64,000 nt of DNA from Hydrogenophilales bacterium CG_4_10_14_3_um_filter_63_21. GTDB taxonomy: Bacteria > Pseudomonadota > Gammaproteobacteria > Burkholderiales > Thiobacillaceae. The position numbers and the translations under genes were made by a program. The notes under the pieces are model-generated. The model had not been told where the DNA came from. It was given only the letters and a program-made list of their open reading frames with translations, and made no database searches. Position 1 is the first letter of the stretch. Each line of letters opens with the position of its first letter. Below are positions 1 to 64,000 of the stretch, piece by piece. Location of the stretch: NCBI GenBank assembly GCA_002784045.1, contig PFJX01000137.1, forward strand, positions 1 through 64,000. The letters run 5' to 3'.

Positions 1-1175
1 CTCCTTGCGGGGCCAGCCCCGCCGCGTCGTCGCGCCTTGCCAGGCAGCCCGAAAACCGCACACTTGGGCGCGTCCAACTGAGCTTTCTAGGTTAAAGAGA
101 TCAGGCAGGGCGAACACCGCCGGGGTGCGCCCGGCGGCTTCGCGCAGGCGCAAGATCAAGCCGGCGGCCAGAATCTGCTTGAGGATGCCGTTCGCGGTGA
201 CGCGGTTTTCTATCCCGGCGTGGTAGGCAAAATCCGTGGCATTCAGAATCGGCCGCACAAAAAAGGCGTCCAGTGCCGGGATGGCGAACTGCGAGTGTGT
301 GGCCTCGATAACCCGCTGTTTCAGCTCGTTGTAGAGCGCCAGTATCTGCCGGGCCTTGGCTAGATTGGCATCCGCCTGCACCACCACCGCCTCAAGAAAG
401 AACTCGACCCAGTTTTGCCACTGGCCGGCTTCCGTGATCGACAGCAAGCCGTCGTAATAGCGGTCGCGGTGGGCCTCCAGATATTCCGAGAGATAAAACA
501 TCGGCCGCGACAAGGTCTTGCGTTGGAACAACAGCAGCGGAATCAGCATCCGCCCGATCCGGCCATTGCCATCCTTGAAGGGGTGCAATATCTCGAACTG
601 CGCATGCGCGACCGCCACCTGGATGGCCGGGTCGTCTTTCTCGGAAGCCAGATAGGCCGCCCACCCCTCCAGCGCCTGCGGCAGTAGCAGCGGGCTCGGC
701 GGCACGAAGCGGGCGTGCTCGATATCCGATCCCGCGAAGCCGATCCAGTTTTGTTCCACCCTGAATTCGCCGGGTTGCTTGTCATGCCCACGCACCCCGT
801 GCATCAAGCGCTGATGCACCCCCTTGATCAGGGAAAGCGACATGGGGCGATGCTCCAGCGCCTGTTCGGCATCGCGCATTGCCGCCCGGTAATTGGCGAT
901 TTCCTCGATGTCGTCATGGCGCGACGGGGCCTGCGCGATACCCGCGTCCTGCTGCAAGACCTCTTCCAGCGTGGCCTGGGTGCCTTCGATCCGCGACGAC
1001 AACACTGCCTCGTTGACCGTGATGGGCGACAACAACACCGCCGGGTTGGTAAGGCCTGCAACATGCCGTCATAGCGCGCCAGCGCCGCGTTAGCCTTGCC
1101 CGCCATAGGTAAAAGACGCTGCCAGTTCAAATCGGAAACCGGCAGTGCCGGCGGAATGCAGGGAGTGCGCGTCAT
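1..1175 (-). pseudogene. Fic family protein, frameshifted and truncated by the window edge
   Basis: N-terminus NWQRLLPMAGKANAALARYDGMLQALP is in one frame; after a 1-nt shift near 1047-1052 the frame continues NPAVLLSPIT... to the Fic motif HPFKDGNGRIGR (about 547-587). Confidence 0.75.
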
Positions 1176-1184
1176 CGATGTCTC

Positions 1185-1307
1185 CTACACCGTCCGGAAC
1201 GTGATGTCGTGCGATTTGGCTTCCAGCACGGCATTGGTCTTGAGCGGGTCGTTGCCGTGGAAGGCGTCGAGCTGGTATGGCTGGTTGGCTTCGAACTTGA
1301 TTTTCAT
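1185..1307 (-). pseudogene. 40-aa chimeric ORF: type III Res N-terminus fused to Mod C-terminus
   Basis: Translation MKIKFEANQPYQLDA/FHGNDPLKTNAVLEAKSHDITFRTV*. First part resembles Res N-termini; second part nearly matches the end of the Mod protein at 1894-3849 (DAAFHGNDPLKTNAVLEAKSHGITFKTV). Confidence 0.75.
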
Positions 1308-1609
1308 GCGTGTGCGGCTGCTTCCAGATACCCCCAGTCCGCGAACTGCTCATGCAGCGCCGGGTCTTCCCGGAACGCGAGGAAGTACAGATATTCCGGG
1401 GCCACATCCAGGTCGCCCGGCCAGCACAGCGTGCCATATTCGAGACGGAAGTCGTCGGCCACGGCGGCATCCCGCAAAGCGCGGAATATTCCCGCCGCGC
1501 CTTCCTCGAACAGCGGGTGAATATCCACCTCCCCGGTGCGCCCGTCATTGAAACGCAGCCGGATATGGAATGGGCTCAGCGCGTCGGCTTGTTCAATCTT
1601 CAGCAGCAT
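1304..1609 (-). CDS. DUF2442 domain-containing protein
   Basis: 101 aa; RLRFNDGRTGEVDIHPLFEEG...FRLEYGTLCWPGDLDVAPEYLY is typical of DUF2442; stop overlaps the chimera start (ATGA). Confidence 0.85.
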   Translation of the reverse strand: MLLKIEQADALSPFHIRLRFNDGRTGEVDIHPLFEEGAAGIFRALRDAAVADDFRLEYGTLCWPGDLDVAPEYLYFLAFREDPALHEQFADWGYLEAAAHA

Positions 1610-1623
1610 GGCGGGTCTCCTTG

Positions 1624-1884
1624 CTAAACCAGTGGGTCGATACGGCGGTATTGGCCGGTCGTGCGCAGCGTATTCCAGTCATCCAGCAACTCGGCTTGAT
1701 GCAGCCCGGCCCACTCCACCGCCAGGCTCAAAACGCGCGGCGGCAGTTTGCCTTCCATGATGCCGAGCGACTCAATCAGAATCGCCGCCTCGAAGTCGTT
1801 GTAGCGCACATGGAAATGCGGCGGGTTGTGCTCGCGGAAGTGCATCAGAATCAGGATGCCGAGAAAACGGGAAATTTCGGGCAT
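1624..1884 (-). CDS. DUF4160 domain-containing protein
   Basis: 86 aa MPEISRFLGILILMHFREHNPPHFHVRYNDFEA, typical of DUF4160. Confidence 0.88.
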   Translation of the reverse strand: MPEISRFLGILILMHFREHNPPHFHVRYNDFEAAILIESLGIMEGKLPPRVLSLAVEWAGLHQAELLDDWNTLRTTGQYRRIDPLV

Positions 1885-1893
1885 GGCAAGTCC

Positions 1894-3849
1894 TCAGACG
1901 GTTTTGAACGTAATGCCGTGGGACTTCGCTTCCAGCACGGCATTGGTCTTGAGCGGGTCATTGCCGTGGAAGGCGGCGTCGAGGCAGAGGATTTGCAGTG
2001 GGTCGAGGGCCATCATGCCGCGCAGCAGTGCCTGGGTGACGGGGTTTTCCAGGCAAATAAGCAGGCTGCCGTCGGCAATGGAATGCACGGTTTTTCCAGC
2101 CACGGTCTGGGTTTCCACCTTCGCGGTGAGGGACAGGCCGCTCTTGAGTATCAACTCGTAGAGAACGTCTTGCTGGGTGCGACTTTCGGCCAGGTTGTCG
2201 GTGTAGAGGTGCAGTTGCTCGGCCAGTTGCTCGGGTTCGGTTGCGGCCTGGTCGGCGTCCCAAATCTTGAAGTTGCTGGACGACAGTTTGAAGGCGCGGA
2301 AACCCCGGTCTTGTTTGGCCTTGCCGTCCAGATCCAACTTGCCGACATCGGCTTCGTTCAGCTTGGCGATGACGCGGCGGACACGTTCCCGGGTGAGATG
2401 GGCGATGGTGGGGTATTGCGGGTTGTCGGTTTTCTCGGGGAGCTGGACGAGGATGAATTTACGGTTGCCGCCGTCTTCGTTGTTTTGCTCAATGACGGCT
2501 TGGGCTGTGGTACCGGAGCCGGCGAAGAAGTCGAGCACGATTTCCGGCGGGTTAATTTCTTTATGCGCCTGCCCTTTGACCCGATATTCGGCGGTCATGT
2601 CGCTGACATGAGGTCTGGCGTCCGGTTTCTCTCCCGGGGTGGTGGCGAGTTGCAACATGCGCTTGATGAGCCGGGCCGGCTTGGGCGTATCGAACACGCT
2701 GTCCGAATCGGAAAAAGCAACAAGGCTGATCAAATCTTTCTTGGCTTCCTGGGTATGGCCCACGTCGTCGTAATACCAGAGTGTTTGCGGCACCCGCCCT
2801 TGTTTTACCTCGGACAGAAATATTTTCGGGGCCGGTATGTTGTTCCCGTCGGCACCCCAGTAAATCCGATTGTCCTTGTCCATTGCTCTGAATTTCTCTT
2901 CGGAAACACGCCAATAACTTCCGGTTGGAGGGCCTTCGATCACGCGCCCACCCGGGCAGCGAATTGAATATGTCCACTTGCTGTAATAGTTCCGCGCGGA
3001 CAGATTATTGGGGCGCCAAAGGCCACGCGGGTCGTTATCCGGGTTCTTGTAAACCGCGTTCTGTTCTTCCGTTCGCGCAAGCAGGTTGGGCGTCCAGGTC
3101 GTCGCATATTTCGCGTAGACCAGAACGTAGTCGTGATCTTCCGAGAAATGCCGGGCGCTGCTCTTGGGGGCGTAGTTCTTCTGCCAGATGACCGACGCTA
3201 CAAAATTCTCTTCCCCCAACACCTCGTTCATCAGCATCCTCAAGTTATGCACCTCGTGGTCGTCGATGCTGACGAATATCACCCCGTCGTCCCGCAACAG
3301 ATTCCGCGCCATGAACAGACGCGGATACATCATGTTCAGCCACTTGGAGTGGAAGCGCCCGCTGGTTTCGGTATTGGTGCTCTGCTTGAGGCCTTCCTCG
3401 CTGACCTGCCCCGAATAGCGCAGGTATTCGTCCAGCCCCTCGCGGTAGTTGTCCGGGTAAATGAATTCGTTGCCGGTGTTGTAGGGCGGGTCGATATAAA
3501 TCATCTTGACCTTGCCGTGGTAGCTCTTCTGCAAGAGCTTGAGCACTTCCAGATTGTCGCCCTCGATAATCAGGTTTTCGCTGCTGTCGAAATTGACCGA
3601 CTCGTCCGGCATGGGTAGCAAAGTGCCGACGCTGGGGCTCTGCACGGCGCGGAAGGCTTCTGCTTTGCCGGCCCAAGTGAGGCCGTAGCGTTCCGGGCGG
3701 GTGTCAATCGCTTCACCCAGGGTGGCCTTGAGTTTCTCCCAGTCCACCTTGCCTTCGCTGAAGACATGGGGCGCTTGCTCGCGCAGTTGAGCCAGCAGGG
3801 CTTCGGTGGGGTTGTCGGAGGTCAGCGGTAGCTTGGTGTCGTCGGTCAT
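1894..3849 (-). CDS. mod: Type III restriction-modification system DNA methyltransferase (Mod)
   Basis: 651 aa; DPPYNTGN motif and FAGSGTT SAM-binding motif in beta-class N6 methylase order. Confidence 0.93.
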   Translation of the reverse strand: MTDDTKLPLTSDNPTEALLAQLREQAPHVFSEGKVDWEKLKATLGEAIDTRPERYGLTWAGKAEAFRAVQSPSVGTLLPMPDESVNFDSSENLIIEGDNLEVLKLLQKSYHGKVKMIYIDPPYNTGNEFIYPDNYREGLDEYLRYSGQVSEEGLKQSTNTETSGRFHSKWLNMMYPRLFMARNLLRDDGVIFVSIDDHEVHNLRMLMNEVLGEENFVASVIWQKNYAPKSSARHFSEDHDYVLVYAKYATTWTPNLLARTEEQNAVYKNPDNDPRGLWRPNNLSARNYYSKWTYSIRCPGGRVIEGPPTGSYWRVSEEKFRAMDKDNRIYWGADGNNIPAPKIFLSEVKQGRVPQTLWYYDDVGHTQEAKKDLISLVAFSDSDSVFDTPKPARLIKRMLQLATTPGEKPDARPHVSDMTAEYRVKGQAHKEINPPEIVLDFFAGSGTTAQAVIEQNNEDGGNRKFILVQLPEKTDNPQYPTIAHLTRERVRRVIAKLNEADVGKLDLDGKAKQDRGFRAFKLSSSNFKIWDADQAATEPEQLAEQLHLYTDNLAESRTQQDVLYELILKSGLSLTAKVETQTVAGKTVHSIADGSLLICLENPVTQALLRGMMALDPLQILCLDAAFHGNDPLKTNAVLEAKSHGITFKTV

Positions 3850-3912
3850 TTTGCGGGCGGCTGCGGGCCGATAAGCATTTTGCCGATGCCGGCAAAATGG
3901 GGTGATTTGAAA

Positions 3913-4224
3913 TCAGGCGTGGGTCAGCGTTTTGGTCTCGTCTTCCGACTGCACGAGCAGTTTCTTGCCGCAAGCGGCAAGGTATTTCCTGATTGTGGCA
4001 ATGGAGGGGGAGTGTTTGCCGGAAGCCAGCGCGCCTTCCAGGCGTGCCACTGCCGGGGCCTTGGTGCCCATGCGCAGGGCGACTTCGGCTTGGGTCAGGC
4101 CGGCTTCTTCGCGGGCGGAGAGCAGGATATCGAGCAGTTCCATTTCCGGTTGCAGCCGCTCGTACTCGGTGCGCACCGCCGGGCCTTCCAGCATCCGGGC
4201 CTTGAATTTTTTATGCGTCAGCAT
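3913..4224 (-). CDS. XRE/HTH antitoxin of a HigA-like toxin-antitoxin pair
   Basis: MLTHKKFKARMLEGPAVRTEYERL...LLSAREEAGLTQAEVALRMGTKAPAVARLEGAL; 14-bp overlap with the upstream toxin. Confidence 0.85.
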   Translation of the reverse strand: MLTHKKFKARMLEGPAVRTEYERLQPEMELLDILLSAREEAGLTQAEVALRMGTKAPAVARLEGALASGKHSPSIATIRKYLAACGKKLLVQSEDETKTLTHA

Positions 4225-4740
4225 TTTCAATCTCCTTCTGTCGCTGGCGAGCCAGCTTGAGCTCGCGGGCGGGGGGCTTCTGTGACTTCTCCACGAAGCC
4301 ATGCAACATGACTATGCGGCGTCCAATCCGCGTGCAATAGAACACGCGGGCTATGCCTTCCGCACCCTTCAACCGCAACTCGAACAACCCTTCGCCGAAC
4401 GCTTTGGTATGCGGCTCGCGCAGGTTGGGGCCGTGGATTTCCATGCGGTCGGTAAGCTGGAAGTAGCGCGCCTTCAAAGTGGCTGGCAGTGCCGCAATAT
4501 CTAGCCCGGATATTGCATGAATTCGCGTGATGCCCTAAAGGATACCGGGCTGCGCCCGTAATCGCGCAGGCCATTGTTTGCAATGGGAATTTTGCGAAGG
4601 AGCGGCGTAGTTATTCATACGCCCGACTGAGCAAGACTTTCCAGTGCGGACAAGGGACCAGCGAGGGCGCGCGAGTATTCATGCAATATCCGGGCTAGCT
4701 GAACGGCTTCGCTGTAGTAGTAGATTTCGTAGGGCGCTAC
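4211..4740 (-). pseudogene. RelE/HigB (Gp49-like) toxin interrupted by a MITE
   Basis: Distal part ORF 4211-4477 (KARYFQLTDRMEIHGPNLREPHTKAFGEGLFELRLKG...GIARVFYC). Removing 4505-4694 plus one CTAG gives YEIYYYSEAVQLDIAALPATLKARYF in one frame. Confidence 0.75.
4505..4694. mobile_element. MITE-like non-autonomous element, 190 bp
   Basis: 18-bp perfect terminal inverted repeats CCCGGATATTGCATGAAT...ATTCATGCAATATCCGGG flanked by CTAG/CTAG (4501-4504, 4695-4698); no coding capacity. Confidence 0.85.
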
Positions 4741-4749
4741 AGGTGGGGC

Positions 4750-4777
4750 ATATTAACAAATATGTTATCAATATCAA
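4750..4777 (-). promoter_or_regulatory. Predicted promoter/operator of the toxin-antitoxin locus
   Basis: Minus strand TTGATA (4772-4777), 16-nt spacer, TAATAT (4750-4755); inverted repeat TAACA-N4-TGTTA at 4754-4767 overlaps the -10 edge and spacer. Confidence 0.5.
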
Positions 4778-4794
4778 GGTGGGTTGGCAGCCAA

Positions 4795-5289
4795 CTAGGC
4801 CAAAAGCCAACGCAGGGTGAACAGTGGCAGCAGGCTGTGCTGCTGTTTGAGCCTGGAGACAAGCCGCGATTGTCGGCCACGATAATCAATGCCGCCTTGG
4901 TGTCGGCGGTGCGGGAGCCGGAGACATAAGGGGAGCCACGGTGTCGCGCCAGCCAGTCCGGGTAAATCCGGGTGGAAAGCGGGTCGGCGTTGCTGCCCCT
5001 GCTTGCGCAGGGTGGCCGGCAATATCAGCAGGATTTTCCGGCGCCGTTCGGCCCAGCGCTGGCTAATGACGATGCCGGCTTCAATGGTTTTGCCCAGCCC
5101 CACTTCGTCGGCCAGGATGACGCCCTTGGAAAGCGGCGAGCGCAGCGCAAACAGGGCGGCATCGACCTGGTGCGGGTTCAGGTCAACCCGCGCGGAGGCG
5201 ATCGAGCCGGACAGGCGTTCCAGTGAGTCATTCACCCCCCTGAGTGTGAGCGCCGCTGCCCAGTATTTGCTGTGGTATGGCGTGGACAA
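4795..5289 (-). pseudogene. SNF2-family helicase remnant with internal deletion
   Basis: N-part ...VDLNPHQVDAALFALRSPLSKGVILADEVGLGKTIEAGIVISQRWAERRRKILLILPATLRKQ, then shifted frame SNADPLSTRIYPDWLARHRGSPYVSGSRTADTKAALI (C-terminal helicase segment). Confidence 0.8.
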
Positions 5290-5372
5290 CGTTTCTGGTG
5301 CTCATGGGTTGGCTGCCCATCGCAGGTGAGTTTGTGCGCGTCGGACAAACCGCCTGAAAGTTCCCTGAATAC

Positions 5373-5459
5373 TGGTGCCGGGAGGGGGACTCGAACCCCC
5401 ACGGTGTTACCACCGGCGGATTTTGAGTCCGCTGCGTCTACCGATTCCGCCATCCCGGC
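5373..5459 (-). tRNA. tRNA-Leu (anticodon CAA)
   Basis: GCCGGGATGGCGGAATCGGTAGACGCAGCGGACTCAAAATCCGC...GGGGGTTCGAGTCCCCCTCCCGGCACCA; long variable arm; loop CTCAAAA. Confidence 0.95.
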
Positions 5460-5532
5460 TGTTAGGAGGCAAATGAGGGCCGCAATTATGGCCGAAGGCC
5501 GCTTTATGCGGCAACGTATAATCCGCGCCCTC

Positions 5533-6558
5533 ATGAAAACCAGCGACTTCGAATACACCCTGCCGGACGAGCTTATCGCCCGGCATCCTCTGGCCGAGCG
5601 CACGGCCAGTCGCCTGTTGCACGTGGATGGGCCGGGCAAGTGCTTCGCGGACCGCTTATTCAACGAATTGCCCACTTTCTTCCGCCCCGGCGACCTGCTG
5701 GTGTTCAACGACACCCGCGTCATCAAGGCGCGCCTGCATGGCCAGAAGGACAGCGGCGGCAAAGTGGAGGCGCTGGTGGAACGCATCGTCAGCGACCATG
5801 AAGCCCTGCTGCACCTGCGCGCCAGCAAGCCACCGAAGCCGGACAGCGTGCTGCTGTTCGCCGGGGCGATTCAGGCACGGGTGCTGGGGCGCGAGGGGGA
5901 GTTGTTCCGCCTGGCGTTCGATCCCGCCCGCACCGTACTGGAATGGCTGGAACACTACGGCGAGATTCCGCTGCCGCCGTATCTGCACCGGCCGGCGGAA
6001 GCCGACGACGATGCCCGTTATCAGACCGTGTATGCGCGCGATCCGGGTGCGGTCGCCGCGCCGACCGCTGGCTTGCATTTCGATGAGGCCATGCTGGCGC
6101 GCTTGCGCGAACTGGGTGTGAGCAGCGCTTTCGTGACCCTGCATGTCGGTGCCGGCACCTTTCAGCCGGTGCGCGAGGAGAACCTGGCGGATCACAAAAT
6201 GCACAGTGAACGCTATGTGGTTCCGCCGGAAACCGTGGCGGCCATGGCAGCTACGCGCGCGGCGGGTGGCCGGGTCGGCGCGGTCGGTACCACCAGTCTG
6301 CGCGCCCTGGAATCCGCCGCGCGCGATGGGGTGCTGCGCGCGGGGGGCGGTGAAACCGAGCTGTTCATCACCCCGGGCTACCACTTCAACGTGGTGGATC
6401 GCCTGGTCACCAATTTCCATCTGCCGCGCTCCACCCTGCTGATGCTGGTCTGCGCCTTCGGCGGCATGGATCTGTCACTACGCGCCTACGCCCACGCCGT
6501 AGCCGAGCACTACCGCTTCTTCAGTTACGGCGATGCGCTGCTGATCGAGCGGGCGTAG
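5533..6558 (+). CDS. queA: S-adenosylmethionine:tRNA ribosyltransferase-isomerase
   Basis: [29 protein letters not shown]...[34 protein letters not shown]. Confidence 0.96.
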
Positions 6559-6605
6559 TGGCGCCGGCTTCCCGCCGGCTTGCCGGCTGGACGCCGGCGC
6601 TACAC
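6555..6605. repeat. REP-like palindromic repeat (GTAGCGCCGGC family)
   Basis: gcgtagtggcgccggcttcccgccggcttgccggctggacgccggcgctacac; supplies the queA stop codon. Confidence 0.8.
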
Positions 6606-7022
6606 AGCACCGCGTTGCCGGCCGAGTGGGCTGGTTTCGGGTTGGCCCCAGGTTGGTCAATTTGTACAACCACAGGAAAATCAATGGCTTCCGCGCATGG
6701 GTTCACGTATAGTGCGCGCCGTTGTGCAACGCAGTAGTCGGCTTCCCGCTCATTTGCCAGGTCTCCTGGCTGGGGTTTCAAGCCCACGGGACTGTTTTCA
6801 CAGCCCCATCGTCCCGACCTCACCTGATCCTTTCACGGAAACGTTTTCCGTCGATTCGGCTTCGCGGCATTCGGTTGGCGCCGATGTTTCGCGAGAATCG
6901 ACGCGCCCAGCATCGTGGCGCGAGCGTTTCTGTTTTTGCGTCCCTACCCTCTCCTGGGCGGACGCGGTTGCTTTTTGCCCGCGCCAAACCGAATGGCGGG
7001 CAGGGGCTTTGAAAGGATTTGT

Positions 7023-8633
7023 ATGACCTTCGCTACTTTGGGCCTCAACCCCCTTGTTCTCAAATGCCTGGAAACCACCGGCTACACCGTCCCCACCGAG
7101 GTGCAGCGCCAGGCGGTGCCGGCCGCGCTGGAAGGGCGCGATCTGCTGGTTTCCAGCCACACCGGCAGCGGCAAGACCGCGGCCTTCCTGTTGCCCAGCC
7201 TGCACCGGCTGGCCGAGCCATCCCAGCTCCCTGGAGCAGACAAAATCCAGGGCCCGCGCCTGCTGGTGCTTTGCCCCACCCGAGAACTCGCCTTGCAGGT
7301 GCAAAAGCAGGCCATGATCTATGGTGCCGGCCTGCGCCGCCTGCGCACTGTCTGTCTGGTCGGCGGCGCCCCGTTCGGCCCGCAGTTTCAGGCACTCAAG
7401 GTGAATCCGGAAGTAATGATCGCCACCCCCGGCCGCCTGATCGACCATCTGGAACGTGGCCGCCTCGACTTCTCGCGCCTGGAAGTGCTGGTGCTGGACG
7501 AAGCCGACCGTATGCTGGACATGGGCTTCATCGAGGACATCGAGCATATCGTCTCGCGCACCCCGGAAAACCGCCAGACCCTGCTGTTCTCCGCCACGCT
7601 GGACGGCATGGTGGGCAAGATCGCCGCCCAGTTGACCAACAACCCGTTGCGCGTCGAAGTGGCGACCCAGGAAGAGCACAAGGCCAATATCGACCAGCGC
7701 ATCCTGTTCTCCGACGACATCGGCCACAAGCACCGCCTCCTCGACGCGCTGTTGCGCGATGCGGACCTGACCCAGGCGCTGATTTTCACCGCCACCAAAC
7801 GCAGCGCCGAGGAACTCTCGGAAACCCTGCTGGAAAAGGGCTTTTCCGCCGCCGCGCTGCATGGCGACATGCCGCAGCACAAGCGCACCCGCACGCTGCA
7901 ACGCGTGCGTGATGGCCAGATTCGCATCCTGGTAGCCACCGACGTGGCGGCGCGTGGCATCGACGTCGCCGGCATCAGCCACGTCATCAACTTCGACGCG
8001 CCGCGCCAGGCGGAAGATTACGTGCATCGCATCGGCCGCACCGGCCGCGCCGGCCGTTCCGGCATCGCCATCACGATGGTGCATGGCAAGGAACGCCATC
8101 TGGTACGCGAAATCGAGCGCTACCTCGGCCAGAGCGTACGTGTCGAGGTGATCCCCGGCCTGGAGCCGAGCCCGCGCGCCGAGCGTAGTTTCGACAAGAA
8201 TCGCGGCGGCAAGGGCGGCTACGGCAACAAGAGTGCTGGCTACGGCCGCGGTTCTGGCGGTCAGAAAGCCAGTTACTTTGACAAGCCGGCTGGCGAGCGG
8301 ACCTGGGGCGAAAAGAAGTGGAGTGAAAAACCAAACGACCGGCCGCGCGGCGAGTACCAGGGCCGCGGCCAGGGTTATGGCCAGCGCGATATTCCGGCGC
8401 CGCGCCATGACGATGACAACCGGGGCAACTCCATCAACTATGGCGCCGGCCATGCACCAAGCCGGCCGGCACGCGATGGCAACACCTGGGCCAAGCCGGA
8501 AGTCCGTGCCGTCGCCAAGGACGGCAATCATTGGGGCAACAAGTCCGATCCGCGCCCGGCGTTCAAGAGCGTCCCCCGTAGCGATGACCGCCGTCCCGCC
8601 GCCGCCAAGCCACACGGTCGCCAGAGCTGGTAA
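7023..8633 (+). CDS. rhlE: DEAD/DEAH-box RNA helicase, RhlE-like, with Gly/Arg/Lys-rich C-terminal tail
   Basis: Motifs SHTGSGKTAAF, PTRELALQV, TPGRLIDHLERG, VLDEADRMLDMGF, SAT, HRIGRTGRAGR. Confidence 0.92.
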   Translation: MTFATLGLNPLVLKCLETTGYTVPTEVQRQAVPAALEGRDLLVSSHTGSGKTAAFLLPSLHRLAEPSQLPGADKIQGPRLLVLCPTRELALQVQKQAMIYGAGLRRLRTVCLVGGAPFGPQFQALKVNPEVMIATPGRLIDHLERGRLDFSRLEVLVLDEADRMLDMGFIEDIEHIVSRTPENRQTLLFSATLDGMVGKIAAQLTNNPLRVEVATQEEHKANIDQRILFSDDIGHKHRLLDALLRDADLTQALIFTATKRSAEELSETLLEKGFSAAALHGDMPQHKRTRTLQRVRDGQIRILVATDVAARGIDVAGISHVINFDAPRQAEDYVHRIGRTGRAGRSGIAITMVHGKERHLVREIERYLGQSVRVEVIPGLEPSPRAERSFDKNRGGKGGYGNKSAGYGRGSGGQKASYFDKPAGERTWGEKKWSEKPNDRPRGEYQGRGQGYGQRDIPAPRHDDDNRGNSINYGAGHAPSRPARDGNTWAKPEVRAVAKDGNHWGNKSDPRPAFKSVPRSDDRRPAAAKPHGRQSW

Positions 8634-8678
8634 GCGGCCGCCACTCCCCCCTTGAAAAAGGGGGGGCCGCGCTCGCAA

Positions 8679-10253
<1,575 letters not shown>

Positions 10254-10300
10254 CCAGTGGTAGAATCCGCCGGATTTTCCAACTGCTGGTTCTCATCATC

Positions 10301-10621
10301 ATGCTGATTTCTCCCGCTTACGCCGCCCCTGCCGCGGGCCAACCCGACCCGATCATGACTTTTCTGCCCTTGGTCGTACTGTTCGCGCTGTTCTACTTCA
10401 TGATCATTCGTCCGCAGATGAAGCGCACCAAGGATCAGAAGAAGATGCAGGAAGGCATTCAGAAAGGCGACGAGGTCGTCACCGCCGGTGGCCAGGTCGG
10501 CAAGGTGGTCAAGATTTCCGAGCAATACATCACCCTGGACATCGGCGGGGGTACGGAATCCCATTTCCAGCGCGGTACCGTGCAAACCGTGCTGCCCAAG
10601 GGAACGATCAAGGACCTGTAA
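10301..10621 (+). CDS. yajC: Preprotein translocase subunit YajC
   Basis: Single TM then FYFMIIRPQMKRTKDQKKMQEGIQKGDEVVTAGG. Confidence 0.95.
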   Translation: MLISPAYAAPAAGQPDPIMTFLPLVVLFALFYFMIIRPQMKRTKDQKKMQEGIQKGDEVVTAGGQVGKVVKISEQYITLDIGGGTESHFQRGTVQTVLPKGTIKDL

Positions 10622-10692
10622 GCGGTATCGAGTGAGGGGCGCGCAATGTTCCCCCGTTCACTCCTTTCTTCTTCCTCCTCACCCGCAAGAAC

Positions 10693-12522
10693 ATGAACCG
10701 CTACCCCTTCTGGAAATACCTCGTCATCGGCGCCGCTCTGCTGATTTCGTTTCTCTACACCCTGCCTAATTTCTTTGGTGAGGTGCCGGCGGTACAGGTG
10801 ATGCCAGTGCGCACCACCGAGAAAGTGGATACCGCGTTGCTGCAACGGGTGGAAGCCGCGCTGAAGGCGGCCGGTATCGCCAGTACCGGGGTGGCGCTCG
10901 ACGCGCGCGGGGTGAAAGCGCGTTTCGCCAGCACCGATACCCAGATCAAGGCCAAAGACACGCTCCAGCAGGCTCTCGGGCCGGGCTACACGGTTGCGCT
11001 CAACCTGCTGCCCGCCTCGCCGGCCTGGCTTTCCTCGATCGGTGCGCTGCCGATGAATCTGGGCCTGGATTTGCGCGGTGGCGTGCACTTCCTGTTGCAG
11101 GTGGATATGCCCAAGGCGCTGGAAAAAGCGGCCGAGCGCTATCAGGGCGACATCCGCACCCTGTTGCGCGAAAACAAGGTGCGTTACACCGGCATCGGCC
11201 GTGAGGGCGATCGCGTCGCCATCAAGTTCCGCGATGGTGTGCAGCGTGATGCCGCGCGCAAGGCGATCGAAACGGCGTATCAGGAACTGCAACTGGAGGA
11301 CAGCCCGAGTGGCGAGGAATTTGTCCTCACCGGCAGCCTGAAAAAACAGGCGCAGGTGAAGACCCAGGAATACGCCCTGCAACAAAACCTCACCACCTTG
11401 CGCAACCGGGTCAACGAATTGGGCGTGGCCGAGCCGGTGATCCAGCAACAGGGCATCGACCGCGTGGTGGTGCAACTGCCAGGGGTGCAGGACACCGCCA
11501 AGGCCAAGGAAATCCTCGGCCGCACCGCGACCCTGGAAATCCGCATGGTGGACGAGGAGCGAATGCAGGATGCCACCGCCGTTCAGGCCGCCGCCGCCGG
11601 CCAGGCGCCGTTTGGCACGGAGTTGTTTTACGAGCGCGACGGCCGCCCGGTGCTGGTGAAGAAGAATGTGGTGCTGACCGGCGACTACATCACCGATGCG
11701 CAACCCGGCTTCGACAACCAGACCAACCAGGCCGCCGTACACGTCAACCTGGACGGGCGCGGTGCCCGCATCTTCAAGAACGTCACGCGCGAAAACGTGG
11801 GCAAGCGCATGGCTATCCTGCTGATCGAGAAGGGCAAGACCGAAGTGGTCACCGCCCCGGTGATTCGTGAGGAGATCGGTGGCGGCCGCGTCCAGATCAC
11901 CGGCATGGATTCACCGCAGGAGGCTTCCGATGTGGCCTTGCTGCTGCGCGCCGGGGCCCTGGCGGCGCCGATGGAAATTGTCGAGGAACGCACCGTCGGC
12001 CCGTCGCTGGGTGCCGACAACATTCAGCGCGGGGTGAATTCCACCCTGATCGGCTTTGCGATCGTCGCCGTGTTCATGGCGGTGTACTACCAATTGTTCG
12101 GCATCATTTCTGTGCTGGCCCTGGCCACCAACCTGTTCCTGCTGGTGGCGCTGTTGTCGATGATGCAGGCCACGCTGACCCTGCCAGGCATCGCCGGTAT
12201 CGCCCTGACCTTGGGCATGGCCATCGACGCCAACGTGATCATCGCCGAGCGCATCCGCGAGGAACTGCGCCTGGGCAATTCACCGCAGGCCGCGATGGCC
12301 GCGGGTTATGAACGCGCCTGGGACACCATCCTGGACTCCAACGTCACCACCCTGATCGCCGGTGTCGCCCTGTTCTGGCTCGGCTCCGGCCCGGTGCGCG
12401 GCTTCGCGGTGACTCTGTGCCTGGGTATCCTGACCTCGATGTTCAGCGCGGTGATGGTCTCCCGCGCGATGGTGAACCTGAGCTACGGCCGGGTTAAGCG
12501 TCTGACCAAAGTTTCGATTTAG
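10693..12522 (+). CDS. secD: Protein translocase subunit SecD
   Basis: NLGLDLRGGVHFLLQVDM, C-terminal SecD/F transmembrane domain AIDANVIIAERIREE. Confidence 0.97.
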   Translation: MNRYPFWKYLVIGAALLISFLYTLPNFFGEVPAVQVMPVRTTEKVDTALLQRVEAALKAAGIASTGVALDARGVKARFASTDTQIKAKDTLQQALGPGYTVALNLLPASPAWLSSIGALPMNLGLDLRGGVHFLLQVDMPKALEKAAERYQGDIRTLLRENKVRYTGIGREGDRVAIKFRDGVQRDAARKAIETAYQELQLEDSPSGEEFVLTGSLKKQAQVKTQEYALQQNLTTLRNRVNELGVAEPVIQQQGIDRVVVQLPGVQDTAKAKEILGRTATLEIRMVDEERMQDATAVQAAAAGQAPFGTELFYERDGRPVLVKKNVVLTGDYITDAQPGFDNQTNQAAVHVNLDGRGARIFKNVTRENVGKRMAILLIEKGKTEVVTAPVIREEIGGGRVQITGMDSPQEASDVALLLRAGALAAPMEIVEERTVGPSLGADNIQRGVNSTLIGFAIVAVFMAVYYQLFGIISVLALATNLFLLVALLSMMQATLTLPGIAGIALTLGMAIDANVIIAERIREELRLGNSPQAAMAAGYERAWDTILDSNVTTLIAGVALFWLGSGPVRGFAVTLCLGILTSMFSAVMVSRAMVNLSYGRVKRLTKVSI

Positions 12523-12736
12523 TGGCTCGTTAATGAATAACGCGAATGTTCTTGCCGTACTGACGGGCACGCTGCGGCGTTGCATCCGCAAGGGGCACGC
12601 CGGATTCGTACGCGCTGAAGCCGCTACGACTCCGCTGCCGGTCGTTTGCAGGGAATGGCCATGCGGCACGAACGGCGCCTTACGGCGCATCCCGCCAGCG
12701 CACCCATAATCATCCAAGTTATCCATTAACGAGCCC
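12522..12736. mobile_element. MITE-like element between secD and secF
   Basis: 18-bp terminal inverted repeats with one mismatch (GGCTCGTTAATGAATAAC at 12524; GTTATCCATTAACGAGCC ending 12735), flanked by TA/TA. Confidence 0.7.
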
Positions 12737-12750
12737 TAAGGCGTAGCGAC

Positions 12751-13686
12751 ATGATTGAACTGTTCCATCCGAAACGCGACATCCCCTTCATGCGCTTTGC
12801 GCGCAGCACGATTTACGTGTCGATTTTCTTCATCGTCGCCTCCATCGTCCTGCTCGCCACCAAGGGGCTCAACCTGGGCGTGGACTTCACCGGCGGCACG
12901 GTGATGGAAGTCAGTTACCCGCATCCGGCTGACGTCGCGGGCATCCGTGCCACCCTTGGCAAGGCCGGTTACCCCGAGGTGTCCGTGCAGAACTTCGGTA
13001 CCTCGCGCGATGTGCTGGTGCGCCTGCCGGTGAAGGCCGGCGTGACTTCTGCGCAGTTGTCGGAAAAGGTTCTACTGGTGCTGAAACAGGCTGACGCCAG
13101 CGTGTTGTTGAAGCGCGTCGAGTTTGTTGGCCCGCAGGTCGGCAACGAGCTGTTCGCGGACGGCGCGCTGGCGCTGCTGGTGGTCTCCATCGGCATTGCC
13201 CTCTACCTGGCGTTGCGCTTCGAGTGGCGCTTCGCGGTGGGCGCCATTTTCGCCACCGCGCACGACATCTTCATCGTCCTCGGCGCGTTCTCGCTGTTCC
13301 AGTGGGAGTTCTCACTGACCGTGCTGGCGGCGGTGCTGGCGATCATGGGTTACTCGGTGAACGACACCGTGGTGGTGTTCGATCGAATTCGCGAGAACTT
13401 CAAGAAGACGCGTTCCGACAACGTCGCGGCGATCATGGACAACGCCAAGACCGCCACCCTGTCGCGGACCATCATCACCAGCGGCACCACCCAACTGATG
13501 GTGCTGTCCATGCTGTTCCTGGGTGGTGAAGTGCTCTACGGCTTCGCCCTGGCGCTGACCATCGGCATCGTCGTCGGCACCTACTCCTCGGTGCTGGTCG
13601 CCAGCCCCATCGTGATGTGGTTGGGGGTGTCGCGTGAGGATTTCATCAAGAAGGCGGTGAAGCCCGAATCCGGGGCGATGGTCTGA
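12751..13686 (+). CDS. secF: Protein translocase subunit SecF
   Basis: GVDFTGGTVMEV...GYSVNDTVVVFDRIRENF. Confidence 0.97.
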   Translation: MIELFHPKRDIPFMRFARSTIYVSIFFIVASIVLLATKGLNLGVDFTGGTVMEVSYPHPADVAGIRATLGKAGYPEVSVQNFGTSRDVLVRLPVKAGVTSAQLSEKVLLVLKQADASVLLKRVEFVGPQVGNELFADGALALLVVSIGIALYLALRFEWRFAVGAIFATAHDIFIVLGAFSLFQWEFSLTVLAAVLAIMGYSVNDTVVVFDRIRENFKKTRSDNVAAIMDNAKTATLSRTIITSGTTQLMVLSMLFLGGEVLYGFALALTIGIVVGTYSSVLVASPIVMWLGVSREDFIKKAVKPESGAMV

Positions 13687-13689
13687 AAT

Positions 13690-13720
13690 GTAGCGCCGGC
13701 ATCCCTGCCGGCGTTTTTGT
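13690..13720 (+). terminator. REP-derived hairpin with T-tail, probable secF terminator
   Basis: CGCCGGCATCCCTGCCGGCGTTTTTGT; half of a GTAGCGCCGGC repeat followed by a U-tract. Confidence 0.6.
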
Positions 13721-13729
13721 CTGGGGTAC

Positions 13730-14614
13730 GTGATGCGCTATTTCCTGCTTGCCCTGCTTGTCGCCCTGGCGCTCCCCGCCCTGGCTACCAGTGTCACCGT
13801 GGAAAAAACCATTCCTGGTTTTTCCTCGCCCGAGAGCGTCGTCGTCAGTGGCGACGACGTGTTCGTCTCCAACCTGGGCGTGAAGCTAGAACCGATGGAG
13901 AAGGACGGCGACGGCTTCATCTCGAAACTCGACCGCCAGGGCAACATCAAGGTGCTGAAGTGGGTCGATCAACTCAATGCGCCCAAGGGCCTCATCGCCG
14001 TGAACGGGGTGCTTTATGTCGCGGACATTGACCGCGTACTTGGCTACCGCCAACGCGATGGCAAGCCGGTGTTCGAACTCGACCTGGCCGCCAGTGGCAG
14101 CAAGTTTCTCAACGCCTTCGCCCGCTACGACAACCGCCGCCTGCTGCTGTCCGCTACCGATCTTTCCAAGGTTTTCGTGATCGACCTGTTAAGCCGGAGT
14201 TACCGCGAACTCAAGTTCGATAGCCCGCCCAGGGGCCCCAATGGCCTGAAGAAACTCGGCCCCCGCCTGATGGTGGTGGAGTGGGGCAGCGACAACCAGG
14301 CCAACGGCAAGGTGAAGGCCTATCTGCTGGACGGCTACACGGCGAAGCTGGAAAAAACCTGGGAGCCCAGCCCCGCTGGCTACTTCGATGGTGTGGTGAG
14401 CCTCGGCGCCAACCGCTGGCTGATTTCCAACTGGGTGAAGTTCGAGCCAGGCGGCCTTTTGCAAGTGCTGGATACCCGCGACGGCAAGGTCAGCGTCGCC
14501 AACGAAAAGATTCCGCTTGCCGGCCCGGCCGACCTCTTTCTCGATGACCAGAACAAGCTCTGGGTGCCGGGCATGCTGGAAGGCAAGGTTTACCGGATGA
14601 ACCTGCGACACTAG
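13730..14614 (+). CDS. Exported beta-propeller-like (SMP-30/NHL-like) protein
   Basis: Signal peptide MMRYFLLALLVALALPALA; repeated blades such as PESVVVSGDDVFVSNLG, APKGLIAVNGVLYVADIDRVLGY. Confidence 0.6.
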   Translation: MMRYFLLALLVALALPALATSVTVEKTIPGFSSPESVVVSGDDVFVSNLGVKLEPMEKDGDGFISKLDRQGNIKVLKWVDQLNAPKGLIAVNGVLYVADIDRVLGYRQRDGKPVFELDLAASGSKFLNAFARYDNRRLLLSATDLSKVFVIDLLSRSYRELKFDSPPRGPNGLKKLGPRLMVVEWGSDNQANGKVKAYLLDGYTAKLEKTWEPSPAGYFDGVVSLGANRWLISNWVKFEPGGLLQVLDTRDGKVSVANEKIPLAGPADLFLDDQNKLWVPGMLEGKVYRMNLRH

Positions 14615-14670
14615 TGCAGTGGCCGCCCCCTTTATGAAACAACGCCGTATAGCCGTAGGCTGGGCTCCCA

Positions 14671-14770
14671 TGTAGCGCCGGCTTTATGCCACGCGGGGAC
14701 GCTATCCTTTAGAGCCAGCCGGCATCTTTCTGATCAGGCCCACGAAGCCGGCTGGAAGCCGGCGCTACAG
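14671..14770. repeat. Composite REP/BIME-like repeat
   Basis: tgtagcgccggc...cggcatctttctgatcaggcccacgaagccggctggaagccggcgctaca; core shared with 36776-36860. Confidence 0.8.
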
Positions 14771-14824
14771 CAGAGGCGCGAGCTTGTTTGTTAATCCACG
14801 GGAACCCGCATTCTTTTAACCGAC

Positions 14825-15466
14825 ATGGATCTTCTCGGCCAATTCATCGACCTCATCCTGCACCTGGACAAGCATCTTGTCCTCCTGGTGCAAAGCTATG
14901 GCGTCTGGGTCTACGCCATCCTGTTCGCCATCGTGTTCATGGAGACGGGCTTGGTGGTGACGCCCTTCCTGCCGGGCGATTCCCTGCTCTTTGTGGCGGG
15001 GGCCGTGGCGGCGGCGGGGGGCATGGATCCGGTGATCGTGGCCACCACCCTGATTGCGGCGGCGTTGTGCGGTGACAACGTGAATTACTGGATTGGCCGC
15101 TTTCTCGGGCCAAAGGTGTTTCAGTTCGAGGGCAGTCGCTGGCTGAAAAAAGAAAACCTGAATCGCACCCATGCCTTCATGGAAAAGCATGGTCCCAAGG
15201 CCATCATCATCGCCCGCTTCGTCCCCGTGGTCCGCACTTTCGTCCCCTTCGTGTGCGGCATCGGCCATCTGGCCTATCCGCGCTTTCTGGGTTTTTCCGT
15301 GCTCGGCGCGCTGCTCTGGGTGGGGCTGCTGGTCACGGCCGGCTACTTCTTCGGCAATCTGCCGGTGGTGAAGAACAACCTCACGGCGGTCATTCTGCTG
15401 ATCGTTTTCATCTCGATCCTGCCGGGGATCGTCGAGTACCTCAGGCACAAGCGCGCGGCGCCCTGA
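14825..15466 (+). CDS. DedA family membrane protein
   Basis: FMETGLVVTPFLPGDSLLFVAGA...GDNVNYWIGRFLG...ARFVPVVRTFVPFVCGIG. Confidence 0.93.
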   Translation: MDLLGQFIDLILHLDKHLVLLVQSYGVWVYAILFAIVFMETGLVVTPFLPGDSLLFVAGAVAAAGGMDPVIVATTLIAAALCGDNVNYWIGRFLGPKVFQFEGSRWLKKENLNRTHAFMEKHGPKAIIIARFVPVVRTFVPFVCGIGHLAYPRFLGFSVLGALLWVGLLVTAGYFFGNLPVVKNNLTAVILLIVFISILPGIVEYLRHKRAAP

Positions 15467-15507
15467 AAGCGCGCGGCGCCAGCGCTACATGGACCGTGCC
15501 TGCCGCG

Positions 15508-16164
15508 TTATTTCAGCGTGGACAGGTAGGCGGAGACGGCCGCGATGTCCTCGGGAGTGAGCCTGCGCGCGACCGGGGTCATCATCGGGTCGCGGCGCGT
15601 GCCATTGCTGGCGCGGTAGTTGGCGAGCGCGTGAGTGAGGTAGGAGACGCGCTGGCCGGCCAGGCGGGCAATGCGCTTGTTGCCATAGGCCTTGCCACCG
15701 TGGCAACCGACGCAGGTGGCCAGGTAGCGCTTCCTGCCTTTTTCTATCAGCGCCGCATTGGTGGCGGCGGGGGTGTTGGGGCGCATGGCGGCGTAATACA
15801 CGGACATGCTGACGCGGTCTTCATCCTTGATCGCCTTGATCAGGCCGGACATGAATTCGCTGTTGCGGTGGCCATCGCCGAATTTCTGGATCTGGGTGAG
15901 CAGATACACCGGGTTCTGGCCAGCCAGGTTGGGGATGCTTTCCAGCACGCTGTTGCCATCCTCGCCGTGACACCAAATACATAGATAAGAAGCCGCGCGC
16001 TTGCCGGCGGCGAGGGTTTCCGGATCAGCCGTCGCTTGCTGGATGCGGGCTTCATATTCAGTGGGGAGAAGCCTGGTGGCCGGCTTCGCCGGGGCGGCCA
16101 GCGCGGTGCTGGCCGCCAGGCTGAGGGCCAGAATAGCGAGGTGCTGCGGTGACATGATGTTCAT
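15508..16164 (-). CDS. Diheme cytochrome c (c4-like)
   Basis: Signal peptide and two heme motifs CIWCH and CVGCH. Confidence 0.9.
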   Translation of the reverse strand: MNIMSPQHLAILALSLAASTALAAPAKPATRLLPTEYEARIQQATADPETLAAGKRAASYLCIWCHGEDGNSVLESIPNLAGQNPVYLLTQIQKFGDGHRNSEFMSGLIKAIKDEDRVSMSVYYAAMRPNTPAATNAALIEKGRKRYLATCVGCHGGKAYGNKRIARLAGQRVSYLTHALANYRASNGTRRDPMMTPVARRLTPEDIAAVSAYLSTLK

Positions 16165-16194
16165 CCGTTTCTACATTTATCCGCGGCTGTTTCT

Positions 16195-19100
16195 TCAAGC
16201 CGCCACGGCCAGACCGGCCAGGCGGTTGATTTCCGCGAGCAATTCTTGTTCCTGATATGGCTTGCCCAGGTAGGCGTTGACACCCAGTTCCTGAGCATGG
16301 CCGCGATGCTTATCCGCCGTGCGCGAGGTGATCATGATAACCGGTAGATTGCGCGTCAGGCCGCTGGCGCGGACATGGCGCGCCACCTCGAAGCCGTCCA
16401 TGCGCGGCATCTCGATGTCCAGCAGCATGACGGCGGGTAGCTCGTCTTCCAGGGCTTCCAGGGCCTCCACGCCATCGCGCGCGGTGGCGACGCGAAAACC
16501 TTCGCGTTGCAGAAAGCGGGTGGTGATCTTGCGTACCGTGAGGGAGTCGTCGACCACCAGGATCAGCGGCGCCTGGACGACGGCTTCTTCCACCTCGGCT
16601 GGCTGCCTGGGGGCGCGTTCCGCCAACTGGAAAGGGTTGACGATCAGGGCGACGCGGCCGTCGCCAAGCACGGTGGCACCGCTGACCCCGACAATCCGCG
16701 CCAGTTGTGGGCCGATGTTTTTCACCACCGCTTCAAAGTTGCCTTCCAGGGCATCCACCCGGATGGCCAGGCGCTCCTCGCCGGCGCGCAGCAACAGAAT
16801 GGTGCGATAGCGGCCTTCGCTGGCTTGCGACGGTCGTCCCACCAGTTCAGCCAGAGTGCGCAGCGGATAGGTCGCATCGTCCAGCGTCAGATAGCCGGTT
16901 GCCTGCAAGGCGGCCATCTGTTCGGCGTTGACCTCGCGCACCAACGCGATCAGGTTGGCCGGCAGCGCCCAGGTGACGCCCCCCGCTCGCGCCAGGACCA
17001 CCTGGGACAGGGCCAGGGTGAGCGGCAGATGGAGGGTGAAGCGCGCCCCAGCGCCGGGGCTGGTTTCCAGGCGCACGCGGCCGCCGATACCGGCGATCTC
17101 GCTGCGTACCACGTCGAGGCCGACGCCGCGTCCGGCCAGTTCGGTCACTTCCAGGGCGGTGGAGAAGCCGGAGCGGAACAGCAGCGCCTCCAGTTCTTCG
17201 TCGCTGGCTTTGGCGTCCGCATCCAGCCAGCCGTTGGCCACGCCGCCCGCGCGCACGGCGGCGTGGTCGATGCCGGCGCCATCGTCAGAGAGGTTGAGCA
17301 CGATTTCATTGCCGACCTGGCGCGCGGTCAGGTGCACTTCACCGTATTCCGGTTTGCCGGCGGCGGCGCGCGCGCGGGGGTCTTCGATGCCGTGAGCGAT
17401 GGCATTGCGGACCAGGTGTTCCAATGGCGCGGCGATCTTGTCCAGCACCGTGCGGTCGATTTCGGTCTGGCCGCCGTCGATTTCCAGGTGTGCGCGGCGC
17501 CCGGTTTCCTTGGCCGCCTGGCGCGCGACTCGGTGCAGGCGCTCGGCCAGGTTATTCAGGGGCACCATGCGGATGTGCATGAGGGCCTGTTGCAGATTGC
17601 GCGTCATGCGCGATTGCTGCACCAAGGCGCTTTCCGCTTCGGTGAGGCCGGAGAACAGGTTTTCCTGCACCGTGGCGACGTCATTCACGCTTTCCGCCAG
17701 CAGGCGGGTCAGTTCCTGCAGGCGCGAGTAGCGGTCGAATTCCAACGGGTCAAACTGCGATTCGTCCATTTGCGAGAGGCGTGAACGCATCTGGGTTTCC
17801 GCCTGGATTTCCATTTCGCGCAGTTGCGAGCGCAGGCGTTCGACGTTGGCCGAGAGTTCCTGAGCGCTCTGCTTGTAGCCGGAGAGCACGTTTTCGATCC
17901 GGGCGCGGGCGATGGAAACTTCGCCGGCTTCGTTGAGCAGGGTATCGAGAACGTCGGATTTCTGGCGCAGGGTCTGGCGCAGGCGCAAATCGTCGTCCAT
18001 GCCCATGCCCGTGGCGGCGGCGGGGTTGGCCGCCGGAAGCGGGGGCACGGCCAGCGCCGGGGCGGGCGTCGGCGCGGCGCCGCCCTTGTAGCGCTCGACC
18101 TTGTCGGCGATCCGATCGTAGGCCGCTTCGAGGGCATCAAGCTGCGCCTCTCTGGCGGCGGCACGGCCCAATTCGATGATTTCGCTTTCCAGGGCATGCA
18201 CGTCTTCACCCAGAGTCATGGCCCCGGCCATGCGAGCGGAACCTTTCAGGGTGTGCAGGGCGCGTTTCAGCGCATCACGGGTCTGGCCATCATGAGGGGT
18301 GGCGCGCCAGGCGCGCAGGGCGCCACCGATTTGCGGCAGCAGGCTGGCCGCTTCTTCCAGGAAAATCGGCAGGAGCTGGCTGTCCAGGTCGTCGCGGGTG
18401 AGTGTTGCCGTGGCGTCGGCTGCATGGGGCGCCGCGGCGGCTGGCAACGCCACCTCACTGGCAGTCTCGCGGGCAACCAAACCAGCGAGTAGTTCGTTGA
18501 CGATCGGCATGGCTTGCGGGAAACGACACGCCAGAATGCCTTCCACGCTGGCCGCGAGATGGCCGATGACGGTGTCCAGGGTGGCGCTGGCCGACGCCGC
18601 GAGTGGTTGGGTTTTGTCCGGCCATTCTCCCGCCCAGTGTTCCACCGCATGGGCGGCGTCGGCCAGCGGCATGAAGCCGGTGGTGCGGGCGATGCCGGCC
18701 AGGGTGTGGGCGGAACGGATGAAGGTTTCCCAGGTGCCGGGATCCGGGTGGTGGCCGAGATTGCCGAGGGCACTGCCCAGGTCGGCCAGGCGCTGGCTGG
18801 CTTCGGCGCTGAAAATGCGGAACAGCTCGGTGGGCAGGGTGTGCTCACCGAGGGTTATGGTGTCATCCGCGGCGGGCGCGTCGATCCGCGCTTGCTCGGT
18901 CGTTTCGACTGGGGGGGCGCCGGCCACCTGGGCAATGTCCGCCTGGGCGCCGGCGTCAGGTTTTGGGGGCGTCACCTCCGCCGCGCCACCGCGCAATCGC
19001 CGCGCGGTTTCCACCAAGCGCCCGGATTCGATACGTACCTGGCCCCGCTCTTCCAGTTCCATGGCCCAGACATGGAAGGCATCGACGGTATCCTCGATGA

Positions 19101-21366
19101 ATCGCAGCATTTCGCTATTGGGCGCGCGCTCATCACGTAGCCACAGATTGAGCGTCTGTTCCACTTCCCAGGCCAGTTCCGCGAGATCCGTGAGACCGAC
19201 CATGCGGCCGCTGCCTTTCAGCGTATGGAACCCGCGCCGGATCGTGGTGAAGGCGTCCTGGTCGTAAGCGCTGACGTGCAGCCGCGAGGTCTGGATGGCG
19301 ATGTTGCCGAGTACGTCCTGCGCTTCCTCGATGTAGGTGAACAGGATGTCGCGGTCGACGGCTTCGTCGGATTGCGCCACCAGGCGCAGCGATTCGGCAG
19401 TGGGGGCGGGCGCCGCCGCGGCGGGGGCGATGTTCTGGATGGCCTGGCGCACCTGTTCGGCACTGGTCGCGGTTTCCAGCACGTGCACGGCGGCGGCGGC
19501 CTGATCGCGCAGGGCGCTGTCGGCGACCAGATCGGCATTGCGCGCCAGTTGTGTCAGTTCGGCCTTGAGGGCGGCGCGGCCTGGTGTCTGGCCGCCTTGA
19601 TCGGCCCATTCGCGCACCGATTCCTTGAGTTGCTCGGTTTCGCCACGCAGTGCTGTTTCCACGGTGGCATCAACTGCACCGCTGGCCATGGGCCGGTCTA
19701 GCAGGGCCTTCAGCGCCTTGCTGTCGTCGCGGCCGTAGCGCAGGGCTTCGACATAGAGACCAAGATAAGACAGCGCTTCCGCCACCCAGTCGAGGTCTTC
19801 CGGGGCGATCCGTGCATCATTTTCGGCGAAGTAGGCGACTCGACGGGTGGCCTCGTTGACCAGTTCGGCCGCCACCTCCAGTTGCAGGATGTTGAGGGCG
19901 CCGACGATCTGTTTCATCAGCGATGGCACCATCGGCAGATTGCCGCGCTGCGTCGAATCGCGGAAGAACTGGTCGAGGATGTCTTCGGCCTGGTTGAGGT
20001 TGGCCTGGATTTCCTGGGTGACCTGGGCCAGGACCAGTTTTTCCTGAGCGGCGTGCGAGAACTGGTCGAGCAGATCCACTTGCGGAATACGCGAGGTGTC
20101 GAACATCGTGTCGATGGCGGCTTGCAGGCGCATCGCCTGGGTGTCGCTCTGGCGCTCGAACTCGGGGCCGAGATGCGCGAAGTGGTCGATGGCGTTTTGC
20201 GCGAGCAGCAGGGCAGTCGCCATTTCCAGTTGCAGGGCTTCGTTCTCGCTGGCGTCGGCGGCGCCGGGCAGGCGCTTGGCCACGGCCTGGATGATGCGGG
20301 CGAGGGATTGCAGGGCGCCGTTGGGCAGGCGTGTGCTGCTCTCGAACAGGGCCAGGGCGGCGTTCTGGAAGGGTCCCAGGCTTTCCGCGCGGCCCGCGCA
20401 GTAGCGCATCCAATGGTCCTTGGCGCTCGCCAGGCTGTCCTGCAGATTGTTCAGATGGGGCAAATGCGCCGCTGCCAGGTCGCTGCCGGCCTGGGGTGGC
20501 AGATAACGTTCCAGTTGGAACAGGTTGCGTACTTCCGCGCTACGGCCACTGGGGCTGCCGTCCTGAGCGACGTAGAAGAGCACGTCGCGGAACAGGCGCT
20601 CGGCGAGCTGGCGCGAGCCTTCCATCAGGCGGCGCATTTGCAGGTCAATGCGGCCGCACAGGCGCTTGAGCCAGAAATCGCTGGGGGCGCCATTGCGGCG
20701 CAGCAGTTCCATGAGGCTGGTGGCGGTCCACCAGAAGGTATATTGGGCCGGTCCGGGGGCAAGCTGTTCGACCGCGCGCACGGCCTGGTCCATCTGCATC
20801 AGTCCGGCAGTCGCTTCGTGGTTCTGCAGGAATTGCAGCAGGCCTTTCTGATACAGGGCACGCGCTTTGCGGATGGCGTGGGCGCGGGTGGCGTCGTCCA
20901 GCGGCAATTCCGGCTCGGCGCGGATGGCGCGCGCCTGGGTGTCCGGGTAGAACAACTCGCTCGGAGCGGGGGGCTCGCCACCCCGTCGCAGAATGACCTC
21001 CTGGTAGAGCGGAGCGAGCTTCATTTCGATGTTCGGGGCGCCGCCCATGAGACCGTCTAGGTAGGACTGGATGGCGTCGACCGCGCGCAGGATGGTTTCC
21101 AGAGCCTTGGCGTCGCGTAGATCGACCTTGTCGGCCATGTCCGAGAGCAGGCGTTCGGTTTCCGCGGTAAGCAGGGAGAGGCCGCGCAGATCCACGATCT
21201 GCAGGGCGCCATAGACCTGGTGCAAATGCGCGGCGGCGCTTTTCAATGGGGTGGTGTCGCTGCCGTTCCATTCCGCCAGGGCTTTTTTCGCGGCCTGCAA
21301 CGCCTGGTCCAGTTCCGCCTTGACCCAGGTGAGCGACCCCAGGTCGAACTCCGTCTCGTCGCTCAT
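16195..21366 (-). CDS. chpA: Multi-Hpt CheA-like histidine kinase with C-terminal receiver (ChpA/PilL)
   Basis: 1723 aa; repeated Hpt motifs (HTLKGSGRMVG, HTLAGIARTTG, HTLKGSARMAG), CheA kinase domain (HLVRNAIAHGIE), CheW-like domain, receiver (LVVDDSLTVRKITTRFL). Confidence 0.93.
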   Translation of the reverse strand: MSDETEFDLGSLTWVKAELDQALQAAKKALAEWNGSDTTPLKSAAAHLHQVYGALQIVDLRGLSLLTAETERLLSDMADKVDLRDAKALETILRAVDAIQSYLDGLMGGAPNIEMKLAPLYQEVILRRGGEPPAPSELFYPDTQARAIRAEPELPLDDATRAHAIRKARALYQKGLLQFLQNHEATAGLMQMDQAVRAVEQLAPGPAQYTFWWTATSLMELLRRNGAPSDFWLKRLCGRIDLQMRRLMEGSRQLAERLFRDVLFYVAQDGSPSGRSAEVRNLFQLERYLPPQAGSDLAAAHLPHLNNLQDSLASAKDHWMRYCAGRAESLGPFQNAALALFESSTRLPNGALQSLARIIQAVAKRLPGAADASENEALQLEMATALLLAQNAIDHFAHLGPEFERQSDTQAMRLQAAIDTMFDTSRIPQVDLLDQFSHAAQEKLVLAQVTQEIQANLNQAEDILDQFFRDSTQRGNLPMVPSLMKQIVGALNILQLEVAAELVNEATRRVAYFAENDARIAPEDLDWVAEALSYLGLYVEALRYGRDDSKALKALLDRPMASGAVDATVETALRGETEQLKESVREWADQGGQTPGRAALKAELTQLARNADLVADSALRDQAAAAVHVLETATSAEQVRQAIQNIAPAAAAPAPTAESLRLVAQSDEAVDRDILFTYIEEAQDVLGNIAIQTSRLHVSAYDQDAFTTIRRGFHTLKGSGRMVGLTDLAELAWEVEQTLNLWLRDERAPNSEMLRFIEDTVDAFHVWAMELEERGQVRIESGRLVETARRLRGGAAEVTPPKPDAGAQADIAQVAGAPPVETTEQARIDAPAADDTITLGEHTLPTELFRIFSAEASQRLADLGSALGNLGHHPDPGTWETFIRSAHTLAGIARTTGFMPLADAAHAVEHWAGEWPDKTQPLAASASATLDTVIGHLAASVEGILACRFPQAMPIVNELLAGLVARETASEVALPAAAAPHAADATATLTRDDLDSQLLPIFLEEAASLLPQIGGALRAWRATPHDGQTRDALKRALHTLKGSARMAGAMTLGEDVHALESEIIELGRAAAREAQLDALEAAYDRIADKVERYKGGAAPTPAPALAVPPLPAANPAAATGMGMDDDLRLRQTLRQKSDVLDTLLNEAGEVSIARARIENVLSGYKQSAQELSANVERLRSQLREMEIQAETQMRSRLSQMDESQFDPLEFDRYSRLQELTRLLAESVNDVATVQENLFSGLTEAESALVQQSRMTRNLQQALMHIRMVPLNNLAERLHRVARQAAKETGRRAHLEIDGGQTEIDRTVLDKIAAPLEHLVRNAIAHGIEDPRARAAAGKPEYGEVHLTARQVGNEIVLNLSDDGAGIDHAAVRAGGVANGWLDADAKASDEELEALLFRSGFSTALEVTELAGRGVGLDVVRSEIAGIGGRVRLETSPGAGARFTLHLPLTLALSQVVLARAGGVTWALPANLIALVREVNAEQMAALQATGYLTLDDATYPLRTLAELVGRPSQASEGRYRTILLLRAGEERLAIRVDALEGNFEAVVKNIGPQLARIVGVSGATVLGDGRVALIVNPFQLAERAPRQPAEVEEAVVQAPLILVVDDSLTVRKITTRFLQREGFRVATARDGVEALEALEDELPAVMLLDIEMPRMDGFEVARHVRASGLTRNLPVIMITSRTADKHRGHAQELGVNAYLGKPYQEQELLAEINRLAGLAVAA

Positions 21367-21385
21367 GCCTGTTCTCCTTGCGCGG

Positions 21386-23494
21386 TCACAGCTTGAAACC
21401 CGAAACCGAAACTTTCAATTCATCGGACAGCAAGGACAACTGACCGATCGACGCCGCGCTGCGGCGTGCGCCCTCAGAGGCCTGGCCGGTGACCGCGAGA
21501 ATCTCGCGCATGCTGTCGGCGATCTGCTGGGCGGTGCCGGTCTGTGCCTGGGTGGCGTCCGAAATACGTTGAATCAGATGCGCCAGGTCATCCGAAACCG
21601 ACTCGATCTCGGCCAGCGAGTGGCCGGCCGCATCGGACAGCACGGTGCCTTCCACCACGCCCTGGGTCGAGTTTTCCATCGCATTCACCGCGTCCTGGGT
21701 GTCGCTCTGAATGGTCTTGACAATGGCTCCGATGCGTCGCGTCGCCTGGGCAGAGCGCTCCGCCAGGCGCTGCACTTCTTCCGCCACCACCGTGAAGCCG
21801 CGCCCCGCTTCGCCGGCCGCGGCAGCCTGGATCGCGGCGTTCAGCGCCAGCACGTTGGTCTGTTCGGTAATGTCCGAGATCAGGTCCACGATGCCGCCAA
21901 TCTCCTGGGAGGATTCACCGAGCCGCTTGATCCGCTTCGAAGTTTCCTGGATATGGTTGCGGATCGACTCCATGCCGACAATGGCGCTGCGCACCGAGTC
22001 GCCCCCTTTGCGGGCGGTGGCCAGCGATTGTTCAGCCACGCGGGTGGAGTCGGCGGCGTTCCGCGACACTTGCACGATGGAAGCGGACATCTGGCTCACC
22101 GCTTCGCTGGTTTCAGTAATCTGGCGCGACTGGCGTTCGGCGGCGGCGAGCAGTTCGTCGGAACTGGCCCGGGCTTCGGACGCCGCCTGGGTGACCTGTT
22201 CGGAGGCGCGGTTGATGCCCTGCACCAACAGACGCAGTTCTTCGATGGCGTAGTTGACCGAGTCGGCGATCGCGCCGGTGATGTTTTCCGTCACCGTGGC
22301 CTGCACGGTCAGGTCGCCATCGGCCAGGTCGCCCATTTCGTTCAGCAACCGCAGAATGGCTTCCTGGTTGCGCTGGTTTTCCTGCGCGGCTTCCTCCGCA
22401 TGGCGGCGCGCCTCACCGACGTTGAGCACGCCGAGTACCAGCAGCGCGGCCAGGGCGATCAAGGCGAACACGACCGCCAGGAACAGCGAGATGCCGGCGC
22501 CCATCGCCTGATAGCGAGCGGTGATCTGCTGGGTCAGGGCGAGCAGCTTTTCCGATTCGTCGAACAGCTCGCGCCCTGCGCGCTTGGCTTCCACCAGTTG
22601 CGGCATGTTTTTGAGAATGCTGTCGACCTGCTTCTCGAAGGCATTGAACACATCGCGTAGTTCCAGCAATCGCTCGCGCGCGTCGGCATCGGACACCGCA
22701 ACGATGCCGATAGCGCCGCCGCCGTCGATCAACCCCCGCAATACCTCGCGGAAGCTGCGCACGTCCTGGCCCAACTGGTAGGCGGTTTCCGGGTTGATCT
22801 GGTCGGAGGAGAGCAGTGCGTTGGCGTTCTTCGCCATGCGCTGGGTCCACAAGGCCTGCTGGTTGGCGAAGGCAAGCTGTTTCTTGGATTCGGCCGGCAG
22901 CAGCGCGATCACCTGCTCGGCCAGGTCAAGCAGCTCCGAGTTGCGCTGGTTGATCTCGGCCAGGGAGCGGCCCAGGGTGACCAGGGTGTCCTGCTGGGTG
23001 ACCAGTGCCTGAATGTCTTTTTTCGACACCTCCCAGCGTTTTTTCAGCTCACCCAGTTCGCCCTGCATGGAACCCGGTGAGGAGGGGATGCCGGCGCCGC
23101 CGTCGATCAGGGTGACGAGGCCATCGGCAAAGGCTTGCCGACTTTCGTCCAATTGCCTGAATGCGGCCTTGTTGCCCAGCACCGCCTGTTGCGCGGTCTT
23201 GCTGTAACGCTGCGAGAGCATCTGCAAGCGGGTGGAAATTTCCACATATTGCGCGCGATTGCCCACCTGCACCGTGTACCAGATCATCAACAGCGTGGCC
23301 AACAGCAGGGAGCCCAGCAACACCACCACCACGGCCGGGAGGCGTTGTTCCGCCGGGAGCTTGCCCAGTAACGGCAGGCGCGATGGGTCCAGCGCCATCC
23401 AGCGATTCATCAAGGTGGCTACGCGTGGGCCCAGGCGGTTGCCGAGGTTGCCGAAAATTTTAGCGATATCGCGTTGCGGCTTGTTCATTGCCAT
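21386..23494 (-). CDS. pilJ: Methyl-accepting chemotaxis protein PilJ
   Basis: N-terminal type IV pili sensor region, MCP signalling tip [41 protein letters not shown]. Confidence 0.93.
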
Positions 23495-23547
23495 TGTCTA
23501 GTTCCCTCCAGATCCTTCACCCTCCCCGCCCAGGCGGAGAAGTCCAT

Positions 23548-24060
23548 TTACAAACCCGCTTCCAGGAAGACGGGAGCCGCAACCAGTTTTTCCAGGTTGA
23601 GTTCCGCCCATACCTGCCCATCAAGGCCGCGCCAGTGCGCGCTAACCCAGGGCGATGCAGTGTCCGGCGCCGGCTCGGATAGCAGGCCATCGACGGCGCG
23701 AAGGCCGAGGGTACGTTCGATGCGCAAGGCGGCGTTGACGCCAAAACGGGGATGCGCCAGAAGCAGATGCGCTTCGCCCCGCGGTAGCGCCCCCGACAAC
23801 TTCAGGAAAGCGCCCAGGTCGGTGCAGCCATAGAGCGCGCCGCGCACGCTGGCGACGCCGGAAAACCAGGGTTGTGCCCAGGGTACGGCGAGCAATTCCG
23901 GCACCGTCACGACTTCGTTGATCTGCTCCAGACTGACTAGCCAATGGCGGCCACCGGCGATGAAGCCCAGCTTGGAAGACGGGCCGGTAGCCGTTTGCGC
24001 GGCCTTGAGTTTTTCCGCGAGCTGGGCCTGAAAGTCCCGGAGGCTTTGTTTGTCCCTCAT
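23548..24060 (-). CDS. pilI: CheW-domain protein PilI
   Basis: GFIAGGRHWLVSLEQINEVVTVPELLAVPWAQPWFSGVASVRGALYGCTDLGAF; position downstream of pilH. Confidence 0.88.
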   Translation of the reverse strand: MRDKQSLRDFQAQLAEKLKAAQTATGPSSKLGFIAGGRHWLVSLEQINEVVTVPELLAVPWAQPWFSGVASVRGALYGCTDLGAFLKLSGALPRGEAHLLLAHPRFGVNAALRIERTLGLRAVDGLLSEPAPDTASPWVSAHWRGLDGQVWAELNLEKLVAAPVFLEAGL

Positions 24061-24076
24061 AGATTCGCCTTGTCGG

Positions 24077-24445
24077 CTACTGGCCCAGCGCCTTGACCTT
24101 GGCCAGCAACTCCGCGGCCACGATGGGTTTGACCAGATAGTCGATGGCACCCTGGCGCAACCCCCAGACGCGGTCGGTTTCCTGGCTTTTGGTGGTGCAC
24201 ATGATGACCGGGATGCGCTGGGTAGCCGGGTCGCGCGCGAGCATCCGGGTGGCCTGGAAGCCATTGAGGCCAGGCATGACCACATCCATCAGGATCAGAT
24301 CGGGTTTCTCCAGTTTGGCCTTGGCGACGCCCTCCTCGCCGGTTTCCGCGGCGACAATTTCAAAGCCGTTCTTGCGCAGGAGATCAGTCAGGAAACAACG
24401 CTCGGTGGGCGAATCGTCCACGACCAGGATCGTTTTTATCGGCAT
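24077..24445 (-). CDS. pilH: Response regulator PilH
   Basis: MPIKTILVVDDSPTERCFLTDLL...PDLILMDVVMPGLNGFQATRML. Confidence 0.9.
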   Translation of the reverse strand: MPIKTILVVDDSPTERCFLTDLLRKNGFEIVAAETGEEGVAKAKLEKPDLILMDVVMPGLNGFQATRMLARDPATQRIPVIMCTTKSQETDRVWGLRQGAIDYLVKPIVAAELLAKVKALGQ

Positions 24446-24480
24446 GGTGTTCTGCTTGGCTTGTGTAATCAGGCGGGCGA

Positions 24481-24894
24481 TCAACTGGTCCGCGCGCGAT
24501 GCCGGCGCACGGCATCGAGCAGGGTGTCCTTGGTGAAAGGCTTGGTCAGGTATTCATCCGAGCCGACCATGCGGCCACGCGCCCGGTCAAACAGGCCATC
24601 CTTGCTCGACAGCATGATCACCGGGGTATCGCGAAAGCGGGCATTCTTCTTGATCAGCGCACAGGTCTGGTAGCCATCCAGGCGCGGCATCATGATGTCC
24701 ACGAAGATAACTTCGGGGTGGTGGTCGGCGATCTTGGCGAGGGCGTCGAATCCGTCCTCCGCCAGGATCACTTCACACCCCGTTTTCAACAGGAAGATTT
24801 CGGCACTGCGGCGAATGGTGTTGCTGTCATCGATTACCATCACCTTGGTGCCAGCCAGATCGTTGCTATTGTCCACTCCGCTCTCCAGGTTCAT
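24481..24894 (-). CDS. pilG: Response regulator PilG
   Basis: GTKVMVIDDSNTIRRSAEIFLLKTGCEVILAEDGFDALAKI. Confidence 0.9.
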   Translation of the reverse strand: MNLESGVDNSNDLAGTKVMVIDDSNTIRRSAEIFLLKTGCEVILAEDGFDALAKIADHHPEVIFVDIMMPRLDGYQTCALIKKNARFRDTPVIMLSSKDGLFDRARGRMVGSDEYLTKPFTKDTLLDAVRRHRARTS

Positions 24895-24904
24895 GGAGTT
24901 CAGG

Positions 24905-26095
24905 TCAGGAGCCTTGTTTTACCGGATAGCCCGCCGCTTTCCAGGCTGGCAGGCCGGTGCGAAACCAGTAGACTCGCTGGTAGCCGCGCTTGACCAGATA
25001 GCGCGAGGCCTTGTAGCTGAACCAGCATTCAGCACCATTGCACTGGAAGATCATGGGTGCATTCTTGTCCTTGGGTAGCTTGGATAGATCGAAGTGGTCC
25101 ACGCTGTCGTCGTAATCGACTTCCTTGGGGCTATTCAATTCGTAGGGCACGCTGACCGAGCCGGGAATGAAACCATTGCGGCGATGCGCCGGCGGCCGTA
25201 CGTCGAACAAGGGTACGCCCTGGGCCATGAGTTTATTGGCCTGCTCGGCGGTGACGATGCTGGCGCCAGGCAGGGTTTCCGGGGTGTAGAAGCCGCGCGT
25301 GGAGACGTACTCGAAGTCGGTCTTGTCGGCGGGGTCGAAACTGCCGAACTTGACCTTGTTCAGACGGTGTTCCAGGTCTTTGTCGAGTTGGGTGAAGGCG
25401 GAGCGAATCTTGTCTTTCACTGCGCCATCCAGTTTGTCGCTCACCACCACGCCAGCGGCGGGAACCTGGGTGAAGGTCTTGACCAGCACGGCGTTCTGGT
25501 CGCGCGCAATCCAGTCGCGAGCGACGTCTTCTTTCATCGCCGCTAGATCGGCCTGGCCGATGTCCATCGAATAGAGCACGGCGCCGTACTGGTTCATGTG
25601 CATGGTGCGGCTGAAATAGGTGGAGGGCGACAGGCCCATGGCATTCATTTCACCCTTGAACAGGTAGCTCACCAGGGATTCCTGATGCGGCAGGGCGATG
25701 CGCTTGCCGCGCGCGCCTTCGAGAGATTTGATGTTGGCGCTCTTGCGCGCAACCAGAACCAGGCGGGTGTTTTTCTCGGTCTTCGCGACCGGCGTATAGC
25801 CATTGCGCATGGCCAGGCCGACCAGTTGCGCGGGGGCCAGCAGCATGGCGAAGGTGTTGGTGCGGATGCGTTCGCCGACCCGCTCGGCGTTCTGGGTCAT
25901 GACCAGCTTCACCGGTCGGCCGATGGCGCCGGCGATAAACCTGGCGAGGTCATTGAAAACGCTCTGGGTAGCGATGTGGTCACGTTCCTGGTCGTAATCC
26001 AGGGTGACGTTGAAGAGCAGTTCTTCCCTTGCATGGACATTGATGGCCGTAGTGGTGGCCAACAAGGTGATGAGCGTGGTGATGATCCAGCGCAT
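24905..26095 (-). CDS. PhnD-like substrate-binding domain fused to a rhodanese domain
   Basis: N-terminal PhnD-like region followed by rhodanese-like VTAEQANKLMAQGVPLFDVRPPAHRR...QCNGAECWFSYKASRYLVKRGYQRVYWFRTGLPAWKAAGYPV. Confidence 0.8.
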   Translation of the reverse strand: MRWIITTLITLLATTTAINVHAREELLFNVTLDYDQERDHIATQSVFNDLARFIAGAIGRPVKLVMTQNAERVGERIRTNTFAMLLAPAQLVGLAMRNGYTPVAKTEKNTRLVLVARKSANIKSLEGARGKRIALPHQESLVSYLFKGEMNAMGLSPSTYFSRTMHMNQYGAVLYSMDIGQADLAAMKEDVARDWIARDQNAVLVKTFTQVPAAGVVVSDKLDGAVKDKIRSAFTQLDKDLEHRLNKVKFGSFDPADKTDFEYVSTRGFYTPETLPGASIVTAEQANKLMAQGVPLFDVRPPAHRRNGFIPGSVSVPYELNSPKEVDYDDSVDHFDLSKLPKDKNAPMIFQCNGAECWFSYKASRYLVKRGYQRVYWFRTGLPAWKAAGYPVKQGS

Positions 26096-26180
26096 GTATT
26101 TCCTCCTTCGTTACGGCTCCCCTCTGGCTCCTCCCGGGAGCGAACGGGACGCGGCGGCGGCCATTATGGATGGATGCGAC

Positions 26181-26351
26181 TCAAATTGCCACCATCTCGA
26201 AGTCTTCCTTGCGGGCGCTGCACTCGGGGCAGGTCCAGTTGAGCGGCACCTCTTCCCAACGAGTGCCGGGGGGAATGCCTTCCTCCGGGCTGCCTTTGGC
26301 CTCGTCATAAAGGTAACCACAGAGCAGGCACATCCAGGTTCGATATTCCAT
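26181..26351 (-). CDS. rubA: Rubredoxin
   Basis: 56 aa MEYRTWMCLLCGYLYDEAKGSPEEGIPPGTRWEEVPLNWTCPECSARKEDFEMVAI; too short for the ORF track. Confidence 0.95.
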   Translation of the reverse strand: MEYRTWMCLLCGYLYDEAKGSPEEGIPPGTRWEEVPLNWTCPECSARKEDFEMVAI

Positions 26352-26418
26352 CGGCAAAGCAGGTCAGTACTTATGTAATAAGATCGCATTCTGACCCGCC
26401 AATCCGATAACGCCAAGC

Positions 26419-27282
26419 ATGTCCGCCTCAGTTTCCACCTCGTTTTCCACCCCCCCCCCGCCGATCGTGCTGGTTTTCGCCGGCACCGACCCGACCGGCG
26501 GTGCCGGTCTTCAGGCCGATATTCTCACTCTCGCCAGCCTGGGTTGCCATCCGCTCTCCGTGGTCACCGCCGTCACCGTGCAGGATACCGTTGGGGTGGA
26601 TGACTTTTTTCCGATGGAGGCCGAGTGGATCGCCGATCAGGCGCGCAGCGTGCTGGAAGATATGCCGGTGGCGGCGATCAAGATTGGCATGATCGGCAGT
26701 GTGGAGGCCGTCGCCGCCATCGCCGAGGTGGTGTCCGACTACCCCGACATCCCGCTGGTGCTCGACCCGGTGCTGACTTCCGGGCGCGGCGATCCGCTGG
26801 CCAACGAGGCGTTGATGAGTGCCCTGATCGACCTGTTGCTGCCGCAGACCACCGTGCTCACGCCCAACAGCATCGAGGCGCGCCGCCTGGCGGAGGAAGA
26901 GGAGGAAGACACGGAGGCCGATTCCGAGGCCACGCTCGAACTGGCCGACTGCGCGCGCCGCCTGATCGACCTGGGCTGTGAATTCGTGCTGATCACCGGT
27001 GCCCACGAGCAGGGCGCGCAAGTGGTGAACACCCTCTATAACACGCGCGGCGTAGTGCATCGCCAGAACTGGGAGCGCCTGCCTGGCTCCTATCATGGTT
27101 CCGGTTGCACTTTGGCGGCGGCGCTGGCCGGCTTTCTCGCGCTCGGCCAGGATGTCGCCGAGGCGGCGAAAGAGGCGCAGGCCTACACCTGGCAGACCCT
27201 GAAACACGCCTATCGGCCGGGCATGGGCCAGTTCATTCCGGATCGCATGTACTGGGTGCATGGTGACGATGAAGAGGCGTGA
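26419..27282 (+). CDS. thiD: Hydroxymethylpyrimidine/phosphomethylpyrimidine kinase
   Basis: PIVLVFAGTDPTGGAGLQADILTLASLGCHPLSVVTAVTVQDT...GSGCTLAAALAG. Confidence 0.95.
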   Translation: MSASVSTSFSTPPPPIVLVFAGTDPTGGAGLQADILTLASLGCHPLSVVTAVTVQDTVGVDDFFPMEAEWIADQARSVLEDMPVAAIKIGMIGSVEAVAAIAEVVSDYPDIPLVLDPVLTSGRGDPLANEALMSALIDLLLPQTTVLTPNSIEARRLAEEEEEDTEADSEATLELADCARRLIDLGCEFVLITGAHEQGAQVVNTLYNTRGVVHRQNWERLPGSYHGSGCTLAAALAGFLALGQDVAEAAKEAQAYTWQTLKHAYRPGMGQFIPDRMYWVHGDDEEA

Positions 27283-28000
27283 CGTGCCCCCTCACCCCAG
27301 GTCCCTGATAAAGCCCCTACCCTTCGGTATCTCCCGCCCGCGGGAAAGGGGAGGTTCGAGCACCGCTGGCGCGGAGTTCAGGTTGCAGGGGCTTTATGCC
27401 ATCACTCCCGACTGGGCCGAAACTCGCCGTTTGCTCGCCGCCACGGAAGCCATCCTGGCGGCTGGCTGCCGGATTCTGCAATACCGCAACAAGGCCGCCA
27501 GCGACCGCCACCGACAGGAACAAGCGGTCGCCTTGCGCGGCCTGACACGGCGCTTCAATGCGCTACTCATCATTAACGACGACGTCGAACTCGCCCTGTT
27601 CGCCGAGGCCGACGGCGTCCATCTGGGCGAGGATGACGGTGAACTCGCCGCCGCGCGCGAGCGTCTGGGAAGTGCCGCCATCCTTGGCGCCACCTGCTAC
27701 CAGAGTCTGAACCTGGCGCGGAGCGCGGCGCGGGCTGGCGCCGATTACCTCGCCTTCGGCAGTTTTTTTGCCTCCTTTACCAAGCCGCTGGCGCGGCGCG
27801 CCGATACCGCGTTGCTGGAAACGGTGCGTGCGGAAATCGACCTGCCGCTCTGTGCCATCGGCGGCATCACCCTGGATAATGCGGCCCTGTTGTTGGCGGC
27901 GGGCGCGGAAGTGCTGGCGGTGATTACCGCGCTCTACGACGCCGCCGACCCCGCAGCGGCAACCAGACAATTCATTCAGCTTTTTGAGGAAAAATCATGA
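27260..28000 (+). CDS. thiE: Thiamine phosphate synthase (start uncertain)
   Basis: [18 protein letters not shown]...[16 protein letters not shown]...VHLGEDD...LCAIGGIT. The N-terminal ~35 aa derive from a dispersed repeat, so the true start may be downstream. Confidence 0.92.
27306..27334 (-). repeat. GGATACCG-type dispersed repeat
   Basis: tgataaagcccctacccttcggtatctcc; reverse complement matches copies at 49188 and 57133. Confidence 0.65.
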
Positions 28001-29283
28001 ATTCCCGTAATGACCAGTTGTTCGAACAATCCCAGAAAGTCATTCCCGGCGGTGTCAATTCGCCGGTGCGCGCCTTCCGTTCCGTGGGCGGTACGCCGCG
28101 CTTTTTCACCAAGGGCGTCGGTAGCCGGGTCTGGGATGCCGACGGCAAGTCTTACCTGGACTACGTCGGCTCCTGGGGCCCGCTGATCCTCGGCCACGCC
28201 GATGCGGATGTGGTGCGCGCGGTGCAGGAGACGGCTGCGCTGGGCCTCTCCTTCGGTGCGCCCACCGAACTGGAATTGGTGATGGCGGAAAAACTGGTCA
28301 GCATGTTGCCCAGCCTGGAGAAATTGCGCCTGGTCAGTTCCGGTACCGAAGCTACCATGAGCGCGATCCGCCTGGCGCGCGGCTATACCGGCCGCTCCAC
28401 CCTGATCAAGTTCGAGGGCTGTTACCACGGCCACGCCGACAGCCTGCTGGTGAAAGCCGGCTCGGGCTTGCTCACCTTCGGCCAGCCCAGTTCCGCCGGC
28501 GTGCCGGCCGACTGCTCAGGCCACACCCTGGTGCTGGATTACAACGACCTCTCCCAGGTCAACCGGGTGTTCGCGGAAAAGGGCGATGAGATCGCCTGCA
28601 TCATCGTCGAGGCGGTGGCCGGCAACATGAACCTGGTCAAGCCGAAGGCGGGTTTCCTCGAAGCCCTGCGCGAAAACTGCACGAAACATGGCGCCGTGCT
28701 GATTTTCGATGAGGTGATGACCGGCTTCCGCGCGGGCAGAGGTTGCGTGCAGGGGCTCTATGGCATTACCCCCGACCTCACCACCCTGGGCAAGGTGATC
28801 GGCGGCGGCCTGCCGGTGGGCGCTTTCGGCGGCCGCGCCGAGATCATGGACCAGCTCGCGCCGCTCGGCCCCGTGTATCAGGCCGGCACCTTGTCCGGCA
28901 ATCCGGTGGCGGTCGCCGCCGGCCTGAAAACCCTGGACAAGATTTCCGTGCCCGGTTTCTTCGAGGCGCTGACGGCCAAGACGAAGCGGTTGGTGGACGG
29001 CTTCACCCGCGCCGCGACTGACGCCGGTGTCTATGCCTGCGCCGACTCTGTGGGCGGCATGTTCGGCCTCTACTTCCGCGCCACGCCACCCACGACCTAT
29101 GCGGAAGTCATGGCCAGCGACAAGGACAGCTTCAACCGCTTCTTCCACCTGATGCTGCTGGAAGGCATCTACCTCGCGCCCTCCGCCTTCGAAGCCGGCT
29201 TCGTCTCGGCCGCGCATACGGACGCCGACATCGACGAGACGCTCGCCGCCGCCGCCCGTTGCTTCGAGAAATTGGCAGGTTGA
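27997..29283 (+). CDS. hemL: Glutamate-1-semialdehyde 2,1-aminomutase
   Basis: [26 protein letters not shown]...[11 protein letters not shown]...[18 protein letters not shown]. Confidence 0.97.
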
Positions 29284-29312
29284 TGTAGCGCCGGCGAGGC
29301 GCTGGCGCTACA
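29283..29312. repeat. REP-like repeat (GTAGCGCCGGC family)
   Basis: tgtagcgccggcgaggcgctggcgctacaa. Confidence 0.75.
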
Positions 29313-29315
29313 ACC

Positions 29316-30386
29316 ATGAACGACGACCTTTCCCCCGAAGATAGCTTTCGCCTGCAAGTCCTCCTCGCCCAGAATTTGAAGGCGGTGCGGATCGAGGAAG
29401 CCGAGGCCAGCCCGACGCTGCATGCCCTCACCGACCAGGGCGAAGCCAGCATTCCCTTGAGCCCCAACTGCCGCCTGGACAAATACTTGCGGCATGTCCG
29501 CGAATTGCTCTCCGGCCACGCGCTCGGTTCGCCGGGCGGCTACCCGGTATTTCTCTCACGCTGGACCCGGCATGGACAGATGGAAGGACTCAACCTCGGG
29601 CGCCTGTTGCTCACCGGCGAACCCGAGGCGGTGGTCGCGGTGGTGCATTCTCCCGCCCTCGGCGATGAGCTCGCGCGCTACGCCTGGTGGGCCATGCCGT
29701 CCATCGAGAATGCGCGGCTGATGCTCTCCCGGGAAAAGGTGGCGCAAGGCACGATGGGGCCGGTGCTGGTCGATTTTCTGGTTGAACACCTGCCGTTCCT
29801 GCAGGACGCGCATCGGGACATCATGGATACCGTTCTCGTCCTGCTCTATAGCGGCTCGCTATCCCAGGACAATCGCGAGGCCATCTGGCGCCGTGGCAAG
29901 CACGTCAACACGCATTACGTGGCGTTTCTCGAAGTGGCGGGTTGGGACGTCCCTCAAGCACTACCCCTGCCCTTACCGGCGCGCGCCGATGCCGATACGA
30001 TCAAAGCCGATCTGGCTCCCCTACTCGCAGCAGGCGATTCCGCCGCGACTACGTTGGCGCGCGCGCTGGAAGCCCAGGGCCAGACCTTCCTCGCCGCCGC
30101 CGCGGAAATTTTGGAGCGGCCGGAAACCCAGGAAGTGGTCAACCGCGCCCTCAATGCCATCGGCCGCTATTTCGGTTCGGGTGGAACGGGGAGCGAGTCG
30201 CGCATGAACGTCTGCCAGAAGCTGGAACCCCAATTGGAAGCCGCCGCCAACCTGGCGCGCCTGAGCGATGCGGTGGTCGCTCCCATCTTCGCCCGCAGCA
30301 CCGCCATTGGCTCCCTCATGCGGCGCAAGATCGAGCCGGTGGTGAATAGGGCGCTGGCGGATATAAAGCTGTTGCGTGCTCCGTAG
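29316..30386 (+). CDS. DsrS-like protein (sulfur metabolism-associated family)
   Basis: 356 aa; SGHALGSPGGYPVFLSRWTRHGQ...LLLTGEPEAVVAVVHSPALGDELARYAWWAMPSIENARLML resembles DsrS; recognition only. Confidence 0.5.
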   Translation: MNDDLSPEDSFRLQVLLAQNLKAVRIEEAEASPTLHALTDQGEASIPLSPNCRLDKYLRHVRELLSGHALGSPGGYPVFLSRWTRHGQMEGLNLGRLLLTGEPEAVVAVVHSPALGDELARYAWWAMPSIENARLMLSREKVAQGTMGPVLVDFLVEHLPFLQDAHRDIMDTVLVLLYSGSLSQDNREAIWRRGKHVNTHYVAFLEVAGWDVPQALPLPLPARADADTIKADLAPLLAAGDSAATTLARALEAQGQTFLAAAAEILERPETQEVVNRALNAIGRYFGSGGTGSESRMNVCQKLEPQLEAAANLARLSDAVVAPIFARSTAIGSLMRRKIEPVVNRALADIKLLRAP

Positions 30387-30423
30387 CGCCGGCAGAGGTG
30401 CCGGCGCTACGTAAGCGCTACAA
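30384..30423. repeat. REP-like repeat (GTAGCGCCGGC family)
   Basis: cgtagcgccggcagaggtgccggcgctacgtaagcgctaca; contains the stop codon of the preceding CDS. Confidence 0.75.
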
Positions 30424-30490
30424 GGCTTTCGCCTTGTCCCGCTCGATCAACGCATAGGCGCTGTGGTTGTGGATGGACTCGAAGTAAACC
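30418..30490 (-). pseudogene. Duplicated 3' tail of a folE2 gene
   Basis: Reverse complement encodes [22 protein letters not shown], close to the FolE2 C-terminus ([22 protein letters not shown]). Confidence 0.75.
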
Positions 30491-30559
30491 GCCGCGGGGC
30501 GGAGCCGGCACCCCGCGCAGCTGGGAAGCGACCCCGGAGGCGGGAAAGAGAACTTAGAG

Positions 30560-31399
30560 TCAGGCGTTGACGGCCTTGTCCCGCTCAATCAGGGCATACG
30601 CCGAGTGGTTGTGGATGGATTCGAAGTTCTCCGCTTCCACCACATAGGCGTCGATGCGCTCGTCCAGGTTTAATGCGGCGGCGACATCGCGGACCAGGTC
30701 TTCCACGAATTTCGGGTTCTCGTAAGCTTTTTCTGTCACGTACTTCTCGTCCGGGCGCTTCAACAGGCCGTAGACCTGGCTGGAAGCGTTTTCCTCGGCG
30801 ACGGCGATCATCTCCTCGATCCACACGAAGCTGTTGGTGCGCACCGTGATGGTGACGTGGGAACGCTGGTTGTGGGCGCCGTACTGGGAAATCTTCTTGG
30901 AGCAGGGGCACAGGCTGGTGCAGGGCACCAGTACCTTCATGGTTTGCAGATACACGCCATCCTTGATCTCGCCGATGAAGGTCACGTCGTAATCCATCAG
31001 GCTTTCCACCCCGGACACCGGCGCCTTCTTGTTGACGAAGTAGGGGAAGTTCATCTCGACGTGGCCGGATTCCGCCTCCAGCTTCGCCACCATTTGCCGC
31101 AGCATGTGCTCAAACGATTCCACTGAAATCTCGCGTTCGTTGCTGTTGAGGATTTCGATGAAGCGGGACATGTGCGTCCCTTTGAAGTGGTGCGGCAAAT
31201 ACACATACATGCCGAAAGTGGCGATGGTGTGCTGGGCACCGCCGGTCTTGTCGAGCACCTTGATCGGGTGGCGGATGGCCTTGATGCCGACCTTGTCGAT
31301 GGCGATCTTGCGCGAGTCCGGATAGCTCTGGACGTCGGCGATGGATTGCGTGGTGGGGCAGGGGGCGGCGGTCTCACAGACCGAATCGCAGGTGCTCAT
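30560..31399 (-). CDS. folE2: GTP cyclohydrolase FolE2
   Basis: [13 protein letters not shown]...[33 protein letters not shown]. Confidence 0.95.
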
Positions 31400-31492
31400 G
31401 GCAGGTTTCCTGTATGCGGGGTGTGCGAAGTATAAGGGATGGATAATGGTTGAGTAAATAACTCAACAAATAGCCTTTCCTATTTGGATCGT

Positions 31493-32150
31493 TCAGGGAA
31501 GGCGAATGCTGGCGGTTTGGCCGGCGTAGGTGCCGGCGGAGCGGGGAATGGCGACATCGAGGAGGACGCGGCCGGCCGCGAGGGCGGTAACGGCGCGCAC
31601 GCGCCCGCGCACGGTCTGACCGGCGATTTGTACGCTGGCGTCCGCGCCGAGGCGCACGCCGGCCGTCTGGGCGGGGTCCAGCGTGGCGCGGGCCAGCCAT
31701 TCGTCGGCGCGGGCGAGACTGATGACGGCGGCGGGCTGGCAGGGGGGGGTGATGACCAGGCCGGGTTCGCCGTAACGGGCCAGGATCACGGCGTCGAAGG
31801 GCGCGAGCGTGGCGCAGCTTGGCGGCGTCGAGTTCGGTGGTGGAGGAGACGGTGCGCGCATACAGCTCCTTGACCCGATCGAGGTCGCGGGTGGCGTCGG
31901 CTTCTTCCTGGATGAGGCGGTCGAGATCGGCGCGCGTTTCCGCCACACCGGCCTTGAACAAGGTGGGGTTGAGGGTGGCAAGAAGGGTGTCCTTCTTTAC
32001 CGTTTGCCCCGCCTGGACGTTAACTTGTTCGATCACACCAGCCACCGGCAGGGTGAGGCTGACGCGGCCGGACCAGTCGAGCGTGGCGGGAAGGTCCAGG
32101 GCCAGGGCGTTGCCCGCGACCAGGGCCAGCGACAAGGTGCGAAGCATCAT
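31493..32150 (-). pseudogene. HlyD/RND-type periplasmic adaptor with internal deletion and frameshift
   Basis: MMLRTLSLALVAGNALALDLPATLDWSGRVSLTLPVAGVIEQVNVQAGQTVKKDTLLATLNP...ELDAAKLRHA, then shifted frame LAPFDAVILARYGEPGLVI...GTYAGQTASIRLP*. Confidence 0.75.
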
Positions 32151-33427
32151 TTCCTTTCCTCCACTTTCACCGTTTCGAGCGGTGTTCCCAGCAGGGCTTC
32201 CAGACGCGCCAGGGCGAGCGCCAGGCGGTATTCGACGGCGCGGCGGCGCAATCGGGCTGACTGGGTTTCGGCCATGCTCGTCCCCAGGTTGGTTCTGAGT
32301 TCCATTTCATACTCGGCACGCGCTTTTTCCAGGGCGAGATCACGGTAAACCGCGTTGGCTTCGCTGCCGCGCCGTTCGGATTCACGCAGAACCTGGATTT
32401 CTTCCCAGGTGTCAGCCAGTGCCTGGCGCAGTTCCTGTTGCAATTTGTCATGCCGAGCCTGGCGTTCCTGGAAGGTAGCCTGTTCGCGCGCCATGCGGGC
32501 ATCGACGCGGCCGCCCTGCCACAGCGGCCAGACGAAATTGAGGCCGGCGCGCAGATCGTCGCGGGTGCTGGCTTCGCGGCTCCAGGCGGCGGCTTCGGCC
32601 TCGAATTCCAGGCTGGGGCGGTTGTCGGCGCGCACCCCCGCGATGCGGCTTTGCGCGGCGGTCAGCCCTTGTTTCTGCGCCAGCAGGCGCGGGTTATGTG
32701 CCAGCATGTGGTCGAGCAGCAGCGCCAATTCCGGCAGCGGGCGTTCGTTGCCGGCGAGCTTGGGGTCGATCAGTTCTTCCTGCGCGGCGCCGGTGCGGTT
32801 AAGGGCGAGGCCGAGTTGCATACGTTGGTCGCGCAATTGGCGCAGGACGCCATTGCGCCGGGTTCGGCTGTCGAGGTAACGCGCCTCCAGTTCGGCCAGT
32901 TCCCATTGCGCCATCTGGCCCATGGCCTGGCGATCGCGGGCGTTGTCCCAACTGACGTAGGCGGTTGCCATGAATTCTGTTTCGGCGGCGTATTGCATGT
33001 CGGCCAGGAGCACGGCGAAGAACTGCGCCATCAGGGTGAGGCGGCGTAGCGCCCGGGTGTCGAGCAATTGCAGGCCGCTCGCGGCGGCATCAAACCGCGC
33101 GGCGGCCCGCCCGGTTTCCTGGCGACCGGCATCGAACAGCGTCTTGCGAGCGTTGAGGCGGGCCTGGTGGTCGGGATGGAAGCGGTCGTTATAGGCCCCG
33201 TTGCGGCCGCCGCGCAGCGCCCCTTCCAGGGTGACATGGAAGTCGTTGAGGCTCTCGGCGAGTCGTTGCTCGGCCAAGGCTGCGGCCTGCTGGGCGCGCG
33301 CGAGGTCGAGGTCGGGGTGCGGCGCCTCGGCTTGTGCCAGCACCGCTTCCAGGGTGAGGGTGGGTGCGGGTTCGATGGCCAGAGCGGTACTGGCGACGGC
33401 CGCCAGAATCAGCAGCCAGCCGGTCAT
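32147..33427 (-). CDS. TolC-family outer membrane efflux protein
   Basis: MTGWLLILAAVASTALAIEPAPTLTLEAVLAQAEAPHPDLDLARAQQAAALAEQRL; ATGA overlap with the upstream thioredoxin gene. Confidence 0.88.
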   Translation of the reverse strand: MTGWLLILAAVASTALAIEPAPTLTLEAVLAQAEAPHPDLDLARAQQAAALAEQRLAESLNDFHVTLEGALRGGRNGAYNDRFHPDHQARLNARKTLFDAGRQETGRAAARFDAAASGLQLLDTRALRRLTLMAQFFAVLLADMQYAAETEFMATAYVSWDNARDRQAMGQMAQWELAELEARYLDSRTRRNGVLRQLRDQRMQLGLALNRTGAAQEELIDPKLAGNERPLPELALLLDHMLAHNPRLLAQKQGLTAAQSRIAGVRADNRPSLEFEAEAAAWSREASTRDDLRAGLNFVWPLWQGGRVDARMAREQATFQERQARHDKLQQELRQALADTWEEIQVLRESERRGSEANAVYRDLALEKARAEYEMELRTNLGTSMAETQSARLRRRAVEYRLALALARLEALLGTPLETVKVEERK

Positions 33428-33960
33428 CGTTTGCTGGCCTGGTGCTTGTAAATATTGAACGGTTGCGTCTTGTAGGCGCCTTCCACCACATAACGCCCAA
33501 GCAGCAGGAACTCCTCGGGCGTCTGTGTGGCGCCAGTGAAGCGGGTAACAAGGCGGCCTTCCAGGTCGAAGAACAGGAAGGTGGGGGTGGCGCGCGCCCG
33601 GTTGGCCAGGGCGAAGGCTTTTTCGGTGGTGGCGTTGCCCTGGAAGTCGGTCATGTCGGTGCCGCCTTTTACGTCCACCGTGTAGATGAGGAAGTGCTTG
33701 CGAAACCAGTCCTGCACTTCGGATTGATTGAGCACGGTGCCCTTCATGCGCGCGCAGAATGGACACTCTTCCATTTCGAACATGATCAGCACGCCGGCCT
33801 TGCCTTCTTGTTTGGCGGTGGCGAGCTCTTCCTTGAAATCGCCCATCTTGGACATGAAAAAATGGCTCATCGGATCGCGCGCTTCGGCCAGGGCCGGCTG
33901 GAGCGGGACGGCGAGCGTGAGCGTGAGCGCAAGGGCGAGCCAGCCCATGGGCGTCTTCAT
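33424..33960 (-). CDS. Thioredoxin-fold (SoxW/DsbD-like) periplasmic protein
   Basis: ATAKQEGKAGVLIMFEMEECPFCARMKGTVLNQSEVQDWFRKHF; CPFC motif. Confidence 0.85.
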   Translation of the reverse strand: MKTPMGWLALALTLTLAVPLQPALAEARDPMSHFFMSKMGDFKEELATAKQEGKAGVLIMFEMEECPFCARMKGTVLNQSEVQDWFRKHFLIYTVDVKGGTDMTDFQGNATTEKAFALANRARATPTFLFFDLEGRLVTRFTGATQTPEEFLLLGRYVVEGAYKTQPFNIYKHQASKR

Positions 33961-34418
33961 TTTTTGCCGCGGATGTAGCGTTCGATGGCGTCGCGGGTGA
34001 TGGCGCCGACGTTATAGGCCACCTGTTTGCCCTTTGGGTTGTACAGGTAGGTGGTGGGTAGGCCGGGAACGTTGCCGACCTGGGTGGCGAGTTTGTAGTT
34101 GCCCAGCACCATCGGGTAGGAAATCATCATCTGTTCGGCGAACTCCAACACCTCTTTGGGGTCGCGGTAATCCATCGCCACGCCGATCACCACCAGGTTG
34201 TTTTTCTTGTTTTCATGCAGGGTGACCAGGTCGGGAATTTCCGCCAGACAGGGCGGGCACCAGGTGGCCCAGAAGTTCACCAACACCCACTTGCCCTTGT
34301 ATTTCTCCAGACTCTGGGCCTTGCCCTTGCTATCGGTGAAGGAGAAGGCCTGGGCGGCAAAGGCGCTGGTGAGTAGAAAAATAAAGACACATAGACGCGA
34401 GCTCATGGGCATGTCCAA
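33957..34418 (-). CDS. TlpA-family thioredoxin-like disulfide reductase
   Basis: LEKYKGKWVLVNFWATWCPPCLAEIPDLVTLHE. Confidence 0.92.
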   Translation of the reverse strand: MDMPMSSRLCVFIFLLTSAFAAQAFSFTDSKGKAQSLEKYKGKWVLVNFWATWCPPCLAEIPDLVTLHENKKNNLVVIGVAMDYRDPKEVLEFAEQMMISYPMVLGNYKLATQVGNVPGLPTTYLYNPKGKQVAYNVGAITRDAIERYIRGKK

Positions 34419-34452
34419 AAAAATGAATGAGACCGGGCGGTCTCGCGAGGGT

Positions 34453-35016
34453 TCAGTGGGATTTTAGGTCGTGCCCGGCGGGCTGTCCGCCGTGTCCGTC
34501 GGCGGCATGGGTCAGGTACAGCGCCAAGCCGATCAGCGCCACCGCGCCGGCCAGATAGAGCAGGTCAAGGGCGCTGCCTACTTTTAGCTTTAGCGCCAAC
34601 TCGAAGATGGTGACGATCATGATCATGATGATCACCTTGGCCAGGCGTTGTTTCAGGTCGTCCAGGCTGCGGACTACCAGAATGGCGCTGGATGCCTTGC
34701 TGTGCTGCGCTTCGTCGATGTCGCTGATGAACAACTCATACATGCCGAGGCCGAAAATCAGCATCACCGTAGCCAGCAGGTAGCCATCCACCACTTCCAC
34801 CACGTGAGTGATGGTCTCGTCATGCAAGGCCTTGCGCGCTTCGGCGGCAAGGTCCGGGTCGGAGTAGTGGAGAATGTGGGAAACCAGATAGACCACGTCT
34901 ACCGTGGCCATGTAGAAGATGGCGAAAGCGGCGGCCATGCTCGCCACCACGGCAAAAAGCACCACATAGCGGCTGCGCCAGAGCAAGCCCTCAAAAACCT
35001 TTTCGATCAGATGCAT
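34453..35016 (-). CDS. YqhA family membrane protein (UPF0114)
   Basis: LWRSRYVVLFAVVASMAAAFAIFYMATVDV...VVEVVDGYLLATVMLIFGLGMYELFISDID. Confidence 0.85.
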   Translation of the reverse strand: MHLIEKVFEGLLWRSRYVVLFAVVASMAAAFAIFYMATVDVVYLVSHILHYSDPDLAAEARKALHDETITHVVEVVDGYLLATVMLIFGLGMYELFISDIDEAQHSKASSAILVVRSLDDLKQRLAKVIIMIMIVTIFELALKLKVGSALDLLYLAGAVALIGLALYLTHAADGHGGQPAGHDLKSH

Positions 35017-35138
35017 CGTCGTTCTCGGTGAACTGGGGAAAATTGCCGTTCTGGGCCATTCCCCCCGAAGGTAGAATGCCGCCGTTCGAGGCGCTTGCTG
35101 CTCAGCGCTGAATTCCCTCGTAGGAGTTACGGGAACAA

Positions 35139-36710
35139 ATGCAACCCAGATTCGTCCTGCCCGCTCGTGAGCCGGCGCGCACTATAAACGTGGAGTCAAA
35201 ACCCAGGCAAGTTGACGCGTGGGTTTTGCGCTTGCCCATGTCCAACCCCACCCAGGCGGGGGAGGAGTTGGCCGATTACCTGGCTACCCTCAATCGTGCC
35301 GGGGTTTCCCACGATGCGCGCGCCAAGGTGATGGAGCGCCTCGATCCCGTGGTGGAGGAGGTGACCGGCTCACTGCGCGAACAATACGGCTCGGTTTCCC
35401 TCCCCCTGCCGGCCAAACAACGCCACAACGCGGAACTGGCGCAACGCCTGCTACTGGAAACCGCCGACTGTTACAAGGCGCTGACGCTGGACTGGACCGG
35501 CAAACGCTTCCACCTGTTTGGTGGCAATCCGTTGCCGCGCTATCTGCAACGCATCCTCCTGGCTTTGCAATCCGTCCTGGAAGTCTGCTACGAAACCCAC
35601 GAATCCTGCCCCCACGGGCTCTGGGTGGATATGCACCAGACTTACAACTATGCCTTGCGTAATGGCCTCAAGGAGGTAGTGCCGGAGGGCAGCAAGCACA
35701 TGCTGTCGCTGGAGCAGATCTATCTGGCCACCCTGCTGCTGGCGCTGGCCGATCCCTATCACTTTCCGCAAAGCGAACTGCTCTGGGCCAAGGACATCAT
35801 CGCGCGCTACGCCAATCTGGCGCAGTTATACCCCACCAATGAATCTACCAAGGGCAAGGCCGGCCTGTTCCTGGTCGAGGTCAACACCGACACGCCGCCC
35901 CTGCCGCTCGCTCGCGAGCCGCATCCCATGAACCCACGCTGGGATTTGTTGCTCACCACCACCGATCTGGCCAAACATCTGGCGCTGCTCAGCAGCCACC
36001 TGCGCGGCCAGGAAGACATCGAGAAACTCGGTCTGCCCGAGGCCGCGCGCGACCCCGCCTACGCCACCATGTTGCGCCGCCTCAAGCTCAACTGGGGCGC
36101 TTCCCTGCAACGCATGGCGCAGCGCCGCCGGCATCAGAACGGGCGGGAATTCGAGGTGAGCTTCGGCCTCAAGTCGGTGCACAGCCTGATTTCTCCGCCC
36201 ACCGCCAGCGATGCCATTGTCTACGGCAGCGGCAGCCATGATGCGCCGCCGGTTCCATTACGCTGCAATACCGTGAACGACAGCATGGGTGGCCTGGCCT
36301 TGCGCCACAGTGGCCAAGGCGTGCAGATCCGGGTCGGCGATGTGGTGGGTATGCGCCAGGGCAACTGCACCTGGAGCATTGGCCTGGTGCGCTGGTTTCG
36401 TATTCCCGCGGCGGGTGAGGTGTATTTCGGCGTGCAGCTTCTGGCGCCCCAGGCGGACGCCGTGCAATTGCGCCGTCTCGACAACGGCCGCCAATGGCCT
36501 GGCCTGTTATTGCTGCCTAACCCGGTTACCCGCCAAGCCCCCATGTTGCTCTCCCTGCCCAGCGCCTTCGGCCCGGATATTTCGGCCGAGGTGAGGACAG
36601 TGCGGGGCAAGCAGACCATCAAGGTGGATAAACGCCTGGAGTCCACGCCCAGCGTGGATGTCTACCGCTTCCAGATGGAACCTCCCGCGCCGCCGACAGC
36701 AAGAAGCTGA
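35139..36710 (+). CDS. Conserved protein with possible C-terminal PilZ-like domain
   Basis: 523 aa; C-terminus GVQIRVGDVVGMRQGNCTWSIGLVRWFRIPAAGEVYFGVQLL resembles PilZ strands; start codon uncertain. Confidence 0.55.
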   Translation: MQPRFVLPAREPARTINVESKPRQVDAWVLRLPMSNPTQAGEELADYLATLNRAGVSHDARAKVMERLDPVVEEVTGSLREQYGSVSLPLPAKQRHNAELAQRLLLETADCYKALTLDWTGKRFHLFGGNPLPRYLQRILLALQSVLEVCYETHESCPHGLWVDMHQTYNYALRNGLKEVVPEGSKHMLSLEQIYLATLLLALADPYHFPQSELLWAKDIIARYANLAQLYPTNESTKGKAGLFLVEVNTDTPPLPLAREPHPMNPRWDLLLTTTDLAKHLALLSSHLRGQEDIEKLGLPEAARDPAYATMLRRLKLNWGASLQRMAQRRRHQNGREFEVSFGLKSVHSLISPPTASDAIVYGSGSHDAPPVPLRCNTVNDSMGGLALRHSGQGVQIRVGDVVGMRQGNCTWSIGLVRWFRIPAAGEVYFGVQLLAPQADAVQLRRLDNGRQWPGLLLLPNPVTRQAPMLLSLPSAFGPDISAEVRTVRGKQTIKVDKRLESTPSVDVYRFQMEPPAPPTARS

Positions 36711-36775
36711 GGGCAGCCTGGCGGGGCTAACGGTCATGGCGGCCAGGAATTCCCCGGTTGATGAAACCGGTCGCA

Positions 36776-36860
36776 CTTGTAGCGCCGGCTTCCAGCCGGC
36801 GTCTTTCTGATTAGGCCCACGAAGCCGGCTGGAAGCCGGCGCTACAGGAGGAACGTGAGC
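36776..36860. repeat. Composite REP/BIME-like repeat
   Basis: ttgtagcgccggcttccagccggcgtctttctgattaggcccacgaagccggctggaagccggcgctacagg; close copy of the 14671-14770 core. Confidence 0.82.
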
Positions 36861-36871
36861 TTGTTCCACGT

Positions 36872-36903
36872 TAAAGAAAGTGCGGTCGAGCCGCGCTTTC
36901 TTT
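36872..36903. terminator. Bidirectional terminator-like hairpin
   Basis: AAAGAAAGTGCGG-TCGAG-CCGCGCTTTCTTT between convergent genes. Confidence 0.65.
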
Positions 36904-36922
36904 ATGGGTGGCGGCAGGCGTT

Positions 36923-37672
<750 letters not shown>

Positions 37673-37676
<4 letters not shown>

Positions 37677-38227
37677 GCAATCTCCAACAGACAGAAGTGG
37701 GATTGGCCCGCCCGGCCCTGGCGCAACACGATCATGCCAGGCGGCGCCAGCGGAGCGGGCGATTCGGCGTAGATTCTACCGTCAGGCGCTAGACGTGTCG
37801 CCGCGAGCGAAAGGGTGCTTTGTAACAAATCGCTGGCAAAGGGCGGGTCGAGGAAGATCAGGTCATAGGCTTCACCAGGCCGTGCCAGGTAGCTTCGCGC
37901 ATCGCGGCGCAGCACTTCGATACCGGATGCCGCCAGGGTCCGCGCATTTTTCAGCAAAGCCTCGTGCGCGCGGCGTTCCTGTTCCAGCATCACCACGCGC
38001 GCGGCACCACGCGAGGCGGCCTCGAAGCCGAGCGCCCCACTGCCGGCGAAAACATCCAGGCAGACCAACTCATCGAGGCGTTGGCCGAGCCAGTTGAACA
38101 GGGTTTCCCGCACCCGATCCGGTGTCGGCCGCAAGCCAGGCAGGTCGGGAAAATACAGCAGCCGGCCGCGGTAGGCGCCGCCGATGATACGGACGCGGTT
38201 ATTTACCCGCTGCGTCAATCTGCCCAC
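37673..38227 (-). CDS. rsmD: 16S rRNA (guanine(966)-N(2))-methyltransferase
   Basis: VRIIGGAYRGRLLYFPDLPGLRPTPDRVRETLFNWLG...LDVFAGSGALGFEAASRGA...DLIFLDPPF. Confidence 0.95.
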
Positions 38228-39620
38228 CGACGATCACCGTGCTCATCGCCGCCGGCCGCACCCGCGCGCGGAAGGCGCGCAGGATGTCGTCACGGCTCAC
38301 CGCGTCCACCCGGGCCGTGTAGGTGTCCAGCCAATCCAGCGGCAGCCGGTAGAAGCCGATCATGGCCAGGTATTCGAGAATCTTCTTGTTGCTGTCGATG
38401 CGCATGGGGAAGCCACCGATCAGATTGTTCTTGGCCTGGGTCAGCTCGACCTCGCTGGGGCCTTCCTTGAGGTAGCGCTCGACTTCCGCGCGGGCGGAAT
38501 CCACCGCGTCGTCGGTCGCCTGGCGCCGGGTTTGCAGGCCGATCTGGAACGGCCCTAGTTCGCGCATCGGCATGAAGTAGCTGTAGACGCTGTAGGCCAG
38601 GCCTTTCTTGTCGCGGATGGCCTTGGTCAGGCGCGAATCAAAGCCGCCGCCACCAAGGATGTAGTTGCCCACGTACAGCGGGAAGTAATCGGCGTCCTCG
38701 CGTTGCAGTCCAGGCAGGCCCATGAACAGATGGCTTTGCGTGGCGTGATGGGGAATCACCTGTTGTTTGCCACCGGGTTTGCCATCATTCACTGCCTTGA
38801 CCGGCGGCAGGGGCGCGGGCGCGGCGCCAGGCGGCAGGCCCATGGCGAGCTTTTCCGCCAGGGCTTCCGCTTCCGCGCGGTTGATGTCGCCCATCACGGC
38901 GATGACCATGTTGTGTGCCCGGTAATAGGCGCGATGGAAAGCCACCAGATCGGAGCGGCTTAGCTTCGCCACCGTCGCCACTTCGCCGCTTTCGTTTAGC
39001 GCATAAGGGTGGTCGCCATAGATCGCGGCCTGGAAGGCTTTTTCGCCGATGTGTTCGGGAAGTGTTTCAGCTTCCTGTAAAGCGGCGATGACGCGCGCTT
39101 TTTCCCGCTCCAGGATGCTGGCATCGAAGCGCGGCACGGCCAGGATGGCGGCCAGCAAGTCCAGCGTCTGATCGCGTTCCGCCTTGCCGGAGAGGGTGCG
39201 CACCTGGAAACCGGCGCGGTCGGCATCGAGGCGGCCGCCCAGATTAGCGCCCACGTCGGCCATTTTTTCCGAGATGTCGCGCTCGTCGTAAGTGCCCGCG
39301 CCCAGCGTCATGGCATGGCGCGTGAGGCTGGCGAGGCCGGATTTCTCGCGGCTATCACGAGCGCTGCCGGCATCGAAATCGACGCTGATATCCAGCATCG
39401 GCAGTTCGTGGTTTTCCACGAAATAGACGCGCGCGCCCTGCGGCGTGCTCCAGTTTTGGAGGTTGAGCCCGGCCAGGGCCTGCGGCGGCAGCAGCAGCGT
39501 GGCGAGGAGAGCAGCGCCCCCGGCTCGGAAAAATCGCCCGAGCCGCCCCCCGCGGGGGCCAAGTCGTTCTTGGGGCGGCCCGGCGAACAACTTGAGAGAA
39601 AGAATGCGCTCAATTCGCAT
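38199..39620 (-). CDS. M16 family metallopeptidase (non-catalytic-type partner)
   Basis: M16 fold, QNWSTPQGARVYFVENHELPMLDISVDFDAGSARDSREKSGLASLTRHAMTLGAGTYDE; no HxxEH motif visible. Confidence 0.9.
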   Translation of the reverse strand: MRIERILSLKLFAGPPQERLGPRGGRLGRFFRAGGAALLATLLLPPQALAGLNLQNWSTPQGARVYFVENHELPMLDISVDFDAGSARDSREKSGLASLTRHAMTLGAGTYDERDISEKMADVGANLGGRLDADRAGFQVRTLSGKAERDQTLDLLAAILAVPRFDASILEREKARVIAALQEAETLPEHIGEKAFQAAIYGDHPYALNESGEVATVAKLSRSDLVAFHRAYYRAHNMVIAVMGDINRAEAEALAEKLAMGLPPGAAPAPLPPVKAVNDGKPGGKQQVIPHHATQSHLFMGLPGLQREDADYFPLYVGNYILGGGGFDSRLTKAIRDKKGLAYSVYSYFMPMRELGPFQIGLQTRRQATDDAVDSARAEVERYLKEGPSEVELTQAKNNLIGGFPMRIDSNKKILEYLAMIGFYRLPLDWLDTYTARVDAVSRDDILRAFRARVRPAAMSTVIVGGQIDAAGK

Positions 39621-41004
39621 GGCGGCCTCCTAAGCCCTGGTGGGCGGGTTTGTGGGTATCCAGTGGTTGCGGGTCGAGCCGCGCCACGGTCAGTGTGCTG
39701 TCCACCAGATATTTGCCGGCTACCGCGCGTACCTGTTCGGCCGTGACTTCCTTGAGTTTGCGGAAACGGGTGTCACGCGCTCGGTAATCCAGCCCGGCGG
39801 TGCTCCACTCGCCAATCAGCATGGCTTGGTAGAACAGGGAATCCTGTTGGTAGACCTGGCTCGCCAAAACTTGCGCTTTGACCCGGGCGAGTTCCTGAAC
39901 GCCGACGCCGTCGCGGACGATGCGGGCGATTTCCTGTTTCAACGCGGCTTCGACTTCCGCCACCGTGTGGCCCTCGGCCGGCGTCGCATCGACCATGAAC
40001 AGGGCGGGGCCGCGCGCGACGGGGTCGTAACCGGCGCTGGCCTCGGTGGCCACACGTTGGTCACGCACCAGTGACTGGTTCAGCCGCGCGGAGGCATGGC
40101 CATCGAGTACCCCGGCGAGAATTTCCAGTGCATAGGGATCACTGTCCTTTTCCGGGTTGGCCAGGGTCGGTGCCTGCCAGGCCAGCGCCACCACCGGCAG
40201 CTTGGCCGGCGCCTTCACCGTCACCTGTTTGCCGCCATTCTGCTCGGGCTCGCGCAGCGGCTTGCGCCGCGGCAACGACCGCGCGGCCAGCGCGCCGAAA
40301 TACTGCCGCGCCCAGCCGAATACCTGAGTGGGGTCGACATCGCCGGCCACCACCAGGGTGGCGTTGTTGGGCACATACCAGCGCTGATACCAGTCACGCG
40401 CATCGTCCACATTCATGCTCTTGAGATCGTCCATCCAGCCGATCACCGGGTGCCGATACGGATGTGCCTGGAAGGCCGTGGCCATCAGCCCTTCGTACAG
40501 GCGCGCCTGCGGGTTGTCCTCGGTGCGTAAGCGCCGTTCTTCCATGACTACCTGGATTTCTTTGGCGAATTCATCGGCGGACAAGGAGAGATTCGCCATG
40601 CGATCCGCTTCCAGTTTCAGCGCCAGTTCCAGCCGGTCCTTCTGCAAGGTCTGGAAATAGGCGGTGTGGTCATGTGCGGTGAAGGCATTCTCGCGGCCGC
40701 CAGCGGCGGCGATGCGGCGCGAGAACTCGCCCGCCGGCACGTCCAGGGTGCCCTTGAACATCATGTGTTCCAGGACATGCGCGACACCGGTCGTGCCGTA
40801 GCTCTCGTCCATGCTGCCGGCGCGATACCACACCTGGGATACCGCCACCGGCGCGCGGCGGTCGGTCTTGACGATGACCCGCATGCCGTTGGCGAGGGTC
40901 TGTTCGACGATTTCGGCGTGGGCTGTAGCCGCAAAAACCAGGCTCAGGGTTATCAACAATCTCTTCATGGGGGGCAAGCCAAGGCGGGGTAACGGGGGGC
41001 GCAT
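39610..41004 (-). CDS. M16 family zinc metallopeptidase (pitrilysin-like)
   Basis: GVAHVLEHMMFKGT carries HxxEH-type motif (HVLEHM). Confidence 0.93.
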   Translation of the reverse strand: MRPPLPRLGLPPMKRLLITLSLVFAATAHAEIVEQTLANGMRVIVKTDRRAPVAVSQVWYRAGSMDESYGTTGVAHVLEHMMFKGTLDVPAGEFSRRIAAAGGRENAFTAHDHTAYFQTLQKDRLELALKLEADRMANLSLSADEFAKEIQVVMEERRLRTEDNPQARLYEGLMATAFQAHPYRHPVIGWMDDLKSMNVDDARDWYQRWYVPNNATLVVAGDVDPTQVFGWARQYFGALAARSLPRRKPLREPEQNGGKQVTVKAPAKLPVVALAWQAPTLANPEKDSDPYALEILAGVLDGHASARLNQSLVRDQRVATEASAGYDPVARGPALFMVDATPAEGHTVAEVEAALKQEIARIVRDGVGVQELARVKAQVLASQVYQQDSLFYQAMLIGEWSTAGLDYRARDTRFRKLKEVTAEQVRAVAGKYLVDSTLTVARLDPQPLDTHKPAHQGLGGRHAN

Positions 41005-41050
41005 GATAGAATTTCCAGGCTAATAACGCAGCCTCTGACGCACATTCCCC

Positions 41051-42100
41051 GTGTTTGGTTTCTTCAAATCCCGCAAGACGCAGCCCGAGGTTGCCGCCTC
41101 AGTTTCCACCAACGCCGCCGCTGAGGCAGCAACTGAGGTGGCAACCGAGGTGCCCTCGGAAGCTGATTCCACGCCAAAACTGTCCTGGGCACAGCGCCTG
41201 AAATCTGGCCTGGCGCGCACCCGCAACACCTTTGCCAGCCAGATTGCCGGCGTGTTCGGCGTCGGCGCCAAGATTGACGAGGGGGTGTTCGAGGAACTGG
41301 AAACGGTCCTCCTTTCCGCCGATGTCGGTGTCGAAGCGACCCAGCGCCTGATCGACAAACTACGCGGCCGCGTGAAACGCGACCGCCTTGCTGACGCCAG
41401 CCAGCTCCGCGATGCGCTCAAGGCCGAGTTAGTGGACCTGATGGCGCCGCTGGAGCGTCCGCTCGACACCCGCGGCAACAAACCCTTTGTGATCATGCTG
41501 GCCGGGGTCAACGGCGCCGGCAAGACCACCACCATTGGCAAACTGGCGTGTCGTTTCCAGGCCGAGGGCAAGAGCGTGCTGCTGGCGGCCGGCGACACCT
41601 TCCGCGCCGCCGCGCGCGAACAACTGGCCGAGTGGGGCAAGCGTAACAACGTGGAAGTGATTTCCTCGCAGGCCGGCGACTCCGCCGCCGTGATCTTCGA
41701 TGCCATCCAGTCGGCGCGCGCGCGCGGCATCGACGTGGTGCTGGCCGACACCGCCGGCCGCCTGCCGACCCAATTGCACCTGATGGAAGAGATTCGCAAG
41801 GTCAAGCGGGTGATCCAGAAGGCCGACGCCAGCGCACCGCACGAAGTGCTGCTAGTGCTTGACGCCAACATCGGCCAGAACGCGCTGATGCAGGTGAAAG
41901 CCTTTGACGAAGCCTTGGGGTTGACCGGCCTGGTCATGACCAAGCTGGACGGCACCGCCAAGGGGGGGGTCATCGCGGCACTGGCGGCGCGTTTTGGTAA
42001 CCGGCAACCGATACCGGTGCGCTTCATTGGCATTGGCGAAGGCCTGGAGGATCTGCAACCCTTCCGCGTCGCCGAGTTCGTGGACGCCCTGTTCGGGTAA
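41051..42100 (+). CDS. ftsY: Signal recognition particle receptor FtsY
   Basis: [46 protein letters not shown]. Confidence 0.97.
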
Positions 42101-42104
42101 GCCC

Positions 42105-42773
42105 ATGTCCGCTCAGACGCTAATCGAAATAGCCGAAGTCACCAAGCGCTACCCCGGCGGCCACGAAGCGCTGTCCAACATTTCGCTCACTATCGCCTCC
42201 GGCGAAATGGTGTTCCTCACGGGCCACTCCGGCGCCGGGAAAAGCACCCTGTTAAAACTCATCGCCGCCATCGAACGCCCCACCAGCGGCCATATCATTG
42301 TCAACGGCCAGAACGTCGGCCGCATGAGGCGCCCGGCGCTGCCCTTCTTTCGCCGCAACATCGGCCTGATCTTCCAGGACCACAAGTTGCTTTATGACCG
42401 CACGGTGTTCGATAACGTGCTGATGCCGTTGCATATCCAGGGTGTGATCGGCCATGACGCCGCCCGTCGGGTGCGCGCCGCGCTCGACAAAGTGGGTCTG
42501 CTCAACAAGGAACGCGCCCGCCCCATCACCCTGTCCGGCGGCGAACAACAGCGCCTGTGCATCGCCCGCGCCATCGTCAGCCGCCCCGCTCTGGTGTTGG
42601 CCGACGAACCCACCGCCAACCTGGACGATGCCTATGCGCGCGACATCATGGACATGTTCCGCGCCTTCAACGAAGTCGGTGTCACCCTCATCATCTCCAC
42701 CCACGACCAGGCGTTGATCCACCGCTACGGCGGCCGCAAGGTCACCCTGGCCTACGGCAAACTGGTTTCCTGA
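42105..42773 (+). CDS. ftsE: Cell division ATP-binding protein FtsE
   Basis: Walker A GHSGAGKSTLLKL, LSGGEQQRLCIARAI, ADEPTANLD. Confidence 0.96.
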   Translation: MSAQTLIEIAEVTKRYPGGHEALSNISLTIASGEMVFLTGHSGAGKSTLLKLIAAIERPTSGHIIVNGQNVGRMRRPALPFFRRNIGLIFQDHKLLYDRTVFDNVLMPLHIQGVIGHDAARRVRAALDKVGLLNKERARPITLSGGEQQRLCIARAIVSRPALVLADEPTANLDDAYARDIMDMFRAFNEVGVTLIISTHDQALIHRYGGRKVTLAYGKLVS

Positions 42774-43669
42774 TGAAAGCCTGGCTCGCCCACCACCTGC
42801 ACAGTCTCAAGATCGCCGTTGAGACCTTCCGTGCCGCCCCGGTCGCCACCCTGTTCACCGTCCTGGTGATCGGTGTGGCGGTCAGCCTGCCGGCCGGCCT
42901 CTATGTGTTGCTCGCCAACCTGGAACGCGCGGCCGGGGGCGTCAAGCCACAGGCGGAAGTCACCGTCTTCTTCAAGGAAGTGGACGAAGCCCGCGCCCGA
43001 ACCCTGGCCGCCAGCCTGAGGAAACGCGCCGAGGTTGCGGCCGTGCAGTTCGTCAGCAAAACCGACGGCATCAAACGCCTGGAGGTGGCCGGCCTTGCCG
43101 AAGTCGCCGCGGGCCTACCGGAAAATCCCCTGCCACACACGCTGGTGCTTACCACCAAAGACACCACCCCCGCCGCCCTGGAAGCGCTCGCCGCGCAACT
43201 CAAGACCCACCCGGATATCGAGCGGGTGTTGGTGGACAGCGAATGGATCAAGCGCCTGGCCGCGCTCATGCAACTGGGCCGCGACCTGGTCGGCATGCTG
43301 ATCGTCGTTCTCGGCGTGGCACTCGCCGCCATCACTGCCAACACCATCCGCCTGCAGATCTACGCGAAGAATGATGAAATCGAAGTCGCCCGCCTGATTG
43401 GCGCCACCGACCGCTTTATCCGCCGTCCCTTCCTCTACTTCGGTGGCATCCAGGGCCTGGCCGGCGGCCTGGCCGGCTGGCTGCTGGTCCTGGCCGGCGG
43501 CCTCCTGCTGGAAGCCAGCGTCGCCCAGGTCGCCGCCGCCTACGGCTCGCAATTCCACCTGGCTGGCCTCTCGCTCCAGGAAACCACCCTCCTGCTTCTG
43601 TTCTCGACGGCCCTCGGCTGGTTGGGCGCCTACTTCGCGGTGGGGCGTGCCCTGCGGCAGAACGATTAA
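42773..43669 (+). CDS. ftsX: Cell division protein FtsX
   Basis: MKAWLAHHLHSLKIAVETFRAAPVATLFTVLVIGVAVSLPAGLYVLL; ATGA coupling with ftsE. Confidence 0.95.
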   Translation: MKAWLAHHLHSLKIAVETFRAAPVATLFTVLVIGVAVSLPAGLYVLLANLERAAGGVKPQAEVTVFFKEVDEARARTLAASLRKRAEVAAVQFVSKTDGIKRLEVAGLAEVAAGLPENPLPHTLVLTTKDTTPAALEALAAQLKTHPDIERVLVDSEWIKRLAALMQLGRDLVGMLIVVLGVALAAITANTIRLQIYAKNDEIEVARLIGATDRFIRRPFLYFGGIQGLAGGLAGWLLVLAGGLLLEASVAQVAAAYGSQFHLAGLSLQETTLLLLFSTALGWLGAYFAVGRALRQND

Positions 43670-43670
43670 G

Positions 43671-43697
43671 TTGACAAAAAACTCAGGAATTTATTCT
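43671..43697 (+). promoter_or_regulatory. Candidate sigma70-type promoter of rpoH
   Basis: TTGACA (43671-43676) and TATTCT (43692-43697), short 15-nt spacer. Confidence 0.5.
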
Positions 43698-43702
43698 GGC
43701 TC

Positions 43703-43729
43703 TTAGCACTCTGCCAACGCGAGTGCTAA
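43703..43729. promoter_or_regulatory. CIRCE element (HrcA operator) upstream of rpoH
   Basis: TTAGCACTC-TGCCAACGC-GAGTGCTAA, exact match to the CIRCE consensus TTAGCACTC-N9-GAGTGCTAA. Confidence 0.93.
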
Positions 43730-43762
43730 TATTCAATCGACCTGAGTTAAAGGAGTAAGCAG

Positions 43763-44614
43763 ATGACCGCCACCGTGCTTGATTTTCCCACCCCATCCAC
43801 GCTGGGCAGCCTGGACAGCTACATCCAGGCGGTGAACCGTTTTCCGTTGCTGACCGCCGAGCAGGAGCATGATTTGGCGGTGCGCTTCCGCGAAAACCAG
43901 GATGTCGAAGCTGCCCGTCAACTGGTGCTTTCGCATCTTCGTCTGGTGGTTGCCATTGCCCGGGGTTATCTGGGTTATGGCCTGCCCCATGCTGATCTGA
44001 TCCAGGAAGGCAATGTCGGCCTGATGAAGGCGGTGAAGCGTTATGACCCGGAGCGCGGCGTGCGTCTGGTGTCGTTTGCGGTGCACTGGATCAAGGCGGA
44101 AATGCATGAGTACATCCTGAAGAACTGGCGTTTGCTCAAGGTGGCGACCACCAAGGCGCAGCGCAAATTGTTCTTCAATCTGCGCAGCATGAAAAAGGCG
44201 GACGGCAGCCTCTCCAACAGTGCCATCGAGGAAATGGCGCGCATTCTCAAGGTTAGCCATGCGGATGTGCGGGAAATGGAAATCCGGATGTACGGCCAGG
44301 ATGTGGCGCTGGAGCCGAGTGTGGATAACGATGAGGAAAGTTTCGCGCCGATCGCTTACTTGGCCGCGCCGAATGCCGAGCCGACCCAGCATATTGAGAA
44401 CAAGGAACGCGAGCAGCTCGCCACCGTGGGCCTTCACCGCGCCTTGGGCAGCCTGGATCCGCGCAGCCGGCATATCGTTGAATCGCGCTGGCTAAACGAA
44501 GAAAACCCCGCCACGCTGCATGAACTGGCCGCCGTTTATGGCATTTCCGCCGAGCGTGTACGCCAGGTTGAGGCCAAGGCCTTGCAGAAGATGCGCACCG
44601 CGTTAACGGCCTGA
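43763..44614 (+). CDS. rpoH: RNA polymerase sigma factor RpoH (sigma32)
   Basis: ARQLVLSHLRLVVAIARGYLGYGLPHADLIQEGNVGLMKAVKRYDPERGVRLVSFAVHWIKAEMHEYILKNWRL. Confidence 0.96.
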   Translation: MTATVLDFPTPSTLGSLDSYIQAVNRFPLLTAEQEHDLAVRFRENQDVEAARQLVLSHLRLVVAIARGYLGYGLPHADLIQEGNVGLMKAVKRYDPERGVRLVSFAVHWIKAEMHEYILKNWRLLKVATTKAQRKLFFNLRSMKKADGSLSNSAIEEMARILKVSHADVREMEIRMYGQDVALEPSVDNDEESFAPIAYLAAPNAEPTQHIENKEREQLATVGLHRALGSLDPRSRHIVESRWLNEENPATLHELAAVYGISAERVRQVEAKALQKMRTALTA

Positions 44615-44632
44615 GCCGGATTTTCGCCAAAT

Positions 44633-44663
44633 AAAAAGCCCCGCGACGCGGGGCTTTTTATTT
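44633..44663 (+). terminator. Rho-independent terminator of rpoH
   Basis: AAAAAGCCCCGCGACGCGGGGCTTTTTATTT. Confidence 0.92.
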
Positions 44664-44676
44664 GTGGACAGCGGAA

Positions 44677-44781
44677 TCAGAACAACGAACCCAGCACCAC
44701 CGAAAACAGGGCGATCCAGGCCCAGGCGGCCAGGGCGATGACCAAGGTGAGAGGCAGGTTGTATTTGCTGAAGGGGTTCAT
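44677..44781 (-). CDS. 34-aa predicted single-TM small protein
   Basis: MNPFSKYNLPLTLVIALAAWAWIALFSVVLGSLF*; AGGAG Shine-Dalgarno upstream; below ORF-track cutoff. Confidence 0.55.
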   Translation of the reverse strand: MNPFSKYNLPLTLVIALAAWAWIALFSVVLGSLF

Positions 44782-44858
44782 CGTAGGGCTCCTGTTGCGA
44801 AAATTTGCGCGATTCTACTGCGCGGACCAGGGGCTCTCAATGCCGAGACCGCGTCTAG

Positions 44859-45022
44859 CAGCCTGTCGGACTTTGGAATCGTCGATAGCGAGAAACGGCC
44901 CCAGCGAGGCCAGTCTTTGCCGGATTTGCCGCCCCATAGCCCGGCTATGGGGCAAAAATGCCGGTGAAAAAGGGGCCGCTGCGGTCGTTTCGCAGCCGAC
45001 GATTCCAAAGTACGACAGGCTG
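44859..45022. mobile_element. MITE-like element, 164 bp
   Basis: 26-bp terminal inverted repeats with one mismatch (CAGCCTGTCGGACTTTGGAATCGTCG / CAGCCTGTCGTACTTTGGAATCGTCG), flanked by CTAG/CTAG. Confidence 0.85.
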
Positions 45023-45032
45023 CTAGCCCGGC

Positions 45033-46007
45033 TCAGCCCCCGGTCATGCTCATGAAACGCACCAGCTTTTGCGGCTGTTCGCGAAATTCGTGGCGTTCCG
45101 GCTTCAGGTCGATGGCGCGATGGATGGCATCGGCCAGATCGGCGTCCGAAGCGCCAGCACGCATCAGGACGCGGAAGTCCATACGCTCTTCCTGGCCCAG
45201 GCACAGGTGCAGGACGCCATCCACGGTCAGGCGCACGCGATTGCAGGTTTCGCAGAAGTGCTGCGAGATAGGGGTAATGAAACCGACCGTGAAGCGGCCA
45301 TCGGGTGTGCCCAGATAACGCGCCGGGCCACCGCCATGCATCAGGGTGTCGACCAGGCCGAAACGCTGGCGCAGGCGGGCGATGACCGGTTGCAGGTCGA
45401 CGTAGCCCATGCGCCGGGCGGTGTCGCCCATCGGCATGAGTTCGATCAGGCGCAGGACAAAGCCGCGTTCCATGCAGAAGGCGACCATGGCGTCGATATC
45501 GTCGGCGTTCTCCCGCATCACCACCATATTGACTTTGATCGGCGCGAAGCCCACCGAGCGCGCGGCTTCCAGGCCATCCAGCACCTTGTCCAGCACTGGG
45601 CGACCGTTGATCTTCTCGACAATTTCCGGACGCAGGGAGTCAAGGCTGATATTGAGGCGGGTGACGCCAGCACGCTTGAGATCGTCAGCCATCCTCGCCA
45701 GTTGCGTGGCATTGCTGGACAGTGACAGGTCATCGATGCCCGGCAGGGCGGCGATGCGACCGCACAGGCCAACCACATTGCGGCGCAGCAGCGGCTCGCC
45801 ACCGGTCAGGCGGACGCGCTTCATGCCGAGGCCGGCGAACAGGCCGAGCAGGCGTTCCAGTTCGTCGAAGGTAAGCCAGTGATCCGGTTCCTCGAAGTCC
45901 TTGAAGCCTTCCGGGATGCAGTAAGCGCAACGCAGATCGCAGCGATCCGTCACGGAAAGACGCAAATATTCGATGATGCGTCCGAAGCGATCGACAAGCG
46001 GGTTCAT
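45033..46007 (-). CDS. moaA: GTP 3',8-cyclase MoaA
   Basis: LRLSVTDRCDLRCAYCIPEG radical SAM motif; FCETCNRVRLTVDGVLHLCLG. Confidence 0.96.
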   Translation of the reverse strand: MNPLVDRFGRIIEYLRLSVTDRCDLRCAYCIPEGFKDFEEPDHWLTFDELERLLGLFAGLGMKRVRLTGGEPLLRRNVVGLCGRIAALPGIDDLSLSSNATQLARMADDLKRAGVTRLNISLDSLRPEIVEKINGRPVLDKVLDGLEAARSVGFAPIKVNMVVMRENADDIDAMVAFCMERGFVLRLIELMPMGDTARRMGYVDLQPVIARLRQRFGLVDTLMHGGGPARYLGTPDGRFTVGFITPISQHFCETCNRVRLTVDGVLHLCLGQEERMDFRVLMRAGASDADLADAIHRAIDLKPERHEFREQPQKLVRFMSMTGG

Positions 46008-46155
46008 GGCCGTGGCCCTAAAGCGTTATGTGCGGGAGAATATAGCACTCACGAATTCCTGGAAGTGCGATGCGTGGCATGATCCATGTCCCTATCGGCA
46101 CTAACCTTGACTTTGGTCATGAAACGACCGCCCCGCACGCCTGGAGAATCCGCCC

Positions 46156-46644
46156 ATGAAAGCACTCGGCATCGCCGGTTACAGCGGCAGCGGCAAGACC
46201 ACCCTGATCGAAAAGCTTTTGCCCCGGTTGCGGGCGGCCGGCTTGCGCGTTTCCGTGATCAAGCAGAGCCATCACGATTTCGAGGTGGATGTGCCGGGCA
46301 AGGACTCCTGGCGGCATCGCGCGGCCGGGGCCAACGAAGTGCTGCTGACTTCACCGCACCGCTGGATGCTGGTGAACGAACTGCGTGGCGCGGCGGAACC
46401 CAGCCTGGACGAGCATCTGCGGCGCCTGTCGCCCTGCGCTCTGGTGCTGGTTGAAGGCTACAAACACGCCGACATTCCCAAGCTGGAGGTCTGGCGCGCC
46501 GCCAACACGCGCGACTGGCTGCATCCGCGGGATGCAAACTTCATCGCCGTGGCGGCGGACCAGACGCCACCCGGCGGCATCAAACACTTTCCCATCGACG
46601 ACATCGAGGCCATCACGGCCTTCCTTCTTGAGTACGCACAATGA
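46156..46644 (+). CDS. mobB: Molybdopterin-guanine dinucleotide biosynthesis protein MobB
   Basis: MKALGIAGYSGSGKTTLIEKLLPRLRAAGLRVSVIKQSHHDFEVDVPGKDSWRHRAAGA. Confidence 0.94.
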   Translation: MKALGIAGYSGSGKTTLIEKLLPRLRAAGLRVSVIKQSHHDFEVDVPGKDSWRHRAAGANEVLLTSPHRWMLVNELRGAAEPSLDEHLRRLSPCALVLVEGYKHADIPKLEVWRAANTRDWLHPRDANFIAVAADQTPPGGIKHFPIDDIEAITAFLLEYAQ

Positions 46645-47852
46645 GCGAATCCCCACTTTCCGTTGACGCGGCACGAGCCAGCCTGCTTGCCGCTGCGAAG
46701 CCGCTTTCCGACCACGAAACCTGTCCGGCCGATGCGGCTTTGGGCCGGGTGCTGGCGAGCCCGCTGGTTTCCGGCGTCACCGTGCCGCCACTCGACAATG
46801 CGGCGATGGACGGTTATGCCCTGCGTTTTGCCGACTGGAGCGACGCGGCCGGGTTGCCTGCCTGGTTGCCCGTCTCGCAACGCATCCCCGCCGGTACGCT
46901 GGGAACCGCGTTGGCGCCCGGCACGGCGGCGCGCATTTTCACCGGTGCGCCACTGCCGCCCGGCGCCGATTGCGTGGTAATGCAGGAAGACTGCGAGGTC
47001 CATGAAGGCGCGATGCGCATCGCCGTCGCCCCCCGCGCCGGCAGCCACATCCGCCGCGCTGGTGAAGACATCCGCGCTGGCCAGACCGTGCTGGAATCCG
47101 GCACCCGCCTTGGCCCGGCGCAACTCGGCGTGGCGGCTTCGGCGGGGGCGAGCGAACTCGCCGTATTCCGCCGCCTGAAGGCCGCCGTGTTCTTCACCGG
47201 CGATGAAATCGTGATGCCCGGCCAGCCGCTAACGCCCGGGCGCATCTACAACTCGAATCGCGCCACCCTGATCGCCCTGCTCACCCAACTGGGCCTCGAA
47301 GTCATCGACCTCGGCCAGGTGCCGGATCGCCACGACGCCACCGTCGCCATTCTGGAACGCGCGGCCCAGGCCGCCGATGTGGTCATTACCAGCGGTGGCG
47401 TTTCGGTGGGCGAGGAGGATCACGTCAAGGCCGCCGTGGAGACACTCGGCCGCATCGAAATGTGGAAAGTGGCGATGAAACCCGGCAAGCCCCTGGTCTA
47501 CGGCCGCGTCGGCAACGCCGATTTTCTTGGCCTGCCCGGCAATCCGGTATCTGCGTTCGTGGTGTTCTGCCTGTTCGTGCGCCCCTTCCTGCTTCGGCGC
47601 ATGGGGGCGGAAGATGCGCCCGCCGCCGCCTTCACCGTGCCGGCCGGGTTCGATTGGCCGAAGCCTGGAAAACGCCGCGAATTCCTGCGCGCCCGCCTGG
47701 AAGATGGCTGGGCCATGCTTTATCCCAACCAGAGTTCCGGGGTACTCACCTCGCTGGCCTGGGCCGATGGCCTGGTCGATGTCGAAGCTGGCGCCCGTGT
47801 CGAGAAGGGCGACCCGGTGCGTTTCATCCCCCTCGCGGAGTTGCTCAAATGA
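46641..47852 (+). CDS. moeA: Molybdopterin molybdotransferase MoeA
   Basis: PPLDNAAMDGYAL, FTGAPLPPGADCVVMQED, GLPGNPVSAFVVF. Confidence 0.95.
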   Translation: MSESPLSVDAARASLLAAAKPLSDHETCPADAALGRVLASPLVSGVTVPPLDNAAMDGYALRFADWSDAAGLPAWLPVSQRIPAGTLGTALAPGTAARIFTGAPLPPGADCVVMQEDCEVHEGAMRIAVAPRAGSHIRRAGEDIRAGQTVLESGTRLGPAQLGVAASAGASELAVFRRLKAAVFFTGDEIVMPGQPLTPGRIYNSNRATLIALLTQLGLEVIDLGQVPDRHDATVAILERAAQAADVVITSGGVSVGEEDHVKAAVETLGRIEMWKVAMKPGKPLVYGRVGNADFLGLPGNPVSAFVVFCLFVRPFLLRRMGAEDAPAAAFTVPAGFDWPKPGKRREFLRARLEDGWAMLYPNQSSGVLTSLAWADGLVDVEAGARVEKGDPVRFIPLAELLK

Positions 47853-48106
47853 AAGTGCGCCTGCTTTACTTTGCCCGCCTGCGCGAAGTCTTCGCCACCA
47901 GCCAGGAAACGCCGGAACTTCCTCCCAACATACAAACCGTGGCCAGCCTGCTAAATTGGCTGCGCCAGCGCGGCGGTGTCTGGGCCGAGGAACTGGCGGC
48001 GGGCCGCGCTTATCGGGTCGCGATCAACCAGGACCTGGCCACTCAGGAGGCGGTGCTACATGAAAACGACGAAGTCGCCGTTTTTCCTTTGGTAACGGGG
48101 GGCTGA
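47849..48106 (+). CDS. moaD: Molybdopterin synthase sulfur carrier subunit MoaD
   Basis: MKVRLLYFARLREVFATSQE...VAINQDLATQEAVLHENDEVAVFPLVTGG. Confidence 0.93.
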   Translation: MKVRLLYFARLREVFATSQETPELPPNIQTVASLLNWLRQRGGVWAEELAAGRAYRVAINQDLATQEAVLHENDEVAVFPLVTGG

Positions 48107-48559
48107 ATGAAAATTTCCGTCCAGGCTGAACCTTTTGACCTCAACGCCGAAGTCAGCGCCCTCTACCAGGCCAACCCAAAAGTCGGTGCCGTCGCCAGCT
48201 TTCTCGGCTTGGTGCGCGACATTAACGAGGGCCAAGGGGTTGCCACCCTGAGCCTGGAGCACTACCCCGGCATGACCGAGAAAGCCCTGGCCCAGATCGT
48301 GGAAGATGCCCGGCGGCGCTGGGAAGTGCTCGACGCCACCCTCATCCACCGCGTCGGCACCCTGCACCCCAGCGAGCCTATCGTCCTGGTGGCCGTAGCC
48401 TCCAGCCATCGCGGCGACGCCTTCGCCGCCTGTGAATTCATCATGGATTTCCTGAAAACCCGCGCACCGTTCTGGAAGAAGGAAGCCACGCCGGAAGGTG
48501 AGCGCTGGGTGGATGCGCGTGAGAGCGATGAGCGGGCGGCAGCGCGCTGGCAGGTCTGA
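48107..48559 (+). CDS. moaE: Molybdopterin synthase catalytic subunit MoaE
   Basis: VGAVASFLGLVRDINEGQGVATLSLEHYPGMTEKAL...RVGTLHPSEPIVLVAVASSHRGDAFAACEFIMDFLKTRAPFWKKE. Confidence 0.95.
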   Translation: MKISVQAEPFDLNAEVSALYQANPKVGAVASFLGLVRDINEGQGVATLSLEHYPGMTEKALAQIVEDARRRWEVLDATLIHRVGTLHPSEPIVLVAVASSHRGDAFAACEFIMDFLKTRAPFWKKEATPEGERWVDARESDERAAARWQV

Positions 48560-48715
48560 AGCGGAAAGGCGACCGCTCCCGGCGGGGGACGGGCATTGGG
48601 AGGCGGGGAGTGACAGGTTGTTGCCGATCTGGAACTGCCGCTCGGAGAGGAGGCCGCGAACGGCTACACAATTGGCCTTATCGGACCTGCAACGATCAAA
48701 TCAGACTCCACTCAC

Positions 48716-48746
48716 TTCATAAAAGAAACCCCTCCGAAGAGGGGTT
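48716..48746 (-). terminator. Rho-independent terminator (minus strand)
   Basis: Minus strand AACCCCTCTTCGGAGGGGTTTCTTTT. Confidence 0.75.
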
Positions 48747-48823
48747 GACCGTGCATCAGTCCTGCGGGATCACTTCGACTTTGGCTCCACCCAGAAGATG
48801 AAACGCTCCCTAACAGAGGCTGT

Positions 48824-49051
48824 CTACAGCATCGTTGCGTGCGCCCCCGAAGCACGAACATGGCCGAGAATATCTTTGGCGTGAGTGCATTCGCTGTCAT
48901 AGACCACCATCATCAGGTGGGGTGTGCGTTGCGGAAAGGCTGCGCTGATAACGCAGTGATGGTCACGTACACGGGCCTCCATTTTCCTGATTTGCTCTGC
49001 GCTCAAACTTTCACCCACATGCACCATGAAATCTGAAATGGCATCGCTCAT
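48824..49051 (-). CDS. Small conserved protein, possible HMA/ferredoxin-like fold
   Basis: 75 aa MSDAISDFMVHVGESLSAEQIRKMEARVRDHHCVISAAFPQRTPHLMMVVYDSECTHAKDILGHVRASGAHATML. Confidence 0.6.
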   Translation of the reverse strand: MSDAISDFMVHVGESLSAEQIRKMEARVRDHHCVISAAFPQRTPHLMMVVYDSECTHAKDILGHVRASGAHATML

Positions 49052-49097
49052 TTTCGCCTCCTATCTGTTGATCCCAGTTGTGTCACCTGAGAGGTTT

Positions 49098-49126
49098 GTA
49101 TATAGCCGACTAAATTACTTGGTCAA
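49098..49126 (-). promoter_or_regulatory. Promoter overlapping a candidate Rrf2/IscR-type operator
   Basis: ATAGCCGACTAAATTACTTGGTCAA (49102-49126); minus strand TTGACC-N16-TATATA. Confidence 0.45.
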
Positions 49127-49187
49127 TTGGATACCGTAAAAACGGCAGGGGTTCAGCTCGCCTTCCTATGCCGTCTCAGGGTCGGCT

Positions 49188-49213
49188 GGATACCGAAAGG
49201 TAAGGGCTTCATC
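49188..49213 (+). repeat. GGATACCG-type dispersed repeat
   Basis: ggataccgaaaggtaagggcttcatca. Confidence 0.65.
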
Positions 49214-49328
49214 AAGCCGGCGCGACAAGGCCGCCCAACCCTCTCGCCGAATTGAGGAGTGGCGAGACGTGCTACGGGAGAAGCACGGCATATTGCGGTA
49301 ACCCGGCAACAGACTGGGTTAGAATGCC

Positions 49329-49427
49329 GCCCGGCGGGCCCCCCCGCATGGCTAAGCCGTGAACCTGGTCAGATCCGGAAGGAAGCAGCCACAGCAGCCG
49401 ATGCCAGTGCCGGGGATCAGGCTCGCC
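49329..49427 (+). ncRNA. ffs: 4.5S signal recognition particle RNA
   Basis: Conserved apical core GGTCAGATCCGGAAGGAAGCAGCCACAGCAG immediately upstream of dnaX; boundaries approximate. Confidence 0.93.
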
Positions 49428-49461
49428 ACCTCCCTTATTTTCGCGACGCAGTGCAGCACCC

Positions 49462-51066
49462 ATGAGCCATCAAGTCCTTGCCCGCAAATGGCGCCCGAAG
49501 CGTTTTGGCCAACTGGTTGGGCAGGAGCATGTGGTGCGTGCGCTGTCCAACGCGCTGGCCAGCGGCCGCTTGCATCACGCCTACCTGTTCACCGGCACGC
49601 GCGGGGTCGGCAAGACCACGCTGGCGCGGATACTGGCGAAGTGCCTCAACTGCACGGGGGGTAAAGACGGGGGCGTCACCGCAGAACCCTGCGGCGAATG
49701 CGCCGCCTGCCGCGAGATCGACAGCGGTCGTTTCGTCGATCTGATCGAGTTGGACGCCGCCTCCAACACCGGCGTCGACAACATGCGCGAGATTCTGGAA
49801 AACGCCCAGTACGCGCCCACCGCCGGCCGCTACAAGGTCTACATCATCGACGAAGTGCACATGCTCTCAAAGAACGCCTTCAACGCCATGTTGAAGACGT
49901 TGGAAGAGCCGCCCAGCCACGTCATCTTCATTCTCGCCACTACCGACCCGCAGAAAGTGCCGGTCACGGTGTTGTCGCGCTGTCTCCAGTTCAACCTCAA
50001 GCAGATGCCGCCTGGCCAGGTGGTCAGCCATTTGAAGCACGTGCTGGAAGGCGAAAACGTGCCGTTCGAGGCCGGCGCCCTCAACCTGCTGGCGCGCGCC
50101 GCCGCCGGCAGCATGCGCGACGCCCTCTCGCTCACCGACCAGGCCATCGCCTACGGCAGCGGCCAGATTAAAGAAGACGAAACCCGCGCCATGTTGGGCG
50201 TGATCGACCAGGCCTACCTGATGCCGGTGCTGGAAGCCTTGGCCGACGGCGACGGCCCGCACCTGCTGCGGGAAGCGGCTGAACTGGCCGCGCGCGGCTT
50301 CTCTTTCGACGCCGCCTTGCAGGACATGGCCAGCCTGCTGCACCAGGCCGCCCTGGCTTTGAGCATCCCGGAAGCGGTGAGCGAGGATGCGCCGGAACGC
50401 GAACGTCTGTTCAACCTGGCGGGGCGGCTCGACCCGGAACGGGTGCAGGTGCTCTATCAGATCGCCACCCTGGGCCGCCGCGACCTGGAATGGGCACCGG
50501 ACGAATACGCCGGTTTCAGCATGACTTTGTTGCGGATGCTCGCCTTCTCGCCCTCCGATACCGCCCCGGCCGCCCGCGCCACGCCGCCGGCGGAACGGCC
50601 CGAGCCACGCCTTGTTCCCGCCGCGCCGACGCCACGCGCCGCCGTACCGATTCGGCCCGAGATGCTGGCCGCCAACGAGCCGCTGCCGCCCGCCGACACT
50701 GACTGGCGCGGTATTGCCGAGAGCCTGCCTGGCCTCGCGCGCCAGCTCGCCATGCAGTGCGAACGCCTGGAACACAGCGGCAACACGCTGCGCCTGCGCC
50801 TGCCGGAGAACCAGAAGACGCTGCTCGACAACTTCGGCGACAAGCTGAGCGCGGCGCTGGCCGAGAAACTCGGCGCCGGCCTGCACGTTGAATTCGAACT
50901 CGCCGCCGTGACCCAGCAATCGCCCGCCGCCGCCCGCGCCCGCGAACAAGCCGCGCGCCAGTCCGACGCGGAAGCGGCGATACAAGCTGATCCCTTCGTC
51001 CAGACCCTGGTGCGTGAATGCGGCGCGACGGTCGCCAACATCCGCCCGCTGAGCGCGGCGGGCTGA
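49462..51066 (+). CDS. dnaX: DNA polymerase III subunit gamma/tau
   Basis: LARKWRPKRFGQLVGQEHVVRALSNAL...GTRGVGKTTLARILAKCLNC...YIIDEVHMLSKNAFNAMLKTLEEPP. Confidence 0.96.
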   Translation: MSHQVLARKWRPKRFGQLVGQEHVVRALSNALASGRLHHAYLFTGTRGVGKTTLARILAKCLNCTGGKDGGVTAEPCGECAACREIDSGRFVDLIELDAASNTGVDNMREILENAQYAPTAGRYKVYIIDEVHMLSKNAFNAMLKTLEEPPSHVIFILATTDPQKVPVTVLSRCLQFNLKQMPPGQVVSHLKHVLEGENVPFEAGALNLLARAAAGSMRDALSLTDQAIAYGSGQIKEDETRAMLGVIDQAYLMPVLEALADGDGPHLLREAAELAARGFSFDAALQDMASLLHQAALALSIPEAVSEDAPERERLFNLAGRLDPERVQVLYQIATLGRRDLEWAPDEYAGFSMTLLRMLAFSPSDTAPAARATPPAERPEPRLVPAAPTPRAAVPIRPEMLAANEPLPPADTDWRGIAESLPGLARQLAMQCERLEHSGNTLRLRLPENQKTLLDNFGDKLSAALAEKLGAGLHVEFELAAVTQQSPAAARAREQAARQSDAEAAIQADPFVQTLVRECGATVANIRPLSAAG

Positions 51067-51068
51067 AC

Positions 51069-51122
51069 TGGTAGCGCCGGCGCCCCGCCGGCCCTTAACC
51101 ACGCCGGCCAAGCGCCGGCACG
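51069..51122. repeat. REP-like repeat (GTAGCGCCGGC family)
   Basis: tggtagcgccggcgccccgccggcccttaaccacgccggccaagcgccggcac. Confidence 0.7.
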
Positions 51123-51141
51123 ATTCACATAGAGGAACGAC

Positions 51142-51489
51142 ATGCTCAAAGGTGGAATGGGTGGCATCGGCAACCTGATGAAACAGGCGCAGGCAATGCA
51201 GGAAAACATGCAGAAGATGCAGGCCAAGCTCGCTGAAATGGAGGTCGAAGGCGTCTCCGGTGCTGGCCTGGTCAAAGTGGTGATGACCGGCAAGCATGAC
51301 GTCCGCCGCGTCAATATCGACCCCAGTCTGCTTACTGGCGGCAGTGACGACGACAAGGAAATGTTGGAAGACCTGATCGCCGCCGCCGTCAACGACGCGG
51401 TACGCAAGATCGAAGATACCGTGCAGGAAAAAATGGCCTCCGCCACCGCCGGCCTGCCCCTGCCGCCCGGATTCAAGCTGCCGTTCTGA
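51142..51489 (+). CDS. YbaB/EbfC family nucleoid-associated protein
   Basis: [44 protein letters not shown]. Confidence 0.95.
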
Positions 51490-51602
51490 TTGCACGCGCG
51501 GGCCGTAGGGTGTGGTGAGGTACGAACCGCACCAATCGCCACCGTGGTGCGATGCGGTTCGCTACGCTCACCAGCATCCTGCGACCGCCGCCGAATTTCC
51601 CG

Positions 51603-53598
<1,996 letters not shown>

Positions 53599-53599
<1 letters not shown>

Positions 53600-53643
53600 A
53601 TGTAGCGCAGGCGTCCGACGTCGGCCCGATGCCGGCGCTACAT
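53599..53643. repeat. REP-like repeat (GTAGCGCCGGC family)
   Basis: atgtagcgcaggcgtccgacgtcggcccgatgccggcgctacat. Confidence 0.7.
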
Positions 53644-53906
53644 CAGCCCTTGCGCTTGAGCACGAAGTCGGCCATCGAATTGATCGAGCCGAGGTTGTCG
53701 ATGTTGATTTCTTCCTGCCGCAGCGGCATCTGGTAGGCGTCCTCGTACCAGACCACCAGTTCCAGGATGGCGCCGGAGTCGATATAGCCGGTGGCGGGGA
53801 TGATGTCGTCGTCGCCGATGTCGCTGGCGTCCATGCCCAGATTTTTCGCCAGCTCGATTACTTTGGCGCGCACGGCGGCCTTGATGGCGTTGCGGTCGAG
53901 GTTCAT
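53643..53906 (-). CDS. Acyl carrier protein
   Basis: 87 aa; phosphopantetheine Ser motif TGYIDSGAILELVVWYED. Confidence 0.82.
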   Translation of the reverse strand: MNLDRNAIKAAVRAKVIELAKNLGMDASDIGDDDIIPATGYIDSGAILELVVWYEDAYQMPLRQEEINIDNLGSINSMADFVLKRKG

Positions 53907-53926
53907 TCGGAGTTCCTTGGTTGAAA

Positions 53927-55033
53927 TCAGACGGGTGGCTTGGCCAGTTCCATCAGCAGCCGCGCGACATCGAAGCCGGACAGTACGCGATGGTCGTAGC
54001 TCGCACCCAGCACGGCGCGGCCGCTGCCTTTCGGGGCGGCGTGGGCGATCATCAGCGAGCAGTAGGGCGGCAGGATGGGAATGTGGCGGCTGACGTTCCA
54101 GCGCGCCATGCTGGAAAAGGCGAGGGTGGCGCCGCTGGTTTCCTCGCGGCTCAACTTGCGCTGGATCGCGTGGCGCTGCACTTCGCCCAAGGCTTCGATG
54201 AAGGGTTGGGTTTCCAGGGCGTCGGCGTCGCGCACCACGGTCAGATACAGCGTTTCCCCGGCCTGCACGGTGAAACCGAGGTTCACCGGCTGGTACTGAA
54301 AGCGTTTGCCGTTGACCACGGTGGCATTCACTCTCGGGTTGGCCTTGGCCAGTTGCACATAGCGATAGGCCAACAGCGGCAGCAGCGGCGAAAGCATCAG
54401 CTTGTTGGCGCTGGCGTAGGCGGCCGCGTGGTCTTCCCAGGCTTTCGGGTCGTATTCCACTTCCAGATAAGTGGCGGCGGCGTGGTCGCGGTGCCAGGAC
54501 ACGGTGATCAACATGCCACGTTCTTCGGCGTTGAGGTCGACCAGTTCGCCCGCCACATCAGGCACGCTTTCCCGCGCCGAGACGGTCACGGCGGGGATGT
54601 GGTCGCGCCGCTGGATGCCATGCGCGGCGATGTAGGTTTCCACGTCGGCGAGTGACAAGCGGTCACCGGAAGCGGGTACCACGCCGGCGTCGAGGCCGAG
54701 TTCCTTGAGCAGGGCGCGTGCCTTGGCGGTGGGGCGAACGTTGCCACCCCCAGTGGCGGGCGCGACCACCGCCGTTTCCGGCACCGGCTCGTCGATGGTT
54801 TCACCCTGCCAGAGCAGGACGGAGCCGACCGCCACCTTGTCGTCCACTGCACACATCAGCTTGAGCACGTAGCCGGCGTTTTCGGCGGCGACTTCGACGA
54901 TGGCCTTGTCAGTTTCCACGTCGAGCACGATGTCGCCTTGCTTGACGAAATCGCCGACAGCGACGCGGAAGGCGATGACCTGGACGATGTCGTCGTTGTT
55001 GTTAACGCGCGGAGCGTGGAGGGCGAATGCCAT
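53927..55033 (-). CDS. 2-oxo acid dehydrogenase E2-like acyltransferase with N-terminal lipoyl domain
   Basis: Lipoyl domain GDIVLDVETDKAIVEVAAENAG, peripheral subunit-binding-like region, acyltransferase domain ending SYDHRVLSGFDVARLLMELA. Confidence 0.88.
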   Translation of the reverse strand: MAFALHAPRVNNNDDIVQVIAFRVAVGDFVKQGDIVLDVETDKAIVEVAAENAGYVLKLMCAVDDKVAVGSVLLWQGETIDEPVPETAVVAPATGGGNVRPTAKARALLKELGLDAGVVPASGDRLSLADVETYIAAHGIQRRDHIPAVTVSARESVPDVAGELVDLNAEERGMLITVSWHRDHAAATYLEVEYDPKAWEDHAAAYASANKLMLSPLLPLLAYRYVQLAKANPRVNATVVNGKRFQYQPVNLGFTVQAGETLYLTVVRDADALETQPFIEALGEVQRHAIQRKLSREETSGATLAFSSMARWNVSRHIPILPPYCSLMIAHAAPKGSGRAVLGASYDHRVLSGFDVARLLMELAKPPV

Positions 55034-55041
55034 TTTTTTCC

Positions 55042-57048
55042 TCAGTACAGGTTATCCAGGATGTCTTCGATCAGGCGGTCGGCGTCCGGCAGGATCTGCC
55101 GTTCCAGGCTGCGCGCGGAGGCAATCGGCACCGGCGGCGTGCCGATGCGGAAGGCCTGGCCGGCGAAACCCGCTTCCAGCAGGCAGGCAGCGATTTCCGC
55201 GCCGATGCCGAATTCGTGGTGCGATTCCTCGGCGATGACCACCCGCTCGCTATTCAGCAGGTGCGCCAGCAGCGTGCGGCGCGGCAACGGTGAAAGCAGC
55301 GAGGGGACGACGATGTCCACCCTCAGTTCCTCCTCGTCTTCCAGGCGAAGGGCCGCTTCTTCCACCACCGGCAACATGCCGCCGTAGGTAACGATAGTCA
55401 GGTCCACATCTGGCCGGCGGCGCAGCAGGGTGGGAAACAGGTGAGCGGCGAGGTCGTCCGGGTCGGCCGCCAGCACTTCGTAATCGCCGCTGTCCATCGT
55501 TTCGCCGTAGAGCAGCTTGTGCTCCAGGAACAGGGTGGGATAAGGCCAGCGCCGCGCGGCGTCTACCAGCAGGCGGGCCACATCGTGGCGCTGGCTGCCG
55601 AAGAGGACGGTCAGTCCGGGCACCGAGGTAAAAATGTTTTCCGGGCTCTGGCTGTGCGTGGGGCCATAGCCACGACGGCCGCCCGAGGGGGTGCGCACGA
55701 TCAGCGGCACGGCCACCTGCGGGAACACGCCGGGGAACTTCACCGCATGGTTGTAGAGCTGGTCCATGCACAGGGAAAGGAAGTCCGCGAACATGATTTC
55801 CAGGATCGGGCGGAAACCATCCAGCGCCAGGCCAATGGCGGCGCCAGTGATGCCGGCCTCGGAAATCGGCGTGGAAATCACCCGGCCGGGATAGGCGCTG
55901 CTCAAACCCTGGGTGACCTTGAAAGCACCGCCATAGGGGTCATGCAGGTCTTCGCCGAGCAGCAGGGTTTCCGGATAAGTCGCCAGCAGGTGATTCAGGG
56001 CGGCGTTGATGCCCAAGCGCACGCTGCTACTGGCGGCAACGATGGGGTAAGTCGGCTGGGCGCCTTGCAGTTCGCCGGCGCGGTCGAAGATGTGTTCCGG
56101 CGCGTCGTCGTAGACGGCTTCCGGCGAGGCATTGGCGACTTCTCGCACGGCGTCGAGGAACACAGCGTTGCGCGCTTCGATGCCGGCACGCACGGCATCG
56201 GGGAGCCTCTGCCCCATCGCGACGAGCGGATCACGCGCGCGGATGGCGGCGAGCACGGCTTCGTCGCGCAGGTCATCCCCCTTGGAATGCGGCCCCATGC
56301 GGCGGGTGTCGATCACCAGGAAACCGGGGCGTTGGGACTCGCGCACCTGTGCGACCACTGCCGCGGCCTGCTCGCAGAACGCCGGGTCGGCGTCGTCCAG
56401 CCGCCAGGTCTGCAAGCCGAAGGCGGCGCCGCGTGCCTGGATGTCGCCACCCAGGTTCTGGTGCGGCTCGGTGGTTTGCGAGATACCGTTGTTTTCCACC
56501 ACCACCAGGTACGGCACCGACCACACCGAGGCCAGGTTCATGGCTTCATACAAGAGACCCTGGCCGAGGGTGCCGTCACCGATCATGGCGGCGACGATGG
56601 CGCCGCTGCCCTGCCGCTTGCGCGCCAGGGCCAGCCCGGCGCCAATGCCGGTCATGCCACCCTGGACACCGTTGGAATGGAAGTGGCGCCAGACCAGGTG
56701 CTGGCTGCCGCCGCGCCCGCCACAGGCGCCCGCCGCGCGGCCCATGATCTCCGCCACCAGGCCGACGAATTCGCCGGAATAGGTGAGGAAATGGCCGTGG
56801 TTGCGGTGGTTGGAGAGCGCCGCGTCTTCCGGGTGGGTCAACGCCCGCACCACCGCCATCGCGCAAATTTCCTGGCCCAGGCAGGTGTGCGTAGTGCCGG
56901 AGACGAGGCCGCGGGAAAACTGGTCGAGCACCAGGAGTTCGCTGGAGCGAATCAGATGGCCGTAGGCGTAGAGGTCTTCCGGCGTCGTGCCGATGATCGG
57001 CTTGCCGTGGGCGTCGCGGGCAAAGCCGGGTAGGGAGAGGCTGGACAT
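55042..57048 (-). CDS. Thiamine-diphosphate dehydrogenase E1, fused alpha-beta subunits
   Basis: 668 aa; alpha part GDGTLGQGLLYEAMNLASVWSVPYLVVVENNGIS, beta part EAGITGAAIGLALDGFRPILEIMFADF...GGRRGYGPTHSQSPE. Confidence 0.88.
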   Translation of the reverse strand: MSSLSLPGFARDAHGKPIIGTTPEDLYAYGHLIRSSELLVLDQFSRGLVSGTTHTCLGQEICAMAVVRALTHPEDAALSNHRNHGHFLTYSGEFVGLVAEIMGRAAGACGGRGGSQHLVWRHFHSNGVQGGMTGIGAGLALARKRQGSGAIVAAMIGDGTLGQGLLYEAMNLASVWSVPYLVVVENNGISQTTEPHQNLGGDIQARGAAFGLQTWRLDDADPAFCEQAAAVVAQVRESQRPGFLVIDTRRMGPHSKGDDLRDEAVLAAIRARDPLVAMGQRLPDAVRAGIEARNAVFLDAVREVANASPEAVYDDAPEHIFDRAGELQGAQPTYPIVAASSSVRLGINAALNHLLATYPETLLLGEDLHDPYGGAFKVTQGLSSAYPGRVISTPISEAGITGAAIGLALDGFRPILEIMFADFLSLCMDQLYNHAVKFPGVFPQVAVPLIVRTPSGGRRGYGPTHSQSPENIFTSVPGLTVLFGSQRHDVARLLVDAARRWPYPTLFLEHKLLYGETMDSGDYEVLAADPDDLAAHLFPTLLRRRPDVDLTIVTYGGMLPVVEEAALRLEDEEELRVDIVVPSLLSPLPRRTLLAHLLNSERVVIAEESHHEFGIGAEIAACLLEAGFAGQAFRIGTPPVPIASARSLERQILPDADRLIEDILDNLY

Positions 57049-57132
57049 GGTGAGTATCGTGGTTGGTAGGAGCAGACCGCGTCCGCGATTATTGCGTAGG
57101 CGCGTCCGCGATCTTTTGCGTAGGGTTATCGT

Positions 57133-57159
57133 GGATACCGCAGGGTAGGGGCTTCATCA
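57133..57159 (+). repeat. GGATACCG-type dispersed repeat
   Basis: ggataccgcagggtaggggcttcatca in the divergent intergenic region. Confidence 0.65.
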
Positions 57160-57254
57160 CACGGTCCGCTCCTACGGGCTTGGGCCGCGAGCTTAACCCA
57201 GTTTCAGCGGCCTTTGTGCTAACGTCCCACCGCCTCGATCAAGCACGAATACCT

Positions 57255-58118
57255 ATGGCCCTGCCCAAACTCGAACCCATCCGCGACGAAGATTTGCTGG
57301 CGTTCTGCGAATTTCTCCACGCCAATCTCAATCCCAGCCACCCGGCCGACGTCTGGGCCGATGCCTTCCGCCAGAATTGGGGAGTGGCCAAGCCCAACAA
57401 CGGTTTTCTGATCCGCAACGACGCCGGCCAGATCGTCGGTGGCATCGGCGCCATCTACGCCGCCTACCCGGTGCGCGGGCAATTGGAACAGTTTTGCAAC
57501 ATCACCAGTTGGATGGTGCTGGACGCCTACCGCACCCAGAGCATGCGCCTGGCGATGGCGGTGATCTCCCAGCCCGGCTTCCACTTCACCGACCTGTCGC
57601 CCACCGCCGTGGTGGAACAGTCGCTCAAGTTTCTCAAGTTCAAGCCCATGAACGAGGCGCGCACGGTGCTGTTCAACCTGCCGGCCCCGCAACAACGCCT
57701 GACGGGCGCGGGCGTGATCGGCAATCCGGCGCGCATCGAAGCGGTGCTGGATCCCGCCTCCGCCAAGGTCTACCGCGACCACAAGCATTTCCCCTGGCTG
57801 CGCTTCGTCGCCGTCGGCCGGGGCAAGGATCGCAGCCTGGTGGTCTACAAGCGCGCCATCCTGAAGCACCTGCCCAGCGCGGAAATCATCGGTTTCACCA
57901 ACCCGGAAATTTTCCTGCGCTATTTACCCGTACTCGGCTGCCACTTCCTGCTTTCCGGCATGGCCACCACGCGGGTGGAATCGCGTTTGTTGCCGGGCAA
58001 GCCGGCCTGGCCGCACACACTGCTCACGGGCTACCGCAACCGGGTGTTCCGCAGCGACACCCTGGGTGAGGCCGACATCCAGAACCTCTATTCGGAATAC
58101 GTCGCCCTTGACCTCTGA
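57255..58118 (+). CDS. Putative GNAT-like N-acyltransferase
   Basis: 288 codons; FLIRNDAGQIVGGIGAIYAAYPVRGQLEQFCNITSWMVLDAYRTQSMRLAMAVI resembles a GNAT core. Confidence 0.5.
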   Translation: MALPKLEPIRDEDLLAFCEFLHANLNPSHPADVWADAFRQNWGVAKPNNGFLIRNDAGQIVGGIGAIYAAYPVRGQLEQFCNITSWMVLDAYRTQSMRLAMAVISQPGFHFTDLSPTAVVEQSLKFLKFKPMNEARTVLFNLPAPQQRLTGAGVIGNPARIEAVLDPASAKVYRDHKHFPWLRFVAVGRGKDRSLVVYKRAILKHLPSAEIIGFTNPEIFLRYLPVLGCHFLLSGMATTRVESRLLPGKPAWPHTLLTGYRNRVFRSDTLGEADIQNLYSEYVALDL

Positions 58119-59115
58119 TTTGTTTCCCAACGCGCAGCGTGCCTCGCTGCCGACCGCCACCCGCCCCATCCTGTCGGTCGTGATTCATACCGAGGAGGAG
58201 TTCGACTGGAACCACGCGCACGCACGCGAGGAAATCGGCGTCGAGCACATGCGCCACATTGGCCGCGCGCAGGAACTGTTCGACGGCTTCGGCATCGTGC
58301 CCAACTACGTCATCGACTATCCCATCGCCAGCCAGCCGCTCGGCTATGAAACCCTGCGCCGCTACCAGGAAGATGGCCGCGCCCTGATCGGCGCGCATCT
58401 GCATCCCTGGGTATCGCCGCCGCTCACCGAAGCGATGACCCGCGCCAACACCTACCCTGGCAACCTGCCGCGCGAACTGGAATATGAAAAGCTGCGCGTG
58501 CTCACCGAGACCATCGCAGAAAACTTCGGCCGTCGGCCCCTCACCTACCTGGCCGGCCGCTACGGCAACGGCCGCAACAGCGCGGCCATCCTGGAAGAGC
58601 TGGGCTATGAGGTGGACATCAGCGTGGCGCCGCCGATCGACTACAGCGGCGACGGCGGCCCGGACTATTCGGGCTACAGCGCCGAGCCGTTCTGGTTCGG
58701 CGCCCAGCGCAAGTTGCTGGGCCTGCCCGGCGGCGGCTGCTACGCCGGCTGGCTGAAGGGCGCCGGCTCGCCGTTCTACCGTCTGCTCACCCATCCCAGC
58801 TTGAGTTGGGCGCACCTGCCGGCCATCACCTCGCGCCTGCGCGCCTTCGAACGCATCCGCCTGTCGCCGGAGGACTACACCCTGGCGGAAATGCAACGGA
58901 TGACCCGCGCCATGCTGGACGACGGCCAGCACATTTTCGTGTTCAGCTTCCACTCCCCCTCGGTCCACCCCGGCTACACGCCGTATGTGCGCGACGAGGC
59001 GGGGCTGAAGCGGTTTCTCGACAGAACGCGCGGCTATTTCGAGTGGTTCATGCGGGAATTGAACGGGCAGAGCCTGACGCCGCTGGAGATCAAGGCGCTG
59101 CTGGCAGGCGCTTAG
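58108..59115 (+). CDS. Polysaccharide deacetylase-like protein (WalW-like)
   Basis: LSVVIHTEEEFDWN...GIVPNYVIDYPIASQPLGYETLRRYQEDGRALIGAHLHPW...SFHSPSVHPGYTPYVRD. Confidence 0.75.
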   Translation: MTSDLFPNAQRASLPTATRPILSVVIHTEEEFDWNHAHAREEIGVEHMRHIGRAQELFDGFGIVPNYVIDYPIASQPLGYETLRRYQEDGRALIGAHLHPWVSPPLTEAMTRANTYPGNLPRELEYEKLRVLTETIAENFGRRPLTYLAGRYGNGRNSAAILEELGYEVDISVAPPIDYSGDGGPDYSGYSAEPFWFGAQRKLLGLPGGGCYAGWLKGAGSPFYRLLTHPSLSWAHLPAITSRLRAFERIRLSPEDYTLAEMQRMTRAMLDDGQHIFVFSFHSPSVHPGYTPYVRDEAGLKRFLDRTRGYFEWFMRELNGQSLTPLEIKALLAGA

Positions 59116-60313
59116 GTCGGATCAAGCGGTGGTCGATGTCCCTGGCGAAACGCGCGGCATCGGCTTTGGGTACGCCATATCGGCGGGCAATTTCGCTGAA
59201 GCGCGCAACGGCTGCCCGCGCTTCCCGGCAAATGCCAAGCGCGCCGGCCACTCCCCACTTGCGTCCCAGTTCCGCCAGGCCATCCGGCCCCGGCGGGTTG
59301 GGTGAGAGGTCGAACAGAAGAACGTGTTCGCGTCGCCCGCCGATGTCCGGCAACAGGTCGAAAGCGGGAGAGAGCGTGTAGCCGCGGGAGTCATGCAGCA
59401 TCCAGAAGTTCTTCAGGTGGTCGTCGGTGTTGCCGAGCAGCGCATTGAAAACCATCTGCCGGTACAGGCGCGGCACGTCGATTTCCGGTTGTGCGCTGTA
59501 ACGGCGCAGGGCGGCGATCAGGTCGGCGTAGCGCAGCACGTAATACCCGCCCGCCCGCAACAGGGCGCGCAGGCTCAGCATGTGGCGGCGCCCCCCTTGT
59601 GGGGTGAGATCGAAGCGTTTCACCAGCAGCGCGCGGCGGCCGCCGGCAAGGTGTTCCAGGCGGAATTCCGGTATTTCCAGCCCAGCCATCCGCGCCAGTT
59701 CCAGGCTGGCGGCTTCCAACCCCACCCTGTCCACCTCATCGCGCCCGCTAGAAAACTTGGCGATCCAATGGCCCTGGTCGTCGCGCAGCAGTGCCTTGGG
59801 GCGGGCGCCCCCCGGTGAACTGCCTGCGGCAAGCAGCAGCCGGTGGGCGATGTCCACCTCGCCGTCCTGTTCCAGTCGGCGCGCGGCCTCATGCAGGGTT
59901 TCCAGGTCGAGCAGGGTGGCGGAATCGTCGTGCGTGCGCGGCGCTTCGCCCGGCGGCGGGAAAGCCAGGGCGCCCAGCCCCTGCCCTGCCTGGGCACGCA
60001 GCAGAAAGGGTTCCGCCTGCTGCCCGCGCGGCAGGCCGTGGCGCAGGATCAGCAGGCGCCGCCCCCAGGCATCGGGCAGAGCGTCTTCCAGAACCATGAG
60101 TGGCGTATCGAGTTGGCTGCCCTGGAATTCGCCCGGAGTGAGCGGCAGGCTGGCGGGGTCGAGGGGAAAGGCGCGCGGGTCGGCGAGGTAATCCGGGGTG
60201 TAGCGGAAAGCACTGGCATAGCGGCCCTGGCCATCGGCGTCGGCGCAGGCCAGTTCACCGGCCTGGACGCGCTCTCCGGCCGGCAGGGTGAGCCAGACGT
60301 CGAGACGGATCAT
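59090..60313 (-). CDS. hipA: HipA-family serine/threonine kinase toxin
   Basis: SSPGGARPKALL, FSSGRDEVDRVGLEAASLELARMAGLEIPEFRL, NALLGNTDDHLKNFWML, LSPAFDLLPDI. Confidence 0.92.
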   Translation of the reverse strand: MIRLDVWLTLPAGERVQAGELACADADGQGRYASAFRYTPDYLADPRAFPLDPASLPLTPGEFQGSQLDTPLMVLEDALPDAWGRRLLILRHGLPRGQQAEPFLLRAQAGQGLGALAFPPPGEAPRTHDDSATLLDLETLHEAARRLEQDGEVDIAHRLLLAAGSSPGGARPKALLRDDQGHWIAKFSSGRDEVDRVGLEAASLELARMAGLEIPEFRLEHLAGGRRALLVKRFDLTPQGGRRHMLSLRALLRAGGYYVLRYADLIAALRRYSAQPEIDVPRLYRQMVFNALLGNTDDHLKNFWMLHDSRGYTLSPAFDLLPDIGGRREHVLLFDLSPNPPGPDGLAELGRKWGVAGALGICREARAAVARFSEIARRYGVPKADAARFARDIDHRLIRPKRLPAAP

Positions 60314-60624
60314 GCCCGCCGCCTGGCGCGCTGTCGTGTCTTGGGCGCTTCGGCGGCGGCGTCGAACAGGCTATAGCGCGGCGCCAGCAGGGCTTCGACC
60401 TCCTGCAAACGGCCCAGCACCTCGAGTGCCGTCAGCCAGAGGCCGATCTGGGCGCTGGCATCGCCCTGTTCCAGTCGGCGCAGGGTGGGAACAGAAACAC
60501 CCAGACGTGCCGCGAAGCGGGCCTGCGGTTCGTTACGTGCCAGGCGCTCTGCACGTAAGCGGGCGCCCATCCGGGTCAAATTTGAATGCACATTATCGGA
60601 AAGCATGATTTCCATTATGTGCAT
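60310..60624 (-). CDS. hipB: HipB-like XRE antitoxin
   Basis: MGARLRAERLARNEPQARFAARLGVSVPTLRRLEQGDASAQIGLWLTALEVLGRL; overlaps hipA; start may be 60606. Confidence 0.88.
   Translation of the reverse strand: MHIMEIMLSDNVHSNLTRMGARLRAERLARNEPQARFAARLGVSVPTLRRLEQGDASAQIGLWLTALEVLGRLQEVEALLAPRYSLFDAAAEAPKTRQRARRRA
60586..60624. promoter_or_regulatory. Inverted repeat at the hipB start, possible autoregulatory operator
   Basis: ATGCACATTATCGGAAAgcatgaTTTCCATTATGTGCAT. Confidence 0.45.
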
Positions 60625-60666
60625 AAAATCACGATAAAGAAACTGAATGTTTCTCTTTGCCGCTTA

Positions 60667-61755
60667 TCAAGAGGCGCTAACTGCTTCGCTCAAGGTTGCC
60701 CGCAGCGCTTCCGGATCGTAATTACCGCTGATGAATGCTTCGCCCAGCTTGCGCAACAGGACGAAGCGGATGCGCCCCGCTTCCACTTTCTTGTCTACGC
60801 CCATGAAGTTCATATAAGCGTCGTAACCCAGAGCGGGCGCCACCACCGGCAGGCCGGCGCGGTGGAACAACGCCGCCACGCGATCGACATCGGCTGGCGC
60901 AATCAAGCCCATGCGCCGCGACAATTCGGCCGCCAGGACGGTGCCGGCGGAAACGCCCTCGCCGTGCAGCCAGACGCCGTAGCCCATGCCTGCCTCGATG
61001 GCGTGGCCGAAGGTGTGGCCCAGGTTGAGCAGGGCGCGTTGCCCGGATTCGCGCTCGTCGGCGGCCACCACTTCCGCCTTGTTCTGGCAGGAACGGGTGA
61101 TCGCATAGGCGAGCGCTTCGGGGTCGCGCGCTACCAGTTTCTCCATGTTCGCTTCCAGCCACTCCAGGAATGGCAGGTCGCGAATCAGGCCATATTTGAT
61201 GACTTCCGCCAGGCCGGCGGACAGCTCGCGGTCGGGCAGGGTGGAGAGCGTGTCGGTATCCGCCAGCACCAGTTGCGGCTGGTAGAACGCGCCGATCATG
61301 TTTTTCCCGAGCGGATGGTTGATGCCGGTCTTGCCGCCCACGGATGAATCCACCTGCGCCAGCAACGTGGTAGGCACCTGAATGAACGGCATGCCGCGCT
61401 GATAGCAGGCGGCGGCAAAGCCGGTGAGGTCGCCGATAACCCCGCCGCCCAGGGCGATCAGGGTGGTCTTGCGCTCGGCGCGCTGGGTCAGCAGGGCATC
61501 GAAGATGAGGTTGAGGGTTTTCCAGTTCTTGTAAGACTCGCCGTCGGGCAGCACCACGGGCTCGACCTGTACGCCGGCACTCGCCAAGGTGCGAGTGAGC
61601 CGCGCCAGGTAAAGCGGCCCGACCGTGGTGTTGCTGACGATGACGGCGCGCTTCTGCTTGAGAAATGGCAGGACGAGATCAGACCGACCGAGCAGGCCGG
61701 GGCCGATGTGGATGGGGTAGGCGCGGTCGCCCAAGTCAACGGAGAGGGTTTGCAT
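60667..61755 (-). CDS. aroB: 3-dehydroquinate synthase
   Basis: [62 protein letters not shown]. Confidence 0.97.
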
Positions 61756-61851
61756 GGCTAAATCGGTGCGCAAAAGGGATCGCATGATAATGCGCGGTAC
61801 GACAGACCCCAATGTCGACTGCACAGGCCTGGTCGAAGAAAAAGCTAAGGC

Positions 61852-61895
61852 GCCGTAAACGAATAACCAGAACGTTCTGGTTATTCGTTTACGGC
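61852..61895. repeat. Perfect 44-bp palindrome
   Basis: GCCGTAAACGAATAACCAGAAC/GTTCTGGTTATTCGTTTACGGC, 22-nt arms with no loop. Confidence 0.95.
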
Positions 61896-61962
61896 TCCTG
61901 AACATTCCCCACCAAACTGCCGTAATACAATCCGCGCCCAACACCACCCAAGCACCAGAGAC

Positions 61963-62283
61963 ATGCTGAGAGTAGCCAAAAACCTCTACGACTACCGCGA
62001 TCTGATGTCCACGCTCGCATGGAAAAACATCGCCTTGCGCTACAAGCAGGCCTATCTCGGCATCCTCTGGGCCATTCTCAAGCCCATCACCCTGATGCTG
62101 ATCTTTACCCTGGTCAGGAGTTTCGTTGGTATCGACAGCGGCAACGTGCCCTACCCCATCCTCACCTTCGCCGCACTCCTGCCCTGGACCTTCTTCCAGG
62201 AATCCACCACCGACGGAGTCGGTAGCGTGGTCGGCAATACCGCCCTTGTTTCCCGGCCATTACCAGCCGCATGTGCCGGCTGA
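61963..62283 (+). pseudogene. Truncated ABC-2 type polysaccharide export permease
   Basis: [96 protein letters not shown] then unrelated sequence. Confidence 0.8.
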
Positions 62284-62332
62284 CTTGGGCTTTTATGACT
62301 TGGGCTTTTATGACTTGCGCCTGCCCGAATAG
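62245..62332 (+). pseudogene. WbsX-like glycan biosynthesis fragment
   Basis: + strand frame of ORF 62126-62332 gives [27 protein letters not shown], matching my memory of WbsX-type proteins. Confidence 0.6.
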
Positions 62333-62542
62333 CCGGATTGATGTACTGCCGCCGTTGCTGGGCGCTGCCAATCCCTGGGTTGCAGGTGTTCGTCCAGGTG
62401 GTGCGAATGGACGCTTACTGCGATGCTTGTGTTTTCGTCGATGAATCGGCGAATCACACGGGATGCAATAGCTGTCCGGTATCAGGCTGTAGTACTGAGA
62501 TTTCCCGAAGCACCCCTTTATCCTTTGTAAGGACTTCTTGTA

Positions 62543-62806
62543 ATGACCTACCCACCAGAATTTCTCAAGCTCGTCGACGAATTCATTGATCTTGCCAACC
62601 GACTATCCGAGGGTCGATCTAGCGGCGAGGTGAGTGCCGCAATCCTGTTCGCCGCGGGCCGATACAATGCCTTCAACTTTCTGACCCAAGGTGGCACAGA
62701 ACAAACCCGGCCGGCACAGATGGAGTTTTATGTCTCCGAGTACCGTAAGGCGCTCGCATCGAACCTGGATGGGGTTGCCGGACCAGTCTTGCAATGGCAA
62801 GGCTAG
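62543..62806 (+). CDS. DUF3144-like protein
   Basis: FLKLVDEFIDLANRLSEGRSSGEVSAAILFAAGRYNAFNFLT...EFYVSEYRKALASNLDG. Confidence 0.6.
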   Translation: MTYPPEFLKLVDEFIDLANRLSEGRSSGEVSAAILFAAGRYNAFNFLTQGGTEQTRPAQMEFYVSEYRKALASNLDGVAGPVLQWQG

Positions 62807-62894
62807 GCGGGCTTCGAGGCGGCGGCACAGGCCTCGCTCGACGCCTTGTTCGGAACAATTCGTCTCCCTGACCCGCCCGCGATGAGGAGAACTC

Positions 62895-63278
62895 ATGCCG
62901 TTGAATAACCCCGATAACACTCGTCTCGATCGCGTCGTGGCTGAAGCGCGGCGCCAGGCGGATGCGCGCGCACAGACTTACCGGGGCCAGGCGCTGAAGC
63001 TGTTTCCGTGGGTGTGTGGGCGTTGTGGACGCTCCTTCACTAGCCAGAACCTGGGACAACTAACGGTGCATCACCGCGACCATAACCACGACAACAATCC
63101 GCCCGATGGCAGCAACTGGGAGTTGCTGTGCCTGTATTGCCATGATGCCGAGCATTCCCGTGACCTCGATGCGCCGCTGATTGCCCAGACCCGGTCGTCG
63201 CGCGAGCCCGCTACCCCGGCCAGCCACAATCCCTTTGCGGCGCTCAAGGATTTGCTGAAGAAGCCGGATCGGGCGTAA
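62895..63278 (+). CDS. yajD: YajD family HNH nuclease
   Basis: FPWVCGRCGRSFTSQNLGQLTVHHRDHNHDNNPPDGSNWELLCLYCHDAEHSR. Confidence 0.92.
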   Translation: MPLNNPDNTRLDRVVAEARRQADARAQTYRGQALKLFPWVCGRCGRSFTSQNLGQLTVHHRDHNHDNNPPDGSNWELLCLYCHDAEHSRDLDAPLIAQTRSSREPATPASHNPFAALKDLLKKPDRA

Positions 63279-63294
63279 GGAGCCGGCGGCGCTT

Positions 63295-64000
63295 TCAACG
63301 CGCGGCGGGAGGCGCGAAGTGGGAGGGGGATCCGCCGGCAGCCGGGGTGCCGGTGGGGGGGTCGCCCTGGAGGCTGAGTTCCCGCGCCGCGCCACCGACT
63401 TCGTTGAGGATGAGGACGCTGACGCGGCGATTGCGGGCGCGGCCTTCGGCGCTGGCATTGGTGTCCAGCGGCTGGTTGTCAGCATAGCCGATGGCCACCA
63501 TGCGGGTGGTTGGAACACCCAGTTCGGCGAACAAGCGCACCACGCTGCCGGCACGCGCCGAAGAGAGTTCCCAGTTGGAGGGGTAGGCCGGGCTTTTGAT
63601 CGGCACGTTGTCGCTATGGCCTTCCACCTGGATCGGGTTATCGACCCCGGACAGGACTTTGGCGACCGCCGCCAGCGCCTCCTTGGACTGCGCTTGCAGC
63701 ACGGCATCGCCGCTGGTGAACAGCAGGCTGGCGTTGATTTCCACGGTGACGCCGCGGGGTGATTGGGTCACCCGGACCTTGCCGTTCTGACTCAGCGGCC
63801 GCATGGCTTCGAGGACGTTTTTAGCCACTTTTTTCATCCGTTCCGCCGCCTGCTGGCGTTCCGGCGTATTCCCTGGTGCCCCTCCTTGCAGGTGTTGCAC
63901 GGAATGGCCGATGGGCATACCGGTGCCACCCAGGACAGCGGCGTTCCTGGCCCCCATCTCGATAGCCTTGTCGCTGGTAGGCGCTTCGCGGAAGGCGTTG
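63295..64000 (-). CDS. Flagellar motor protein MotB/MotD (N-terminus beyond window)
   Basis: OmpA-like peptidoglycan-binding domain IQVEGHSDNVPIKSPAYPSNWELSSARAGSVVRLFAELGV...RNRRVSVLIL; open to the window edge. Confidence 0.85.
   Translation of the reverse strand, partial: NAFREAPTSDKAIEMGARNAAVLGGTGMPIGHSVQHLQGGAPGNTPERQQAAERMKKVAKNVLEAMRPLSQNGKVRVTQSPRGVTVEINASLLFTSGDAVLQAQSKEALAAVAKVLSGVDNPIQVEGHSDNVPIKSPAYPSNWELSSARAGSVVRLFAELGVPTTRMVAIGYADNQPLDTNASAEGRARNRRVSVLILNEVGGAARELSLQGDPPTGTPAAGGSPSHFAPPAAR

Follow-up and report, generated by a model that had tools for sequence, protein, structure and literature searches.

A restriction-modification operon at the end of a contig raises two questions: what is a 40-codon open reading frame (ORF) doing between its accessory genes, and where is its res gene? 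The stretch of DNA analysed, referred to as the window, comprises positions 1 to 64,000 of contig C126, position 1 being an end of the contig. The genes of the operon that lie in the window are all on the minus strand. It begins with mod, encoding a type III methyltransferase of 651 aa (1894-3849; Pfam N6_N4_Mtase, E 9.4e-35; PADLOC MTase_III, E 8.5e-196). This gene is followed by a first cargo module of two genes, DUF4160 (1624-1884; Pfam PF13711, E 7.2e-21) and DUF2442 (1304-1609; Pfam PF10387, E 4.1e-13), then by the 40-aa ORF (1185-1307), and finally by a second cargo, a fic gene of the SoFic type (92-1175; Pfam Fic and Fic_N; PADLOC SoFic, E 4.9e-98). An earlier note on this DNA had described the ORF as a chimera of a Res N-terminus and a Mod C-terminus.

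The ORF reads MKIKFEANQPYQLDAFHGNDPLKTNAVLEAKSHDITFRTV followed by a stop codon. Its first 15 codons (45 nt; 1263-1307, minus strand) stem from the beginning of a type III res and are fused in frame to 78 nt of the 3' end of a foreign-looking mod (1185-1262, minus strand; 25 codons plus stop). These 45 nt agree at 42 positions with the beginning of a res gene located on another contig, C99, and the last 78 nt are identical at 65 positions to the tail of the local mod. A search of the whole own genome matched the ORF only to itself, to the C-terminus of the local Mod (28 aa, 93%, E 1.8e-11) and to the N-terminal end of a Res frame of 913 codons on C99. The local-alignment scores were 81 for the res start and 111 for the mod tail, compared with shuffled maxima of 29 and 28, respectively. 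With both matches far above the shuffled controls, the chimeric nature of the ORF is borne out. So are two further details of the earlier note: the start of the ORF overlaps the stop codon of DUF2442 as ATGA, which can be read directly in the sequence, and over 25 aa the scar differs from the local Mod tail at two residues (D/G and R/K).

The same note had held that res is absent beside an intact mod and that the chimera explains this absence. Neither statement survived inspection of the contig end. Window positions 1-91 belong to a multi-copy MITE-like repeat, of which they constitute one end (terminal sequence CCTAGAAAGCTCAGTTG); this end is present at 42 places in the own genome. The opposite repeat end, which has the terminal sequence CCTAGAAAGCTCAGTTG and is present at 40 places, lies at positions 11751-11839 of C99 (L016 6752-6840). 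There are about 40 copies of the window 1-91 repeat in the 3-Mb genome, and the majority lie at contig ends; the repeat accounts for many of the contig breaks in the assembly. Related full copies on other contigs are about 230-310 bp long and carry the two ends in the same order and orientation. The element has the attributes of a MITE, i.e. shared ends that form terminal inverted repeats, a target duplication, multiple copies, a short length and no gene, the fic copy being represented by its two ends and its duplication being imperfect. There, the two sides disagree in the middle base of TTNAA, presumably a 5-bp target duplication (TTTAA versus TTCAA, in the sense of fic); identical duplications flank the full copies L158 and L159.

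Directly beside the repeat, C99 contains a frame ending in NIAEGRKVIG and a stop codon, which resembles the ends of other Fic proteins (NIAEGRRIL in L120 and NLAEGREVL in L119). This fic end is followed by a complete res gene of 888 aa that has a TTG start and shares nearly all of its first 45 nt with the scar. Its product contains the ResIII (PF04851) and RE_endonuc (PF19778) domains of Pfam and matches PADLOC REase_III (4.7e-279). Since the fic end and res are located on C99 behind the other half of the repeat, the operon would have the order mod-DUF4160-DUF2442-[scar]-fic-res. We infer from these sequences that fic was cut by a single repeat copy and that C126 and C99 are adjacent, which would place res in the same operon as mod. 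Judged by their domains, an N6_N4 methylase domain in Mod and helicase and endonuclease domains in Res, the two genes qualify as a predicted type III restriction-modification system. Between the fic end and res on C99 (L016 6600-6740) there is a stretch of about 170 bp with repeated CTTGTGTTAA and TTAACACAA words, which may serve as a separate, regulated promoter of res.

The fic gene itself retains the catalytic motif HPFxxGNGRxxR in the form HPFKDGNGRIGR, as well as the N-terminal inhibitory motif SSRIEG, both read in translation. The gene is doubly broken: it contains a frameshift near position 1050 (1040-1060, minus strand), and its C-terminus is cut by the repeat, the last codons being present on C99. 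As read from its sequence, fic is a double pseudogene that decayed after its acquisition, and thus a remnant rather than a working SoFic.

We consider it highly probable that the 40-aa ORF is the scar of a recombination in which a mod'-fic-res' operon was joined into a mod-DUF4160-DUF2442-res operon, so that cargo was stacked while mod and res were kept. A resident operon of the latter order would have received DNA of a diverged type III operon of the former. At the left boundary, very short homology would have linked the initial 45 nt of res in the resident operon to the 3' end of mod' in the incoming DNA. The right boundary would lie within res or past it, and probably came about by normal homologous recombination. 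The resulting operon, mod-DUF4160-DUF2442-[res5'::mod3']-fic-res, would contain one whole mod, one whole res and two cargo modules. As mod would stem whole from one operon and res whole from the other, the cargo would have been added at no cost to the core genes. The frameshift and the insertion of the MITE-like element into fic would have come later, and it is this insertion that would break the assembly.

Both parental gene orders exist in relatives. The search for an ancestral mod-DUF4160-DUF2442-res order, proposed in the earlier note, was successful: it is found in two Gallionellaceae genomes (L053 and L054), in which DUF2442 and res overlap as ATGA just as DUF2442 and the ORF do in the window. 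This shared junction indicates that the start codon of the 40-aa ORF is the old res start, still in place. The order mod-fic-res is found in a genome from the same order as the window genome (L119, genome G324), and its fic is not accompanied by an ORF resembling the 40-aa one. The DUF4160 proteins of the window and of L053 share 78% identity, whereas the adjoining mods share only 37%, which indicates that the DUF4160 cargo is passed between type III operons that have diverged from each other.

The joint was examined at the nucleotide level. The 9-nt sequence CTCGACGCC, which had been proposed as homology shared by both parents, is present in the scar and in the local mod; the res on C99 reads CTCGACGCT. 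The local mod contains one extra Ala codon (GCC) after CTCGACGCC, giving CTCGACGCCGCCTTC where the scar has CTCGACGCCTTC. If the register of the mod tail is strictly kept, the homology at the joint amounts to 4 nt (CGCC); it amounts to 9 nt if one GCC slipped (a 3-nt slip) or if the donor did not have that GCC. Given the extra GCC in mod and the CTCGACGCT of the present res, a 9-nt joint thus requires a slip or a slightly different donor. In L124, CTCGACGCC occurs both near the mod end and at the res start, and the motif is intrinsic to the mod/res subfamily to which the window and L124 belong. The proposal of a microhomology joint therefore stands insofar as short homology is present at an in-frame joint, but CTCGACGCC is not found in the resident res and the strict homology is 4 nt.

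A joint of this kind is known from homology-facilitated illegitimate recombination (HFIR) in natural transformation, in which foreign DNA is joined at 3-10 bp on one side (PMC6382021). At 4 nt, or 9 nt if a slip is allowed, the joint seen here falls within this range. The expected HFIR product is a short duplication together with a chimeric joint (PMC6382021), and the res start is duplicated here, as would be expected. HFIR is known from laboratory transformation, whereas the present case is a natural defence operon that is read from its sequence. Because the joint is short, HFIR during DNA uptake fits, and we infer that the scar arose in a single event, through HFIR or an equivalent unequal exchange.

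The mod-derived part of the scar bears on where the second mod came from. In sequence, the scar tail resembles the mod of L124, which belongs to another genus (69/78 nt), more than it resembles the local mod (65/78 nt). Compared with the local mod, it contains eight synonymous and two nonsynonymous codon differences, while about nine nonsynonymous ones are expected from random change of equal extent (0/5000 simulations yielded so few nonsynonymous codons). The low number of nonsynonymous differences indicates that the tail diverged as part of a working mod before it was joined, and judged by its sequence it looks foreign. The earlier idea that a second mod-like copy once existed is thus right in that a second, diverged mod was involved. 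Its residence in this genome is not needed, however, and no second mod of the window subfamily was found in the own genome. For both the window mod and the C99 res, the closest related operons are L124-L127, which places them in one subfamily. Three of these operons (L125-L127) are plain mod-res, and L124 carries MntA/HepT. A second type III-like locus is present on contig C11 (6500-15500, L189; about 1620-5321 therein, minus strand). It has a mod of a different type and is decayed, with its mod in pieces and its res lacking the N-terminus; on account of its mod type it was rejected as donor of the scar tail. When 369 genomes of the class were searched with the junction DNA, no donor operon was found.

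A diverged second mod is also what the best-surviving alternative calls for. According to this alternative the genome once carried a tandem pair, mod-DUF4160-DUF2442-res1 and mod2-fic-res2, and a deletion removed everything from the res1 start to the mod2 end. The end product would be identical, and the scar tail would be that of the second mod. Such a deletion needs an extra intermediate, though, and no second mod of the subfamily is left, the only other locus seen being the decayed one of a different kind on C11. Moreover, an unsystematic look at the retrieved operons revealed no two type III systems in direct tandem. We therefore regard a tandem deletion as unlikely, and prefer the joining of an incoming mod'-fic-res' operon into the resident one.

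A second scar was found in G530 (L120), a genome assembled in two contigs. Its operon has the order mod-DUF1016-[20-aa ORF]-fic-res, so that here too the ORF lies between two cargo modules of which fic is the second. The 20-aa ORF (MKLKFKTQALLSLGTEVKSI and a stop codon) reads MKLKFKTQA up to the joint and LLSLGTEVKSI after it. It matches its own res start at 26/28 nt and its own mod tail at 27/33 nt, and neither score was reached in 2000 shuffles. The differences from its own mod tail are mostly synonymous (P 0.0016), and little or no microhomology is visible at its joint. The scar in G530 is independent of that in the window, and res5'::mod3' stacking is hence rare but recurrent.

How rare it is can be judged from a survey of type III operons from the order, the class, the phylum and plasmids, of which 87 contained both mod and res (one plasmid operon, L199/L213, was counted twice). 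The gap between mod and res was below 200 bp in 39/87 operons. It was at least 500 bp in 45/87, about half, which is an upper bound as the mod end was misjudged in a few frameshifted genes. Matches to both the own res start and the own mod end were present between mod and res in only two operons, i.e. two of about 45 that bear cargo. In the first scan, the remaining 28 operons with cargo gave no such double match, and no third full scar was detected across the 87 operons. L208, L206, L157, L129, L167, L202 and L207 each gave one marginal match, with a score that equalled or barely exceeded the shuffled maximum; these were not counted. In L170 (G301) a second, partial copy of the mod tail (about 26/29 nt), without a res part, lies just after mod and before a RhuM-like cargo; it is a possible scar of a different kind of cargo arrival. 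According to Pfam, the cargo found between mod and res includes DarT, DUF1016/YhcG nuclease, MntA/HepT, Phd/ParE, AlbA_2, RhuM-Fic, DUF3800 and AAA ATPases. The DarT gene of L133 (G516) is located at 6506-7156 (plus strand), and the partner region that follows it looks frame-disrupted. No direct description of cargo between mod and res was found in the open-access literature; the subscription literature may differ.

The earlier note had also suggested that the ORF could be a retained micropeptide; one conceivable role would be that of an antitoxin of the adjoining SoFic. The frame is open and translationally coupled, and a 47-aa antitoxin, AS1, adjoins Sofic in E. coli (PMC12249575). AS1 is however encoded downstream of its gene and the 40-aa ORF upstream, so that the two are not comparable, and all 40 aa are explained by the Res and Mod pieces. 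In addition, the fic of G324 does without such an ORF, that of the window is broken, and Fic has an inhibitory motif (SSRIEG) of its own. The 40 aa were not found as an independent family unrelated to Res in 100 relatives, in plasmids or in the own genome; the ORF is absent from these relatives, and the scar in G530 has a different, 20-aa sequence. A functional micropeptide is accordingly very improbable. The ORF is probably translated, because it inherited the coupled start of res, and presumably has no function of its own.

Even less probable is the original proposal that recombination with a second mod copy destroyed res and left an orphan mod: a former res start has given way to the chimera and no res stands beside mod within the window, but the complete res behind the fic end on C99 largely refutes it. 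An equally faint chance attaches to an assembly chimera of misjoined mod and res reads, for although the assembly is a draft of 174 contigs with a contig break 1.2 kb away, that break is at position 1 and not at the junction, the tail differs from the local mod at 13/78 nt and has no other match in the assembly, so that it was not copied from local reads, and an independent scar exists in the two-contig genome G530.

Taken by itself, the scar in the window would be ordinary recombination; the main interest lies in its recurrence and in the stacking model. Gene order alone usually has to serve for guessing how restriction operons acquired their nested defence genes; here the seam itself is preserved. 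With both parental orders present in relatives and a second, independent seam, the case is not a one-off. Tentatively, and with more doubt than belief, we suggest that the mod-res gap of type III operons might be a general slot for defence cargo, stacked by repeated exchanges between res starts and mod ends that are each marked by a short res5'::mod3' frame. If so, scars would reveal the order of cargo acquisition from the sequence. Such joining predicts a signature that can be searched for: a short ORF with a res-like start and a mod-like end, located between two cargo modules.

The operon can be compared with several known systems. Like type III operons of the EcoP1/EcoP15 type (mod-res), it combines a mod and a res with standard domains in one operon, and unlike these it has mod and res separated by two cargo modules and a chimeric scar. 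A precedent for an accessory defence gene embedded in a restriction-modification locus is PrrC, which is held in the type IC locus ecoprrI (PMC12707154). Both loci contain a toxin-like defence gene, but the type of restriction-modification system differs, and the operon described here has two cargo modules, the arrival of the second being readable from the scar. The second cargo belongs to the family of SoFic (PADLOC SoFic), a single-gene anti-phage defence (Sofic; PMC12249575), the window copy differing in being a pseudogene inside a type III operon.

Directly upstream of mod, and in the same direction, are genes for a Gp49-like (HigB-type) protein and an HTH protein (3913-4477, minus strand), which are likely a toxin-antitoxin pair. 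Further upstream (4795-5289, minus strand), the first ~100 aa of an SNF2-type helicase, with DrmD as best PADLOC match, are followed by unrelated sequence. In two plasmid type III operons (L183 and L184), mod is closely preceded by a complete SNF2 gene, so this piece may be the remnant of a longer operon.
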